DNA of 64,000 nucleotides, from assembly GCA_002150815.3 (NCBI GenBank), contig NDFF03000080.1, forward strand, positions 1 through 64,000, in the 5' to 3' direction. Source of the DNA: Grammothele lineata. Taxonomy: Eukaryota; Basidiomycota; Agaricomycetes; Polyporales; Polyporaceae. The notes under the pieces are model-generated. The model searched no databases and was not told the origin of the DNA. It saw only the letters and a list, made by a program, of their open reading frames with translations. Both the position numbers and the translations under genes were made by a program. Positions 1 to 64,000 of the stretch are shown here, in pieces; position 1 is the first letter of the stretch; the number at the start of each line of letters is the position of its first letter.

Positions 1-282
1 ATTCAATTGTGTGGTATGTACTACTCTTCAGTCTACATAGGCTCTGCATACTGGCCAGACACAGTCTACTTAATCATCACTTACCCGGTCACACACTAGA
101 ATTGAGTAGGCTAACCGGTGACGGTCACTCATCAATGGTGTGAATGTAACTAGGCCCATTAGGGAGTGGTTATACAACCGAGGCACTGACAATTACTAAC
201 TCAGCTACTTTCACCTCGCACTGCATCAGGAAGTGACAGTGGATATTCTAATGGGCGGCCAGTGCCCGGTCGGCCATCATTG

Positions 283-2188
283 ATGTCAATAGAACGGCTA
301 CCCGGCCGGGACAGTGATATTGGAAATATGGTGCGAGCCGACCGGGCCCCGGGCAACACTACTTGTGGGCGTATGTCACTCCCCGTGTCACAGTATCAAT
401 GTGTACCCTCATGCGATACACTCTCAACACAGGATCTGGTTGGGAGGCTGGAGGAGGACAAAATACCTGTGGTTATAATCACGGAAGATTTGCAGATACG
501 AGTTGTGAGCAGTCACGAGCATCCGTATATCGCATTATCCCATGTTTGTGAGTTTTATTGATGTCAGGTACTCTACTAGTATGTCACGCTTACAGCTAGC
601 AGGGGCAGACGGGCTAGGAAATCCCAAACAGAATGCGCTTCCCAGGTGCCAGCTTCGTCGCCTCCGTGACTACACAACCGAACTGTACCGCTTCCGCGGA
701 GGGAAGTTGACGAAGAAGCCTACAATTGCCTTCTGGATGGACACGCTGTGCGTCCCAGTTGACCCGCGATTCAAACAATTTCGGATCAAGGCAATCCGCC
801 TCATGGCGAGGACATTCCAGGAGGCCACTGCGATTCTGGTGCTGGACAAGGAACTCGAGATGGTTGACACCACAACTAGGTCCGTGCCAGAGCTAGGAGT
901 CCGCCTTCTATGCAGCGGATGGATGAAGCGACTCTGGACGTTAGAGGAAGGAACCTTCGCCCTCGATCCAACAGATTACTCCATCATACGTACCCTGGGT
1001 GGAGCTCCTTCCCCTTTAAAGCGTTCGTTGAAACCTCAAGGCCTCTCCTCATCTGACTCATCCGATTCATCGTCCGACTCGTCCGACCCCTTCATAGGCG
1101 CGACTGAGGGATTGAACCGACTTTACTTCCAAATGGCCGACGGGCCCTTCATCCCAGACCCCGGTTTAGACGTCCCGATCCGCGACGACACCGACGGCAC
1201 GCTCCGGACCGAGGCGATGGACATCATGCGCGAGTGGGACGCGTTCTCGCAGCTCATCTCGCGCATCCAGCCCCCCTACATCCAGGTCGACCGCTTCTCT
1301 GGAGTCTACGCATTTAGGGCACTCGCAAACCGCTCAACGAGTAAGGACGAGGACATACCGGTCTGCGCTGCGTCGCTCCTAGGCATGGACATCACCACGG
1401 TACTCGCCGCGCGCGATCAGGCGCACCGCCTCGCCGCGTTTTACCGCCAGCTGCGCTCGGTCCCGGAGGCTCTGCTGTGGGCGGGCGACGCCGCCGTCGA
1501 GAAGCTTCCCCTCGCACCGTTCCGGTGGGCACCCGCCCGCATCACCGCCGTCCCGCGGGAGTACGTCGGCGGCGAGAGCGTGAGCTGTGACAGTCGGGGC
1601 GCGCATCTCCGCTGTGCTGGGTTCGTTTTCCTCGGCTTGGAAAGCTTGGACCAGGGACACTACTTCCTCGCGGCGCCGAAGACAAGCGGAGCCTCTCCGT
1701 ACGGATGGATAGGAGGGTTCGTTTGGCGGGACCGTTCCAGTGAAAAGGACGACGAGGAAGACGAAGGCTGTGAGGGAAGTGAGCATGTGTACGACGAGGA
1801 GATGGGAAGCGAGGCAATTGAGGGAGAAAAGGATGACATGAGCGATAATGGTGGAGATGACTCGTGGGACGAAGGGGCTGATGGATTGCAGTTAGAGCTG
1901 TACGACCTCTCTAACGCGAGATGGGCCGTCATCATCAAACCGCGCTACTTGGTCAATAACTCCCACCCCGACTTGCCCAATGCAGCCGTCCTCCGTATCA
2001 AGCCCCCCGGGCGCCGCCACTGTGGCCGGGGTGGGGTCAGCCCCGCCACCGAGATTTCGGCCACGATCGTCGGGTACGGCCGTTTCCTGAGCGCCGAGTC
2101 TCCTGACTTCGACGTAGCCTCCCACGAGCAGACCGCCGTGATTCACTGCGCTCGTGTGTCGAAAAAGCAGAGGTGGATTATCACGTAA
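283..2188 (+). CDS. HET-domain protein (heterokaryon-incompatibility type), N-terminus uncertain
   Basis: Exons 283-547 and 603-2188; the 55-base intron joins codons into the hallmark ALSHVWADGLGN. Downstream are FWMDTLCVPVDP, an ARTFQEATAILVLDKEL segment and WMKRLWTLEEG, which in order match the core of fungal HET domains (family knowledge: HET proteins trigger cell death when unlike hyphae fuse). A Ser/Asp run (SDSSDSSSDSSD) follows, then an acidic Asp/Glu stretch near 1750-1870; the rest is unrecognised. ATG 283 is the first good in-frame start, but relatives of this class usually have a longer N-terminal part, so exons may lie upstream or the 5' end may be lost. The stop lies 29 bases from the stop of the convergent hydrolase gene. 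The domain is clear; the start is weak. Confidence 0.75.
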
Positions 2189-2217
2189 CTCTGCTGAACG
2201 CGAGCGTAGAAAATAGT

Positions 2218-4690
2218 CTACACGTCCACGCTAGGCAGATTCGCTAAGATCATCTCCGTGTTCACCCCCGGGAAGAGTTCGAAGTCCGTGTCTACAGCGC
2301 ATAAAGAGGTCTTGTTCGCCGGCAGCTGTAGACGAGACGCGAGATCAGCTGCCACACGCCAATGTTGCTAGATGGAAGAACACATACCGTCCCGTTGAGG
2401 AAGAACGCGCGCGCGACCTCCGCCAAGCACGTCGACGCCGGCTCGCCGTTCGTGGTGTGCTACAAGTGCGCAGCACGCGTCCGAGACGAGCGTGAGCGTG
2501 AGCGTCCGCGAATCGCTAGTGACAATAGTCAAACAACGCCACTTACCCCGAAGCCTTCTTGGAACACGAGCCGGGCCGAGTCTCCGAAACTGTCCGCTAC
2601 GGCCTGGGCGGAGGCGAGGGGCGTAATGGGGTCGAACTGGAAAAGAAAAGCGAGTGAGCTGTTACTGTCAGCACAGCGAGAGTGTATATGCTCCTTACCC
2701 TGCTGGAGAGAACGAGGATGGGATTCGCAACAGACGCATTGAACGGGCCTGGGAACCGCTCTACGGCGCGGACCGGCCAAAAGTCGCAAACGTACGCCGG
2801 TTCGGGCCACTGCGCACCGACTAGACGATTTTCTATATCAGCTAACTGCAGAGAACGGAAAACATGCGAGTGAACTAACACAGATGCGACACGTTCCGCG
2901 TAGCCGCGATAACGTTCTCGAAGACCGCGGTCATGTTCGAGCTATGGGCGTCGATGCTGTCGCCGCACATGATGGCCTGCAGGTGAAACGGGTCGGTCTC
3001 GTTCTCCGCGCGCTTCTGCAGGTTCGAACGGACGCTTCTAAATGTCGAGAGAGACCCGTATGAGAGGTCCATCAGGGAGCTCTCGAAAGACGCGCTGAGA
3101 GAGCTGCGCACCTCCTGCTCAAGGACGAGAGAGCTCGTCGCGTAGTGTTGCTAGACGGTGCAGACTCGGCCGAAACGTTCGACAAAAGCGTCGGCCACAC
3201 TTCGTTCGCGAACGTGGCCCAGTCCGTCGGCGAGGACATCTCGTTGTATAGGTTACCTAGTAAGACGAACCCGGTGCTTCGTCAGCGATCATTTGTTCGA
3301 GTTCCTCGCCCGACACCGACTTGACACTGACTGCGGATCTGGCCTGACGTCACAGACACGGAAGCGTTCCCCGTGGCCGCGGCATGCGCAGCGGAGAGCA
3401 CTGCTTGCACATTGGCGTCGACGTCGAGCGCTGTCTGTCCGGAAGCAGTACTGACGGCGCAGCCCTCGGGGCCGGCTAGCGCACATCCAGTCACGAAGCC
3501 CTTGTAGACGGCGTCGGCGTCGAGCAGCTGGTGCGACCAGTGCTGTGAGACGTGTGTGAGTGTGAGAAGGCCCTGGGGAAACAAGAGGACGCACGAGCGA
3601 GAGATCCTGGGTAGCGAAGAACTCCGGGTCGAGCACTCCGTCAAACACAACTCGGCCGACGCGCTACGTAAGTCGATCAAAGCGAGTCAGCAAGGAATCC
3701 ATTTGACGCGTTGAAGCTCTCCAACCTCGGGGAACACTGCCCGAAGATACGTCAGCTGCCGAGATCGGCGGAACGAAAGTACTTGCGATACTCACTGTTC
3801 ACGAAGTAGGACCCAATGAGAGTCCCGTACGAGAGCCCGACGTAATTCACGGGGCTTCCCACCCCTTCGATTGCGTCCGCAAGCCCGACGAGGTCGCGTG
3901 CAGTTGCTGTGGAGCCGAGATACTTGAAAAACTTGCCCGAGCTGTGCTCGAGGCACTTCTGGCCGAGATTCTTATACAGCTTCTGCGTCGAGGTGGCCTT
4001 CGCGAGCAGCGCCGCGATTTCATCTGAGTCGGTGAAGTTGCCGGTGTAGTCGATGCCCGTCAATTCGAGCGAGCCCGCGAAGAAGGCATCCTCTTCTTCG
4101 GGCGAGTCGAAGCAAAAGACGTCCCCAGGGCTAGTATCATCCAGACGTCAGCACTGATACTTGATCTGTGAAGGAGACTACCAACATAGTGAGGGAACCT
4201 GACCCGCGCGTGTCCCAGGTGACGATATCGTACGCGCCACCGGAGAGGCCGAGTAGAAGAGGTCCACTCTGGTTCAACGTCTGAAGGCCTGATATCCCTG
4301 GGCCACCTGCAAGCGCAATTGAACAGTCTTCATCAGGAAAAAAGTAAAGGTTGAAGATGAGCGGACGTACCTGGATTGAAGAATACAGTACCAAGCCGCT
4401 GCGAGGGATCGACGGTGGCGTTGAGCTTGGCGACCGCGAGCCGACCCTTCCCGGCCGAAGCATCGTGGTAGTCCAGAGGGATTTCGAAGAAGCCGCAGGA
4501 GACTGAGGGATCTTGAATGACGGTGGGATCGCATGCTCCCCAAATGATCTGGGGTTTAGTCGAAGTGAGGAAAGTAGCTGCGGAGAGAAAGAACGGTGCC
4601 TACATCATCGCTGGCGCTCACGAAGAGAGGGCGGGAGAAAGCAGCCACAAGAGCCACAGTTGAAAGCAAGGTTTGGAACGGCATCTTCAT
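2218..4690 (-). CDS. TAP-like alpha/beta hydrolase, secreted (copy A)
   Basis: Predicted 568-residue secreted serine hydrolase of the tripeptidyl-aminopeptidase-like class (alpha/beta fold plus TAP C-terminal domain), likely releasing short peptides outside the cell; the substrate is inferred. Thirteen exons: 4690-4604, 4548-4371, 4306-4186, 4130-3796, 3736-3726, 3663-3595, 3542-3332, 3256-3112, 3037-2880, 2820-2699, 2636-2547, 2459-2388, 2325-2218. A hydrophobic signal peptide fills exon 1. Visible motifs: oxyanion loop NPGGPGISG, DTRGSG, nucleophile elbow VGLSYGT, Asp in FDPITP and His in GFGHTT, so the Ser-Asp-His triad is complete. It has two introns more than copy C, within the Ser/Arg-rich linker. 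It is the only copy keeping GGPG. Two of its exons are placed only by phase and splice sites. Confidence 0.82.
3726..3736 (-). other. 11-base microexon of hydrolase copy A
   Basis: Eleven bases between an AG and a GT restore the reading frame and give (M)FPE ahead of RVGR, the conserved FP-E/D-RVG segment after the nucleophile elbow. The same exon with the same length and phase is present in copies B (16712-16722) and C (21553-21563). Confidence 0.75.
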
Positions 4691-6291
4691 GAGGTGGGGT
4701 CTCCACCGGAAGGCCCTCGAAGTTTAAATGTACGCTGTGCCGGTAGTTAACGCCAGCGACGTCATCGGGAAACCTCGAGCGCTCGCGCGAAACACTGGCC
4801 AAGCCCTGCTGCGATCCTGTCAGGCGAAGGTCCCGTGCCGACGTGAAATAGCGCGCTCACCTTTTAACCGTATCTTGCATGCAGCATCTGCGAAAGCTTG
4901 CAGGTACTGGCGGAGAAAAGCACCCGGGTGGCTCGCGAAGAGTGCGTTGTTGTACTGGCAGGCGCAGCTAGAAGTGACGTGCGTAGGCTACAGATGCCAG
5001 CTGGCACTGCGCGCTGTCTTGAGCTGACGAATCAATGACGTGCAGTCGCTGGAGGCCTCGCAGTCGCTCATACATAACTATTTTCCATGGGTGAACGACG
5101 GACGTTCTCTGGCAGTCGCATTACTACTACCCGTACAAAGTGTTTCAGACGTGCTCCGGGCTGAGTTATTCGCGGGCTGAGAAGGCCGCTGAAACTCACC
5201 TCTGGACTTGATCTTTTCGCCACCGCGAAGAAATGCATGTCATACCGAGAACAAATGGCATTCGAGTACATGCTAGGACAAATCTTCCACTGAACGCCTC
5301 AGCTGTCGAAAAGCCCGTCCCTTTGAACGTAACAAGGTGGGTGGCCGAACGAGCGATGTCAACGCCGACCATCCGAAGACGGTCGTGCTCATCTCGCTGC
5401 CTAGATGCTCGTCATCGGCGTTTTGATCGTGGAAGAATCGTCTGCAGAGCGAAACGCGACAAACGCGCGCTGTATATCCCAGCCACCACGCTTTTCCACG
5501 CACGGACCTCACGGGCGCTTGTCCTCTTGGAGGCCGCTGTTCGAACCGCATAGATGCCACTTGCTTTTGCTCACCTATGCCTAGCCTCGACACACGCGTC
5601 GCGCTGTTGTCGAGAGCGAGCATTCCACGGCCTCGCAGCGGGAATGCGAACGTGTCGGAGAGACACAACTGTGAAAGTTGAGCTTTTTTTTCAATCGAAT
5701 AGGTGTATTTAAGTAATCCCGTCTCCCGTGTACAGGGACCCGCGGCGGAGCCAAGGGCCGGCGGGGCACTAGGCCCGTACGCTACTGGAACGTACATAAA
5801 TAGAGCAGAGACGTGGTAAATCAAAACATTGTTTGGCAAGAAGGATGAACAGTCTGGGGCAGCCCGAAAGCGGGGGAGAGGATAGGGGGTGAGAGTGGAC
5901 GCCGTAGTGCAGAGTGGCCCTAGTATCTAGAGGATTAGTCGAAAGTTGAGCTTCAGCTCCGCTCTTCCGGGTTTCTCGACAAGTGAAACGTCCGAGGTGG
6001 TGCACGTTGGGCGAACCTCCAACAGCAACAGCAGACTTGAGGTATCATAGTGGAGTGCCGCGATGTCGTCGAAGCCAAACATAGTGACTTATGCCGATCG
6101 GGTCGTGCGTGAGTTCAGCGACCTCCGACATACCCCTTGCGAAACGAATGGATGCATTGTGAAGATTTCGGTATACGCCACACGGCGCTGTTGTACGAGT
6201 ATAAACCACGAACAGCGAACACTTACTTGCTCATAAACCAACAAAGGCACCTAATTCCGTTCCGTCAGAACCACTAGTCCACACCGACGAC
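4691..6291. other. Intergenic region, no gene supported
   Basis: No open frame here shows family motifs, splice logic or homology to other parts of the window. Minus-strand open stretches near 5273-5839 lack a recognisable protein signature. The promoter of hydrolase A should lie in the first few hundred bases. Confidence 0.5.
6200..6207 (+). promoter_or_regulatory. Probable TATA box of the 6292 gene
   Basis: TATAAACC starts 92 bases before ATG 6292, a normal distance for fungal secreted-protein genes. Confidence 0.45.
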
Positions 6292-6600
6292 ATGTACTTC
6301 ACCACGTTCGCCAAACTCGCCCTCGTCGGCACCCTCATCGGATCCAGTCCGTGTCTTCCTCGCACCCCTCTCGTCCGTCTCCCCCGCTGATCGAGCTTCT
6401 CACACATCTCCGTGTACGCAGGCACCGCTCTCCCCGTCGCCAACGAAAAACGTCACCTAGTGACGTTGACTACCACAGTAGTGTACCGCGGGCACACGAC
6501 GGCGCTCAAGATCCCCTACGACCAACGCCGGGAGGATAGCGTAACGGTGCCAACGTTCGCACTGACGCCGTCAGTGGTGCCTACCAGCAGCGCGACTTGA
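6292..6600 (+). CDS. Small secreted protein with a Kex2-type site and TLTTTVV motif
   Basis: Exons 6292-6346 and 6422-6600 give 77 residues. The first 18 codons form a signal peptide (MYFTTFAKLALVGTLIGSS) and the intron follows in phase 1, the same architecture as the other secreted genes at 8655, 10601, 32652 and 35253. The mature part opens LPVANEKR, a Kex2-like dibasic site, then HLVTLTTTVV, resembling AAEKRYVTTITEVV of the gene at 32322-32652. It has no cysteines and a Thr/Val-rich tail. Function unknown; I place it in a family of processed extracellular peptides by similarity within this window only. Confidence 0.6.
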
Positions 6601-7194
6601 GCAAGCCGGCCGACGGCGTCGTGTAGTGATACACCGGTATCGGAGGCGTTGAGCGGGAGTGCGTGCGAATGTATATGGAGAAGGAGGAGAATCGAAGTGG
6701 GGGAGGGGAAAAGGAGTTTCGAAACGGAAGGTCGAGCGGGTCCCGTGCGTTGCAGTCTGTAGGGTAGGTACACGAGGCAGCAGGGGTTGAGAACTTGATG
6801 TTGAAACATATGCGCAAAGAGTAAAAACCGTGAGAGCAATACAGTCAAAACACTGCAGGATCTACAACATTGCAGCACGTACCTCGGAAGATAAGCAGTT
6901 CTCGTGTTCGTCACGTTCCAGCCGTTCGAGGACGTCTAGAGCAGCAGCGCGAATGCGTAGTCGGTGGCGCGAGGAAACAGTTGAACAGGAGTTGAACACG
7001 TGCGGTCTGGAGTGTAGTAAGGGAGAACGGGAGTCCTATCCTTCATCACAAGACAAATACGTAGAGCGATGGGGGAGCCTGGCCAAAGAGATGAGGCCAA
7101 GGTCCGTCAATTATGACAACGGTACCGCCAAGCGCATCATATGGCTGCTATCCTCAGCCTGTACCTCGAAAATCCATAGCTGGAAGCATGTGCA

Positions 7195-7720
7195 GTGCTC
7201 CCTTCCTGCTGCGCACAAACGTGCTACTGGTGTTTACACTGCTATACGCGCGCTGCGCATCAGCCATCGTTTCGACGAGTGGTTGAGATGGCGTGCCCTG
7301 CGGCCGCAAAGCCGATGAATGTTGTGGCGCGTAGCACATGCCGCGCTACCGTTCTCGAGGCTGTTAAAGCTACCGAACGCCGCTCATGAGATACTCTACG
7401 GCATGACGGCTTAGGCCGTACTCACAGAATGTCACTCCACCGCAGCAACAGATCCCTCTTGGCGGCTTCATCCCCGTTCAGTACCGCGTCGAAGCGTTGA
7501 TGTACGACTTCACGGCACCGGCATCCGTGACATTCGCCGTTTCATCGACTGCGGAATCGGGTCGACCGAGAAATACGAACTAGTCTGACGCTGGCGGTCC
7601 AAGGGGAGCGTGTGGCCGATTTGCTGCGCAGGTGATGCAGGTACGAAGATCAAATACTGGCTTCGAGTTGTGGTCATTGCTCTCAGGTTGAGAGCACCGG
7701 CGGAGAGAGAACGTCGCGTC
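7195..7720 (+). repeat. Diverged repeat, left arm (partner at 36120-36655, inverted)
   Basis: Reading forward, this matches the reverse complement of 36120-36655 over several blocks: a PMNVV-(A/G)-RST core, an ACTCACAGAATGTCA block near 7422, a CACCGGCATCCGTGA block near 7516, and TACGAAGATCAAATA near 7641. Spacing is kept with small indels. This copy has stop codons in every frame, the partner a longer open frame, which suggests a decayed gene or element of unknown type. Confidence 0.6.
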
Positions 7721-8522
7721 CATGACTTGCAGGTGAACTACGCCAAGAATCCGTCTCCAGAAGAGAGAATCAGGGAGAGCATTGAGGTGGGGGAGCCATG
7801 ATACTCAGTAAGTAACTCGCATGGGTCTCACATCGCGGCAATCAGTATATTGGACGAGGCGGAGTTGAGTGTTCAAGGAAGAAGTCTAAAGGGGATAACC
7901 AGAGGCTGTGCGCTGGCCGCAAACGGAGGCCGCCGGTACGCGTCGGCAACTGCCGGCCGTCGCTCTACGCCAGAGACGCCGGCACTCGCTGCCTGCACCG
8001 TTCGACAAGGTTCTTACCTGAGGCTCGAGTGTCACTTCAGCCGGACACTCGCATGCCGATGGCAGGATTTACGGTCTTCAGGAAAGTCGCTATCTTGTTA
8101 CTTTCTCAGCTTTCGCTGACACACCTATAGCGGTTCAACCTCGCTGCCAGTGTATGAAGTCGAAGTAAAAATTGCATCTTGTATGCTGCCACAGTCGCGT
8201 CCGGTCCGAACCTCCTTCGCATTACCTGTTCGACATCCTCAAACCACATGAATGGCATCGCTTACATGTCCGAGCAAATGGTATGGTAGAGCGCCGTAAT
8301 TTTGCATTGGGTGAGTGCTGCGCCACGTTGAATGGGGATGCTTCGTATTTGAAGATGATGATGAACGCCCTCCCTTCAGCGCGGCCCAGGCAACACGGTT
8401 CCTGGCGGTGCATACACACGTCGGCCAGTCTCGCCGTGCTGCGCAGATGTTGGCCACTTTGCTCCCGTGCGTACTCCCGTTGGTTCTACGAGCTGTCACC
8501 AGGCCGCTCATCTTCATGCGAA

Positions 8523-8530
8523 TATAAAAG
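8523..8530 (+). promoter_or_regulatory. Probable TATA box of the 8655 gene
   Basis: TATAAAAG lies about 125 bases before ATG 8655, ahead of a pyrimidine-rich leader. Confidence 0.5.
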
Positions 8531-8654
8531 ACTCGCGATGAGCAATGGAACTTGCAGTTCTACAAGTCTTCTTCGTCTTCACATCTAGTCTTCCGTTCCA
8601 CTGAACGCTTCAAGCCGTCATTGATATCTACCCCTATACTTGCTCAACTTGAAG

Positions 8655-9496
8655 ATGTTCGTGCAAATGGTCAACTTCGCTCTCGCCGCGATTGTCCTTG
8701 GACGTGGTAAGTCTCGCCCTCTGTGCTAGCCCCTTTCTATGCCGATTTTGAGGCAAAACTCTCAGTGGCTGCCCTCCCGTTCGACGGACCGCACGCCGAC
8801 TACGGTACCACGACCACCGCCATCGTCACTGTCAGCCCCGTAACGAGCACCGTTTGTGCTGGAAGCGTCACAACGGTCACGATCACCGAACCTGCGACAA
8901 CGACTGGAGGAGTCACCACGATCACTATCTCAGAGCCAGTGACTACCACCGGCGTGGTCACGACCACCGTCGTCTCCGGGTCCCTCACGAGCACGGGCGT
9001 GGTCACTACCACGTTCGTCTCCCAGCCAAGCATGATCACGTTCAGCTCTTCCGAGCCGGTTACGACCACCATTGATTCATCCGAGCCGGTCACGACTACC
9101 ATCGACTCCTCTGAGCCGTTTACTACCACTATCGACTCCTCCGAGCCCGTAACCACTACGCTCGACTCGTCGGAGCCCGCTACGACCACCCTCGAGTCTT
9201 CCGAACCCGCTACCACTACCATAGACTCCTCTGAGCCTGCCACCACCACCCTCGAGTCTTCCGAGCCCGCTACGACTACCCTCGAGTCGTCGGAGCCTGC
9301 CACCACCACGGTCGAGTCCTCCGAGCCGGCCACTACCACCATCGAGTCATCGGAGCCCGCTACCACCACAGTCGTCTCTTCCGAGCCCGGGACTACTACT
9401 GTCGAGTCGTCGAAGCCCGGCACCATCACCCTCGGTTCCTCCGAGCCCGCCACGACGACTATCGACTCGTCCCCGGTCACCATCATCACCGCTTGA
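8655..9496 (+). CDS. Secreted Ser/Thr-rich repeat protein
   Basis: Exons 8655-8706 and 8766-9496 give 260 residues: a signal peptide ending LAAIVLGR, a short VAALPFDGPHADYG leader, Thr/Val-rich strands with TTVTITEP and VTTTVVSGSLTSTG, then fourteen 10-residue repeats of the form SSEPATTTxE. No enzymatic motif, and no obvious C-terminal GPI-anchor hydrophobic tail. Dense Ser/Thr suggests heavy O-mannosylation, a cell-surface or stalk-like role (inference). It is a paralogue of the minus-strand gene at 34071-35253, sharing the leader, intron position and the SEPVTTTGVVTTTVV block; the repeats are expanded here. Confidence 0.8.
9047..9466 (+). repeat. Coding minisatellite, 14 units of 30 bases
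   Basis: Tandem in-frame 30-base units each encoding SSEP-x-TTT-x-(D/E). Synonymous differences between units (for example tcttcc, tcgtcg, tcctct for the Ser pair) show that the peptide, not just the DNA, has been maintained. The open antisense frame over this stretch is a by-product of the repeated codons. Confidence 0.85.
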
Positions 9497-10600
9497 GACG
9501 TCGATGTGGGCATCGGATCCTCGTCGGTGAACATGGTGCCGAGCTGCAGAAGACGGCGTGTCCCGGGAGCTCGGAGATGGGTGTCTGGAAGGCCCGGTCG
9601 CGTACGGTCCTTTGTTATGCGTGTTCGTGCTTTCGCTATCCTGTTCTCCTTCCTTCTTCACGGCACACGTCGTGCGTTTTACCCTTTCGATAATCTCCAA
9701 ATGGACAGTAATGGGCGATTGTGGATCTTATCGAGTTGGTTGCTGGGATATACCGTTATTATCATCATGAACGCGCCAGTGGTAAATCGCTGGGTGACGC
9801 GCCTGTGGCTGTGACGTCATCGATTGATTCATCGCTGGCGCGAATGCTGCGCGGAGTCTGACTTCTCGTTCGACTCTACCATCACGACCAAACCACAACC
9901 AATCGACTACTACGATAATACGTTCTCTCTCGTGTGCGCGACGTTAGTGGTACGTCCTCCCACACCATGTGCTCAGTATTCCGCTCATATTGAACGCCAT
10001 TTTGAAGCTACTAGTACGCCTGTCATCGTGTGGCCGTACTACGTCACGGTTTTCAGAGAATATTATCTCGGACGTGTGCGAAACATGTACTAGCCGTATC
10101 GATAAAGGCACGAGCTGGGACTGTCGAGGGGGCAAAGGCAGCAAGCAGACAGATCCCAAATGGTGTTGGTGCGGTGAGTACATGAGCGTACTAGACTAGT
10201 AGATGAACAGCTAACTAGCAATGCGCGCATACGATGATCTAGCCGAAAAGAGCTCAAAGAAAGCAAGGCGTCTTGCGGATGCGGTGCTCATGAGAGCTGT
10301 AGCCATGGTTTGAGCTAGCAAGCACACGATCCTTGCCGTGCGAACCGCACTTTAGTAGGGCGATCAGCACGCGTCTCCGCCGCCACTCGTTTGGTGTAAG
10401 TCCGGAATACACGCACATTCGTGCTCGTATTTTGAAATGCACACAGGATTGTTACCGGCAGGGGCGACGCGTATCTCAGTGCTGCTGAGTCGTGTCTGTC
10501 TGAAGGCGTCAACTTGGTCCACATAAATGTCTGAGCGTAAATCTTCTTCCTGTCACCCCAGTCACTCCGTATTGCGCTGTCAACACTCAATCGACTTCCC
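9497..10600. other. Intergenic region, nothing recognised
   Basis: No supported gene. Open stretches are short and carry no motifs. It holds the 3' flank of the repeat-protein gene and the promoter of the next secreted gene. Confidence 0.5.
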
Positions 10601-11163
10601 ATGAGGTACATCGTGAAGCTCGCGCTCATTGTCGCACTATGCATCTGCAACGGTTCGCATTCTATTCTCACCATTCGGATTCTCTCCGTGCTCACGTCGC
10701 TCTCCTCACAGGAATAGCTATTCCCGTCGTACAGAAGCGTGACTCTACGACCTTGAGCACTCCCCTGGTCAAGGATTTGATCGTCGATCCCCCACACACA
10801 CTCCCCACTTGGGATCCTGTCAAGCGTCTCGCTGCGGCCACGGGGGTGGCAAATGGCCCAATCGTCGTCGGCGCTAAGGCCTTCGACGTATCAGGCTCAT
10901 TCCTCAACGGAGGGTATGTGCTCGACAAGCGCATCAGGACGACGATTCCGCCGGCCATCATAATCGGCGACGACTCGACTACTGCATACACAGTTGCCAC
11001 CAGCACGCTCAGCACGTTACCCACGCCCGCCTCCGACATCGCAGACTGCAAGTCTCAGTCGGAGTGTCTTGATACGCCCGATGGGATTATGAAGGACTGG
11101 GCAGGGAGACTCGCCGACTCGGACAGTCATGCGTTGTGGGCGGATGGGAAGAACTTCGTATAA
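10601..11163 (+). CDS. Secreted protein with three Lys-Arg processing sites
   Basis: Exons 10601-10652 (52 bases, same length as exon 1 of the 8655 gene) and 10712-11163 give 167 residues. A signal peptide (MRYIVKLALIVALCICN) precedes VVQKR, DPVKR and LDKR, three Kex2-like sites that would cut the protein into segments of about 29, 35 and 81 residues. Only two cysteines, both in the C-terminal part near KSQSECLD. No known family is recognised. Its place beside two related secreted genes and its identical gene structure suggest the same secretory route. It could equally be an uncut secreted protein. Confidence 0.6.
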
Positions 11164-12288
11164 GGAGCATCGTTAGCCTGAGCTAAAAAGTGTGAACGTG
11201 TATGATACTTATCTTCTGCCCATTTTTCTATCACTCGTGATATGGCAACTTGGTAGGAGTGTCAGCCAGCCAGATAAGTCGCGGATATGCCCACGGACGT
11301 GGTCCGCTTAGGCGCTACTACACCACTGGTGTTGCGGCCACTCGACCAACGGGCGCTCTTCGGAGGATACGGCCCGACTGTTTGCCGCGTCGCCAATGGC
11401 CCCAGCCTCCTTCCTTTGCCGTCACTAGTACTGTCTCTCCTTCCCAGTCTGCTTTCCCGTGTCTCATCTACTTGCCTGCGCTGTATACAGAGGTAGCAAG
11501 TACGTCAGAAGTTCACCAGCAACTGCCTTTTCCATCAAATGCCGCGCCCGCTATCGCTACAAGACGATATAGAGCGGCGGACCGGCGGTTTATCGTGAAA
11601 GGCGTACAAACAATCAAGTCCGAAGAGTTACTGAGACTGTCCTCATCAACTGCAATGGAATTGGAGTGGCAATATTCGTGGAACCGTCTCTGGACACTCC
11701 GCAGACATGGTTCTGGAGGGCATACTACGTGTAGCTGTAGCGTGGAATCGGTGAGCTCATATCATGATGTCTCTCCCTCATTGCGGTAGATGGAAATGTT
11801 ACGACAGGCCTCTGATAGATCTGGACAAGTAGTGGGCTAGGGGACAGAGATTGTCAGCCTGAACTTCATAGAGGCTGAACATTGAGTGTGAGGAGATTGG
11901 CTTGGTTTTCCTACTTGCTTGTACGTACCGCTACTATGGTTCGTAATGATATCAATTTTTCCTGCGACATATCAAGCTGTGCTCCCTCTATTGAGGTCAA
12001 AGCTGCAACCCTCATGCGTTCTAACAGTTGGTGGGCATCGCCCACCGGCTGTGCGACCTGTACACGGTTCAGAAGGTTTCGCTGACAGGCCTGTGAGTTA
12101 TTTGCTGAGGTCCGAACGCCGTACCAGTAAATGGCCCCCCTCTCCCTCCCTTTACTTCCGTCTCTCCGCTCGTACTTGAGGATACGCTAGGCATTTTCAT
12201 CCGCCTAGACTACAATCGCAAGAACCTCCATACAAGGTAGGGCGACGATATCCATTACTTGAAACGTCATCTCATCCTGTCGGCTCAG
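11164..12288. other. Intergenic region, nothing recognised
   Basis: An open stretch near 11250-11789 has no motifs or homology within the window and is not called. The promoter of F-box copy D should lie at the right end. Confidence 0.45.
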
Positions 12289-15195
12289 ATGACACCCAGC
12301 TTCCCTTTGGAGCTCGAACATCTGGTTGTTGACAACCTGCAAGACGACATTCCGACTCTCCGAGCGTGCGCTCTTACCTGTCGCGCATGGCTTTTTGAAG
12401 CGCGCGCGCACCTTTTTCGCAACATTCATCTCAATACTCATCGTGACATCCTCGCTGTCACTCGTCTGTTTCAAGACAGACCCCCTCTCGCCCTGTTGGT
12501 CCAAATGGTGACGATACCTCTAGCGGGGGGCGTAGGACATGGACCAATGCTGCACTATGCAGCACCGTCTGTCTTGCACCGGTGCTTGCCAAATCTGCGT
12601 CAATGGTGCTTCGTCAGCCAACCCATATCACAGGCAGTCAACGTCGTATCGCTAGCTCATGCGCCTATGGCGTCCCTGAGAAAATATGGAGCCCTTCAAG
12701 AGCTGGTTGTGAGCGGTGTCACTCTGACATCTTATGTGGACTTGTACAGGATCTTGTCGTGTCTTCCGCATCTTCGTCGCCTCGAATACTCAGGTGTCAC
12801 GTTACTCCAATGCCTAGCGCAATCGCATTTTCTACAAAACAAGTTATCCGGGAATCTCAGATTAAGCCATCTCACGGTACGCCACACTACGCCAAGCCTC
12901 ATCCCGTGCTCTAATCATCAGATGCCGTAGACCGATATTGAACATATCCCCCACGTCGTCATGTTACTCGACTCGCCTAGTCTGCGCTACCTTTCGATTA
13001 ATTTGTGTAGTGAAGATGAGCCCGAATGTACGTTCTTTCATGCCACTCTCAAGTACCATGGATCTGAACGATTGGCTCGTCAAGTGCTCACCGCCACAGC
13101 CTCGTTTGTGGATCTTCGAGAGCTTTCCCTTCGCATAGGAATGTGCCAGAAGCCGGTGTCGTTCTTCAGAAACATCCTTTACGCCAGCGACATCATTGCT
13201 AGCACCGCACGTTGCTTTGATCTCACGATCCGGATGGACTTCTGGAAAGACTTTGGGATGGACGCGCTTTACCCCCAGCCGGCGTACTCTCGCCTGGAAG
13301 CGAAGATCGTGGAGAAGACTGCGGAGGGTCTCACTCAAGTCCGCCTGGTTATGCCTGGATGCGATGCTATGCAATACCTGTGGACGACCAGACTAGCACA
13401 AGTCTTCCCGGCCTTGCACGAGAAAAGATTGATTCGGCTGAGATACTCAGGTCAGCCCTTTTCATGCTTCGCACACTCACAGTACACCGGTATGCTGAAG
13501 CCGTACGAGCAGGACGTTGGTGGGATAGTTCGAAAGGAAACAAAGACCATGCCCGTGGTACGCCTATAGCCATTGCACTGTCCTCAGATGGAGGATGGTT
13601 CGCAAGCGTAACACGAGACTACCTTGCCATCCTTGGTTCTGCGTACTCCGCTCACGAAGTTGGGAGTTGGAAACTTTTTTCTCAGCACGGCCCTTTCGTG
13701 AATCAATTTTCAGGACCTTGTACGTCACCAGCACTCACCAGAGACTATGATTGGATTTCCTCGCTGATGCCATTCGTTAGCACGTTCGTGTAGCTTCTGT
13801 AAGCTGAAAGTGGAGCGACGAAGTGCCGTCATTTGCAGCGTTTGCGGCGATTGTTACCACGAAGATTGCTCTCAGAAACTCCCCGTCACATGCGATGTCC
13901 CGGAGTGGTTCATACGGCACCGCGTCTCCGAGGAAACTCCACTCCACGACAGTTGTGTGTCACGCACGTTCGGAGCTGGATTCCATGCTCAAGTTTTTCA
14001 ACGCCACACCGTACCTTTTACTACTCTTCCAAACTCGTGCGACGGCGCGCACCAGTCCAACCTCCGGCTACAAGTGACATTATTCTCCATCTTGGATGCT
14101 GCCTTTGCTCCTTCCCGCGACGGCATGGCGACATGCGTGTTTGGAACCGGGATGATAGACGAAGGAAAAGAACCTGCCAATCTCATGTCCATCGCCCTTA
14201 GCTCCGGCTTCGGCGGAGACGCAATGCTCTTCTCACCTGACTCCCGCTATCTCGCAGTTAGCCTTATTGCACGGGCCGGCTCCGTTTTCATCTTGGACAG
14301 GTTCACCGGCGGCCGGGCATACAGCTTTTCAGGCGTCGCCGGGGCGCGCTATAAGTCCCTGCGAAGTTGCTCACTCGCCTGGTCCCCTGATAGTAAAAGG
14401 CTTGCCGTTGCGACTTTACAACACGAAGAAGGTTTCGGAAAGCTCCGCGTGTACGACGTCCCAGGAGACGACGCCACTCCATACGATGAGCTAGACTACG
14501 ACGTATTCCACGGAAATGGCCTATTCCGCTGCGTCAAATTCGCGCCAAATGGCGTTCACGTCGCGGCACTTGGAACAACTGCAGAAGACGTCACGGACTC
14601 ATCATATCAAGATGCCCTGTACATCTGGGATCTAAAGACGGGTGCTGAAGTCGTCTACCCTTCGCTGGACGGCAGTCCGCTTACAGCTTTTGGGTTCTCC
14701 CCGGACGGGTCGTCCGTAGTCGTGGGATCCGGAAGCGGTTCACTCGCCACGATTGGCGCAGAAGCGTCCTCCGGGCGTGTTCGGAAGATCGCCCAAGCGG
14801 GGCGGAAGTTCCTTACTGGTATGAGACCACAGCGCGACTCAGCTAGGCCAAAGCTCCGATGTGCGTCTCCGGTTACGTGAGTGGTGTTCTCTCCGGACGG
14901 GAACCACGTCTTCGCCACGTCGTACAGCCTCCTCTGGCGCTGTGAGGCTGCCAACCTCAACAATGTATCCTGGGACGTCATGACGGTCCCACGAGAAATC
15001 ACAGCTATGCATTGCTCCCCGGGAAACGACGTCGTTCTGCTCGGACTATGGGACGGGACCGTGTGGTTCATCGACGCGGAGACCGGAGCTAGGTTGAGAA
15101 CCTTCCGACACTGCATCTCCCGCGCGATTCAGGCAATCGCCGTAGCTCCAAATGGCTTAGCACTGACCTGTGTTGGGGAGAACGGGGAGGTATGA
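12289..15195 (+). pseudogene. F-box / LRR-like / zinc-finger / WD40 protein, copy D, with stop codons
   Basis: Exons 12289-12876, 12931-13027, 13085-13450, 13483-13719 and from 13781. Exons 2 and 3 (97 and 366 bases) equal those of intact copy F. Order: F-box (FPLELEHLVVDNL, LTCRAWLFEARAHLF), a leucine-rich middle, one WD-like blade (ALSSDGGWFASV), a C-x2-C-x11-C-x2-C-x4-H-x2-C finger near 13792-13850, then WD40 blades (FSPDSRYLAV, WSPDSKRLAV, FSPDGSSVVVG). The frame hits TGA at 14878-14880 where F and E have Arg in VTRV, and again at 15193 where F has Cys; homology continues between and just past them. In intact relatives F-box/WD40 proteins act as ubiquitin-ligase receptors. Probably a decaying gene; readthrough or assembly error cannot be excluded. 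Confidence 0.7.
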
Positions 15196-15435
15196 TGTTT
15201 TCGCGCGCCGGGTATCTTCTGTACTATAGATCACAATCGAGGGGCGTAACTGTATTGTCGATGTATGAGTGGATTTACAATGGACGAACGTACAACCTTG
15301 AATGTGCCATTATGGAGTTTGCTACAGGATAGATTACAATGAGGAAGATAAGATGAGCCTGGTAAGTTACTAAGGACCTCGTTCCCGGAGAGTTCGCGTC
15401 ATTCATTCTCGTTAGGCGCATACGCGTCGACACGA

Positions 15436-17691
15436 TCAGACGTCCTGCGTTGGTAGGTTGTCGAGGATCATCTGGGTGTTGACCCCAGGGAAAATCTCGA
15501 GCGTGGGGTCGACGGGGCAGGTCGAGCTCTGGCCCGCAGGTAGCTATGGATCAGGCGTGGTCAGCCAAAAGAATGTCGAAGAGGCTAGAGAAAACGTACT
15601 GTGCCGTTGATGAAGTACGCCTGGACGGCGCTGGGGAGGCAGCTTGTCGGCGTCTCGGCATCACTGGTGTACTGCGAAAATAGTCAGTCATCGAGTGCGA
15701 TGCAGGCTACGAGGCTGACTCACCCCGAAGCCCTGCTGGATGACGAGATGAGCCGAATCCCCGAACCTGTTCAAGACGGCCTGAGCGTTGGCGAACGGCG
15801 TGCGCGGGTCGAGCTGTAGGCAAGATCAGGATCGTCTTTAAGAGAGAACAGATGCAGGCAAAGTGCTGACCTGGTTGGAGATCATGAGGATGTCAGTGGC
15901 GGGCTTCTTGTCGAACGGACCCTGGTAGCGTTCGACAGCCCGGGCCGGCCAGAACGCGCAGACGTAAGCGGGTTCCGGCCACTGCGCGCCGACTACAGAA
16001 TATGCGTTTGCATCAGCTCACGAAAGGAACAGGAATAAGAGAGGGCATACAAAGGTGGGAGACGTCACGGGTCGCAGAAATAAGGTTGTTGAAGACGTCT
16101 GTCATGTTCGCGCCCTGAGCATCAACGCTATCCCCACACATGATCGCTTCCTGCGCGTACGACCTCGTCGACGACTCGTCCCGCTTGCTCTGAATAACAC
16201 TCCTCCGTGACGAACCCGCCTCGCCCGAGACGTTCGCCTCGAGTGCAGGCCACACGTTCATCGCGAAGTTGCTCCAGTCCATGGGCGAGAATATCTCGTT
16301 GTAGAGCTGGGTACGGATGAGGCCAGACGTGAGGGGGGCGTTGGGGTTCTTCTGGACGGCATTGTGCGCGGCGGTGAGGAGGGCTTGGACGTTCGCGTCG
16401 ACGTCGAGGGCGGTCTGTCCTGCGGTAGTGGCGACGGGACATCCTGAGGGGCCGGACAGGGCACAGCCGGTGACGAAGGCTTTGTAGGTCGCGTCGGCCT
16501 CAACGAGCTGGGTGGACCAGTGCTGTGGAGGCTTGTAGTAAGTACAGAAAGGAGGGGTGCGAGCATGAAAAGTAACATACGAGGGAGAGATCTTGAGTCG
16601 CAATGAACTCAGGATCAACCAAAGCCTCGAGCAAGCTCCGACCAACACGCTATATGTCAGAAAAGTAAGTCAGCATCATCCGTCCAGATGCACACTCGAC
16701 AACTTGCTGACCTCCGGGAACACTGCCCCCGCGCACCGACTGTCAGCTACCCATTCTGACGGAAAGCCCGAATGTAAAACTCACGATTCATGAAATACTG
16801 CCCGATGAGCGTCCCGTACGAGGTCCCCAGAAAGTTCACCTTGCCCCCAGGCCCGTCGATCGCGTCTGCGAGCGCGGCGAGATCCCGCGCCGTCGCCGTC
16901 GACCCGACGTACTTGAGGTACTTGCCCGAACTGTGAGATTGACACTTGCTCCCGAGGTTCTCGTAGAGCGTCTGGGTGGCGGCCGCTTTGGAGAGTAGGG
17001 CGGAGATCTCGTCCTGGTCGGTGAAGTTTCCGGTGTAGTCGATACCGGTATCGTCGAGCGAGCCGGCGAAGAACGCCGTCTCCTCGTCAGGCGAGTCGAA
17101 ACAGAACACGTCCCCGGGGCTGATGCAACACGCGGATCAGCACGACCGGGCACTGCTAGGACAATTATCGGAACGCACACGGTGAGCGACCCGGAGCCGC
17201 GCGGGTCGAAACTGACGACATCGTACAAGCCCCCAGTGAGGAAGGTGAGCGCCGCGCCGTTAGTGTTCAGGACCTGAATGCCCGACGCGCCCGGAAAGCC
17301 TGAAAATCAGGGCGGGCGTCAGCGCTCCGAGTCCCATGCTACGCCATCATGCATCACGAATCACGGAGCGCAGGCGCCGACGCACCTTGGAGGGTGTACA
17401 GCGTCCCGAGGGACGGCGATGCGGTTGCGTTGAGCTTCGCGACGGCGAGACGGCCTGTGCCGGCGGAGGCGTCGTTGTAGTCGAGAGGGATCTCGAAGAA
17501 GCCACAGCTGAGAGAAGGGTTGGACGAGACGCTAGGGTCACAAGGGCCCCAGGAAATCGTCGACTGCGATTGGGTCAGCCACAAGCAGCGGTACTAATAG
17601 AGAGGGATAGAGCGGAACTCACGCTGTCCTGAGCGCGGGCCGAAGTAGAGAACAGAATAAGTTCAAAGGCGAACGCGAACAAAGGAAGCAT
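15436..17691 (-). CDS. TAP-like alpha/beta hydrolase, copy B, catalytic His replaced by Tyr
   Basis: Same exon plan as copy C: 69-base signal-peptide exon (17691-17623), 11-base microexon at 16722-16712, and a C-terminal exon ending FPGVNTQ...QDV. The nucleophile elbow LGTSYGT and the Asp context LDPRTP are present. The residue at 15671-15669 that should be the catalytic His (GFG-H in A and C) is Tyr (GFG-YTSDAETP), and the oxyanion motif reads QGFPGASG instead of GGPG. The frame is otherwise fully open, so the protein may be a secreted pseudoenzyme or peptide-binding relative. It is convergent with F-box copy D, 240 bases between the ends, mirroring the C/E pair. Confidence 0.8.
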
Positions 17692-17754
17692 GGCTCTGCA
17701 CAAGAAGGCGAAGATGTACCAAAAGCCTGTGTCTTCCTAGAAACATTTCGCGAG

Positions 17755-17762
17755 CTTTTATA
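17755..17762 (-). promoter_or_regulatory. TATA box of hydrolase B
   Basis: TATAAAAG on the minus strand begins 64 bases ahead of ATG 17691. Copy C has TATATAAA at the same 64-base distance, so the core promoter was duplicated with the gene. Confidence 0.6.
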
Positions 17763-17799
17763 CGTCCCTTCCACTCTTCAAGCGCCGGGTATACGACGG

Positions 17800-20620
17800 C
17801 TGGCGCTAGCACGTACTCGTCGCCGACCGACGAGAATCCTGTGCAGTCATGGTGTCCAGCTCAGATGCTGTGAAGACACGCCGAAACACATACCGTTCTC
17901 GTCGACGTTGCTCCGCCAAACGTCCGCAGAGGACAATTGCCGCCGGTCGGCATTCGTAAATCTTGAAGGATCGCCCGTGGATCCGGAGCCTTTCGGCGTA
18001 CATGTCGGTGTACATAGCCTTCATCATCGCGGACTTGGTTGCACGCAGGTTCGTAGCATATGTCTCTCAATCATCGGAGGACCGTGCGTCAAGTCGGAGA
18101 ATCCTTCCGTGAGACCTAAAACAGACAGTATGTGTCAGGAAGGCGATGAAGCTGGTCCCGGACTCGTATTCAGAATGACATCCCGAAACATACCACGGCG
18201 TTCAAGAGTTCCTAAAATTGCTGCATCTTCAGATCTGGGTTCTCTGTTCCGCATCGAGCCGGTCTAGTTGCGGCTAGCTACTTCTGGACGACGACAAGTT
18301 GCAGAATTTTGAAAAAAGCGGCGAGAGCTCTCGGTGGAATCGCTTGGCTCAGCGGTGATGGTAGTACACGTCATCACGCTGTTGAGTATCATTAGCGGAG
18401 CACAAGCCTGAGGAGATATCAGCAAGGCATACGTATAGACTATGCCATATACATAAGGCAGCAAACAGAGGGACGACCTGACATTTCATCACAAAGCGGA
18501 CCGTCGACTCGATTCTCCAACTCATTGGGCGGCGTGACGTCGTTCACAGGCACCGTGTGCCTGGAAGGTGACTGGTGACTTGTGACTGTCTGGTCCGTGC
18601 GCGGCTAGGCTACGAGCGTCTACTCCCACCCGCCTTTCAGAGTCTCGGCCTGCTCGTGATCGAAAAACAAAACTGAACGCCAACATCGGGCGGCGAGGCC
18701 ACAGCGACCACATAATGCGCGGTGAAATGTGGCGGTCGGCAATCTAACTTTTACGTTGAAAGGGGCGTGCGCTCGACAGCTGAGGCAGTTGGCTTCGTCG
18801 GTATTTCGTCTTTGGAGGTCTAGGCCGCGGGTGCTTTACGTCGAAGCTAGATAACACCCGTACGACATCGTCAGGCGGTAAAAAAAATCTAGGAACTTGC
18901 CAGCGATACATACAGAAAGTGGGAGGGGCAGACGACAGAGTGCTATCGACCCTCGTGTTCTTCGTAGATCGCGGACCTAGCTAGCGTCTAGACAGCGTCA
19001 ACATGATCCTCGAGACGTTGATCCGGACGACTTGTGACCGGCTATTTTCTCGAGGATGCTGTGGTCCGCACCATCACGGGCCGACCTGACCGGAGGTTAA
19101 CGCCGCTCTGTTAGCCAAAGAGCGCGCGAGTGGATGTCATACGCTACTACTCGCCTGCACCGCCTGGGCACCATCGACGCTATGCGCACTACATCGAGCA
19201 GATTGGCGCGGAGTATGCGTGCAACGTGCCCTCGCAAATGTATTGTGACCGTTTGAAGGAGCTTGAGTCGTTAGCCCGCCCATTTGGCGGCTATCAGCGT
19301 CGATGACTACGTCCTCCATACTAAACCGCTGGAAACGTACGACGGGACATATTGTTAAGTTCAATGACAGTTTGGCGCAGGAATGCTGCCGTCACCACTT
19401 ACCACCGACAGTAAAAGAGGACAGCCCTCCGGGGTGTGCCTGGCGGGCGTAGCTTGCCGCATATTACCAAACGCCGCCACAGCGTCACTGTATGCTCGCT
19501 TGACGACTTTCAGCAGCCGCTGCGCAGAGCGAATCTGGATGTCTCTGGCATCGCCGGGCGGGTACAATTGTGAGATGAAACGAATGATGGACATTTCTGA
19601 ATGTATCCTTAGCCCGAGGAGAGCCCGTTGCAAATTAGAGCCGACTACTCACCACTCGTTGATTCTCCCAAAACGCCATGTGAGGATACCAACCCGACGT
19701 CATGGAGCGAGGCGTACTAACAGACTCCGAGCTGCTAGCCAGGTCGTGACCACCGACCGGTGCAAAGCGAGGTACCTGATGCACCTAGTTAGCCAATCTA
19801 TGCGCAGCCACCTATCCGGGCATGTAAATCACTGCCCCTGTGGTGACGCACCGGGCCAGCACGAGGGGGATCCGCCGGGCGCGGTGTTTGCAGATGAAGT
19901 TTCGGGGATTGACGCTGTTGGGCGCCCAAGCGTCCGCGCCAGGCGGGGACTGTCACGCATTTCGAGCTCCGCAGTAACCCCGCTCGGTCCCGCCAGGTGA
20001 GGCGCGCGCGTGCAGGACGCAGCAGGCACTCTCCGCTTCCTCTCCGCATCCGAGAACCATCGGGTTCATGAACTCGCTCCACCTCGACCATCATTCGAGA
20101 CGAAGACTCAGGTCACTTTTGGCCACCGCTGGCGTTCGCGCTCGATTACGGTATGCCTGTCGCGCGCTGAACTGCCAGTTGTCGCAACCGCCGTAGCTCC
20201 ACTCCCATCACCAATAGCAGAGGAGGGCGCAACGCCGCAGACCCCAGCCAAAACGCACCGAGCGCAGCCGAGAGCGTTCGAGTCGGACCACCCTGTCGCT
20301 CGCGTACGCGCGGGCGGGACTCCTATCATCAATTTCATCGCAAACATGCCAATTCCAACGCTACGCCCCGCTGCCGGCGGCGGTCACCTGTTGCGAATCT
20401 TACGCGAGCGACATAGACGACGCCGGATTGTGTTTCGGTGCGTGTTCACAGCATCTTGGCTGCATGCCATTTCAGCACAGGCCTACTGTCAACTCACGAC
20501 AATCACATAGCTCCAGCAGCCCTACTCTTGGCGCCAGGATGGCGCATAACGTGTATATAAATCCTCGAAGCGTCCCCAGCAGAACCCCAGCTTGTCCTTC
20601 TTTTTCGCCTTCTCCTTTCG
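17800..20620. repeat. Spacer of the inverted duplication, with matching upstream arms
   Basis: No intact gene found. The upstream sequence of B (about 17820-17930 read on the minus strand) and of C (about 20400-20510) share a GTGTTTCGG-CGTG-TTCACAGCATCT block and flanking bases, so the inverted duplication extends beyond the coding regions into both promoters. The centre, roughly 18.1-20.3 kb, has no recognised content. Confidence 0.6.
20554..20561 (+). promoter_or_regulatory. TATA box of hydrolase C
   Basis: TATATAAA ends 64 bases ahead of ATG 20625, matching the spacing at copy B. Confidence 0.6.
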
Positions 20621-20624
20621 AGCC

Positions 20625-22868
20625 ATGTTTTCTTTCTTTGCTTTCGCTCTTAAGGCTCTTTTGGTCTCCCCTTCGGTCCGCGCCGCCCCTAGCGTAAGCC
20701 CATCTACTCGATCGTGTATTGCGACTATCATGCTGACTTGACCTTTGCAGTCCAAGATTGCCTGGAGTCCTTGCGACTTCAACTCCGACCTCAGCTGCAG
20801 CACCTTCGAAATCCCTCTCGACTACAACGATGCCTCAGCCGGCACCGGCAGCCTCGCCCTCGTCAAAGTCCCCGCGACGGTGACTCCCTCGCTCGGCACG
20901 CTCTACACTCTTCAGGGTGCGTTCGGCTCGCTCGTGGCGTCGCGTGTATGCACGTGCTGACGCCGTGATCTGAAGGTGTTCCGGGCGCGTCGGGGCTTGA
21001 CTTCCTCAATGTGAACGGAGCCGGACTGTCAGGGCTTATCTCGGGCATGTTTGACATCGTTAGCTGGGATCCCCGCGGCTCCGGCTCGCGTACCGTGTAC
21101 GTACCATTCCCCGTGTCTCACGCTCCTCCGGACTCTTAGCTGATATTCGAGCTGCATCAGTCCCGGAGACGTCTTCTGCTTCGACTCGCCCGACGAAGAG
21201 ACCGCCTTCTTCGCCGGCTCGCTCGACGACACCGGTATCGACTACACCGGCAACTTCACCGACCAGTCCGAGATCTCCGCCCTGCTCGCGAAGGCGTCCG
21301 CCACGCAGACCCTGTACGAGAACCTCGGGAGCAAGTGCCAGTCGCACAGCTCCGGCAAGTACCTGAAGTACGTCGGCTCCGTCGCGACTGCTCGGGACCT
21401 TGCTGGTATTGCGGACGCGATCGACGGCTCTGGGAGCTCTGTGAATTACCTCGGCACCTCGTATGGGACGCTCGTTGGGCAGTACTTCATGAGCTGTAAG
21501 TTTTGCATTCATATCCTTCGACCGATCCGCTTGCTGACGATCGCACGCATAGTGTTCCCTGATGTTAGTTGTTTTTCGAGTACACACCGCGAACTATGTT
21601 GACACCTCATTCCGTCTGCAGCGCGTTGGGCAGTTCCTTCTCGACGCCGTGGTCGACGCCCAGGTCATCGGCACCCAGGACCTCTCCCTCGTCCGTACCC
21701 CTTCTCTTCCAGTGTCGACCAGCCCACTAACACACTTCGCACCCTATAGCACTGGTCGACCCAGCTCGTCGAAGCCGACGCCACCTACAAAGCCTTCCTA
21801 ACCGGCTGCGCCCTCGCCGGGCCCTCGAACTGCCCCATCTCCACCGCCTCTGGCCAATCCGCGTCCGACATCGACGCGAACGTCCAGGCCCTGCTCACCG
21901 CCGCACACGCCGCGGCGCAGAAGAACCCCAAGGCGGCGCTCACGTCAGGCCTGATCCGCACGCAGCTCTACAACGAGATGTTCTCGCCCATGGACTGGAG
22001 CAACTTCGCGAAGAACGTGTGGCCTGCGTTGCAGGCGAACGTCTCGGGCGAGGCGGGGTCGTCGAGGAGGAGCGAGGTGATGGGGCTGGGCAGGAGGGAC
22101 GAGGCGTCGACGAGGTCGTATGCGCAGGAGGCGATCATGTGCGGGGATAGCGTCGATGCGCAGGGCGCGAACATGACGGCTGTGTTTAACAACCTCGTCT
22201 CTGCGACTCATGACGTCTCTCATCTCTGTACGTTCTCGCGCGCTCTGTTCCCTTCATCGCTCGCTGACCTCTATACCCGACAGTTGGTGCGCAGTGGCCT
22301 CAGCCCGCCTACGTCTGTGCCTTCTGGCCCGCTCGCGCCGTTGAGCGCTACCAGGGTCCCTTCGACAAGAAGCCCGCGCACCCCGTCATGATCTTCTCCA
22401 ACCAGGTTCGTCTCCCCGTTCCACCCTTATATCAACGTCACGATACTTACGAACTTCGCAGTACGACCCTCTCACCCCCCTCGCCAACGCCCAGGCGCTC
22501 GCGAACAGGCTCGGCAGCTCCGCGCACCTCGTCATCCAGCAGGGCTTCGGCGTGAGTGATTCCTGCTAAGCTGGCCCGCCCGCGCTCAATCGCTGACGAT
22601 GACGTCATCGCGTCTACACAGCACACCACCGACGCCGAGACGCCGTCGAGCTGCCTGCCCGGTACCCTTCAAGCGTTCTTCATCAATGCTACGGTTCGTG
22701 CCTTTTCGCATCCTCTTTTCGCTTTCTTTGCTCATCGTTTGTTGCTGGCAGATCCCGAGCGGCTCGACCACGGACTGCCCCGTCGACGCCACCCTCGAGC
22801 TCTTCGCGGGGGTCACGACGACGGACATCCTCGGCGACCTCAACGCGATCCTCCAGCAGGTCGTCTAA
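20625..22868 (+). CDS. TAP-like alpha/beta hydrolase, secreted (copy C)
   Basis: Eleven exons: 20625-20693, 20751-20916, 20976-21096, 21161-21495, 21553-21563, 21622-21690, 21750-22227, 22284-22405, 22462-22551, 22622-22693, 22752-22868, giving 549 residues. It begins with signal peptide MFSFFAFALKALLVSPSVRA, then PLDYNDASAGTG, WDPRGSG, nucleophile elbow LGTSYGT (Ser at 21459), YDPLTP (Asp) and GFG-HTTDAE (His at 22622), so the triad is intact. The oxyanion loop is QGVPGASG in place of the family's GGPG, as in copy B. Predicted secreted peptidase or esterase of the TAP-like class. Exon lengths 335, 11, 69, 122, 90 and 72 equal those of copy A. It is convergent with F-box copy E. Confidence 0.88.
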
Positions 22869-23364
22869 ACCCTCTCTCTCCCTCCTCCCTCTCTCTCTCG
22901 ATTCGCCCACGCGCACGCGTTGATGATATAACGACAGCTTGAAAGCTGAGGGGCTCGCGCGGGCTGTCCGGGTATAAGGCCGACTTCCCAATTCTTGTGT
23001 TTTGTGCACTGGCATGGCGGGACGTACTTTATTTGCCTTTCATCTTTGTTAGAGTCCTTTTAAACGCCCCGCCCCGTCTCTCCCTCGTTAACTAAGTTAC
23101 TGTATATCACTGCTCGATCGCCTCTCTCATTTATTACTGTATATTATCATTCGGTCTGTCGTGTCTCGTACTTATCTTAATGTTAGTCCAGGATGGTTCT
23201 TGGCTACTTGACGTTGATGCTGCTGCTTTGAAGGGTTCGCGCTACGAGATCGAAGATTCTGGACACACAGCATCATATGTTATATCCGCGAAACTACGGT
23301 CGAGGACATAAAGGCATCAATGGATAGTACGTGTTTGTTCCCTCTACGCGGTTTCAGTACTTTG

Positions 23365-26300
23365 TCAGAAACAGGAATACAGGCCAGGCGCGCGGACACA
23401 GCACACCCGCCCATCCGTCCCAACACCAGTCAGCGCCGAGCCGTCTGGAGTCATCGCGACCCCTTGAACCGCGCTGGTAATGCAGTGGCGGACGATCCTC
23501 AACTTGTTCCCGGTCCCCGCGTCCAAGACCCATATTGCACCATTCGACATCCCGAGAAGGACGACGTCGTCGCTGTGTGAGAAGTCCGCCGCAGTGATCT
23601 CCAAGGAGAGTCCAGTGTCGACTGCCCAGATGGCACGCTCGACTCGAAGGTCGTTTATGTCGTGGCGCCATATCGCATTGTACGACGTAACAAAAACAGT
23701 CTTCCCGTCCGAAGAGACTGCCACTCGTGTAATGTACGGTCGAAATGGTGTCCTCTCGGACGTAACGGGAGAGGACTTGAAGAGGTTCCGCACCGTTTGG
23801 ACACCATGACGGATGCGCTGCTGGAGGCGCGGTGGTGTGCGTGCTGTGGGAGCTGGGTTCGTAGGCACGGGTCTTGCAGGGCTGGTATTGGCTGTGATCG
23901 CATGATCGGTATCGATCGCGACTACGGCGAGTTCACCCGTGTCGGAGCCGCACACGACGCCGGTGCTGTCCGGCAAGAACGCGAATGCCGTGAGCCCCTG
24001 GGTGACCGTGTCCCACGGGCCCGGGTCTGGAAACCTGTATACAACTGTCGAGCCAGGCCTCAAGTCGGCCCGCCGAACGTAGAGCGTATTTGGGCCGCGC
24101 CGAGGCTCGCCAAAATTGGTCTCGATGGCACCGATGAAGAGCCCGTCTGGCGAGAAGCTGACGCTGTGGTACGTGCGATGCCCAGAGCACGTGTCATATT
24201 CGAGCTCGCAGGGATCCCATGGTGCTCCATAAGGCTCCGGGATTTTGTAGATGAGGAGCTCGCCGACCTTCGATTGTCGTATAACTGATACAAGCAGCCG
24301 TTTGCTGTCCGGGGCCCAAGAGAGAGAGCAACTGAGAGCGGGCCTATGGCGCCTCTCGCCTGTGTCCAACAAGCTTCTCGCTCGATTTCCAGTCAACCTG
24401 TCCAGGATGAACACGCACCCGCCGCGAGCTCTAAGGACGACGGCGAGGTATCGGCTGTCGGGTGAAAAGGACATGGCATCGCTGTGGACCAGACCCGTGT
24501 TTGAAAGTGAAATCAGACGTCCTGATCGAGGCACCTTGTCACTCACAGCGGCCCTGACCGCGGCGCCATCCAAGACAGATAGTAGCTTTGATTTTGGCTG
24601 GTTTCCCGACCCGTTGACGAAGGTGGGAGCTATGTTAGAGAAAGTGGATGTCCTAAAGCGCCAAGACTCGGAGGGTTCCGGAGTGACTATATTGGCCTTC
24701 GGCACGTCACATCTAGTTGGCCGCAGATTCTCGGGCACGGCGTGATTGCAAGCGAGTCGTTCGGGAATATCACAAGTAGGAGGGAGATTTTGCGAGCAAT
24801 CGGAATGAAAGCAGTTCTGACAGACTTCGCATCGCACAGCGTCTTCTTTCAGTAGTTCCATGCAATATCCGCACAATCGCTCTAGCTCATGGGGACCGGG
24901 GTCAGCAGCCGCCGAACAGGACCGTGTATCACCATCAGACTATGACGTACGTTTCAAATTTCCCTTAACAAATTTGCCGTGCTTTGCAAGGATAGTAGTC
25001 CAGGTTCCTACTTCGTGACCGGAGTGCACTGAAGTAAGGGACACAACGGTGTCCTCACCCACGCTTGAAAGCCACATGCCATCAAGGGAGAGTGCAGCAG
25101 CCTCCGGGTGGGCTTCCGTAAACGTGCGATGACGTTGGACCGCGCCACAGAGACGTACTATACACGTAGAATGATCATTGAGATGCTGAGTATGATCCGG
25201 GCGGAATTGGACTGACCGAGACAGCCCATTCGGGTGGATATCCTTGCATATATCGCTGGGAAGACGAGTGCCAAGCGTGTCTCCCACAGCTGGCGCACGG
25301 CGTTACAAGCCGGTATTACCAGCGCGACTTCCCTGAGGCCTTTGTCCATCTTCTCCACCAACGCCGTCTCTAAACGTGAGTATTCGGGCCGAGGATAGAA
25401 CACGTCCATCTCGAAATTGAGCCAAAAGTTCATGTGGACTACAAGATCGATGGGCCGAGGAGTAGCACAAGAGACGAGGTCGCTTGCGTGCAACACATTC
25501 TCAAGGAATAGCGTTGAATCTGGGCACGCTCCAATTCGGATAGACAGCCGACGAAGATTTACGAACAAAGACGTAATGTCAGACACTTAAAATGAAGGTC
25601 TAGATCAGGACCACGACCCCTGAGTGGAACGAGAAGGCACATACAGACTGGTTTCTTTTCGCAGCACAGACTGATATACAAGTGGTGAAGGCAAGAAGCA
25701 TCAAGTAGTTCGGACATGTACGCGAGATGCTCGATATCAATCTGCCGGACTATGACATCAGTAGAAGGAATGGCATGGAGAGCGTTACGACGCACTGCAA
25801 GGTAGTTTAGGCAGACTTTCCCAGAAAGGCGTCCTTGCAGGGCATGTCGTTTAGCCGGCTGCTGGATAGTGAGACGAAGGCACTCGAGTTGTCTGAGATG
25901 TGGAAAACCTAACAAAATCCTGTAAAGATCTGCGTAGGAGGATAAGGAGAGTGCGTTCAGCTCCAGCTCGTAGACCGCCTTGTATCGTTTCAAACACGCC
26001 ATCGGTGCGTGGGCTAGTGAAACGGTGTCGGGGTTTACTAGCGCTGAATCCTTGGTAAAACGCCATCGTCGAAGATCGGGCAAGTACTTGTACAAGGCGG
26101 ACGGCGCTGCGTAATGGATCATCGATCCGCGCCCCGTGCCGCTTCGAAGAGGTATGGTCACCTCTTGCACCAACGGTGACAGTGTAGGATTCTCCTGGAA
26201 GAGTTTGACCAAGGCTCGGAGGTCCTGATGGGATTCGAGACATATGCTGTGAAGAGGAGAGTACGAGCTTCGGGTAGCCAAGCGCGACAGACGAGGGAGC

Positions 26301-26379
26301 ACGCTCGGGGCGACTCGGTGTTGTCGTGGAGGCTGTGGATTACGAGGTACTCGAGCTCTAGAGGTAGCTTGGAAGGCAT
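23365..26379 (-). pseudogene. F-box / LRR-like / zinc-finger / WD40 protein, copy E, one-base deletion
   Basis: Exons 26379-25796, 25741-25645, 25585-25217, 25157-24951 and 24881-23365. The F-box part (LPLELEYLVIHSL, LVCRAWLPEARTLLF) and the leucine-rich part (LVQEVTIPLRSG) are in different frames: near 26246-26252 one base is missing compared with F, and exon 1 is 584 bases against F's 585. All later exons keep frame: the SGHEVGTW blade, zinc finger CGYC-x10-CEVC-x4-H-x2-C, WD40 blades (FSPDSRYLAV, WAPDSKRLLV, FSPDGLFIGA), ending RAPGLYSCF. Without the deletion it would be a receptor-like protein as F. The call rests on one base, so a sequencing error is possible. Convergent with hydrolase C. 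Confidence 0.75.
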
Positions 26380-26839
26380 CTGAGTCAATCCCGACAGTCA
26401 GCCTGCAGTTCTCAACGGAGAGCGTTATCAACTCGCCTCGCAGGGGAAGTGGTCTGATTGCTGTATACGTGCCAGCTGGTTCACAAACGGAAGGGGAGGG
26501 GAGGGGAAATAGGGAGTGAGGACTACAAGCCCACCCGTTATAATCCCTCAGGCCTTAGGCATCAGAGGTCTTATCGAATCGCACAGCCCGGCCGCGACCT
26601 GTGCAAGTACTGCTGACTGCGGTAGGCGGTGACGGGCGAAGTTGTCATATTACACGGGGGCCGCATAAGTCACACGACAACAGTGACCCAGGGATAAAAA
26701 CAAGAGTGTGATACAACAAACTTCGATAGTGGCACATGCACAAGTAGACCGACCAATTATACCAACATCCACCATGATGCGCTAACCCAAGAGCACTCAC
26801 AACCTCAGCGCGTGATCTTCTCCCCCAATATGCTATCGA

Positions 26840-27045
26840 GACAGCGTCTGCAAGATTCTCGTCAGTTCGTCACGTAGGAAGGCACGTAGGGAGATCTGGA
26901 CGCACTCCATCGCCGTGTGATCGCGGCAGACTCGAGTTTGAAGCCAAACTTGAACGTCTGGCCACAGGCTGCTCACGCTGCTTCGGATGCGATCTATCGT
27001 GGCACACCGTCCTCGGATGGGGTGGGGTAGCGTGAGGGATGCAGG
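26840..27045 (-). pseudogene. Relic of the small conserved gene found intact at 31558-31979
   Basis: The minus strand carries blocks matching that gene: CCGAGGACG followed by the ACGTTCAAGTTTG segment (TFKF), and CTTGCAGACGCTGTCTCG (acceptor plus TLSR), but with stops and rearranged sequence between. It lies upstream of F-box copy E as the intact gene lies upstream of copy F, so it was carried in the same duplication. Confidence 0.6.
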
Positions 27046-27059
27046 ATGCACTGCTAGGG

Positions 27060-28093
27060 TTCTAGTGTGCTGATGCTCGCATTCTTCGTGAGCCGGTAGG
27101 AAGGACGGAGGGAGTCGCGGTAGGGGGAGGCCAGGTTGTAGGCGAAAGACGAGTCGGAGAGCATGAGGCGGCCACGGGGTGACTCGGCGGGCCGTGGCGG
27201 TTTGTCGGGCCGAGTTCCCAGAACTCGGGCTCAGGGCTGCATGGCTCTGCTCAGCACCGTGCTCGTTCCGCGAGTGACAAGCTCACCTACCTCTGCATCC
27301 CATATGCTTCCTTCTCCCTCCCGCCTCAGCTTGTATCTCCGGTTCTAGCCCTTTTTCTCGCTCGGTCGTGCACTCGAAAGACAATCCCATGCGCGATCGT
27401 GACTCGGGCGAGGAACTTCGATATCGTCAACCAGGAGATCTGGAGGACACCGATGCGACTGGCTCAGGCCAAGTAGGTGACAGCAGCGACGTATCTTAGT
27501 TCTACCACGATCTCCACAATGCGAGCTCTGGGAAGTAGGTCGGGATTGGGCGCACGGAGGAGGTCCAGGAAACCATTCGCTGTGTGGTACGTCCCGCCAG
27601 CCCCTTCCCCTTCGTTCGTTACTCCCTTTCGCTCGCTCCACATCCTCTACACCTCATCTCCTTCTCTCGATATCCTCATCCTTCCTTGCTGGCCGACCGC
27701 ATCCAGGCAGGTCCTAGCAATCCCATAGCGTTCCGAGGACGAGCCGTGCAGCATGCTCGTTTGGTTGCGGGGTAACAAACGCGTGCCGATGATGCTCGAA
27801 GCCGAGTGCATGTTCGCTGCAAGCCGGGAACACTTGACGAAGATATACCCTTCTCCCATTCTCATCCCCTACAGTTGGTCTTCTCGCAGACAAATGCGAT
27901 CGTAGGCGATAAGGCGCAAGGAGGTGGGGCGAGGACATGGTCCGACCCGTGCGAGAGGTTGTGAACCAGGGACGTCCGCTTCGGGCGGAGCCTCTTCTGC
28001 GAGCTGCAGGACATTCTAGCGCTACTTGTAGGAACCCATAGATCGAATGTATGCCTACGTATCCTGAAATGAGAGTCCATTCACAGCATTCGA
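27060..28093. other. Intergenic region, nothing recognised
   Basis: No supported gene. Frames open here have no motifs. It contains the 3' flank of F-box copy F and the 5' flank of the duplicated unit of copy E. Confidence 0.45.
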
Positions 28094-31000
28094 TCAAAAG
28101 CACGAAAATATTCCAGGTGCGCGAACGCAGCACACCCGCCCGTCCGCCCCAACGCAGGTCAGCGCTGACCCATCCGACGCCATCGCGATCTCCCGCACCG
28201 CGCTGGAGATACAGTGCCGGAAGGTCGTCAACTTTTCCCCGGTCTCCGCGTCGAGGACCCATACTGAGCCGTCCGACATCCCGAGTAGCACCACCTCGTC
28301 GCTGTGCGTGAAGTCCGCTGCGGTGATCTCCAAGGATTGGGTGTCGACTACCCAGGAAATCTTCCCGAGTCCTCTCCAAGCCTCGCGGCGCCATACGAGA
28401 CGGGGTGACGTGGCGAGGACATGCTTGCCATCTGGAGAGAATGCCACACGCGTCACCGGCGATGAAGCACGTTTGTCGAGGACGACCGGAGGAGAGGGTG
28501 ACGCGACCGCAGGGGGCGGAGCGAGCATGTCAGAGCCGTCACGTGACGGCGACGGCTCAAAGAGGCTCTGCATCGTTCGTATCGCCTTCCAGACGAGGCC
28601 CGATTTCAAGGCCCTCCAGAAGGTTGCTATGATGGAGGGCTGCACTGGCTTCCTATACAGCTCAATGACGTCGAGTGCCCCGGTCTCCGATCCCGTCACG
28701 ATGCGCGTCCCGTCTGGAGAGAACCCGAAGGCCGTAAGCGCGCTCCCGTCGAGCGATGTATACTCGTTCTTCGAGTTTTCGCGGGCCACCAAATCGGCGC
28801 GCCAGACGTACAGCGAGTCCCGTGGCGTCAAGCCCCCCGTGTTGGGGCCCCTGTAATTCCTGACGCACTTCCCGAGTGCGGCGACGCGCGAACCATGGGG
28901 TGAGAAGCGGACGCTGTGGTACGTGCCGTGCCCATCGCATACGTCGAAATCTAGGATGTCGCGATCCGACGGTAGCGCTTTGCCTTCAACCTGAAGATTC
29001 TTGTAAAACAGGAGTTCTCCGAATCCAGCGGCGTCCCGCATTATAGCCACGGCGATCCGTTTGCCATCGGGGGACCAAGCCAGGGAGCAGCCGAGGACCG
29101 GCTCGTAGCGTTTTCTGCCGATCTCCAGGAGGCTACTCGTGCGCCTTCCGGTGAGCCGGTCCAGCACGAATACACATCCGCCCCGCGCGACGAGGGCGAC
29201 AGCGATGTAGCGCCCGTCGGGCGAGAACGACACGGCGTTGCCATGCTGCGGGTCGTGCGCGATGGATGTCGGGGCTGGATGTGGCCGTCCTTCCTCCAGA
29301 GCGCCTACTCTAGGTTGGCTGTCCGTCTTCCACTTCCCGGCAGTGGTGACGGTGGTGGTGAGCAACCGAACGAACGCTGCCTTAAGATGAGATCTCGACT
29401 TCTGACGGACGGCGTCGGGGTTGGAAATGCGAGTAGTTTGATCGCGCGAAGAGGGATTCAGCACGAGGTCGGAGACCGCGGGTGATGAAACACTGCTGGT
29501 GTGTAGCGGCTCTCCGGGAGTCGCTTGGGACACGACTTGTGCAGGGATGTCGCATGTGGCAGGGAGCTGTTGCGAACAACGTCCATGGTAGAAGCCATTG
29601 CAGATACTGCATCGTACCGGATTTTCGGTGACATCATCTTGACAGAAGTCGCACGGGCGCGCTAGATCACAGGGTCAGCTACAACCTGAACACCTGTTCG
29701 CGACACATCATGACGTACTGTATGTCAGAATGTCCTGAGTGAAGGGCCCATGCTTGGCAAGAACGGCCCATTTTCCTACTTCGTACCCGGAGTACGTCGA
29801 AGCGAAGTAAACGGTATGGTCTTGATCTACACTCGAAGACGACCTTCCGTCCCGGGAGAGCGCGGTGGCCCTAGCCTGGGCGTCCGAGCGCATACGCTTC
29901 GAGAGACATCCTGTTAACAAAACATGTCAAGGGACCATTCCAACAACCGGGTGAGCAACACACTCAGTGAGACACAGCAAGGACTAACCTAAGTCATCTA
30001 GTTCCAGAGAGATCTTCTCATGTATTGCCGGGAAGACCAGTGCCAATCTCGTAGTCCACAGCTGCCGCAGGGCATCACACCCAGGCATCACCAACACGGT
30101 CTCCTTCAAACCTTCGCCCCTCTTCTTCATGATGATCCCTGCTAAGTAGAAGTAGGCTGCTTCAGGACAAAACGCGTCGATGTCGAAATTCTGCCAGAAG
30201 TTCATGTGTATTCTGAGACTCATGAGAGGCGCGAGGCTCGAGATGAGATCTCCTGCATGGATGACATTCATAATGAATGATCTTGGACCTGAGCACGTCC
30301 CCACGCGAATCGAGAGACGGCGTAGATTCGCAAACAAGGACGAGATGGTGAGTACTGTCAGGAACGATGGGGTTAGAGGCACGCTACCCATAAGGAACTA
30401 GCAGAGACGTACCTTCGGGTTTGCGTTCGCCGCATAGACCAACGGACAGGTCCTGAAGACGAGAAGGATCGATCAACGCGAGAAAGTGCCCTAGATGCTC
30501 GATATCGATCTGCAATGGCAGCTAATCAAGACGGGTATTCATAGCGAGCGTGCCACGACGCACCGTGAGATGCGTGAGCAAGGGTTTCCCGGAGAGTCGA
30601 CCCTTCAGGGCATGCAACTGGGCCGGTTTCTGCACTACGAGGCCGGAGCACTCGAGCCGTCGGAGACATGGAAGACTAGACAAGATCCTATACAGGTCCG
30701 TGTAAGAGGACAAAGTGAGTCCGCGCAGCCCCAGCTCGCGGACGGCCTGATATTTTTTCAAACATGCCATCGGCGCATGCGCTAGCGAGACGATATCGTG
30801 ATTCGTCAGGCCAGAATCTCCGGTAAAGCACCACCGCCGCAAGTTGGGCAAGTACTGGTGCAGGGCGGACGGCGCTGCATAGTGAATCATCGATCCGCGC
30901 CCTACCCCTGCTCGGAGAGGTATCATCACCTCTTGAACCAAAGGTGCCAGGGAATGGTCCTTCTGGAATAGTCGAATCAGGGTTCGGAGGTCGTGATGAG

Positions 31001-31148
31001 AGTCGAGGCGTATGCTGCGGAAGAGGAGCGCGCGAGCTTCGAAGACCCATGCGTAACAGACGAGGGCGCACGCCTGGAGTGACTCGGGGTCGTGCTGAAG
31101 GTTGTGAATTACGAGGTATTGAAGTTCTAGAGGTAGCTGGGAGGGCAT
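28094..31148 (-). CDS. F-box / LRR-like / zinc-finger / WD40 protein, copy F, intact
   Basis: Five exons, 31148-30564, 30509-30413, 30354-29989, 29910-29719 and 29661-28094, give 935 residues with no break. Residues 1-50: F-box (MPSQLPLELQYLVIHNL, LVCYAWVFEARALLF), expected to bind Skp1 of an SCF ubiquitin ligase. About 50-350: leucine-rich repeats of irregular type. About 360-410: a WD-like blade (ALSRDG, SGYEVGKW). About 416-440: C-x2-C-x10-C-x2-C-x4-H-x2-C, a RING/PHD-like zinc site. The rest: WD40 blades (FSPDGRYIAV, WSPDGKRIAV, FSPHGSRVAA, FSPDGTRIVTG, FSPDGKHVLAT, SDGSVWVLDAETG). The first intron shares its GTGCGT donor and CAG acceptor with E. Function as a substrate receptor is inferred. 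Confidence 0.85.
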
Positions 31149-31557
31149 CTACGGTTATTGGGGCATTGAGTTTGTCGTTTGGCAGGCAGAGATGTTCAAC
31201 GGCGAGTCTCGCAAACGTACCGCGTGAGGGAAGCGTTCTACTAGTTCCTGTATCGACGCCGCACCGTGTGGAAGCCAAGGCGCATGGGTTACGCTGGGGG
31301 TTGGGGAGAAGCAAGAGTGAACGCGGCACCTCAGGTTTGAGGGATCTTGCCGTACTGCCCCGGATGCGATTTCTCAACCTTCTTCTTGACAGCACGTCAA
31401 TGGGCGGCGATGAGCGAAGCTGTCGCAGACTGCGGAAGTCACACGACGACAATAGTACGGGGGTATAGGGGAGAAGCGATTTATACAAGAAATTGTGGTA
31501 AGTGGATACACACGTACAGTCCGACCATAATGCCGAAGTCCATGCGCTCTACAACAC

Positions 31558-31979
31558 TCACGACGTCCCGGGATTCGAGATCGACAGGTTCTCCCCTCCG
31601 CCCTCTTGCTTCTCTTGTTCTGCTAGCCGGACCCTTCAAGGATGGTTTGACATGTGTGAGGAATCGAGGATTAGATAGGTAGACTCACTTGTTCCGCGCG
31701 ACGAGCACGCGAAGGGTACGCTCCTTCTCCGCCGGGGTCATGCTCTCCCAATTCGCAATACGAGACAGCGTCTGCAGGATATATCTCGAGTTCGGTTTAC
31801 AAGAAAAACGCAAGCATGTCTCTACGTACACCATCACTGTTGACCACGACGGGCCCGAGCTTGTCAAACTTGAACGTTTGAGCGCTGTTCACGGTGATCC
31901 GCTCTACATCGTCCTCGGGTGGAGGTGGGGGCAGCGCAAGGGGTGCAGTGGTTTTTTCCGAGGTTTTTGACGTACTCAT
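31558..31979 (-). CDS. Small conserved fungal protein (VVNSDGTLSRIANW family)
   Basis: Exons 31979-31830, 31771-31689 and 31633-31558 give 102 residues: a Pro-rich stretch, then TFKFDKLGPVVVNSDG, TLSRIANWESMTPAEKERTLRVL and an ARNKVRLAEQEK tail. I recognise this as a widespread uncharacterised fungal small protein with the pattern LGPxVVNxDGTLSRIxNW...E..RTLRVL..RN; no biochemical role is known to me. The last intron is needed because reading through gives a stop right after ARNK; splicing adds 25 codons and restores the family's usual RxRL ending. It sits head-on upstream of F-box copy F, and a relic is upstream of copy E. Confidence 0.78.
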
Positions 31980-32321
31980 GGCGGAGACCTTCGTGTGCTC
32001 GTAGGTGAGGCGAGGTATATCACGGCAGGAGTAGATTGCATCGTGGGCGGAAGAGGTATCGGTAGGCGGCCGTTCGCCGTCGTTCGCGACTTTTCCAGCG
32101 GTGGCGGCTTCCGGGCCGGGGTACCCGCCGCACAACGCAGCTGCCAGCCGAAGTCCGACTCAACACGCCCACCCCGTCTAACGTACTGTAAATCATCAAT
32201 GACGCGCTGTCGTCGACGGATCATGTACAGATTACACTATCAAAACGAAACGAGGTTTAGATACAACGCCAGTAACCCCTACATCTACCGCTGCTCTGCC
32301 CCCGAGTCCCTCCTTCTAGAC

Positions 32322-32652
32322 TCAACGGCGGGTCGGGAAAGGGTCGACGGTCACGGTCTCGATGATAGTCGTCGTGCCAAACACGATCGTCTCCGTGGTC
32401 ACATAACGCTTGTCGAGGGCAGCGCCAGTGGGGAACGAGCCCGGCGGGTCGATGGTCGCGGTCTCGGTGATAGTCGTGCCACCGACGACCTCAGTAATCG
32501 TCGTCACGTAGCGCTTTTCTGCGGCCGGGGTGGCCATAGCTGAAGCAAGCACACGTCAGCACGACTGGAATATGACTGGTCAACAGAGGATACGTACCGC
32601 TACCGACGAGGGACGCAGCGACGAGCGCGAGCGTCACGAGAGAGTACTGCAT
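32322..32652 (-). CDS. Secreted peptide precursor with two KR-YVTT units
   Basis: Exons 32652-32598 and 32539-32322 give 90 residues: signal peptide MQYSLVTLALVAASLVGS, then AAEKR-YVTTITEVVGGTTITETATIDPPG and ALDKR-YVTTETIVFGTTTIIETVTVDPFP. Two Lys-Arg sites each precede a YVTT-starting unit with the same strand-turn-strand pattern (GGTTITET / GTTTIIET). That is the layout of Kex2-processed repeat proteins in fungi, so two related mature peptides are predicted. No cysteine. The precursor logic is inference; the repeat is direct. The YVTTITxxxGGT module also opens the large gene at 34071-35253. Confidence 0.72.
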
Positions 32653-34070
32653 CTCGCTTGGTAGGCCTTCGGAATTGAGGGTGACAACGAGCCGGAGGAA
32701 GGAGAGTTGGCTCAAGCTGAGACCCGGGGTGAAGGAAGATGACGGTGTGCCCAACTCGCATTCTGTACTTCAGCTTATATATGCAGATTCCCGGGTGTCG
32801 CCCAGCAGGTACGTTCATCGAAATGTGTGGGGCGCACCGTTCCGCTCACAGGCGGCGTGGTGACCGTGCATCGATGCCCGTGTGGAAGTGCGTGTTGCAT
32901 CGCGGCTCGACGTCAGATGGGCGCTGAGACACGCACAGGTCACTGAGGTTGTGAGCCCAACGTCCGATCCGAGCGTGCGTCGGATTCTGTACCGAACGTG
33001 CCGCTCGGGGAATCCATTGCGCATCTCATTGCCCAAGACATCGCAGCCGGGTTTACTTCCTATTGGGGTTTTAAAAACACTATAAACTAAGCACAGAGGG
33101 CACTCACAGCTTTTACAAGAACAGCTTTTACAAAGGATCTCCAGCATTCGCTTACGACCATCTCAGCAGTGCCTACTCGGACCTTGACGGATGGATGCCG
33201 GACAGGAAGATATCTCCGGAGATGGCTTGGCACAGTCGCGTGTCCGTGCTTTGACGATGGCCTACTGCAATTTAACTGCGATCAGTCCGCTTTCATGTTA
33301 GAGGGTCTGGCGCAACATGATGGAGAAGTACGTACGGCATTATTCAGATCCTGGGCCTTGGCTCACGTTGGACACGTTCCTCCGTTCGAGTTGCGCAAGC
33401 CGAGCAGACCTCACAGGTTGAATCACGTAAGCGGACGTGTTTGGAGAGCTAGTTTTCGCAACACCGTGAAGAGGTTGTAGACAGTGACGATTAGCACAAG
33501 GAAACTGAGGGCAACAAATGTCGAGGGTGGGTTTAAGACAAGTCCTCGCGCTGCGAGTCCCTGAGGACGCCCGTGGTCCCAAGCGCGGCAATGATAACGT
33601 CATCCAGCACGTGCGTTCGGCCTCGTGGCTATCTGCCGCCAGCGACGTTCCTGAAACGGGACTCTTCATCAACTCTTCATTCTGTCCAGCTTTGCCCTAG
33701 CCAGCAACACATGCATGGGGCGAGCAGCAAGATCGTGCGCGTCATTTATCTGCCGGAAGACAAGAGATCTCGTGTAGTAGTCGGTCCGTACTACAACAAA
33801 GACTCGCGAGCAGATAACATGCCATAAGTGATTATGATACGCTTCATCGTTCCCAATCAACAATGTCCGCGAAGGTATTATGAGGAGTGCACTTGTGAAA
33901 GGAAGGGAATGGAATGCGCGCGTGTCAGACGGATCCGGGGACGAGAAAGGGCGAGCAAAGCATGGTAGGGACCAGGGATGAATGGTATGACGAAGTACGG
34001 ACCAATGGACCATGGTAGGAGCCAGAAACAATCAAGTCCATCTGCAGTGAGTACCCTCCAACGTTCTCCC
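32653..34070. other. Intergenic region, no gene supported
   Basis: A TATA-like element of the small secreted gene is at its left end. Open stretches near 33169-33480 and 33340-33672 show no family motifs and no splice logic. The right end is the 3' flank of the next gene. Confidence 0.45.
32774..32781 (-). promoter_or_regulatory. Probable TATA box of the 32652 gene
   Basis: TATATAAG on the minus strand, about 122 bases ahead of ATG 32652. Confidence 0.5.
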
Positions 34071-35253
34071 TTAGAACGTGGTAGTGGCAACGCTGGTAGC
34101 CATCGTAGACGGTACCGAAGAGACGATGCTCGTAGTGACGACGCCCCCAGCAGTGGTGCTGTCGACCGGAGATGAGTCGAGGGTCGTGGTGACACCGACG
34201 GCGGTCGTACTGCCAACCGGGGAGGAGTCGAGGGTCGTGGTAGCGCCTACAGCAGTGGTGCTGCCAACCGGGGACGAGTCAAGCGTCGTGGTGCCCACCT
34301 GCGAGATAACGACGGACGTGCCTACGGCCCCGGTGGAGACGACCGTAGTACTGACCGGGGAAGAGCCGAAGGCGATCGTAGTCGGCTCGGAGGAGACTGT
34401 GATCGTGGTGACGGCGCCGCAGGAGTCGGCGGTGGTGCCGGACGAGACCTCGAAGGTCGTAGTCACGGGCTCGGAGGAGTCGAGAGTCGTGGTGGTGACC
34501 TCGAAAGAGTCGAAAGTGGTAGTGACCGGCTCGGAGGACCCGATGGTGGTCGTGGCGGGCTCAGAGACGAACGTCGTTGTGACCACGCCCGTGCTGGTGA
34601 GCGTCCCGGAAACTACGGTGGTAGTGACGACCCCGGTCGTGGTCACAGGCTCGGAGATAGTGATGGTGGTGACGCTACCGGAGGAGACGGTGGAGGTGAC
34701 GACTCCCGTAGACTCGGGGAACGTGATAGTGGTGACCTGGCCGGAGGAGACGGTGCTTGTCACGACACCCGTGGACGAGGGGGCGGAGAAAGTGACCGTA
34801 GAGGGCTCACAGACCGTGCTCGTCACGGGCCCAGAGACGGTGGCAAAACTGCTGGAGACGACGCCGGTGGACTCTGGGACGGTGAAGATGCTGGAAACGA
34901 CCCCGGTTGACTGGGGAACAGAGACGATGCTTGTAACAACACCGGTCGATGCGGGCTCCGACGTGAAGATGCTTGTCACGACGCCGCCAGCGGTGGTGGT
35001 CGCGGGAGAGACGATGGAGGTGATGACCCCTCCGGTGGGCGGATCGATGGTCCAAGTCTCGGTCGTCACCGTGCCTCCGCGCTCGGTGGTGATCGTGGTG
35101 ACGTAGTTAGCATTAGGACTGTTGAAAGGGACAGCAGCGGCTGAGAGGCGTCCGTGAAATTCAGCACAGATGCAATTCCGATGCGAGGGAAGACTCACCA
35201 TGGCCGGCGAGGGCGATCGCAGCGAGAGCAAAGTTGAGCAAGTGCATGACCAT
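34071..35253 (-). CDS. Large secreted Ser/Thr/Val-rich repeat protein
   Basis: Exons 35253-35199 and 35140-34071 give 374 residues. Signal peptide MVMHLLNFALAAIALAGH matches that of the 8655 gene (VNFALAAIVLGR). The mature part begins AAVPFNSPNANYVTTITTERGGTVTTETWTIDPP, the YVTT module also seen twice at 32322-32652, then long Thr/Val/Ser repeats: STGVV(T/S)S units, SSEPVTTTF, and three TTTLDSSPV(G/D)STTA units near the C-terminus. Two Cys only. A cell-surface or matrix O-glycoprotein is the likely role by composition. It is the inverted paralogue of 8655-9496, about 25 kb away. Confidence 0.8.
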
Positions 35254-35375
35254 CTTGTGTGAGGATAAACGGGAAGGTCGGCCTGATAGTGAAGGGGGCT
35301 GGAATACACCGGTGGCTCGAAAGGAGAAGGGAAGAAAGCTTGAAGGACTGGCGAACCCTGCCGGTAGACGCGAGG

Positions 35376-35383
35376 CTTTTATA
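35376..35383 (-). promoter_or_regulatory. Probable TATA box of the 35253 gene
   Basis: TATAAAAG on the minus strand, about 123 bases ahead of ATG 35253, the same arrangement as its paralogue at 8655. Confidence 0.55.
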
Positions 35384-36119
35384 CGCTGCACGGTGATCAG
35401 GTGCTCAAGGGCTCTGGGAAATCAACGGAATTGCATCTCCAGACCGGCACGGAAGCTGAGCAGCGGGTGTATGCGCAGCACGGTAGGATGAGCAGGCGTG
35501 TGTCATCATGGGCTGTGTGGTTTGGGGAAAGCACGAGCGTTCATCAAAATCGCTTGCTCCGAAGCAGCCCCATTGAGTGTGACCTTCACCTGAAATTATG
35601 TCAAGTGCTTGCTGAGAGACTTGACTGTAGATGTTCATGTTTCCAAACGATAGGCGAAGCTCAAAGAAGGAAGTGTGAGGCGTTGACCGCATTGCGAAAA
35701 TTTCTTCCTAGGGGCGCTGCTCAGCCGAGGCACTTACCGGTGATCAGTCGAGCAATTCCAAGCGCTCATATTATGCGGTAATCAGTGGGGTTTCAAGGAG
35801 ATGTTGTTGGTATGTGAAAGGACGTTGTATCGGGCGCAATGGTCAGGGAAGGAGGTTGTCGTCGAGCGTCTCGCGAACGCTCGTGGCACAGCCCGGCGCC
35901 TGCCGTATGTTGCCGGCTCTCTCCGGCTCTCCGGCACCGGTCCGCGCATAGCTTCTGCTTTGGTTATCCCCATTTAGTTACCCCTTCGAAGATCTTCCGC
36001 CTCGTGTACTCGCGTTGAGCTCTGCGCTGGTCCCCATCTAATGCTTTGCAACCCGCCCTACTCCAAGACACTAGTACTCGACTTCTTCAACGCCGTTAAT
36101 TCAATTCCTCTTCAAGTTG

Positions 36120-36655
36120 TCTCTTCCTCAGGCTGCTCACTGCGCCGACGGCCCTCTCGGAGTAACGGCTCGACAAAGCATACATTTGATCTTCGTACAT
36201 ACATCACCGCCGCAGCATACCACCCACATGTCCGCCACCGACCGCTAGCAGCACGCGCGCACGCTCCCCGGTCAAACCCCTCCGCAGCCCATGAAACAAC
36301 GAATTTCACGGATGCCGGCGCAACGAGGACGTCGATCAACAACATTATACTCTTCAGGACCCGAAAGAGACCGCCAAGAGATTCGTCCTGCTGCGATGGA
36401 TGACATTCTGTGAGTGCGAGCTCGCGAATGACACGGTAGCGTCTCTCACGGCCAGCCTTCCGTACACCAGAAGGCCTTCCATCAGGTTCAAGAACGACAA
36501 AGCGGCGTGTGCTGCGGCCCACCACATTCATCGGCTCCGCACGGCAAAGCGTGTCTTCGAACCACCTGTCTGGAGGTCGGTGTGTGCATCGCACATGAGC
36601 GGCGGTACACCCTAAAGTGCCTGATGCCCGTGCGCAGCAGGAACGGACGCGGTGA
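36120..36655 (-). repeat. Diverged repeat, right arm, with a long open frame
   Basis: Minus-strand reading matches 7195-7720. This copy keeps an open frame with no family I recognise, including PMNVVGRSTRRFVVLEPDG and APASVKFVVSWAAEG. The left arm has lost the frame. Either this is a decayed host gene or an unclassified element; no terminal repeats or transposase motif were found. Confidence 0.5.
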
Positions 36656-37033
36656 ACAGTCTCCGACGTATGAAGCCTGGGGCGGCCGAAAGACAGTCGC
36701 ACTGTGTGCGCACGGAGGTGTCGTTCAACTCGGTTGATGACCGACGCGCAGCAAGGGGTTATTGCAACCTCGCCCTCTAACTGACGTGTAGAACGCTCGA
36801 GTCTCTAGGATGATCCGGCCTCTCATTTCACAGGTCGCTAACACTTCGCCATCAGCTCCAGGCAAGGGGCGATTCGATGATTGTGGGTTAGCCCATGAAA
36901 GCGTGGCTACACCAGCATCGTCAGTACGAGCTGTCTATACAGGAATACATAGTCACTAGAACAACATACAGCATACGTCGATCACACCTTACACCGTTGA
37001 TACATCTATTATCACTACGAGTGCGAGCGCATA

Positions 37034-40000
37034 TCAAGCCGGCAAGAACCCCACCCGCGCCCAGTATGACATCCACTTCTCCACATCCCCCTCGCCCACC
37101 GGCTCCATCTCCGCCAACGACTTCGACGCATACACGGCTCGCTCCGTCGCGAACGGTATCTCCCGCGCGCCCTCGCACATCATGCCCTCGAAGAATCCAG
37201 CTATCTGGAATGCCGATTCTGTCGCGCCCCCTTCCGCCGCTGCCTTGTACTTCGCGAACCACTCCGGAGCCGGAACGAGGGGCACGTGCAGGCGGGACGC
37301 GATCGGCTCGATGATGGACGACCATGAGACTGGACGCGGTGCGGTGAGGTGGATGACGGGCTCAGTGGTTGGCGCAGCGAGGACGTCGAGGATCGCCGCG
37401 GCGGCGACGTCTACTGGGACCCACGAAGCGTTCTGCAGTGGGGTGCGTGATCAGCATTATCCATCGCTGCGCGGGGTTCGAAGGTCCCATGACACTCACG
37501 TCGTCCTTCGCGGGCGCACACCCGAGCCGTACGCTCGCCTTCGCAATCGCCGGAACCCATTCCTGGACACCCCATCCACCCGTACGCCGGTCTCCGCTTA
37601 GTTGACCCGTACGCGCGACCGTCGCTCGCAATTTCGTTGCATCCGTTGCGCGTCCGAGGAGGTGCTCCGTCACCCACTTGCTCTCACCGTACCCAAGACC
37701 AATGGCCATTTCGGCGTCATACAGGGTCTCCTTCACGGGCGAGGCGGAGGTGTGGTCTGCAATCGTGGTGGATGTCAGCGAAGTCCCGTGAACAATATAT
37801 ACAGAGACGAACTGAATACAGCGCTGATGGAGCTGACAAAAGCCATTCTCGGACCGTCGAGGACAGAAGACGTTATAGCGAGGTCGACGAGGTGGCGCGC
37901 GCCAACGATAAGAGGCTCGAAGGAGGAGAGCAAGACGTTGAAGTCGACACGCCAGGCTGCGAAGAGGGGATCAGCACGAGATGTGCCGAGTACGGTGTGC
38001 GTACATACCATTATGGATGATCATTGTCACAGACGCGCGCAGCTGCATGTCCGTGAGCGCGGTCCCTTTCAATAACAGAGGAAATAAGGAACACACCTCT
38101 TCGTACGTCTTCTCACCCAGCCCTAAATAGTCCGCCGCGAGATCAGCTGCACAAAACACCGCCCGCTCCTTGTCCTGTAGCAGTCCCACGTCGAGGCCCC
38201 ACGACTTGAACGCTTCCACCTGTCTCTCCTTGCCTCGCGCACCGCGGTTCAGCGCGTACACCCTGCGTACGTCCGGCCGCTGGAGCAGCTGAGCGAGGAG
38301 ATGCGAGCCCAGCCGACCTGTGGAACCCGTAAGGAGCACCGTCTCGCCTTCTGGTGGCGTCGCGCCGTCGGCGGCCCAGCGCGGTGCAGGGAAGTCCGCG
38401 CTGTGTTTGTCTAGCATGGTATGCATCAGCGCTAGGCGCGCTTGGTGGTCCGCATCGGGATCAATGACGTTCCCCGAGGCGAGGCGCAAGAGGAATGCGG
38501 AGAGCTCGGAGATGGACGGGTGGGCGTAGACGAAGTTGGAGGGCACGTCGTGTGTGGAGACTTTGGTCGTCGTACGGAGCGCCTGAAGGATCGCGTTGCG
38601 GATGTATGTCGCTTGCAAGCTGCGCTCGTGCTTTCAGTATGATACGCGTGAGGGGCGAAAGCAGGCGCACCTATCGCAGCCCTGCTGGAACAGGTCGTCG
38701 TCATCCGCGATCCGGGAGACGCGCATGACGGCGTGTATCACTCCCTGGACGAACGCGGTCACGTCGTCCGCGGTCCACTCAACCGGCGGGGCAACGTCAA
38801 CGCGGGACGACTCCTCCACGCGGCGATACAGCTGGTCAATTTCCGCCTCGTAGTCCTTGAGAGAGACGTGCCGACGCGGAGTGCCCTTAGCGGTAAGCGG
38901 GAATGGCCTGGCGGGATCGGTGACCGTGACCATCTGTGCAAGTATTCCGTCAGTGTCGCGTATGAAGAAGCTGTATATGGCTGCCTCGTACCTCTTTGAA
39001 GATGCGCGAATGAGATGGCGCGTGTGCGTTCGCGCGCTCTACAGTGGGCCTATTCGCGAGAGAATGTAAGCTAGACGCTTAGAGACGTAATTAGACAAAC
39101 GCACCAGATAAGGTTCCGGAACGCTTCAAGCCGCACCTCGTCCCGAGGATCGAACGGCTCCGTCGGCTGTACGAGAATCCCGTTCTGAAACCTGCTTCGC
39201 CCGAAGACGAGCGCAAACGCAATGGCGGGGTCTTGGTTGAGGATGGCTTCAATCGGAACTGGGTTCGTCTATGAGGATATTGCGCGTTAGACGATGGGAA
39301 CTCTGCAAGTAGCAATGGGAAAGGATGCCGTACCTTCTCTCCGGTCGAGAGAACGATCTGATCGTCCGCGCGACCGTGAATTCTGAACAAGCGCGGGTCA
39401 CGCGGATGCTCTTCCATGAGGTCGCCGGTCGCGTACGCTTTCTTCCCGTTCACCTCAGCGTTGGCTACACTGATAAGCCAAGTAGGAGAGTCCTGTCACG
39501 TATTCAGAGAGGTTAGGAAAACGTCGTCACAGAGAGCTAATGGAGGACGTACGACAATGACCAGCTCGAACAACCCTGGGACTCCTTCGACATAACGGCG
39601 TGTGTGCGGCGTCGTATCCGGGAGGAAAACGTACTCCCAATCCTTCCATGACGCCGCGTCGTCCACCTTCTGCGCGCGCAGAGCACGCCCCGGCTGTGCG
39701 GGTGCGCCGACCTCCGTTCTATGAGGCGACGCGCTTCGATAAGCATATGACCATGCAGAGACGCTTATGTGACGTACGCTCCCCAGAAGGACTTTAGGTG
39801 GACTCCTTGTTTGACAAGGCTATCCCCAACGTTTTTGTTCAACGACGCTCCCGCGAAGAACTAACATGGGCGAGGGCAGAGAGTGGGAGAACGTCGCGTT
39901 AGCACTGGACCGCTACGGCCCTCAGGATCAGACACTCACCAAGAAGGAGAGAGATTGGAGGGCGGGAAGATTCGCGGAGTCGCGCGCCCAAGCCTGAGCG

Positions 40001-41286
40001 CAGCCACGCCACGACGGTATAAGCTAGTAATCCGAGCGCTAGATGTGTGTTAAGTACTCACCTCAATGAATGCGGGAACCACCATGGCACCATTGCTCTT
40101 GCTCTTCACGATACTCTCTAGTACCAATTCCGGCGTCGGCATCACGGGCGGAGACCTCGGAGGGAACACGGAGAGCGTCGCTCCGGACCCAAGCTGTATG
40201 CAACGTGCCGTGCAGAGATTAGTAGGGTGCTGGAGACGACGCGGATCAAGTTACCATCATGCACGAGGCAATAATTCCCATGGCGTCTGAATGAGACGAG
40301 AACTTCAACTCACAGAGAGCGGTCTACGCAGGAATTGGGGTACTCACGAAACATGGGCAGAGTATGTGTGCTGACACGTAGCCCACATAGGTCGGTGTCG
40401 GCATACCCTGCCAGAAACAGAACGCATGAGACAAAGGATGCACGATGGTATCAGGAGAGAAAGCCTACAGTGGATGTGAGTCCATAGTTGGATCTGACGG
40501 TGAGAGATACGAATCGGCTTAGGGAATGAAGTCGAGCCTGCCAATATCCCGTTCGTGGTCAGCGACTCATGAAGGGCGAAACGATTACTGTTCGTCCAAC
40601 GTACCGGAAGAATGCATGATCAGCGCCGGCGCCTCGACATCTTCCACTTCCTTCGGCAGCTCGTCGTCGCTGGGCGCCTGCACGCCGGCGCCGTACAGCT
40701 CCTCGAACCGCGGGAAGGGGAGGAGCTCGACTGCGTGCCCCTCCTTCGCGAGCGCGTCGCGCGCTTCCTGGGCGAGCCGCTGCATCGCAGCGTCCGGGCT
40801 CACGAAGAGCGCGCGCAGGCCCGTCGCTCGGAGGAGGTGCGCGACGGCAACTGCAGAGTTGCGCGTTGAGATGGGGAACGCGGTGCGGCCTGCGCGCTGG
40901 ATGCCGATCGTGAGCGTGCCGTAGGAGAGTGAATCTGGTTGCGATACATCAGGAGAGGGACTTCGTGGTTGTCTGTAATCCAAAGGCTTACCTGCCACGG
41001 CCAGGAGGCCGATGATACTCGATGAGTCTATGGCGGGCGCTCGCTGCGAGACGAGACCCGCGGCTCTGCAGATGGCGGGATAGACGTCCTTGTGGTACAC
41101 CATCACCTCCTTATCATGTTCGTCGTCGTAATAGACGAAGGCGGCGTGGTCAGGGTTCCTGTCCGCGTTGAACTTGTAAAGTCCGGGGATGGTGAATTCG
41201 GCATTGAACGGCGGTGCTGTCCATAAAGTGTTTTTCTGGCCCTGGGGGGTGATAACCGGAGGGTGGGTGACTAGGTGGTTGGGCAT
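37034..41286 (-). CDS. Adenylate-forming reductase (NRPS-like, A-T-R)
   Basis: Eighteen exons, about 1,040 residues, intact. Adenylation domain: SSGSTSFPKP (A3), GATEVG (A5), YATGDL (A7), GRADDQIVLSTGEK (A8). Carrier domain: DDDLFQQGCDSL, whose Ser (the phosphopantetheine site) is split by an intron at 38671/38619. Reductase domain: NAD(P)-binding LLTGSTGRLGSHLL, HNAWRVDFN, and catalytic Tyr/Lys in GYGESKWV. Such enzymes activate a carboxylic acid with ATP, load it on the carrier and reduce it to an aldehyde (known for fungal adenylate-forming reductases and aminoadipate reductase). No condensation domain is present, so it is not a peptide synthetase. The substrate is not readable. No other biosynthetic gene is adjacent. 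ATG 41286 fits the MPNHLVTHPP start. Confidence 0.88.
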
Positions 41287-41400
41287 ACTGTGAGCGCGAG
41301 ACAAGAGGGCGATCTACAATGCGTCTCAAGCCGTGAATTAAGGGGCAGCAGTGAAGAAGGCGGAAGTGTGCTCAGTCGGATAGGGTTCTTCTCCATTACA

Positions 41401-41410
41401 CCTTTATATA
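41401..41410 (-). promoter_or_regulatory. Probable TATA box of the reductase gene
   Basis: TATATAAAGG on the minus strand about 115 bases ahead of ATG 41286. Confidence 0.5.
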
Positions 41411-42708
41411 GAACTGAGCGGTGTGAGAAAGCGCTTCTCGTGCCAACTTTGGCCCTAGAATTGTCGGTTTCGTGAGTTTAGAGTCAGACGTTGCCACAGT
41501 CCGACGTACTTTTCCGCACCTGAGAATCCATCAACTTCGCGAAGGCGTGAGTTTGAAGAAGGCGCCGCGTTGCACGAGCGGTCCGTCAAGTGCTTCGGAA
41601 CGAAGGGGACATCGGGGAAGGAGATGTCGGGGAAGGAGATATCGAGGGAAGGAAACACTGGTGAGTGTTCGAGCGATGACGAAGAGAATACCACGGAGAA
41701 GTCAGAGAGGCACGCGCATGAGTTTGGTGCTTTACAGCCTGGCTAGCGGCTCGGACGTGGGCACTGGGTAACGTCATTCCAAAATCATGCCTTCGAATTC
41801 TATCACTTCTGTCAGTACATCAGCTAAATCATGAATAAGCCTGAACACATGACTTGCCTCAGATATCAATGCTATAGCATCCGTTGGCTTTCTGTCTCAG
41901 GCTCCGAACGGCAATCGCCAGACACCGGACATACGGAGCGTCGCAACGCGTTCAGGCTTCAAAGGGGTCGTCGCGGTCGAAGAGGAGACCACAAGCGATG
42001 CGTGGGAAGCACCGGGACCACATTCCTTTTTTTGAACCTCGGTTGATCCGGAAAGCCCATTCGGACGCCGGGCCGGCCTTCAAGCACTCATCTCCGATTC
42101 CGCTGTCGACTTCTCGGGCGACGGGCTCCGACGAGCCCCTCCGACGAGGTGCTCATTACGCTGGTTGGATTATTATGGGGTCAACGATTGTGAGTTGATG
42201 CTTAGTTGAACCGATTATATGCGCAGATAAAACTAGACTTCCATCCACATCATGACTACACGAGAGCTCTGTCTGCGCATCCGAGCGTACCGTCCGCTCC
42301 TGCGCGTTCAAGTGCCCACAATCCCCGTCTCGCTTCCTCCTTTCCGTCTACCACCGCGCTATCTTTGCGCACGCGTGGCAGCACCCATAGCCATCGTGAG
42401 CTATTCGACTCTTTGGGGCCCCCCAAGTCGTGTCCCTACCATCTGCGCAACGCACGGGCTTCCCGCGCACGGCGCGCCTACCCCACCGCCTATGTGCACG
42501 TAACATTTCACCCGTTTTCTACCTGTACGCATACCTACCTACGCTTTTCTTCCACGTTTCCTTGCTTTTCCATCTCGTTCATGTCAGTAGCGCTCGATTT
42601 TGGCTCACCCCTCTCGACGATGTGTCGTGTGCATCCTTTTAGAATTGCCTTTGTTTTCGTCAACGAACCGGCCTCCTGCAGTGAATGGAAAAAAGGTGAA
42701 GCTCGCAC

Positions 42709-43090
42709 CTTCGTGAAGTACGCCCCGCTCGCGTTGGGCGCGCGTTCTGTCTCGGACAGCATGTTGCAGTTCTCTTGCACGGCGGCGAGCATCCAGTCCG
42801 GTCGAGCTAGTCGTTGGAAAACTTGGGTTCGGGTCTAAGACCACAGCGGAGACGTGCCCGTCGACCTCTCCAGAGTCAATCTGCGCACCATTAGTCGAGA
42901 ATGAAGTACGATGGAGGAAATTGGTATACGGGGCTGACGGGCAGGGAAACGTAAGCGAGGGAGAACTTGGACGTAGGGCAGAATGTCAAAGGGGAGTTAG
43001 TGGAAGAATGGGATTGATTAAAGGCGGAACACACCATGAGGAAGATCCCTCCCGCTTTCGCCGTAGTCTCGATCCCGCCGCGTTTCCCGG
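42709..43090 (-). pseudogene. Unknown gene family, copy U4 (fragment)
   Basis: Minus-strand pieces match conserved blocks of the U1/U2 copies: GKRGGIETTAKAGGIFLM ahead of an intron, IDSGEVDGHV starting at 42880 after a CAG acceptor, then after a second short intron ENCNMLSETERA (U1: ENGRVLLDTERA) ending at a GTGCGA donor at 42708. The intron positions agree with U1 and U2. Upstream blocks contain stops, so it is probably a remnant, though upstream exons to about 43800 are possible. Function unknown. Confidence 0.45.
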
Positions 43091-44348
43091 TATCAGTCAG
43101 GCCGAATGTTCGGTAGGTGGCGATCAGCTACTTGGCCAATTAAATCAGCGCTCGTGAATTTTGCAGGACGGCAGGTCAGAAAGTGTGGTGTCGATACAAG
43201 CAATTCGCGGCTGTAGCATGGGAAGGGCGGCGACCAAGGGCGCGAGACAACGTGAGTATAGGTTAGTACGACCAGAACACGTCAGAAAGTGAGGAAAATC
43301 GCACCATCCTAAACTGAAAGGGAATCACCGGGCGGTATGGGAGGTATGGAGGGCATCGCGGATTGAGGTTCGGTAGGAGTGCAGGAGCGTCTGTGCGCTG
43401 AGGCGACAGTCAGCTCTAATGCCGTTGCACGCTGCCTCCACGCCCTGTCCCATCGATATGCACCAAGAACTGGTGGCCCCTACGGCGCAGAACAGAGAAT
43501 GGCTGAAAACTCACATCAATGCTGAAGCCTGTCTAGCGCGCGAGTGTCTTCGAGCAGATTCGCTGTAGCCGACTAGTCAGCGCCGCGTCGCGCCAAGGCC
43601 GCGTACTCACTGCCATGCTGATAGCTCATACATGGGCTCACGGCGTTTGGAGAAAGGGTCGACGATGGCTGATGGAGGAGGCGGGTTCTGGCATGACTTC
43701 AAGTTGCATCGGACGAAGCTGCGGCGCGGTGGCGAGGGAGCGGAGTACCATGAGGAGGGGAGTGAGTCGCGCGCGGACATGGTGGAGAGGCACACATACA
43801 CATATGGGCAGTCGAGGGCATTGTGAGCTCGAGCCGGTTCGAGCGCGGTCGACGGGGCATGGTTGGACGACGTATGCCAGGCGGACCTGACGGCAAGGGC
43901 TTGTAGCGGAAAGCGCGCAGCGTGGTAAGCGGAGTTTCAAAATAATAAGCCAGTCTGCATTCCGAAGTTGCGGCCGATGATTCCTGTGATAACTCGTCAC
44001 TTGAGCTGTTGGACCATCGCGAGAACAGTGCAACGTATCCCATTCCATTCGAGCCTTCAATCGATTCAATCTGACATCGACGCACTCGACTTCCTATCCG
44101 CCAAGAGCCGTATTAGCTCTCCTTAAGTCCTACTGAGCCTCTTAGCCTTGGCGGCCGTCACTGCCCGGGCCAGCAAACCAACAAGCCACCACGCAGTCGT
44201 AGGCTTCAACGCATGCGCATCATACGATGAATCCCACAGGAGTGTAAGTGGCGAGATCTTTACGCTCTACTTAAACCTGACCATGTTGTGAAGAGTGCAC
44301 TTTAGAACTCACCACGTCTCCTCGCGACTTTGCCTCGACGTGGTAGCC

Positions 44349-46064
44349 ATGCTCCTCGATCTGTTGAATTCGAAGCGGGACGTCCTATCGTTCATGTCTA
44401 CGTCCACCACCATGAGGGCTCTCGGGATGAGGAGGTTGCTCCGATTTCGTGTCACCATTCGCAGAATGCGCCACCTCACCTCGTTCTGTGCATTCATGAA
44501 GCGGGATCTCCTTCACAGTTCCCTCTGCCTTCGTCAGCTGCACATCCAAGTACCGCTTCCATGCGATCCGTCCATTAAGGCACTTCTGGCGAAGCTCGAT
44601 GCATACGAAGAAGATCCTCCGGGAGACGAGCATTCTTCAGATATGCCACAAGACTCCGCATGGCGTTCTAGAGCACGTGAAACCGCCGTTGCACTTGCTT
44701 CTGTTATCCGCAAAGCTGAGTTTTTGGAAGACCTTACGCTCGACTACTGCGAAGGCCTTCTCGCCTTGAGTAGTCGCCTCCGCACTGCTGTAGAGTGTCG
44801 CAAGTCCCTTCTTCGCCTCTCTATCTCTTCCTTCGGTGAAAAGACGGACAAGCTCGTCACTAGGCTTCATGCTTCTCTCACGGAGTTAGACATTAACTTC
44901 TGGGCACCGCCGGACAGCCTCTGGCGCAAGAAAGCAAATACTATCGGAAATTGCATTTTCGGAGGTTACCTTTTCCTTTTTCCCAGCCTCCTTGACATTC
45001 TGGTACGCCATCCGACGCTCAACACGGTCTCCGCCTGGTCCATCAACATGTGGGGAAATGTTTTGAACGACTCGGAGCACCTGTTGGACGGCCTCACATT
45101 CCCCAATATCCTTTCGCTCACCATCAGAAACATCCAAATACTTCAGCTCAAGTACATACAAAATGCATTTCCGAACTTGAAGCACTTCGAGGTCCGCGAA
45201 TTCGTCGGTCCCCAGTGGACACCGGAGGACCTTTTCGACATCAATAGCAAAGAGGCGCTTACGCCCTGGCCGGCGCTGGAGTCTTTGTCCGGGGACGTCG
45301 GTATAATATATGCGCTGGGCACGATCAGTCCGTCTCGGAGGCTCGACATCAACTGCGAGCCTGAAGAACCGCTTGAAGACTTGGCCCAACACCTCGGCGC
45401 GATTGTGAGTAGCGCGCGTCCGTCACGACTACTTCTCCACATTGGCTATGGTAGTTACCCTTCCCAAGGCCCCGACATGCCGACGTATACCCTCTCACAC
45501 ATCCTGCGGTACATGCTCCGACACTGGAAAAGCGCAGCGCGGGAGGCTGTCACGCATTTTGCGTTTGACATCTCTACGTACATCATAGAAGACGATTGTA
45601 CGTTCGCCGATTTTATGGTGTGTACCCGGATCCCTCAAATCCACCGGCTTGTCCGAACGCCATTTTCCCCCGCTGTACGCATGCTGACTGGACCCACTTA
45701 GGAAGTACTAGAAGAAACCTTGGCCCAATTGCCCTCCCTCACACATGTCGTGCTCCGTGTCGAAACGCCTGACCGGCCCCTGACCGGCGTCATGCGCCTG
45801 CATACCCCTCTTACACCCTCTCAAGAACGCATACTCCAAGGGCTTTCCGAGAGCGAAGACCTTCTGGAAACGTTCGGCGACTACGTTCCATCCTTGCGCT
45901 TTCTTGAAGTGGCAGCCCATGGGAGCGACCCGAGGTTCTGGAGCGAAAATACACAAATTGGCGCGGCGGAGGGTGAGGAGATCCTGCGCGCAGAGGAACT
46001 GGAGTTTCGCATAGCGCCACACGATGCGCTACAGGATGAGCGCGAAGACAGCCCAGAGTGGTGA
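44349..46064 (+). CDS. F-box-like protein with leucine-rich region
   Basis: Exons 44349-45617 and 45702-46064 give about 543 residues. The N-terminus (LLDLLNSKRDVLSFMSTSTTMRAL) fits the F-box pattern common in agaricomycetes; the frame stays open upstream to 44295 (RLCLDVVAM...), so the true start may be a little earlier or in an upstream exon. The body has irregular leucine-rich segments (LTLDYCEGLL, LTELDINFW, FPNLKHFEVREF) and ends in an acidic tail. The 84-base intron (GTGTGT...CTTAG) reads open to a stop at its end, so a single-exon model would truncate the protein. It is not closely related to D/E/F. Role: presumed substrate adaptor of a ubiquitin ligase. Confidence 0.7.
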
Positions 46065-46554
46065 CGTCTTGTGTGAATGATAATATGACTTCTCGTACGC
46101 TCGCGGTGCGATTTTGGGCCATAAATCCTCCACCCTGCGTGGGTCCCGTTTATCATGTTCTGGTCATGGCTTAATCCCCCTCTGTCTTTTGGATGTAGAG
46201 CATGTCGGAAATCGCACACCGGTGCAGCGACTGACCTGAATGTAATACAATCCCATCTCCACACGCGACACTAGCCGTCTGTACGTTGTACGCGAAACGA
46301 GCGAACAGAGCGGCACACGCCGGACCTCGACGCGGGAATGTTAATACCCGAATGTGTCGTGCCCAAATCAGAGACATAGACTCGAGCAACTTGGAAACGA
46401 ACGTATTCGGCAGCGCGCACAGAAAAGAGCACGCGCACGCGACCAACAAGGGCAAGCAAAGACACTCATCAACATGAAGCACTGAGCCGCGCAAGAGTCC
46501 TGGTGCGCAAGAACCCCCTCCTTCCTCCCCTCCCCATCATTTCCCTCCTCGCGG

Positions 46555-49500
46555 TCACTCACTCCAACTCAACCCCCACACCCCTCCCACCCCGTCCCCA
46601 TCCAACACGGATGCCCTCCTCCTGTTCCACCCTGCTGCCCGCCTTCCCGACCCCGCACGAGGTAGTGGCACGCGCGTGAACCTATCCTCCCCTTCCTCTC
46701 CTCCTCCTTGGATCCCTAGGCCGCCGCCGCCCTGCGATTGTGGATAAGCGAGCGCGACGGCGCGCCCCCGCGGGTCGCCCGCGCTGACACCCGCGTACCC
46801 ATGTCCCGCATACTCGAGATGATAGTTGTACTTATACTTGTACCCCGGCCCTCGCGCAGAGACGCGCGCGTCGTGCGCGAACTCGAGCGGCGGGGACGCC
46901 CCGCGCGAAAGCTCGTGATCCTGTTCGTGCCCGGTTGTCTGCTCACGGAAGGGTGCGTACTCGCGCGAGGGGGAGGGTAGAGACGGGTACACCGGGGCGT
47001 AGTGAGGCGTGTACGCCGGCGCTGGTCCAGACACGTCCGCATCCTCGTCCAGTCGCAACGCTTGAGGCAGGCCGAAGGTCGACAGGCCGCGCCGGTGCCT
47101 CCCGTGTATCCCCACGTTCGAACTCGGGAGCGCCGACGGAAGCGGAGGGAGAGGAGGGAGAGGAGGGGGCGGGGGACTTGCCATCCGTACCCGCGCGCGC
47201 TCGAAATTCTTCATCAGATCCAGTGGTGACGCCTCTTGGGAATGTTCGGAGCTAGCGGCAGCGAGCGGGGATGGAACGTCGGGCGGTGTGCCCGAATAAT
47301 GCGATAACGACGATGGCGCGGGCGCAAGTTGGTCTGTGGACGTGGGGCGCGACCTAGGCGTGGACGCAGATTGAGGGTGCAAGTACCCATCCCTCGAGCG
47401 CGCGTCCGCGCGTGGAGGTAGAGGCGCAGGCGCGTGCGGAGACGTGAGCTCCATGACGATATCCCTCGTCTCGTGAATCCTCTGTCCCAGGAACACCGAC
47501 GACGCAGAGGGGGACGGCGGGGGAGACTCAAACGCGCTCGGAAGGTGTTTGTGCTCGGGCGTGGTGGGCGAGACGTCCAGCGCGAAGGACCCGGAGGCGC
47601 GGCGGGGGTATTGTGCGAGGCGCGAGGGCGGGGATGTACGAGTGCGGGAGGTGCACCGGAGGGTGCCGCGGGCGTTGAGCCTGGAAGAGGGCGCCAGTGA
47701 GAAAGCGAGACGGCAAACGCGATAAGTAGGGATGTACATAGCGAGATATGAGTTGATGTACACTGTAAGGTAGCACGTGAGCTTAGGGGAATAGAGAAGC
47801 GCAAACAGCGAGACGTACGTTTGATGACGATGAGCTCGATCGCGACTGAAATGAACGTCTTCGGGAACGCGACCATCTGCGCAATCGAGAAGAACGCGGA
47901 GATTCAGCGACTAAGTCGAAGGGCGCACAGCGGACACTGACGCACCATAGATATAGCTAGGATCGAGCACACGCTACATCGGCACACACGTAAGAAACAT
48001 CTCGACTTTGGTCACAACTCGCGCGCTCACCTGGTAAAGATCCCTGTATTCAACGTATACACCATCATCGTCCGAATCGATCCGTTCATTCTGCATACGC
48101 GCGTCAGCAAGCATCCCAAACCATACTATCCCTCCACGCTCTGAACCAGAACCGAGGAATGAAGAGCGAGAGACGCGAGAAGAAGGTCGAGAGACGAGAG
48201 ACGAGAGACGCGAGAAGAAATCAGAGAGAAAACAACCGAGAAGGAAAGAAGAGAGAAGATACGTACGCGCCACTCTCCGTCTGACACCTCCCCAAGAAAT
48301 AGCAGAGGGCCCCGGCGATGAGGACGTCGATGGCCGTGCAGAAGCAGTACGGGACGTACGTCGCCCACTGTTCGCGCGCGTCAGGGAGGTAGGCGCAGGT
48401 GCGGGAGTGAGCATAGGTGCGAGTTTGGAGAGAGGGTGCCAGTAAGTGTTTCAGGCGATTGCGGAGAAGAGGATGGGATGGAGGACGGACCGGGGCGTGC
48501 GAGAGGCGGACGAAGGTGTCGAGCATGAACCTGTGTAGCGTCTTGCAGTGAGCAGCAGGCGAAGAGCGGCGTGAAAGTAGGACTTACGTCTCATAGGACA
48601 TGACTGCGCGCAATGATGGCGCGTGAGCTGCGGAACACGCGGAGAGAGAGAAGGAAAAGCGTACCGACAGAGATACCTAGAGGCAGAGGAGAACGCGTTC
48701 ATTCGCGGAACGGGCAACGAGACGCGGAGGACGTACCACAGCCAAGGACAACGAGCGCGCTCTGCGCATCTATCAGTACATGCTCTTGAGTCGCGAGCTG
48801 GAAAGGATGACTCACAGTGACCCAAGGAACGACGCGCCGCATGACCCAATGCGACGCGCTCTCCGGCAGTGAGAGCTCCTGACAACTCCATCTTCGTGCC
48901 TCTTTCCCAAAAGGCTCAAGCTGATTATCGATTGCGATTACTGATCGAGTCGCAAACGGGTCATGAGCTTGAGATAAGGAAAGGAAAGGAAAGGGAGGAA
49001 GGGAGGAAGAACGTACATCGCCATAATCGGAAAGTGTAAAGACTGTAGACGTGCATGAATGCCGAGACACGCAGGGGAGAATGGAGGGGATGAACGTACG
49101 AGTGGACTGAAACGACAATAAGGCTCTGAGCCCGCACGGGAGTGTCAGTATGACGCGTCGCGCCAGCAACGACGTACGCACGTCTGTGATTGTTCGAAGC
49201 TACACAGATCGTCAGGCAGGGCCGGGGACGCGCAGCGCGAAGACGAACGTACCTTGAAACTGAGAGCGATACGAGAAAGAGCGGATGGGTTGTTGTAGTT
49301 GACGACGAGGTAGAAGTAGACACAATGAGCGGCGAGCGCGAGATGGATCGCGTCGAGGATCCTGCATCGGCAGCCCGTACGTCGTCGTGCGGTCTCATGG
49401 AAGCATGCGGGTGGGGGACTCACGAGAGCCAGTAAACAGAGAGCTTCCTCCACGGGCAGTCCTCGGGGTATTGTTGGAAGTAGACGAAGGCTTGGAGAAT

Positions 49501-49625
49501 TGTCACTCCGAAAAGACTGGGGCACGCGTGTTAGCGAGACTAGAGAGAAGAACGAGAAGGACGTACACGGCAGAGATGAGCAACCCCACGAACAACGCGC
49601 CATAGGTGTCGCCAATGTCGGACAT
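46555..49625 (-). CDS. DUF6534-type seven-helix membrane protein
   Basis: Multi-exon gene with very short exons. The start MSDIGDTYGALFVGLLISAV is followed by LFGVTILQAFVYFQQYPEDCPWRKLSVYWL, ILDAIHLALAAHCVYFYLVVNYNNP, SLIVVSVHSLYTFRLWR, WATYVPYCFCTAIDVLIAGALCYFLGR, MVYTLNTGIFT, and MVAFPKTFIS...KLYINSYLAMLNAR, the order and motifs of the basidiomycete DUF6534 family (plasma-membrane proteins of unknown function). After LNARGTLR there is a roughly 370-residue Ser/Pro-rich cytoplasmic tail with a poly-Pro run, longer than I expect for the family. Exon borders between 48000 and 48900 are uncertain, including one or two microexons. The frame is open 5' of ATG 49625 but unlike the family. Confidence 0.78.
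48160..48262. repeat. GA-rich microsatellite in an intron of the DUF6534 gene
   Basis: GAGAGACGAGAGACGAGAGA and related degenerate purine units lie between the exon ending LGRCQTESG and the exon with MVYTLNTG. Purine-rich on the + strand, pyrimidine-rich on the transcript. Confidence 0.7.
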
Positions 49626-50519
49626 CGGTGCGTGGACGTCGGGCGTCACGACGAGGACGACGCGGAGGGAGGGGAGCGCGGGAGAGAAGAGGGCGGACGC
49701 GGGGGAGAAGAAAGCAGCTCTCGCCCCGGACGGAGCCCGGAGCGAGACGACCTCAAAGCACGGACGCCGCACGAAAGGCAGGCATCCTTCCTCGCCGCGG
49801 CGGACAGCGGCGGGCGTCGGGCGCGGCAGCGGCGCTGCCCTTTTCAGGCGTGCGAGCGGAGCAGAGATGACAGCGAGCGAGCTGAGCGCGTCATCGTCGG
49901 TCGGTCCGAGCAGCGTGAGTGAGAAGATGCAAGCCTTGTTCGCTTCAAGTTGCGAGTGTGGCGCTTCGTCGGCCCCACTCATAGTGCCGCGGGCGAGCGG
50001 GTTACGTTGAGCTGTTCTGCTTTCGAGGTCGATGGATGTAACTGCGAGGCCGACGCGGTTGGGGTATACGCCGGTGGGCCGGTATCGCGAACGAGAAGTA
50101 TCGGGGAGCAGACTGTAGGGAGGCGGCGACAGCTTCGGACGTGGCAGTGATGCTTCGAACGTCGGCGACGCCGCCTCTTTCAGAAGCACAGCGCTACTCC
50201 CGACGTGCTCGGAATGATTTACGGGGGAAGTGTCTCCAGAGAATTTTCTGTGAGATCTTTGAGATGGCTTGCTGGCTCGATTTCTAGATCTAGTGCTCCT
50301 TACGTGCCCGAAGAGAACGCCATTAAATGCTCTAGAGTCTTGTGAGTGCTCGTTTACCTGATCAGGAGAATCGCTCACGTTATCACCCGCTTTCGGTCTG
50401 AACCATATGCATACGAGGCTCGGGGCGATGACAGATTCGGGCATTTTGGATTGCGGTGTGCATCGTACGGCTTTTAGGACAAGTGGAAGTGGTTGAGTTC
50501 AAGAGCGGACATTTATTGC
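49626..50519. other. Upstream region of the DUF6534 gene
   Basis: A minus-strand frame stays open from 50444 into the gene but shows no family similarity, so it is read as 5' leader. No other gene seen. Confidence 0.4.
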
Positions 50520-52470
50520 TTAGCTTAGAACGCTGTTAGTTGTAGCGATCAGCGGAGTTTCAAAACCCGCAACTCTCAGACGGCCCGGGCGGCCAGGCCC
50601 CTTGGAGCTCCTCGCCAGCGTCCTCCCTGAAGGCCTGACGGCCAGGACCCGCTCGCCGTTCTCAACTTCCCGCGGCATAACACCCAAGGCTTCCTCTACG
50701 TCTAACGCACGACCCTTGCTTTTGGTTACTCGCCTCTGCCCGCGCGCCACAACGCCGCTCGACTACATTCCTCCCAGAGCCTCAGGCTCCCGGCGCCCCA
50801 AGCGTTCGCCGTTGAAGTTCACTATGATTCAAATTGAAGCATCCCACGAGTGCTTGAGCCTACGCGTGCGCGATGGGGCCAGGGTTTCGATGAGTACGCA
50901 TGCGCGTGTACGTGTATGGTGTGATCGTTCCTCTTCACAATGGTACTGAGTGTTCAATCGTCATTTGCAGTAAGTAACTGTGCTCGCAAAAGGCATCGTG
51001 CCCATCGTTGAATCCTCAAATTCATAGTGAGTATCTAGCTTGCTCAAGCATAGTGTAGGCGCATGAGCGTTTGCCGCGTGTGTAGAGGGCGGCCGGGTTA
51101 GAGGATGGAGATACAGCTGGAGCTGGTATTGGGCGCAAGGCTGACGACTTGTCCTAGATAGCTCAACTATGCGCCTGCGTCCTCAGGCTAGCAAACCTCA
51201 TCGCTCGATATCCTCCAGAGCTCCCGTACATTACCACCTTGCTGCATCTCCTCTTCGTGAAGGTGCGTTTCTTTTTCCCCACCGTTTTGTGAGCTCTTGA
51301 TGCGCTGACACCCGAGCAGACTTGCATGTCGACCGCCGCCGCATCGCCCGAGTGTCAAGTGTCCACCGTGCACGTCGGCCTCGTCCTTTCCAACGGAACC
51401 TACAACGACGACTCGCCCTACCACTACAATCGGGATGTGGCGATCGGACCGTTCAAGCGATGGCATGAGGCGAATGAGATCTTCGACATCTGCGTGAGCG
51501 CACTGGCACAAGTCCTCGGCGCGGAATCCCGAGCCCAGCTTGAGGCGTACGAAGCCTGCGCCCACCCAGGCCATCCGTTGTGACGAGGTGCGTTCCATCC
51601 CCCTCTTCTATGCCCATTGTGCAGGGTTATGAATGTGTACGAGTGGTACAGACAGTCCCGCTATGCCATCAACATACGCGCTCCCAGCGCCTCAGCGTCT
51701 CTTCGAGAACTGGCCGTACGGCTTCTTCGTAAGGAATTGCCCATCTTCGACGATTATCCCCCGTGCGTCCGTGGTGAAGGAGCAGGAGATTCTCAGCCGG
51801 TCAGTCTGCGCATCCGCGCATTTGCTGCCTAAGACGCTGCTGAGGATTAATTCGTCACTGTAGAAAAACCTCAGGTTCGTCGACCGGGCGATCGAGTGGG
51901 AGTCGATCTGACCGATCGATATGACGCGCGCACCCTACCTCGCGTTGATCATATCTCCCAATGAAGACATATCGAGATCGTGAACGTACAGGTCAGAGAA
52001 TTCAATATCTTCTGCATAGTACGTCCTTCTGGTACTTGCCCTTCCCCCCGTTTCTCCCTTTCGTTCGTCTATCCCCCTTCTTCCTTTTTCCCGTTCGCCT
52101 ATTCGTCCCCGCTCACCGCCCACACGTGGAAATCTCCTCTCTCTAGCCTTCGTCGTTGACCTATCGCGCGCAGATCGATTCGGGCGAGATTTACGGGCGT
52201 TGGGAGCATCGCTCCCGCCGACGCCGTCACGTTCTCGGACCCGATCCCCGACTACCCCAAGTGACCAACTCGACCGCACGTCCGTCTCCGCGTAGGAGAA
52301 CGGTCGCGTGCTGCTCGATACGGAGCGTGCGCTGAACGTGGGCAGGGAGCACCTGACCGAGGTGCGTTCTTCCTTCTCCGTTCAGTATAGTCGCTCCGCT
52401 CTCTGACGAGCGCGATGGCAGGCGACGAGGTGCAACGACGAGGCGGGCTGAGGCCCGGACGATGACGTGT
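50520..52470 (+). pseudogene. Unknown gene family, copy U1 (decayed)
   Basis: Homologous to U2 at 59600-61480 from a shared AGCTTAGAAC / GGTTTCAAA start through the 3' end. Readable blocks: SPYHYN near 51420, MPSTYALPAPQRLFENWPYG near 51663, IDSGEI at 52173 after a CAG acceptor, and ENGRVLLDTERALNVGREHLTE near 52300. Stops and a frameshift lie between (for example after IEWESI near 51908, and between IDSGEI and TFSDPI), so I call it a pseudogene. No known domain. Confidence 0.55.
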
Positions 52471-52986
52471 TTTAGCCTAGGGCGTTAGGGATGGGCACGA
52501 TGGGTGGGACATCGCGTTCACGCAGTGTACTCATGCTACGCGGCGAGCGTGACCTCGAAGGGTGTGTTTCAGGCTGCTGTCATTGCCAGAACCGCGTGTC
52601 TCTATAGCCCTACTCGTACCATGTTCTGCACGCAGTCGTATTTGTTGTCTTTGAAGCCTTCTGGTTGTTTAGCGTCATGGTTGGCTTCGTTGAAAGGAGA
52701 AAGCTGTCACTATAGAGTCTGACTGTCAGGTATTGAGACTTGTACACCGCAGGACGACTGACGTGCTGTGTGGGTCCCAGAGTGTTTGATCTCGCTCCGC
52801 ATACCGCGGACTGATTTCATGTAGGTATACGGAGCGTGGGGTTGATATGTGTATATTCACGCCGTGAAATACAAGGTAGACAGACGAGTGATATATTGTG
52901 TACAGAACGATACGGAAAGCACGACGGACTATACAAATACATTGTCCACGGGGAGTTACTGCGAGTGGAGAGGACTCGAAACTGCC

Positions 52987-55283
52987 CTACATACGATAAA
53001 TCTCGGAGAATATTCCTGGGAGTTCGCGGAACAGCTTGACATGGGGCTTCCCGCGCCACTCTGCAAACCTGCCCACCCCAACCTCCAGTGTATCCGCATT
53101 CCTGTACAATTTGCTTCTTCGGAAGAAGATGACTGCTGCACCATCATTGGTCAATGTTTCCTCATCTTTCCCTTCCCAGTGGCGGTGCAGTACCACGCAA
53201 GGACGGACGTCGTCACCAAGCACGATATGGTCCCGTTCGCACTGATGTTCTGCTGGCTTGGCGGGGGAATTGTGGCGGTTAAGGTCTCGGGCGACAAAAT
53301 AATGGGGGCCTAGATTTTGGGTGAAGCGTGTAGCACCGAGTGTGCAACGACCAGACACCAGCTCAACCAGAGGCTGCAGAGGAAGCCGCGGCACTGCAAG
53401 TTTGAAGACAGCCGGTTCTGCGCCCGTCCACGGTATCCCGACAATCTTCACATTATCCAGGTCTCCGGTCAACGCTTGCTTGAACTGTTGTAGGATATCT
53501 TTTCCGAAAATGAAAGGGGGAGCGAAGGGCCCGATGCGCAAGCGCGAGATTCGCTCATTGACGTCGGAGAGGTCTGAAACGCGGTACTCTGGCCACGGGT
53601 TGATGTAAATCTCTTTCCAGGACCATTCGAGCTTGTCGCCAATATCGGGGCGGATGAAGAGGTACCGGCCGCTTGAATTCGCACAGGTATCATAAACGGA
53701 CAGAGGTCCCTCTGATATCTCAGTGTGGCGAACGAGGATGAGCCACACATCATATATATAGGGCATCCAATCCCGTAGTTCCGAGCTGCCAACCAGGTGT
53801 GCGATAACATATTGCCCCGAATCATCGAGGGGAAATACTGGCAGGTTGGCGCGGATGCCCCTGGGTGTCAAAGCGAATGAAACATCCCTGTATTGATTTT
53901 TGTAACTCCCATCCATTGTAGAAAAGGCAGCCTGGATATAAACATGAACATCGTATTAGAGAGAGCACCAATGGCATCAGGCGTACCAATTCTTCTGCTT
54001 TCTTCAATATGTCTGCACTCGCTTTGGAAAATAGCATACTACTGCACCGAAAAAAGGCTTTTGGGGATGGGGCAAAAAGGTACATATCCCTGGAATTCGC
54101 CATAATGTCGCTATCTTCCGAGAAATGAGATTTGATGTGTGAAAGTACATCGCCCTCATCAAACTCGGCTATGTTGTCTGCACAGTATGTGCTTCGAACG
54201 CCGGTCAATGACCACGCAAAGACGGTCGTATCCGAGGATGTTCTCAGAATCTCCTGCTGCAGCCTATAGAATGCAAGATGTCCCTCGCCATACACGGTTG
54301 GCATACTGATACCGAAGATCCCGAAGAGGCAGTATGCTTGGTCTTCCACCCGAGTCGTCTTCCGCCCAGATGCCCAGCTCATCCGTTGCGCGACGCTGAT
54401 CCCCGTGACGTCCTGCTTGAACTGCAGCACTTCCTCAGGGATGCTGGTGATACGTGTGAGCGTCTCCGCGAGCGTGAACTTGTCTCCGAGTCGTGTCCAT
54501 TTGTCAGACACGAAGAGGACCGTTTTCGGGGCGAGGCCCGAGTTCCTGTAGCGTCCAGCCACGCGTGAACCATGAACTCTTCCCGAATTTGTTGTCCCAA
54601 CGACGATCGGATATGTCACAATCAGCGGGTACGTCGGCCATGTAGACGTAGCAGACCTCGGAAAGGGCATAGTAACGGAACATGGAGTTGATAGCCTCGG
54701 TGAGCTCGGAGCTGCTCGTCTTGTCGATACAGCACGTGTCTGCCCATGCCCACTCAAACCCGTCACCTTCAGCGATGCGGAGGAAATTGCGAATCTTGGG
54801 CGAGACGAGATCGCGTGTATCAGAGATTGCAGATGGGATACGATGTTTCGGAGAATGAACGGCAGAGACGGGGGAGGGCCCGGGGACTGATGAAGGTAGG
54901 ATCTCGGAAGAGAAAGTCGGTTGAGGATGGGGACGCTTGAAAGGGGAGAATAAAAGATGGGTAGAGAACTCATTGACCTGGCTGACCAGGCTTTCCAGCC
55001 TCTCGATCGTCTTCCCCTGGCGCTCGACGATACGCTGTAGCTCCTTCACGGACTCCTGGAGTTCCACAAATCCGGGAAGGTGCAGGTACGATAGGTCCTC
55101 TTGTTGGTCAACAAGTTCCTGCTGTACTTCTTCACATTGCTTCGTAGCATCCTGGACCTTTTGAAACGTGTCTTCTTCCCCGGGAACCTGGCTCCAGACA
55201 TGTGAGAGGATAGCATAGGGTGGGGCATCCTCGGGACGGCTAAAAAAGCTGAGCTCGGCCGTCGTCGTGTTTAGGAGCCACAT
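52987..55283 (-). pseudogene. HET-domain protein, copy G, frameshifted
   Basis: Exons 55283-53987 and 53931-52987. It starts MWLLNTTTAEL, then YAILSHVW (HET block 1), a coiled-coil-like insert (EELVDQQEDLSYL, VKELQRIVERQGKTIERLESLV), WADTCCIDKTSSSELTEAINSMF (block 2) and TRGWTLQEL (block 3). At 54534-54541 there is net +1 base (about four extra) compared with copy H (TLQELLAPKTVLF), and exon 1 is 1297 bases, not a multiple of three. Downstream the frame resumes: VEDQAYCLFGIFGI, YGEGHLAFYRLQQEIL, then the C-terminal exon with PFAPPFIFGKD. Probably inactive unless the shift is an error. The gene lies in the first of two 9-kb tandem units. Confidence 0.75.
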
Positions 55284-57400
55284 CGCTAGAATGATAGATC
55301 ATTAGCACTTTCTCTGCGCTCAGTATCAGAGCACTGGGACCTCACCTTAGAGTACGACGTTATTGAGTGGCAGTTGAAAAGATTCGGATGGATCAGGCGG
55401 ATACGAGGAATCGGGGGAATCGGAGGGTAGAGAAGAGCCGTGCGCGGTCGTGTTGGATCACAGTATGTGAATACGAAAGGATCAGCTCTCAGATCGTCGT
55501 GGATGTACAAACGCGTTTGGGAAGGGAGATGAGGAGCAGCGAGCGAAGACAATACGGCTACCGAAGTCATCTGAGGGTGGCCAGCGTTCGAAGGCCACGC
55601 GAGGTCTGAGACGTGCGTGTGGCCATCGATGACGAGATACGGATATTCATTAGACTTCATGCATTCAGAGAAGAGGAACGAGATGAGCGAATATTAGAGA
55701 TGAGGATTTAACCGTACATGCTATGAGATTATGGAGTAAATTGGCGGCCCCCTGAAAAAGACCATTCAAAATCGTGATGAGTTGTTCAATGTTCATCTTT
55801 CAAGGCTCAAATCAATGGACGATCTGATGGCAAAGAAAATGGCGCATCGGCCTGCAATTCGAATGAGCATGTAAAGCGCGATGTTCATGTGTACTACAGC
55901 AGAGGAGAAGTAGCGAGAGACGCGGCCGAAGGATGCCAAAGAGCACGTAAGGAGAACGTTGCATCTAGACCTCCTCAGCGAGGATGGTATGAATCCGTAT
56001 GATGAGCAACTGCTTAACTAGGCTAACGAAAAAGTCTCCATGGGAACACTGCAATCCATGGCTTTGAACGTGAATCTATGCAGGACCGGGGCACAACCAG
56101 CGAGTGTACAACCTGCATGTACTGGACATATCTGTCGACGAGTACCTCCTTGAAAGTGAGTATGTCACAGGGATGTCACGAACAGGCATGCCTGGAATGA
56201 GATGTCAAAGTTGCGTGTCGCGCGCAACCAGGGAGCGACGGAGCGCATGAAGATGGCTCCAACTGTGGATGACGACGACGAGTCAGCACCCCTCGCAAGG
56301 GGACTCCGGCTTCGAGCATCTAGCATCCATAGTGTACGAGGGGCAGAACTCACAGCAAGACGCACGCAAATACCTTGAACATTGTCCGACCTGGGACCCG
56401 TCGAGCGCCAATGTTCTTGGATATTCGAGAACCACATCAGAGTGGTCGAAGATCGCGTCCTCTAGGACAGATGAGCATCATTGAGTACAGCGCTGCGACA
56501 CACAGCACATCAGACGAGAAGCTCAAGCAGCGTGAATGGACTTACCGTACACAGGAAGCAGAACGTATGAGACGATCCTCTTTCGAACGCGGTCGAATCG
56601 CAGGCAGTGTTTGCTGTCGAACGCGGCCGTCGTGTTACAGTACAGATTGCCGCCTCCAAAGCTAGGCGACTCCGACTCATCGGCGTTATTGACGTCGCCA
56701 AATCCACCGAGCGAGGATCCCGCCGTGAAAAGCATGGATGTGGCATCGTCGACGATGATGTGCATAGACTGCTGGCTGGAGGGGCGTACAGAGTATGCGA
56801 CTGTGTAGCCGGAGAAGAAGAGAAAGAGTATCGACGGCTCTTGGGGGACGGAACGATGGGAGAGGTGTTCAGCTTGCAGATATCTACGTCCTCTGAAGCA
56901 CGGGGGGCGAAGGATGAAGAGGAAGAGCGCGGTGATGGAGAACGACTTTGGAGGACACCCAGAGAAGCGGCGGGTGCCAAGGGCAAGCGCAGGAGACTCG
57001 GGGGAGCGGTGGGAGACGCGTCCTGTAAGCACCTGAACCTCGTCGCGTGGCTCGATCAGATTTTTCTATCCGGAGTCCTCGCAAATGAGGAGTAGAAAGG
57101 TCTTGAAAGACAGCGTGGATAGCAGCGACCTGAGGTGCGGAGTCGCGAGGGATGCCATCCGGGAGCGTTCCGGTCACCTATGGGAAGGACCTGTTAGTAT
57201 CACTGCTTCTAGTGGCGCTGTCAACTGAGTCTCGTACCACACTGCACCTTGCGCATGGCAAAGGATCAACGGGGATCAAGTGGCGGGCATAGCACTGATG
57301 AGGGGGGGTGAGATCGAGAGGCGAATGCAGTCGTTGAAAAAAGCCGTAACAGCGATGCTCGAGAGCGCCGGCTTGATTGATAGGTCATAATAGCGGTAAT
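55284..57400. other. Intergenic region, unassigned minus-strand open frames
   Basis: Open minus-strand frames near 56510-57180 follow an ATGCGCAAG/intron-like start near 57230, but three frames overlap and none shows a family motif, so no CDS is called. The rest has no recognised content; the first few hundred bases are the 5' flank of HET copy G. Confidence 0.4.
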
Positions 57401-57469
57401 CGGCAATTTGAGCGGCATCTCTCTCGCCTTATCAATTTCAATCTCCGCTTACCTGTCTTCGCAGGGACC

Positions 57470-58260
57470 TCCGCGAGCCGTCTCGAGACGATCCTCGATC
57501 CTGGCCCGTATCCTCTCTGTTCAGGCCCCAGTGTCCCACTAGCTCACCGCACTCGACTGGACTCGCCTAGCATCCTCCTCGACGGCCTGGACCCGCTTCC
57601 CGTCCTCGACTTGCGCCACGACACCGTCAGCTATACGCCACCGCGCTATCCGCCGCACTTACCCCACTGTTGCTGCCCGCAACAGCCTCGCCTGATTGCA
57701 CTCGTCCCAAGATCCTCCGCCACCAGCTCCTCGCCCGTCCCTGCCATGGCCTTCGCGCCCAGACCAGGCTGCCCAATGTGCAGCATCGCCCCGCCACTCC
57801 CACCTCGTCCAGGCTTTATGCGAACTCAAGCTTTCACGAGGTGCGCCGGATAGTGGTGAGTACGCCTGTTCTGCGTGTTGGTTGTCCTGCGCCGCCGGGG
57901 CGCTGACTGGCTGACGACAGTGACGATGCTCGCGAAAAGCATCAGATGCGTCGCGGGATCCTCAAATAAGGTGAATTCTGTGCCTGTTCAAGCGTGTCAT
58001 GGTGGAAGCGGCTGTCGGAATGGAGCTAGAAGTGGTGTTGGGCACAAGACTGACTACTCGCTACAGTGCAAGTACGCTCTCGTTCCCCTGGCAAACCTTG
58101 AGACACGAGATCCTGCAAGTTCTCAGGCCTCGCAACCCTGCGCCCACTCTTTGTCAAGGCTCGTTCGTCTTCTTGTCCGCTCATCCGCTCCTGGTGCGCT
58201 AACTTCCAAGCAGATCTTCGTTACTGCAAGACAAGGCGCCCTTGTACGCGCCTAAATTAA
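57470..58260 (+). pseudogene. Unknown gene family, copy U3 (truncated)
   Basis: Shares with U1 and U2 the GTGAGTA donor region, a block ending in ATCCTCAAATAAGGTGA, and a GGAGCTAGAAGTGGTGTTGG segment (LEVVLGTRLTT; U1 LELVLGARLTT; U2 GQLVSGGRLTT). It ends near 58260, before the MPSTYAL and IDS blocks, so it is a 5' fragment. Confidence 0.45.
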
Positions 58261-59600
58261 ACCGAACTGTGATCACATTTTCAAGCTGCGTGGAAGGCGA
58301 TATCTATCAGTAGGAAAGATAACAGGGAGATGGGCGTGCGCGATCGTTGGGGAGAAGGACACGGGCTGTACGTACCAACGTCACTGTCCGGATATGTTGT
58401 TTCGTTCGTCAACTTCTCCCCGGGCAGCTCGTGGTGTGAGCGCACTGGGAAATTGATGAACGTACGAAGGGGGCAGCCAGGCCGGCGATGTTCTTGTAAG
58501 CGCGTCTCAGAGGACAGAGAATCGTCTGCTATAGCGGATGAACGTCGAGATATATCGGGAACGTTTAGGGAAGGGTGATAGCGACTTACGAGCTGTGCCG
58601 GCTCAAGGCCTCCACGACGATGTTGACATTTACGAGCTCCAAGTTGGAGGACTCTGTCCGATCGGGGTGAGCTTTGAGTACATGGCGAGCGAAAAGAGAC
58701 GTACCGTCAGCGACCATGTTCGTCTATCTCCCGTTGGGGCTTCTGCCGTGCGCGACGTCGACTTCAGGAAAGGCATATAGCGCGCGGAGAGTGGAGCATG
58801 GAGCGTAGCGCAGTACACTCTCTTCGTATCTTCGTAAGGACTACTGCTCGTAGACAACATCACGGCCGGGGACGCGAGAAAACATGCGATCAGCATGACG
58901 GGGTGGATGGGAATGCGCGTGAGGAGTGGACAACAGCACTTACCCGCAACGGAATCCCTCCAGTTGTCACTCATGCACTCCGGGAGAAAATGCTGGGTAT
59001 TAGCAGCAACTCTGCAGGCGACTTCCTTTGCCAGGCAGTGCCACACGACCCGTTCAGACGGTGGAAGAGGGGGAAGAAGAGGGATGCTCACTTTTACTCC
59101 CGTAGCCCCTACCGTCTCCGACAGGGCTGCACCCATGCTCGCCTGATGAGACCACCCGCCACTCATTGGGGACTCGCAGGTTTGCCGCGCGTACTTGATC
59201 GCCGTGTTCTGCGGAAGGAACTTCGAGTGGGACACCGCGGCGGCTGTAGCGGGATCGTAAGCAGAGCTGTCGTCATGTAGAAAGGAGGGAGCAGCACCGG
59301 TGATGGACGCACCGGGAGTGCGGGGTGTCGGAGAGGGCGTCGCGATCCGCAACTGAGGAGGGAAGCGGAAGACCGTTGGCTCAGAGTGGATTTTCGAAGT
59401 TGACCGGTAAGACGAATGAAGCTAAAGCCTGGGGAGCCTCAAGAATCACGAGCACTGACCGGGTCTGTACAGCGCAGGCCACACTTGCGAAGAGTGACCG
59501 GCCTATATTGTCGGTCGGGGCGAAGACTGTTTCGAAGATTTCAGTCATCAGGGCCACCCAAGCTTGAAAAGCGCGGGTGTTGAAATATTCAAGAGCCGAT
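58261..59600. other. Intergenic region, nothing supported
   Basis: A minus-strand open stretch (58630-59352) has no ATG near its start, no motif and no matching copy in the other 9-kb unit, so it is not called. Possibly the remainder of a decayed unit. Confidence 0.4.
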
Positions 59601-61480
59601 ATCTAGCTTAGAACTGGGTCGGTCGAGGCCATCAGCGGGGTTTCAAACCTCATCTGCTCGGCGCTCGGTCCGCTGCAGGCCCTCGCTTCAGACTCAGAGT
59701 TCCTCTTGCCAGTACTCTCCCCGACGAGCCATGGCCGCTCTCCTCCGCTCACTGCGATACTACACCTCCAGCTTCCTTTGGCCCCGACGCACGCAGCCCC
59801 CACTTCACTCACCCCCGCATGCGCTGCGCGTCACAGCTCCAACTCTCGATTACCATGTTCATCTTAAAGCCCCGTCGCAAGCGTTTGCCGCGGAAGACGC
59901 GTTTTACGACCACCATCGGAGCTTGTGCATGTACGATGGGTGCCAGACCGTAGTGAGTATACATTTCTCGCACTTGGGTCCACCTGCCCAACGGCGCTGA
60001 CCGGCGGCTGGAACTTGGAAGTAGTGATGCATGCGGAAGACATCATACGCGTCGCTGAATTCTTGGACAAAGTGAGTATATCACTTGCTCAAGCGTAGTG
60101 TCCACTCTGGAATGTTTTCTACATGTGTAGGGTGGCGATCAGGTTGGACAATTGGTATCTGGAGGAAGGCTGACGACTTTTCGTGTGGAGTTCGATTACC
60201 CTCTTGCGCCCCAAGCAAACCTCGTCGCGCGATACCCCTCAGATCCCTGGCACCCCACAATGCTGCTGTACCCGTGCTTCGTGAGTGTGCATTCCTCTAA
60301 AACCTACTACATCTTGTATGCTCATGGCGCACTAACGTCCAAGTAGATCCGCATCACCATGGGGAGACTATACCGCCGTCCTGTCCGTGCTGCAATTCCC
60401 CATCCCACACGCCGATCTCCCGCTCCAGCGGGGACTACGACGGTGACTCGCCCTACCACTACGCTTGAGGCGTCGTCCTTATGGCGTTCAAGTGATGGTG
60501 GGAGTCGAAGGATGTCTTCGAGATCCGCGTGAGCGCACCGACGAAGGCCCCCACGGCGATCCAGCTCGAGGCGTACGCAGCTTGTGCCCGTGCAGCTTAC
60601 CCGGTACAGCGAGGTGTGTTCCCTTCATCCTCTCTCTCCATGCGCTCTCAGTGGGTAGGCGGCTGAACGCTAACGGAGTAGGTGGTCCCACCATGCCATC
60701 CACGTACGCGCTCCGGATCCCTGCGCGGCAGCGTCTTTGCAAGGACTCGCCGCACAGCAACTTCATAAAGAACTTACCCTCGTTTGCGGCCAATACTCTA
60801 GTGTTCGTGATGAAGGCACGAGGTTCTCAGCCAGGTCAGTCCGCACGTCCGTGCGTCTACTGCTTAGGATGCCCTTGAGAACTGACTGGTGTCCGTGTGG
60901 ACCTCAGATCCGGCAACCAGGCCATCGAGCGGGCGACCTACCTCACGGTCGACCTGTCCTACGTTAAGAAACGAGCCGGAATCATGAACATGGAGGAGGT
61001 CATAGAAATCATCCTCTGCATGGTGCGTTCAACCATTACATGGTTCTCCGCCCACCATCCGCCCTGCGTTCATCCGTCCTCTCATCTTGGAAAATCCTTC
61101 TTCAACTAACCGCTTCTGTCCGTTGTACCCCATTTGTCGTCCCTGTATATTAATCCCCTCCCGCGTTCATCGTCATTAATCGATCGCCCGCAGATCGACT
61201 CGAGCGAGATCAACGGAAGCATCATCGCGGACGGCACCATCACGTTCTCGGACCCGATCGCCGCCTCTCCAAGCGACTCACTCGACCGCAGACCCGTTGC
61301 CGCACAATAGAACAGCTGTATACTGCTCGATACGGAGCGCGCGTTCAGCGCGAGCAGGGAGTACCTGACCTGGGTGCGTTCTTCCTTTGGCGTTCGCTAT
61401 AGTCGAGCCGTTCGCTGACAAATACGATTTCAGGCGATGAGCCACAAGGACGATGCAGGCTGACGCCCGGACGACGGCGT
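59600..61480 (+). pseudogene. Unknown gene family, copy U2 (best preserved)
   Basis: ATG 59732 opens MAALLRSLRYYTSSF. Further exons, by GT-AG sites shared with U1/U3/U4: MHAEDIIRVAEFLDK, GDQVGQLVSGGRLTTFRVEFDYPL, MPSTYALRIPARQRL to KARGSQP, NQAIERATYLTVDLSYVKKRAG to ILCM, IDSSEINGSIIADGTITFSDPI, and LLDTERAFSASREYLTW. One intron seems to use GC (CCAA-GCGACT) where U1 has CCAA-GTGACC. The block corresponding to SPYHY in U1 has a stop (TTTLEAS region), so the gene is probably also broken. I do not recognise the family. Confidence 0.5.
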
Positions 61481-61987
61481 ATTCCAGCCTAGGGCGTTGG
61501 GGATGGGCGCGGTGAGTGGGGAGCCGTGAGCGGAGGGCATCGCGTTCACGCAGTGTACCCGTGCGGCGCGGCGAGCGAGACCTCTAAGGGTGCGCTTTGC
61601 AGGCTGCCGTCGGGGCTAGAACCGTAAGTCACTGTAGTGGTACTTGTACCATGTTCTGCACGCAGTCGTATCTGTTGTCTTCGTAACGGTCTTGGGTGTT
61701 TAGCATCATGGCTGGCTTCGTTGGAAGGAGGAAGCTGTCGCACTAGAGTCTGACTCGTATCGATACTTGTACACCGCAGGACGAGTGACGTGCTTTGTGG
61801 GTGCTAAGGTGCTTGATCTCGTTCTGCATACCGCGGGCTGCTTTCAGTTAGGTATGCAGAGCGCAATAAGATTGATACGTATATATTCTCGTAAGAAACA
61901 AGGTAGATGGACGAACGATATATCGTGCACAGGACGACATGGGAAGCGTGACATATCATACAAATACATCAATGAGGAGAACCTGCC

Positions 61988-64000
61988 CTAGTATATGCCA
62001 CTACGGTACAACATGTCTGGGATTTTACGGAACAGCTTTACTTGGGGCTTCCCATGCCACTCCGCAAAACTGCCCAGCCCAACTTCCAGTGTGCCCGCAT
62101 TCCTATACAATTTACTTTGCCGGAAGAAGATGACTGTTGCATGATCATCGGTCAATTTTTCGTCAGTATCCCCTCTCCAGTAGTGGTGCAGTACCACACA
62201 AGGACGGACGTCGTCGCCTAGCACGATATGGTCCTTGCTGCACCGGTGTTCTTTTGGAATGCGGTGGGGATAGGGGGCGAAGTCTCGGACGAAGAAATAA
62301 TGTGGGCCCCGATTCTCGGTAGAACCTTCCGCACGTGTGCAACGACCAAAGACCAGCGCAAAGAGGAGACTGGGCCGGCTAAAATTCCACAGTTCCAAGA
62401 CAATCGGTTCTGCGCCCATCCACGGTATTCCAACAATGTTGACATTTAACTCCATTTCGGAATGGAGAACCCGCTTTGACTGTTGTCGGATATCCTTCGT
62501 GAACACGAAAGGGGGGGCGAAGGGCCCGATGCGCATGCGCGAGATTCGCTCATTGATGTCGGAGATGTCTGAAATGCGGTATTCCGGCCACGCGTTGATG
62601 TAAATGTCTGTCCACGACCATTGAAGCCTTTCGCTAACCTCGGGAGGGATGTAGAGGTACCGGTAGCTTGTAGTTGTACAGATATTATAAATGGATAGAG
62701 GTCCCTCGGACGTGTCGGTGTGGCGACTAAGGATGAGCCATACATCATAGGGTTGTTTACTGTATTGTCCCAACCCGCCAGTGCCAACCAGGTGTGCGAT
62801 AATAGATTGCCCCGAATCATCAAGCGGAAATACTGGCAGATTGGCGCGGATGCCACGGGGTGTGAAAGCGAAGGAAACGTCCTTGTATTGCTTTCCGTAA
62901 ATCCCATCCGTTGCAGCAGAAGACGTCTGGAGGCAAACATCAACACAACCTCAGAGAGAGCATGAAAGGCATCAGACGTACCAATTCTTCTGACCTCTTT
63001 ATTTCTGAGCTCTCTCCGGCAAAGATCATATAATCGCAGCACTCAAATGCTTCTGGGGATGAGGCAAAAAGGTACATGCTGCTGGGATCCGCCATCATGT
63101 TGCTGTCCTTCTGGTTTGAGGAGCAAGACCGTGTGACACGTGACAGTACATCGCCCCCCTCGAACTCGGCTATTCGGTCTATATAGCATCTGTCGTTCGA
63201 CCATGCAAAGATGGTCGTATCCAGGGACGTTCTCAGAATCTCCTGCTGTAGCCTATAGAATGCATGATGTCCCTCGCCATACAGAGTTGGCATATTGATA
63301 CCGAAGATCCCGAAGAGGCAGTATGCTTGGTCTTCCACCCGAGTCGTCTCCCGCTTAGATGCCCACATCATCCGTTGTGCGATGCTGACCTCCGTGATGT
63401 CCTGTTCAAATCTCAGCACTTTCTCAGGAATGCGGGTGATTAGATTGAGTGCCTCCGCGAGCGTGAACTTGTCTCCGAGCCGTGTCCATTTTTCAGACAT
63501 GAAGAGGACCGTTTTCGGGGCGAGGAGCTCTTGTAGCGTCCAGCCACGTGTGAACCACGAGCTCGCTCGAAATGGGGAGCCCCAACGATTGGACATGTCA
63601 CAATCAACAGGTACGTCGGCCATGTAGACATAGCAGACGTCGGAGAGGGCGTAGTAGCGGAACATGGAGTTGATGGCCTCTGTGAGCTCGGAGCTGCTCG
63701 TCTTGTCGATACAACATGTGTCAGCCCACGCCCACTCAAATCCATCCTCCTCTGCAGTACGTAGGAAGTCGCGAATCTTCGGCGACATGAGCTCGCGGGC
63801 GCTCGTGTGCTGAGATGGGCAAGATGGTTCTTGGGGACTACTAGCAGTATCAGAGTCGCCTTCGGAGGCCTGAGGCGGACGCAGTCCGCGTGGAGATTGC
63901 AAAGTGGGAACAATGGGGAGTCGGGGGAAATATGTATTCGGAAGCCTACGTCGCAAAGACAACGCAGTGACCCTGCCTTCGAGCCTGTCAATCCTTCGGC
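61988..64000 (-). CDS. HET-domain protein, copy H, 5' end beyond the window
   Basis: Partial. Exon 64000-62982 continues past the window edge; the last exon is 62926-61988. Readable parts: IDRLEGRV (end of a coiled-coil-like insert), SPKIRDFLRTAEEDGFEWAW, ADTCCIDKTSSSELTEAINSMF, FTRGWTLQELLAPKTVLF, VEDQAYCLFGIFGI, YGEGHHAFYRLQQEIL and the C-terminal PFAPPFVFTKD region. No frameshift, in contrast to copy G. HET domains mediate incompatibility cell death in filamentous fungi (family knowledge); the C-terminal region after the GEGHxAF block is shared by the two copies and not recognised. The 5' HET block 1 must lie outside the window. Confidence 0.8.

What the first reader, a model, noticed from the sequence alone, without database searches (positions are those of the whole stretch)
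28094..31148. Unusual domain order: F-box, LRR-like, WD blade, zinc finger, WD40 propeller in one protein
Intact copy F encodes 935 residues in which a C-x2-C-x10-C-x2-C-x4-H-x2-C site sits between a first WD-like blade and the rest of the WD40 repeats. All three paralogues keep the six zinc ligands although the linker varies. F-box proteins normally carry LRR or WD40, not both with an embedded RING/PHD-like finger. A receptor with its own second E3-like or histone/ubiquitin-reading module is possible.
Basis: partly seen in the sequence, partly recalled or inferred. Interest (0 to 1): 0.75.

Follow-up and report, generated by a model that had tools for sequence, protein, structure and literature searches.

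The report
F-box protein with inserted C1 domain
A fungus of the mushroom class carries a gene for a predicted protein-destruction receptor in which a small zinc-binding domain, of the kind found in a cell-division kinase, sits in a loop of its propeller-shaped binding module.

Summary
In detail: window 28094-31148 (-) encodes one 935-residue, five-exon protein with F-box, weakly LRR-like region, WD-like blade, zinc site and WD40 propeller. Two paralogues, both with disabling changes, share its four introns. The interpretation changes. The zinc site has two further invariant ligands (His403, Cys450): H-x12/13-C-x2-C-x10/11-C-x2-C-x4-H-x2-C-x7-C, an atypical RAF-like C1 domain rather than RING or PHD, whose last C-x2-C is absent in 3 of 3 copies. 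F-box/LRR-like/WD40 order is not unique: 4 other loci of this genome show it without the finger, 3 with a phase-1 junction intron like this gene's. About 150 residues (C1 plus fast-evolving linker) are inserted between blades 1 and 2. Of five other C1 segments compared from the genome, the closest lie in two CDC15/SIN-type kinases, which have a phase-1 intron at the same codon. Likeliest mechanism: an SCF substrate receptor with an added membrane/GTPase-type targeting module. Architecture is well supported, SIN-kinase origin probable, function inferred. A second-E3 module is not supported. Against: copies A and F miss Pfam's C1 cut-off, A scores higher on a RING-like profile, and the C1 structure prediction failed (pLDDT 33). 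New variant of a known kind.

The parts
30564..31148 (-). Exon 1: F-box (about residues 3-48, 31142-31005) and start of the LRR-like region
   Evidence: gene model; PF12937 F-box-like E 3.3e-4 for F's first 50 residues (20.8 bits, cut-off 24.3); 12 of 12 members of alignment A4 match it at E up to 1
30413..30509 (-). Exon 2, LRR-like region
   Evidence: intron 1 (phase 0) and intron 2 (phase 1) shared with A, B and cousin L034
29989..30354 (-). Exon 3, end of the LRR-like region
   Evidence: 47-51% amino-acid identity among copies, changes mostly at third positions; the only PDB match of the region's profile is the F-box/LRR receptor TIR1, E 0.044
29911..29988 (-). Intron 3 (phase 1) at the F-box-LRR / WD40 junction
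   Evidence: junction intron of phase 1 read by eye in cousins L034, L035 and L040
29719..29910 (-). Exon 4: WD-like blade 1 (about 29884-29768) and first C1 zinc ligand His403 (29750-29752)
   Evidence: dN/dS 0.32, 0.29, 0.47 in three pairwise comparisons
29662..29718 (-). Intron 4 (phase 1) inside the C1 domain, same codon as in the SIN-type kinases
29552..29752 (-). C1 domain, residues 403-450 (interrupted by intron 4): H403, C417, C420, C431, C434, H439, C442, C450
   Evidence: all eight invariant in A, B and F; positions; C1_1 31.3 bits in B; RAF1 C1 is B's top PDB match, E 0.0014
29270..29551 (-). Low-conservation linker between C1 and blade 2
   Evidence: 16-26% identity among copies, dN 0.86-1.05 over 80 codons; pLDDT mostly under 50
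28094..29269 (-). Rest of the WD40 propeller and stop codon
   Evidence: PF00400 44.4 bits over cut-off 27; the 50 Foldseek PDB matches listed are WD40 propellers, prob 1.00
23365..26379 (-). Paralogue B, frameshifted in exon 1; C1 ligands between 24772 and 24981
12289..15219 (+). Paralogue A, stop codons in exon 5 at 14878 and 15193; finger Cys between 13789 and 13893

Best explanation
Gene F encodes a predicted SCF substrate receptor of a fungal F-box / LRR-like / WD40 family, into which an atypical C1 domain plus a flexible linker was inserted in the loop between propeller blades 1 and 2. Shown from sequence: one reading frame over five exons, introns shared by three paralogues, eight invariant C1-type ligands, and cousins without the insert. 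Probable: the C1 segment, with its phase-1 intron, came from a CDC15/SIN-type kinase gene. Inferred: the F-box docks on Skp1; the propeller (and perhaps the LRR-like region) binds a substrate; and the C1, like RAF and KSR C1 domains, places the ligase at an anionic membrane or a small GTPase rather than acting as an E3 or histone reader.
For: 935-codon model and shared introns. Exon 4, which joins the two halves, has changes concentrated at third positions and dN/dS 0.29-0.47. Eight invariant ligands. C1_1 31.3 bits in B, cut-off 26.5. B's 23 best PDB matches are C1 domains of RAF1, B-raf and other kinases, E 0.0014 to 0.17, the best aligned from its first His. Similarity to the L051 kinase C1 beyond Cys/His: 0 of 1000 shuffles reach the score for each of A, B, F; profile comparison probability 97.5. 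Scores of F/B/A to the L051 C1 are 86/107/84, to L052 75/89/69, to the presumed PKC and C3 segments 31-72. L051 and L052 have a phase-1 intron with donor GTACGT three codons before the first Cys, as in A, B, F. Blade 1 to 2 spacing, from hand-cut segments, is 154-166 residues in A, B, F and 10-17 in 4 cousins. C1 46-51% identical, linker 16-26%. KSR's atypical C1 recruits phospholipids without reacting to phorbol esters (PMC5583734, passages); phosphatidylserine is an important determinant for the RAF domain at membranes (PMC10387098, passages).
Against: No transcript data. Copies A and F fall below Pfam's C1 cut-off (22.1 and 22.0 bits; F's exon alone only 12.7). A prefers zf-RING_16 and its top PDB match is the KAP-1 PHD finger; F's third PDB match is a PHD finger. 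The C1 structure prediction failed (pLDDT 33) and the 604-residue model is weak (52). The presumed PKC C1A scores near A, B, F on the kinase C1 profile (27.9 against 31.0-37.3) and also beats nearly all shuffles (3 of 1000 reach it); a 54-column tree does not resolve the origin. The C1 His lies beside a 'KH' that C1-less L034 also has, so it may in part be an inherited loop residue. F alone is below the F-box cut-off, and in one scan an unrelated helical family scored slightly better. Two of three copies carry disabling changes. Nothing tests Skp1, lipid or GTPase binding.
Confidence: 0.6

Rival explanations
1. The finger is a degenerate RING or PHD-like treble clef that acts as a second E3 module or chromatin/ubiquitin reader.
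For: Copy A: zf-RING_16 24.4 bits, PHD E 0.0034; A's best PDB match is the KAP-1 PHD finger, E 0.0075; PHD fingers appear among F's weaker PDB matches.
Against: No C-x2-C after the H-x2-C within 60 residues in 3 of 3 copies. Eight invariant ligands fit C1. B passes the C1_1 cut-off; no copy passes a RING or PHD cut-off. B's 23 best PDB matches are C1 domains.
Confidence: 0.07
2. Two adjacent genes: an ordinary F-box gene ending in exon 3, and a separate C1/WD40 gene beginning in exon 4.
For: In F a stop codon (TAG, 29984-29986) follows directly if intron 3 is not spliced, and an in-frame ATG lies early in exon 4.
Against: The gap is a 78-nt GT..AG intron with the same phase in A, B, F and, by eye, in cousins L034, L035, L040. 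B has no ATG before blade 1 in that frame. There is hardly room for a terminator and promoter.
Confidence: 0.05
3. A decaying, non-functional fusion family: the C1 insertion was a neutral accident and F is simply the last copy not yet broken.
For: 2 of 3 copies carry disabling changes; the linker is nearly unconstrained; no full-length relative was found outside this genome.
Against: C1 and propeller are far better kept than the linker; dN/dS 0.20-0.21 in exon 1 and 0.29-0.47 in exon 4; a 935-codon frame stays open in F although dS to A and B is above 1 in the exons counted.
Confidence: 0.2
4. The C1 came from another C1 gene (for example PKC) or arose independently, and the shared intron position is coincidence.
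For: Tree unresolved, with one presumed PKC C1 beside B; PKC C1A is not far below on the kinase C1 profile. Five of the ten other C1 hits were not compared.
Against: Pairwise scores favour the SIN-kinase C1 in all three copies. Of the five C1 segments elsewhere in the genome that I looked at for this (L051, L052, presumed PKC C1A and C1B, C3_b) only the two kinase ones have an intron there.
Confidence: 0.25

Closest known systems
Ordinary F-box/WD40 receptors (FBXW7/Cdc4, beta-TrCP type)
   Same: N-terminal F-box, C-terminal WD40 propeller; the F-box profile matches FBXW chains weakly (best E 0.038)
   Different: LRR-like region of about 300 residues between them, and a C1 domain plus linker inside the propeller. 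This genome also has a one-frame F-box/WD40 protein of the ordinary kind in L045 (label from reading the sequence)
F-box/LRR receptors (FBXL2, TIR1)
   Same: F-box profile's best PDB match is FBXL2 (E 0.026); LRR-like region matches TIR1 weakly (E 0.044)
   Different: A WD40 propeller follows
C1-less F-box/LRR-like/WD40 loci of the same genome (L034, L035, L040; probably L039)
   Same: Same order; junction intron of phase 1 in three; L034 also shares introns 1 and 2
   Different: 10-17 residues where A, B, F have 154-166; no C-x2-C..C-x2-C..H-x2-C pattern
CDC15/SIN/MEN-type kinases (SepH/Cdc7 group; that group name is recalled)
   Same: C1 with the same spacing and the same phase-1 intron; C1_1 34.2 bits in L051
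   Different: They carry a protein kinase domain, which F lacks
RAF1 / KSR atypical C1 (cysteine-rich) domains
   Same: C1 with a short central spacer (RAF1 x9 in the alignment, here x10/11)
   Different: Set in a kinase or scaffold, not in an F-box protein

Membership tests
F-box protein (SCF receptor) | F-box motif at the N terminus | tested here: met
   PF12937 is the only family for F's first 50 residues, E 3.3e-4, but 20.8 bits against a cut-off of 24.3; 12 of 12 members of A4 (F, A and ten other loci of the genome) match at E up to 1, best 1.6e-8; 10 of 13 PDB matches of the profile are F-box proteins, all weak
F-box protein (SCF receptor) | Binds Skp1 / Cul1 | not testable with these tools
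   needs a binding assay
WD40 beta-propeller | WD40 repeats over the family cut-off | tested here: met
   PF00400 44.4 bits against 27; Foldseek prob 1.00 to WD40 propellers from a weak model
LRR protein | LRR repeats by profile | tested here: inconclusive
   LRR_At5g56370 E 0.091 in A, LRR_NXF1-5 E 0.068 in 1 of 3, TIR1 E 0.044
C1 domain (PF00130) | Eight-ligand H/C pattern | tested here: met
   H-x12/13-C-x2-C-x10/11-C-x2-C-x4-H-x2-C-x7-C invariant in 3 of 3
C1 domain (PF00130) | Profile score over the curated cut-off | tested here: inconclusive
   B 31.3 bits (met); A 22.1 and F 22.0 (not met); cut-off 26.5
C1 domain (PF00130) | Predicted C1 fold | tested here: inconclusive
   AlphaFold job of 86 residues with the intron left in, pLDDT 33
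Typical DAG/phorbol-binding C1 | Central spacer x13/14 (consensus recalled) | tested here: not met
   x10 in F and B, x11 in A
PHD finger | Final C-x2-C pair | tested here: not met
   absent within 60 residues in 3 of 3
RING finger | C-x2-C pair after the His-containing block | tested here: not met
   absent within 60 residues in 3 of 3; no RING profile over cut-off, though A reaches 24.4 of 27.4 on zf-RING_16
CDC15/SIN kinase | Protein kinase domain | tested here: not met
   no kinase family among the 25 shown of 32 for F

The most novel reading that the evidence does not exclude
A ubiquitin-ligase receptor captured the regulatory C1 domain of a septation-initiation (CDC15/SIN) kinase, intron included, and uses it as an integrated copy of that kinase's docking site, so that the ligase goes where the kinase goes and competes with it or destroys its partners.
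Probability: 0.12. Interest if true: 0.75.

Novelty: new variant of a known kind. Interest (0 to 1): 0.42.

Why it matters
Fungal F-box proteins are usually sorted by one C-terminal module; in the survey seen here (PMC7991009, passages) LRR, WD40 and ankyrin appear as separate classes. This gene adds a C1 domain inside a propeller loop, apparently by transfer from a cytokinesis kinase. If real and expressed, it would show how a substrate receptor can be re-addressed to a membrane or signalling site by inserting one domain into a propeller loop, and it offers cousins with and without the insert for direct comparison.

Tried and rejected
RING/PHD identity: rejected because the last C-x2-C is missing in 3 of 3 copies and C1 matches are better in B and F; kept as a rival because of copy A.

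Two separate genes: rejected on intron phase and constraint of exon 4.

Relatives elsewhere: one search with the whole protein gave 32 matches at E up to 0.001, propeller proteins by their Pfam columns and names where given (7991 candidates scored); a second, on residues 1-480, gave none at E up to 1 (7992 scored). The database does hold agaricomycetes (61 kinase relatives), but the search needs shared 5-residue words and scored a capped number of candidates, so distant relatives are not excluded. The same order was not sought in annotated fungal genomes, which were not on hand.

Structure: the 604-residue model (3 rows, pLDDT 52) supports only a WD40 propeller. The C1 model failed, perhaps because the intron had to be left in. 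Blade number and placement of the C1 are unsettled.

Tree of C1 domains: 54 columns, unresolved; A, B, F form one group in 8% of 200 bootstrap trees. My first exon-3 codon test used a wrong frame and was redone.

Ten long ORFs of the window were scanned with Pfam; 9 had no match at E up to 0.01, and one gave weak WD40 matches that I put down to a Ser/Thr-rich repeat read on the wrong strand.

Literature: nine searches listed no report of an F-box protein with a C1 domain or of this order. Only listings were seen, except passages of three papers. The library is open-access only.
Full report
WHAT WAS CHECKED. The finding describes one protein encoded on the minus strand at 28094-31148. A manual splice model with five exons and four GT..AG introns (54, 58, 78, 57 nt) gives 935 codons and a stop with no interruption. 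All four introns lie at the same places in the three copies, with phases 0, 1, 1, 1 (read). One weak point is intron 3 of A, only 32 nt with the homologous acceptor, or 119 nt with a later one. A has stop codons in exon 5 at 14878 and 15193; B has a frameshift in exon 1. A search of the window's own genome (41.8 Mb, 252 contigs) found the finger and start of the propeller only in these three places (3 matches of 7 candidates scored; 9 exon matches, all in A, B or F).

ONE GENE OR TWO. Between the F-box half and the WD40 half lies exon 4. Its differences between copies concentrate at third codon positions, with dN/dS 0.32, 0.29 and 0.47 for the three pairs. Exon 1 gives 0.20-0.21, and exon 3 is 47-51% identical at amino-acid level with changes mostly at third positions. 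The gap before exon 4 has intron ends of the same phase in all three copies. B offers no start codon before blade 1 in that frame. A single transcript is therefore far the more likely, but there were no RNA data.

THE FINGER LOOKS LIKE A C1 DOMAIN. The full pattern is H-x12/13-C-x2-C-x10/11-C-x2-C-x4-H-x2-C-x7-C, that of a C1 domain with a short central spacer. In F the ligands are H403, C417, C420, C431, C434, H439, C442, C450. Pfam's C1_1 scores 31.3 bits in spliced B (cut-off 26.5), 22.1 in A and 22.0 in F. B's best solved relative is the RAF1 cysteine-rich domain, aligned from its first His (E 0.0014), and its 23 best are C1 domains of kinases. F's two best are a C1 of a protein kinase D (E 4.6e-4) and RAF1 (0.0035); its third is a PHD finger (0.021). 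Against this, A prefers zf-RING_16 (24.4 bits, below cut-off) and the KAP-1 PHD finger (E 0.0075). RING and PHD both need a C-x2-C pair further on; none occurs within 60 residues in 3 of 3 copies. Between copies the exon-5 part of the C1 (37 codons) is 46-51% identical, while the next 80 codons of linker are 16-26% identical with dN 0.86-1.05: the finger is conserved, the linker is not.

THE HOST FAMILY. I fetched 12 stretches of the same genome, chosen from F-box and WD40 hits. In 4 of the 12 (L034, L035, L039, L040) an F-box-type frame and an LRR-like stretch precede a WD40-type frame on one strand; a fifth, L045, is a one-frame F-box/WD40 protein of the ordinary kind (whose printout was cut in the middle). 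L034 shares intron 1 (phase 0), intron 2 (phase 1) and the junction intron 3 (phase 1) with A, B, F and aligns along the F-box/LRR-like part at 26% identity to F. L035 and L040 have, by eye, a phase-1 junction intron. In L039 I could not resolve the junction. The F-box label of L035 and L040 rests on similarity to F's exon 1, not on Pfam; L035's piece had no Pfam match. None of the 12 stretches has the finger pattern, and the four cousins have 10-17 residues between blade 1 and blade 2 where A, B, F have 154-166. So F-box/LRR-like/WD40 is a small family in this fungus, and the C1 plus linker marks one branch of it. The simplest reading is an insertion; loss of the insert in the cousins is not excluded. 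The LRR label stays weak: best signals E 0.044 (TIR1), 0.068 and 0.091.

WHERE THE C1 CAME FROM. A search of the genome with Pfam's C1 family gave 13 matches at E up to 10, three of them A, B, F (of these only B over the cut-off). Two others, L051 and L052, lie in closely similar kinase genes. L051's relatives are named STE/STE11/CDC15 protein kinase (Ganoderma boninense, 67% identical over the searched part) and Protein kinase of the Mitotic Exit Network (Saitoella). L051's C1 scores 34.2 bits. Their C1 spacing is H-x12-C-x2-C-x10-C-x2-C-x4-H-x2-C-x7-C once an intron is removed. In both, that phase-1 intron, with donor GTACGT, lies three codons before the first Cys, exactly where intron 4 lies in A, B, F. 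The presumed PKC C1A and C1B and a C1 on contig C3 are read without an intron there (the PKC label is recalled). Scores of F, B, A are 86, 107, 84 to L051, 75, 89, 69 to L052, and 31-72 to the PKC and C3 segments. With Cys and His held fixed, 0 of 1000 shuffles of each of F, B, A reach the score to L051; the controls gave 3 (PKC C1A), 54 (C1B) and 353 (C3_b) of 1000. Comparing the profile of A, B, F with that of 15 kinase C1 segments (L051 and 14 of the 35 found) gives probability 97.5. The case is not closed: PKC C1A scores 27.9 on the kinase profile against 31.0-37.3 for A, B, F, and the small tree is unresolved. Of 61 kinase relatives 35 show the full pattern; their introns are not known. 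Five of the 13 hits (C54, C35, C203, C25 twice) were not compared.

STRUCTURE. AlphaFold on exon 4 + intron 4 read through + exon 5 (604 residues, 3 rows) gave mean pLDDT 52; Foldseek against the PDB returned WD40 propellers in the 50 rows listed (best E 3.8e-15, prob 1.00). The C1 piece with the intron left in gave pLDDT 33 and says nothing.

MECHANISM. Most likely: an SCF substrate receptor (F-box to Skp1; propeller and perhaps LRR-like region to substrate) with a C1 domain on a flexible tether at a propeller loop. Atypical C1 domains of RAF and KSR act at membranes: phosphatidylserine is an important determinant for the RAF domain (PMC10387098, passages), and the KSR domain recruits phospholipids without reacting to phorbol esters (PMC5583734, passages). 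By analogy the C1 here would place the ligase at a membrane or GTPase. This step is inference. The shortened spacer argues against diacylglycerol binding (consensus recalled).

NOVELTY. No full-length relative was found in two database searches of limited reach, and nine literature searches listed no F-box protein with a C1 domain. A survey of fungal F-box proteins treats LRR, WD40 and ankyrin as separate classes (PMC7991009, passages). I rate it a new variant of a known kind. The host is probably a relative of the Polyporaceae, judged only from the kinase match.

Noticed in passing
8711-9496 (+) and 34071-35378 (-): Two related Ser/Thr-rich repeat ORFs lie about 3 kb upstream of copies A and F respectively, in inverted orientation, suggesting that each copy was duplicated together with a neighbouring gene.
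   Followed up: partly
L036 (C29), L037 (C29), L041 (C145), L042 (C79), L044 (C32): The genome has several long single-frame proteins of WD40 repeats (382-471 residues); in L036 an F-box-type frame lies on the opposite strand.
   Followed up: no
L051 (C231:593238) and L052 (C37:4492): Two CDC15/SIN-type kinase genes with a C1 domain split by an intron; four predicted relatives (P0065, P0075, P0081, P0084) have unrelated residues just before the first Cys, as expected if that intron is conserved and was read through.
   Followed up: partly
about 26830-26860 and 31750-31780: Short similar stretches (GAGACAGCGTCTGCA) upstream of B and F suggest that a further small gene or promoter piece was duplicated with them.
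   Followed up: no
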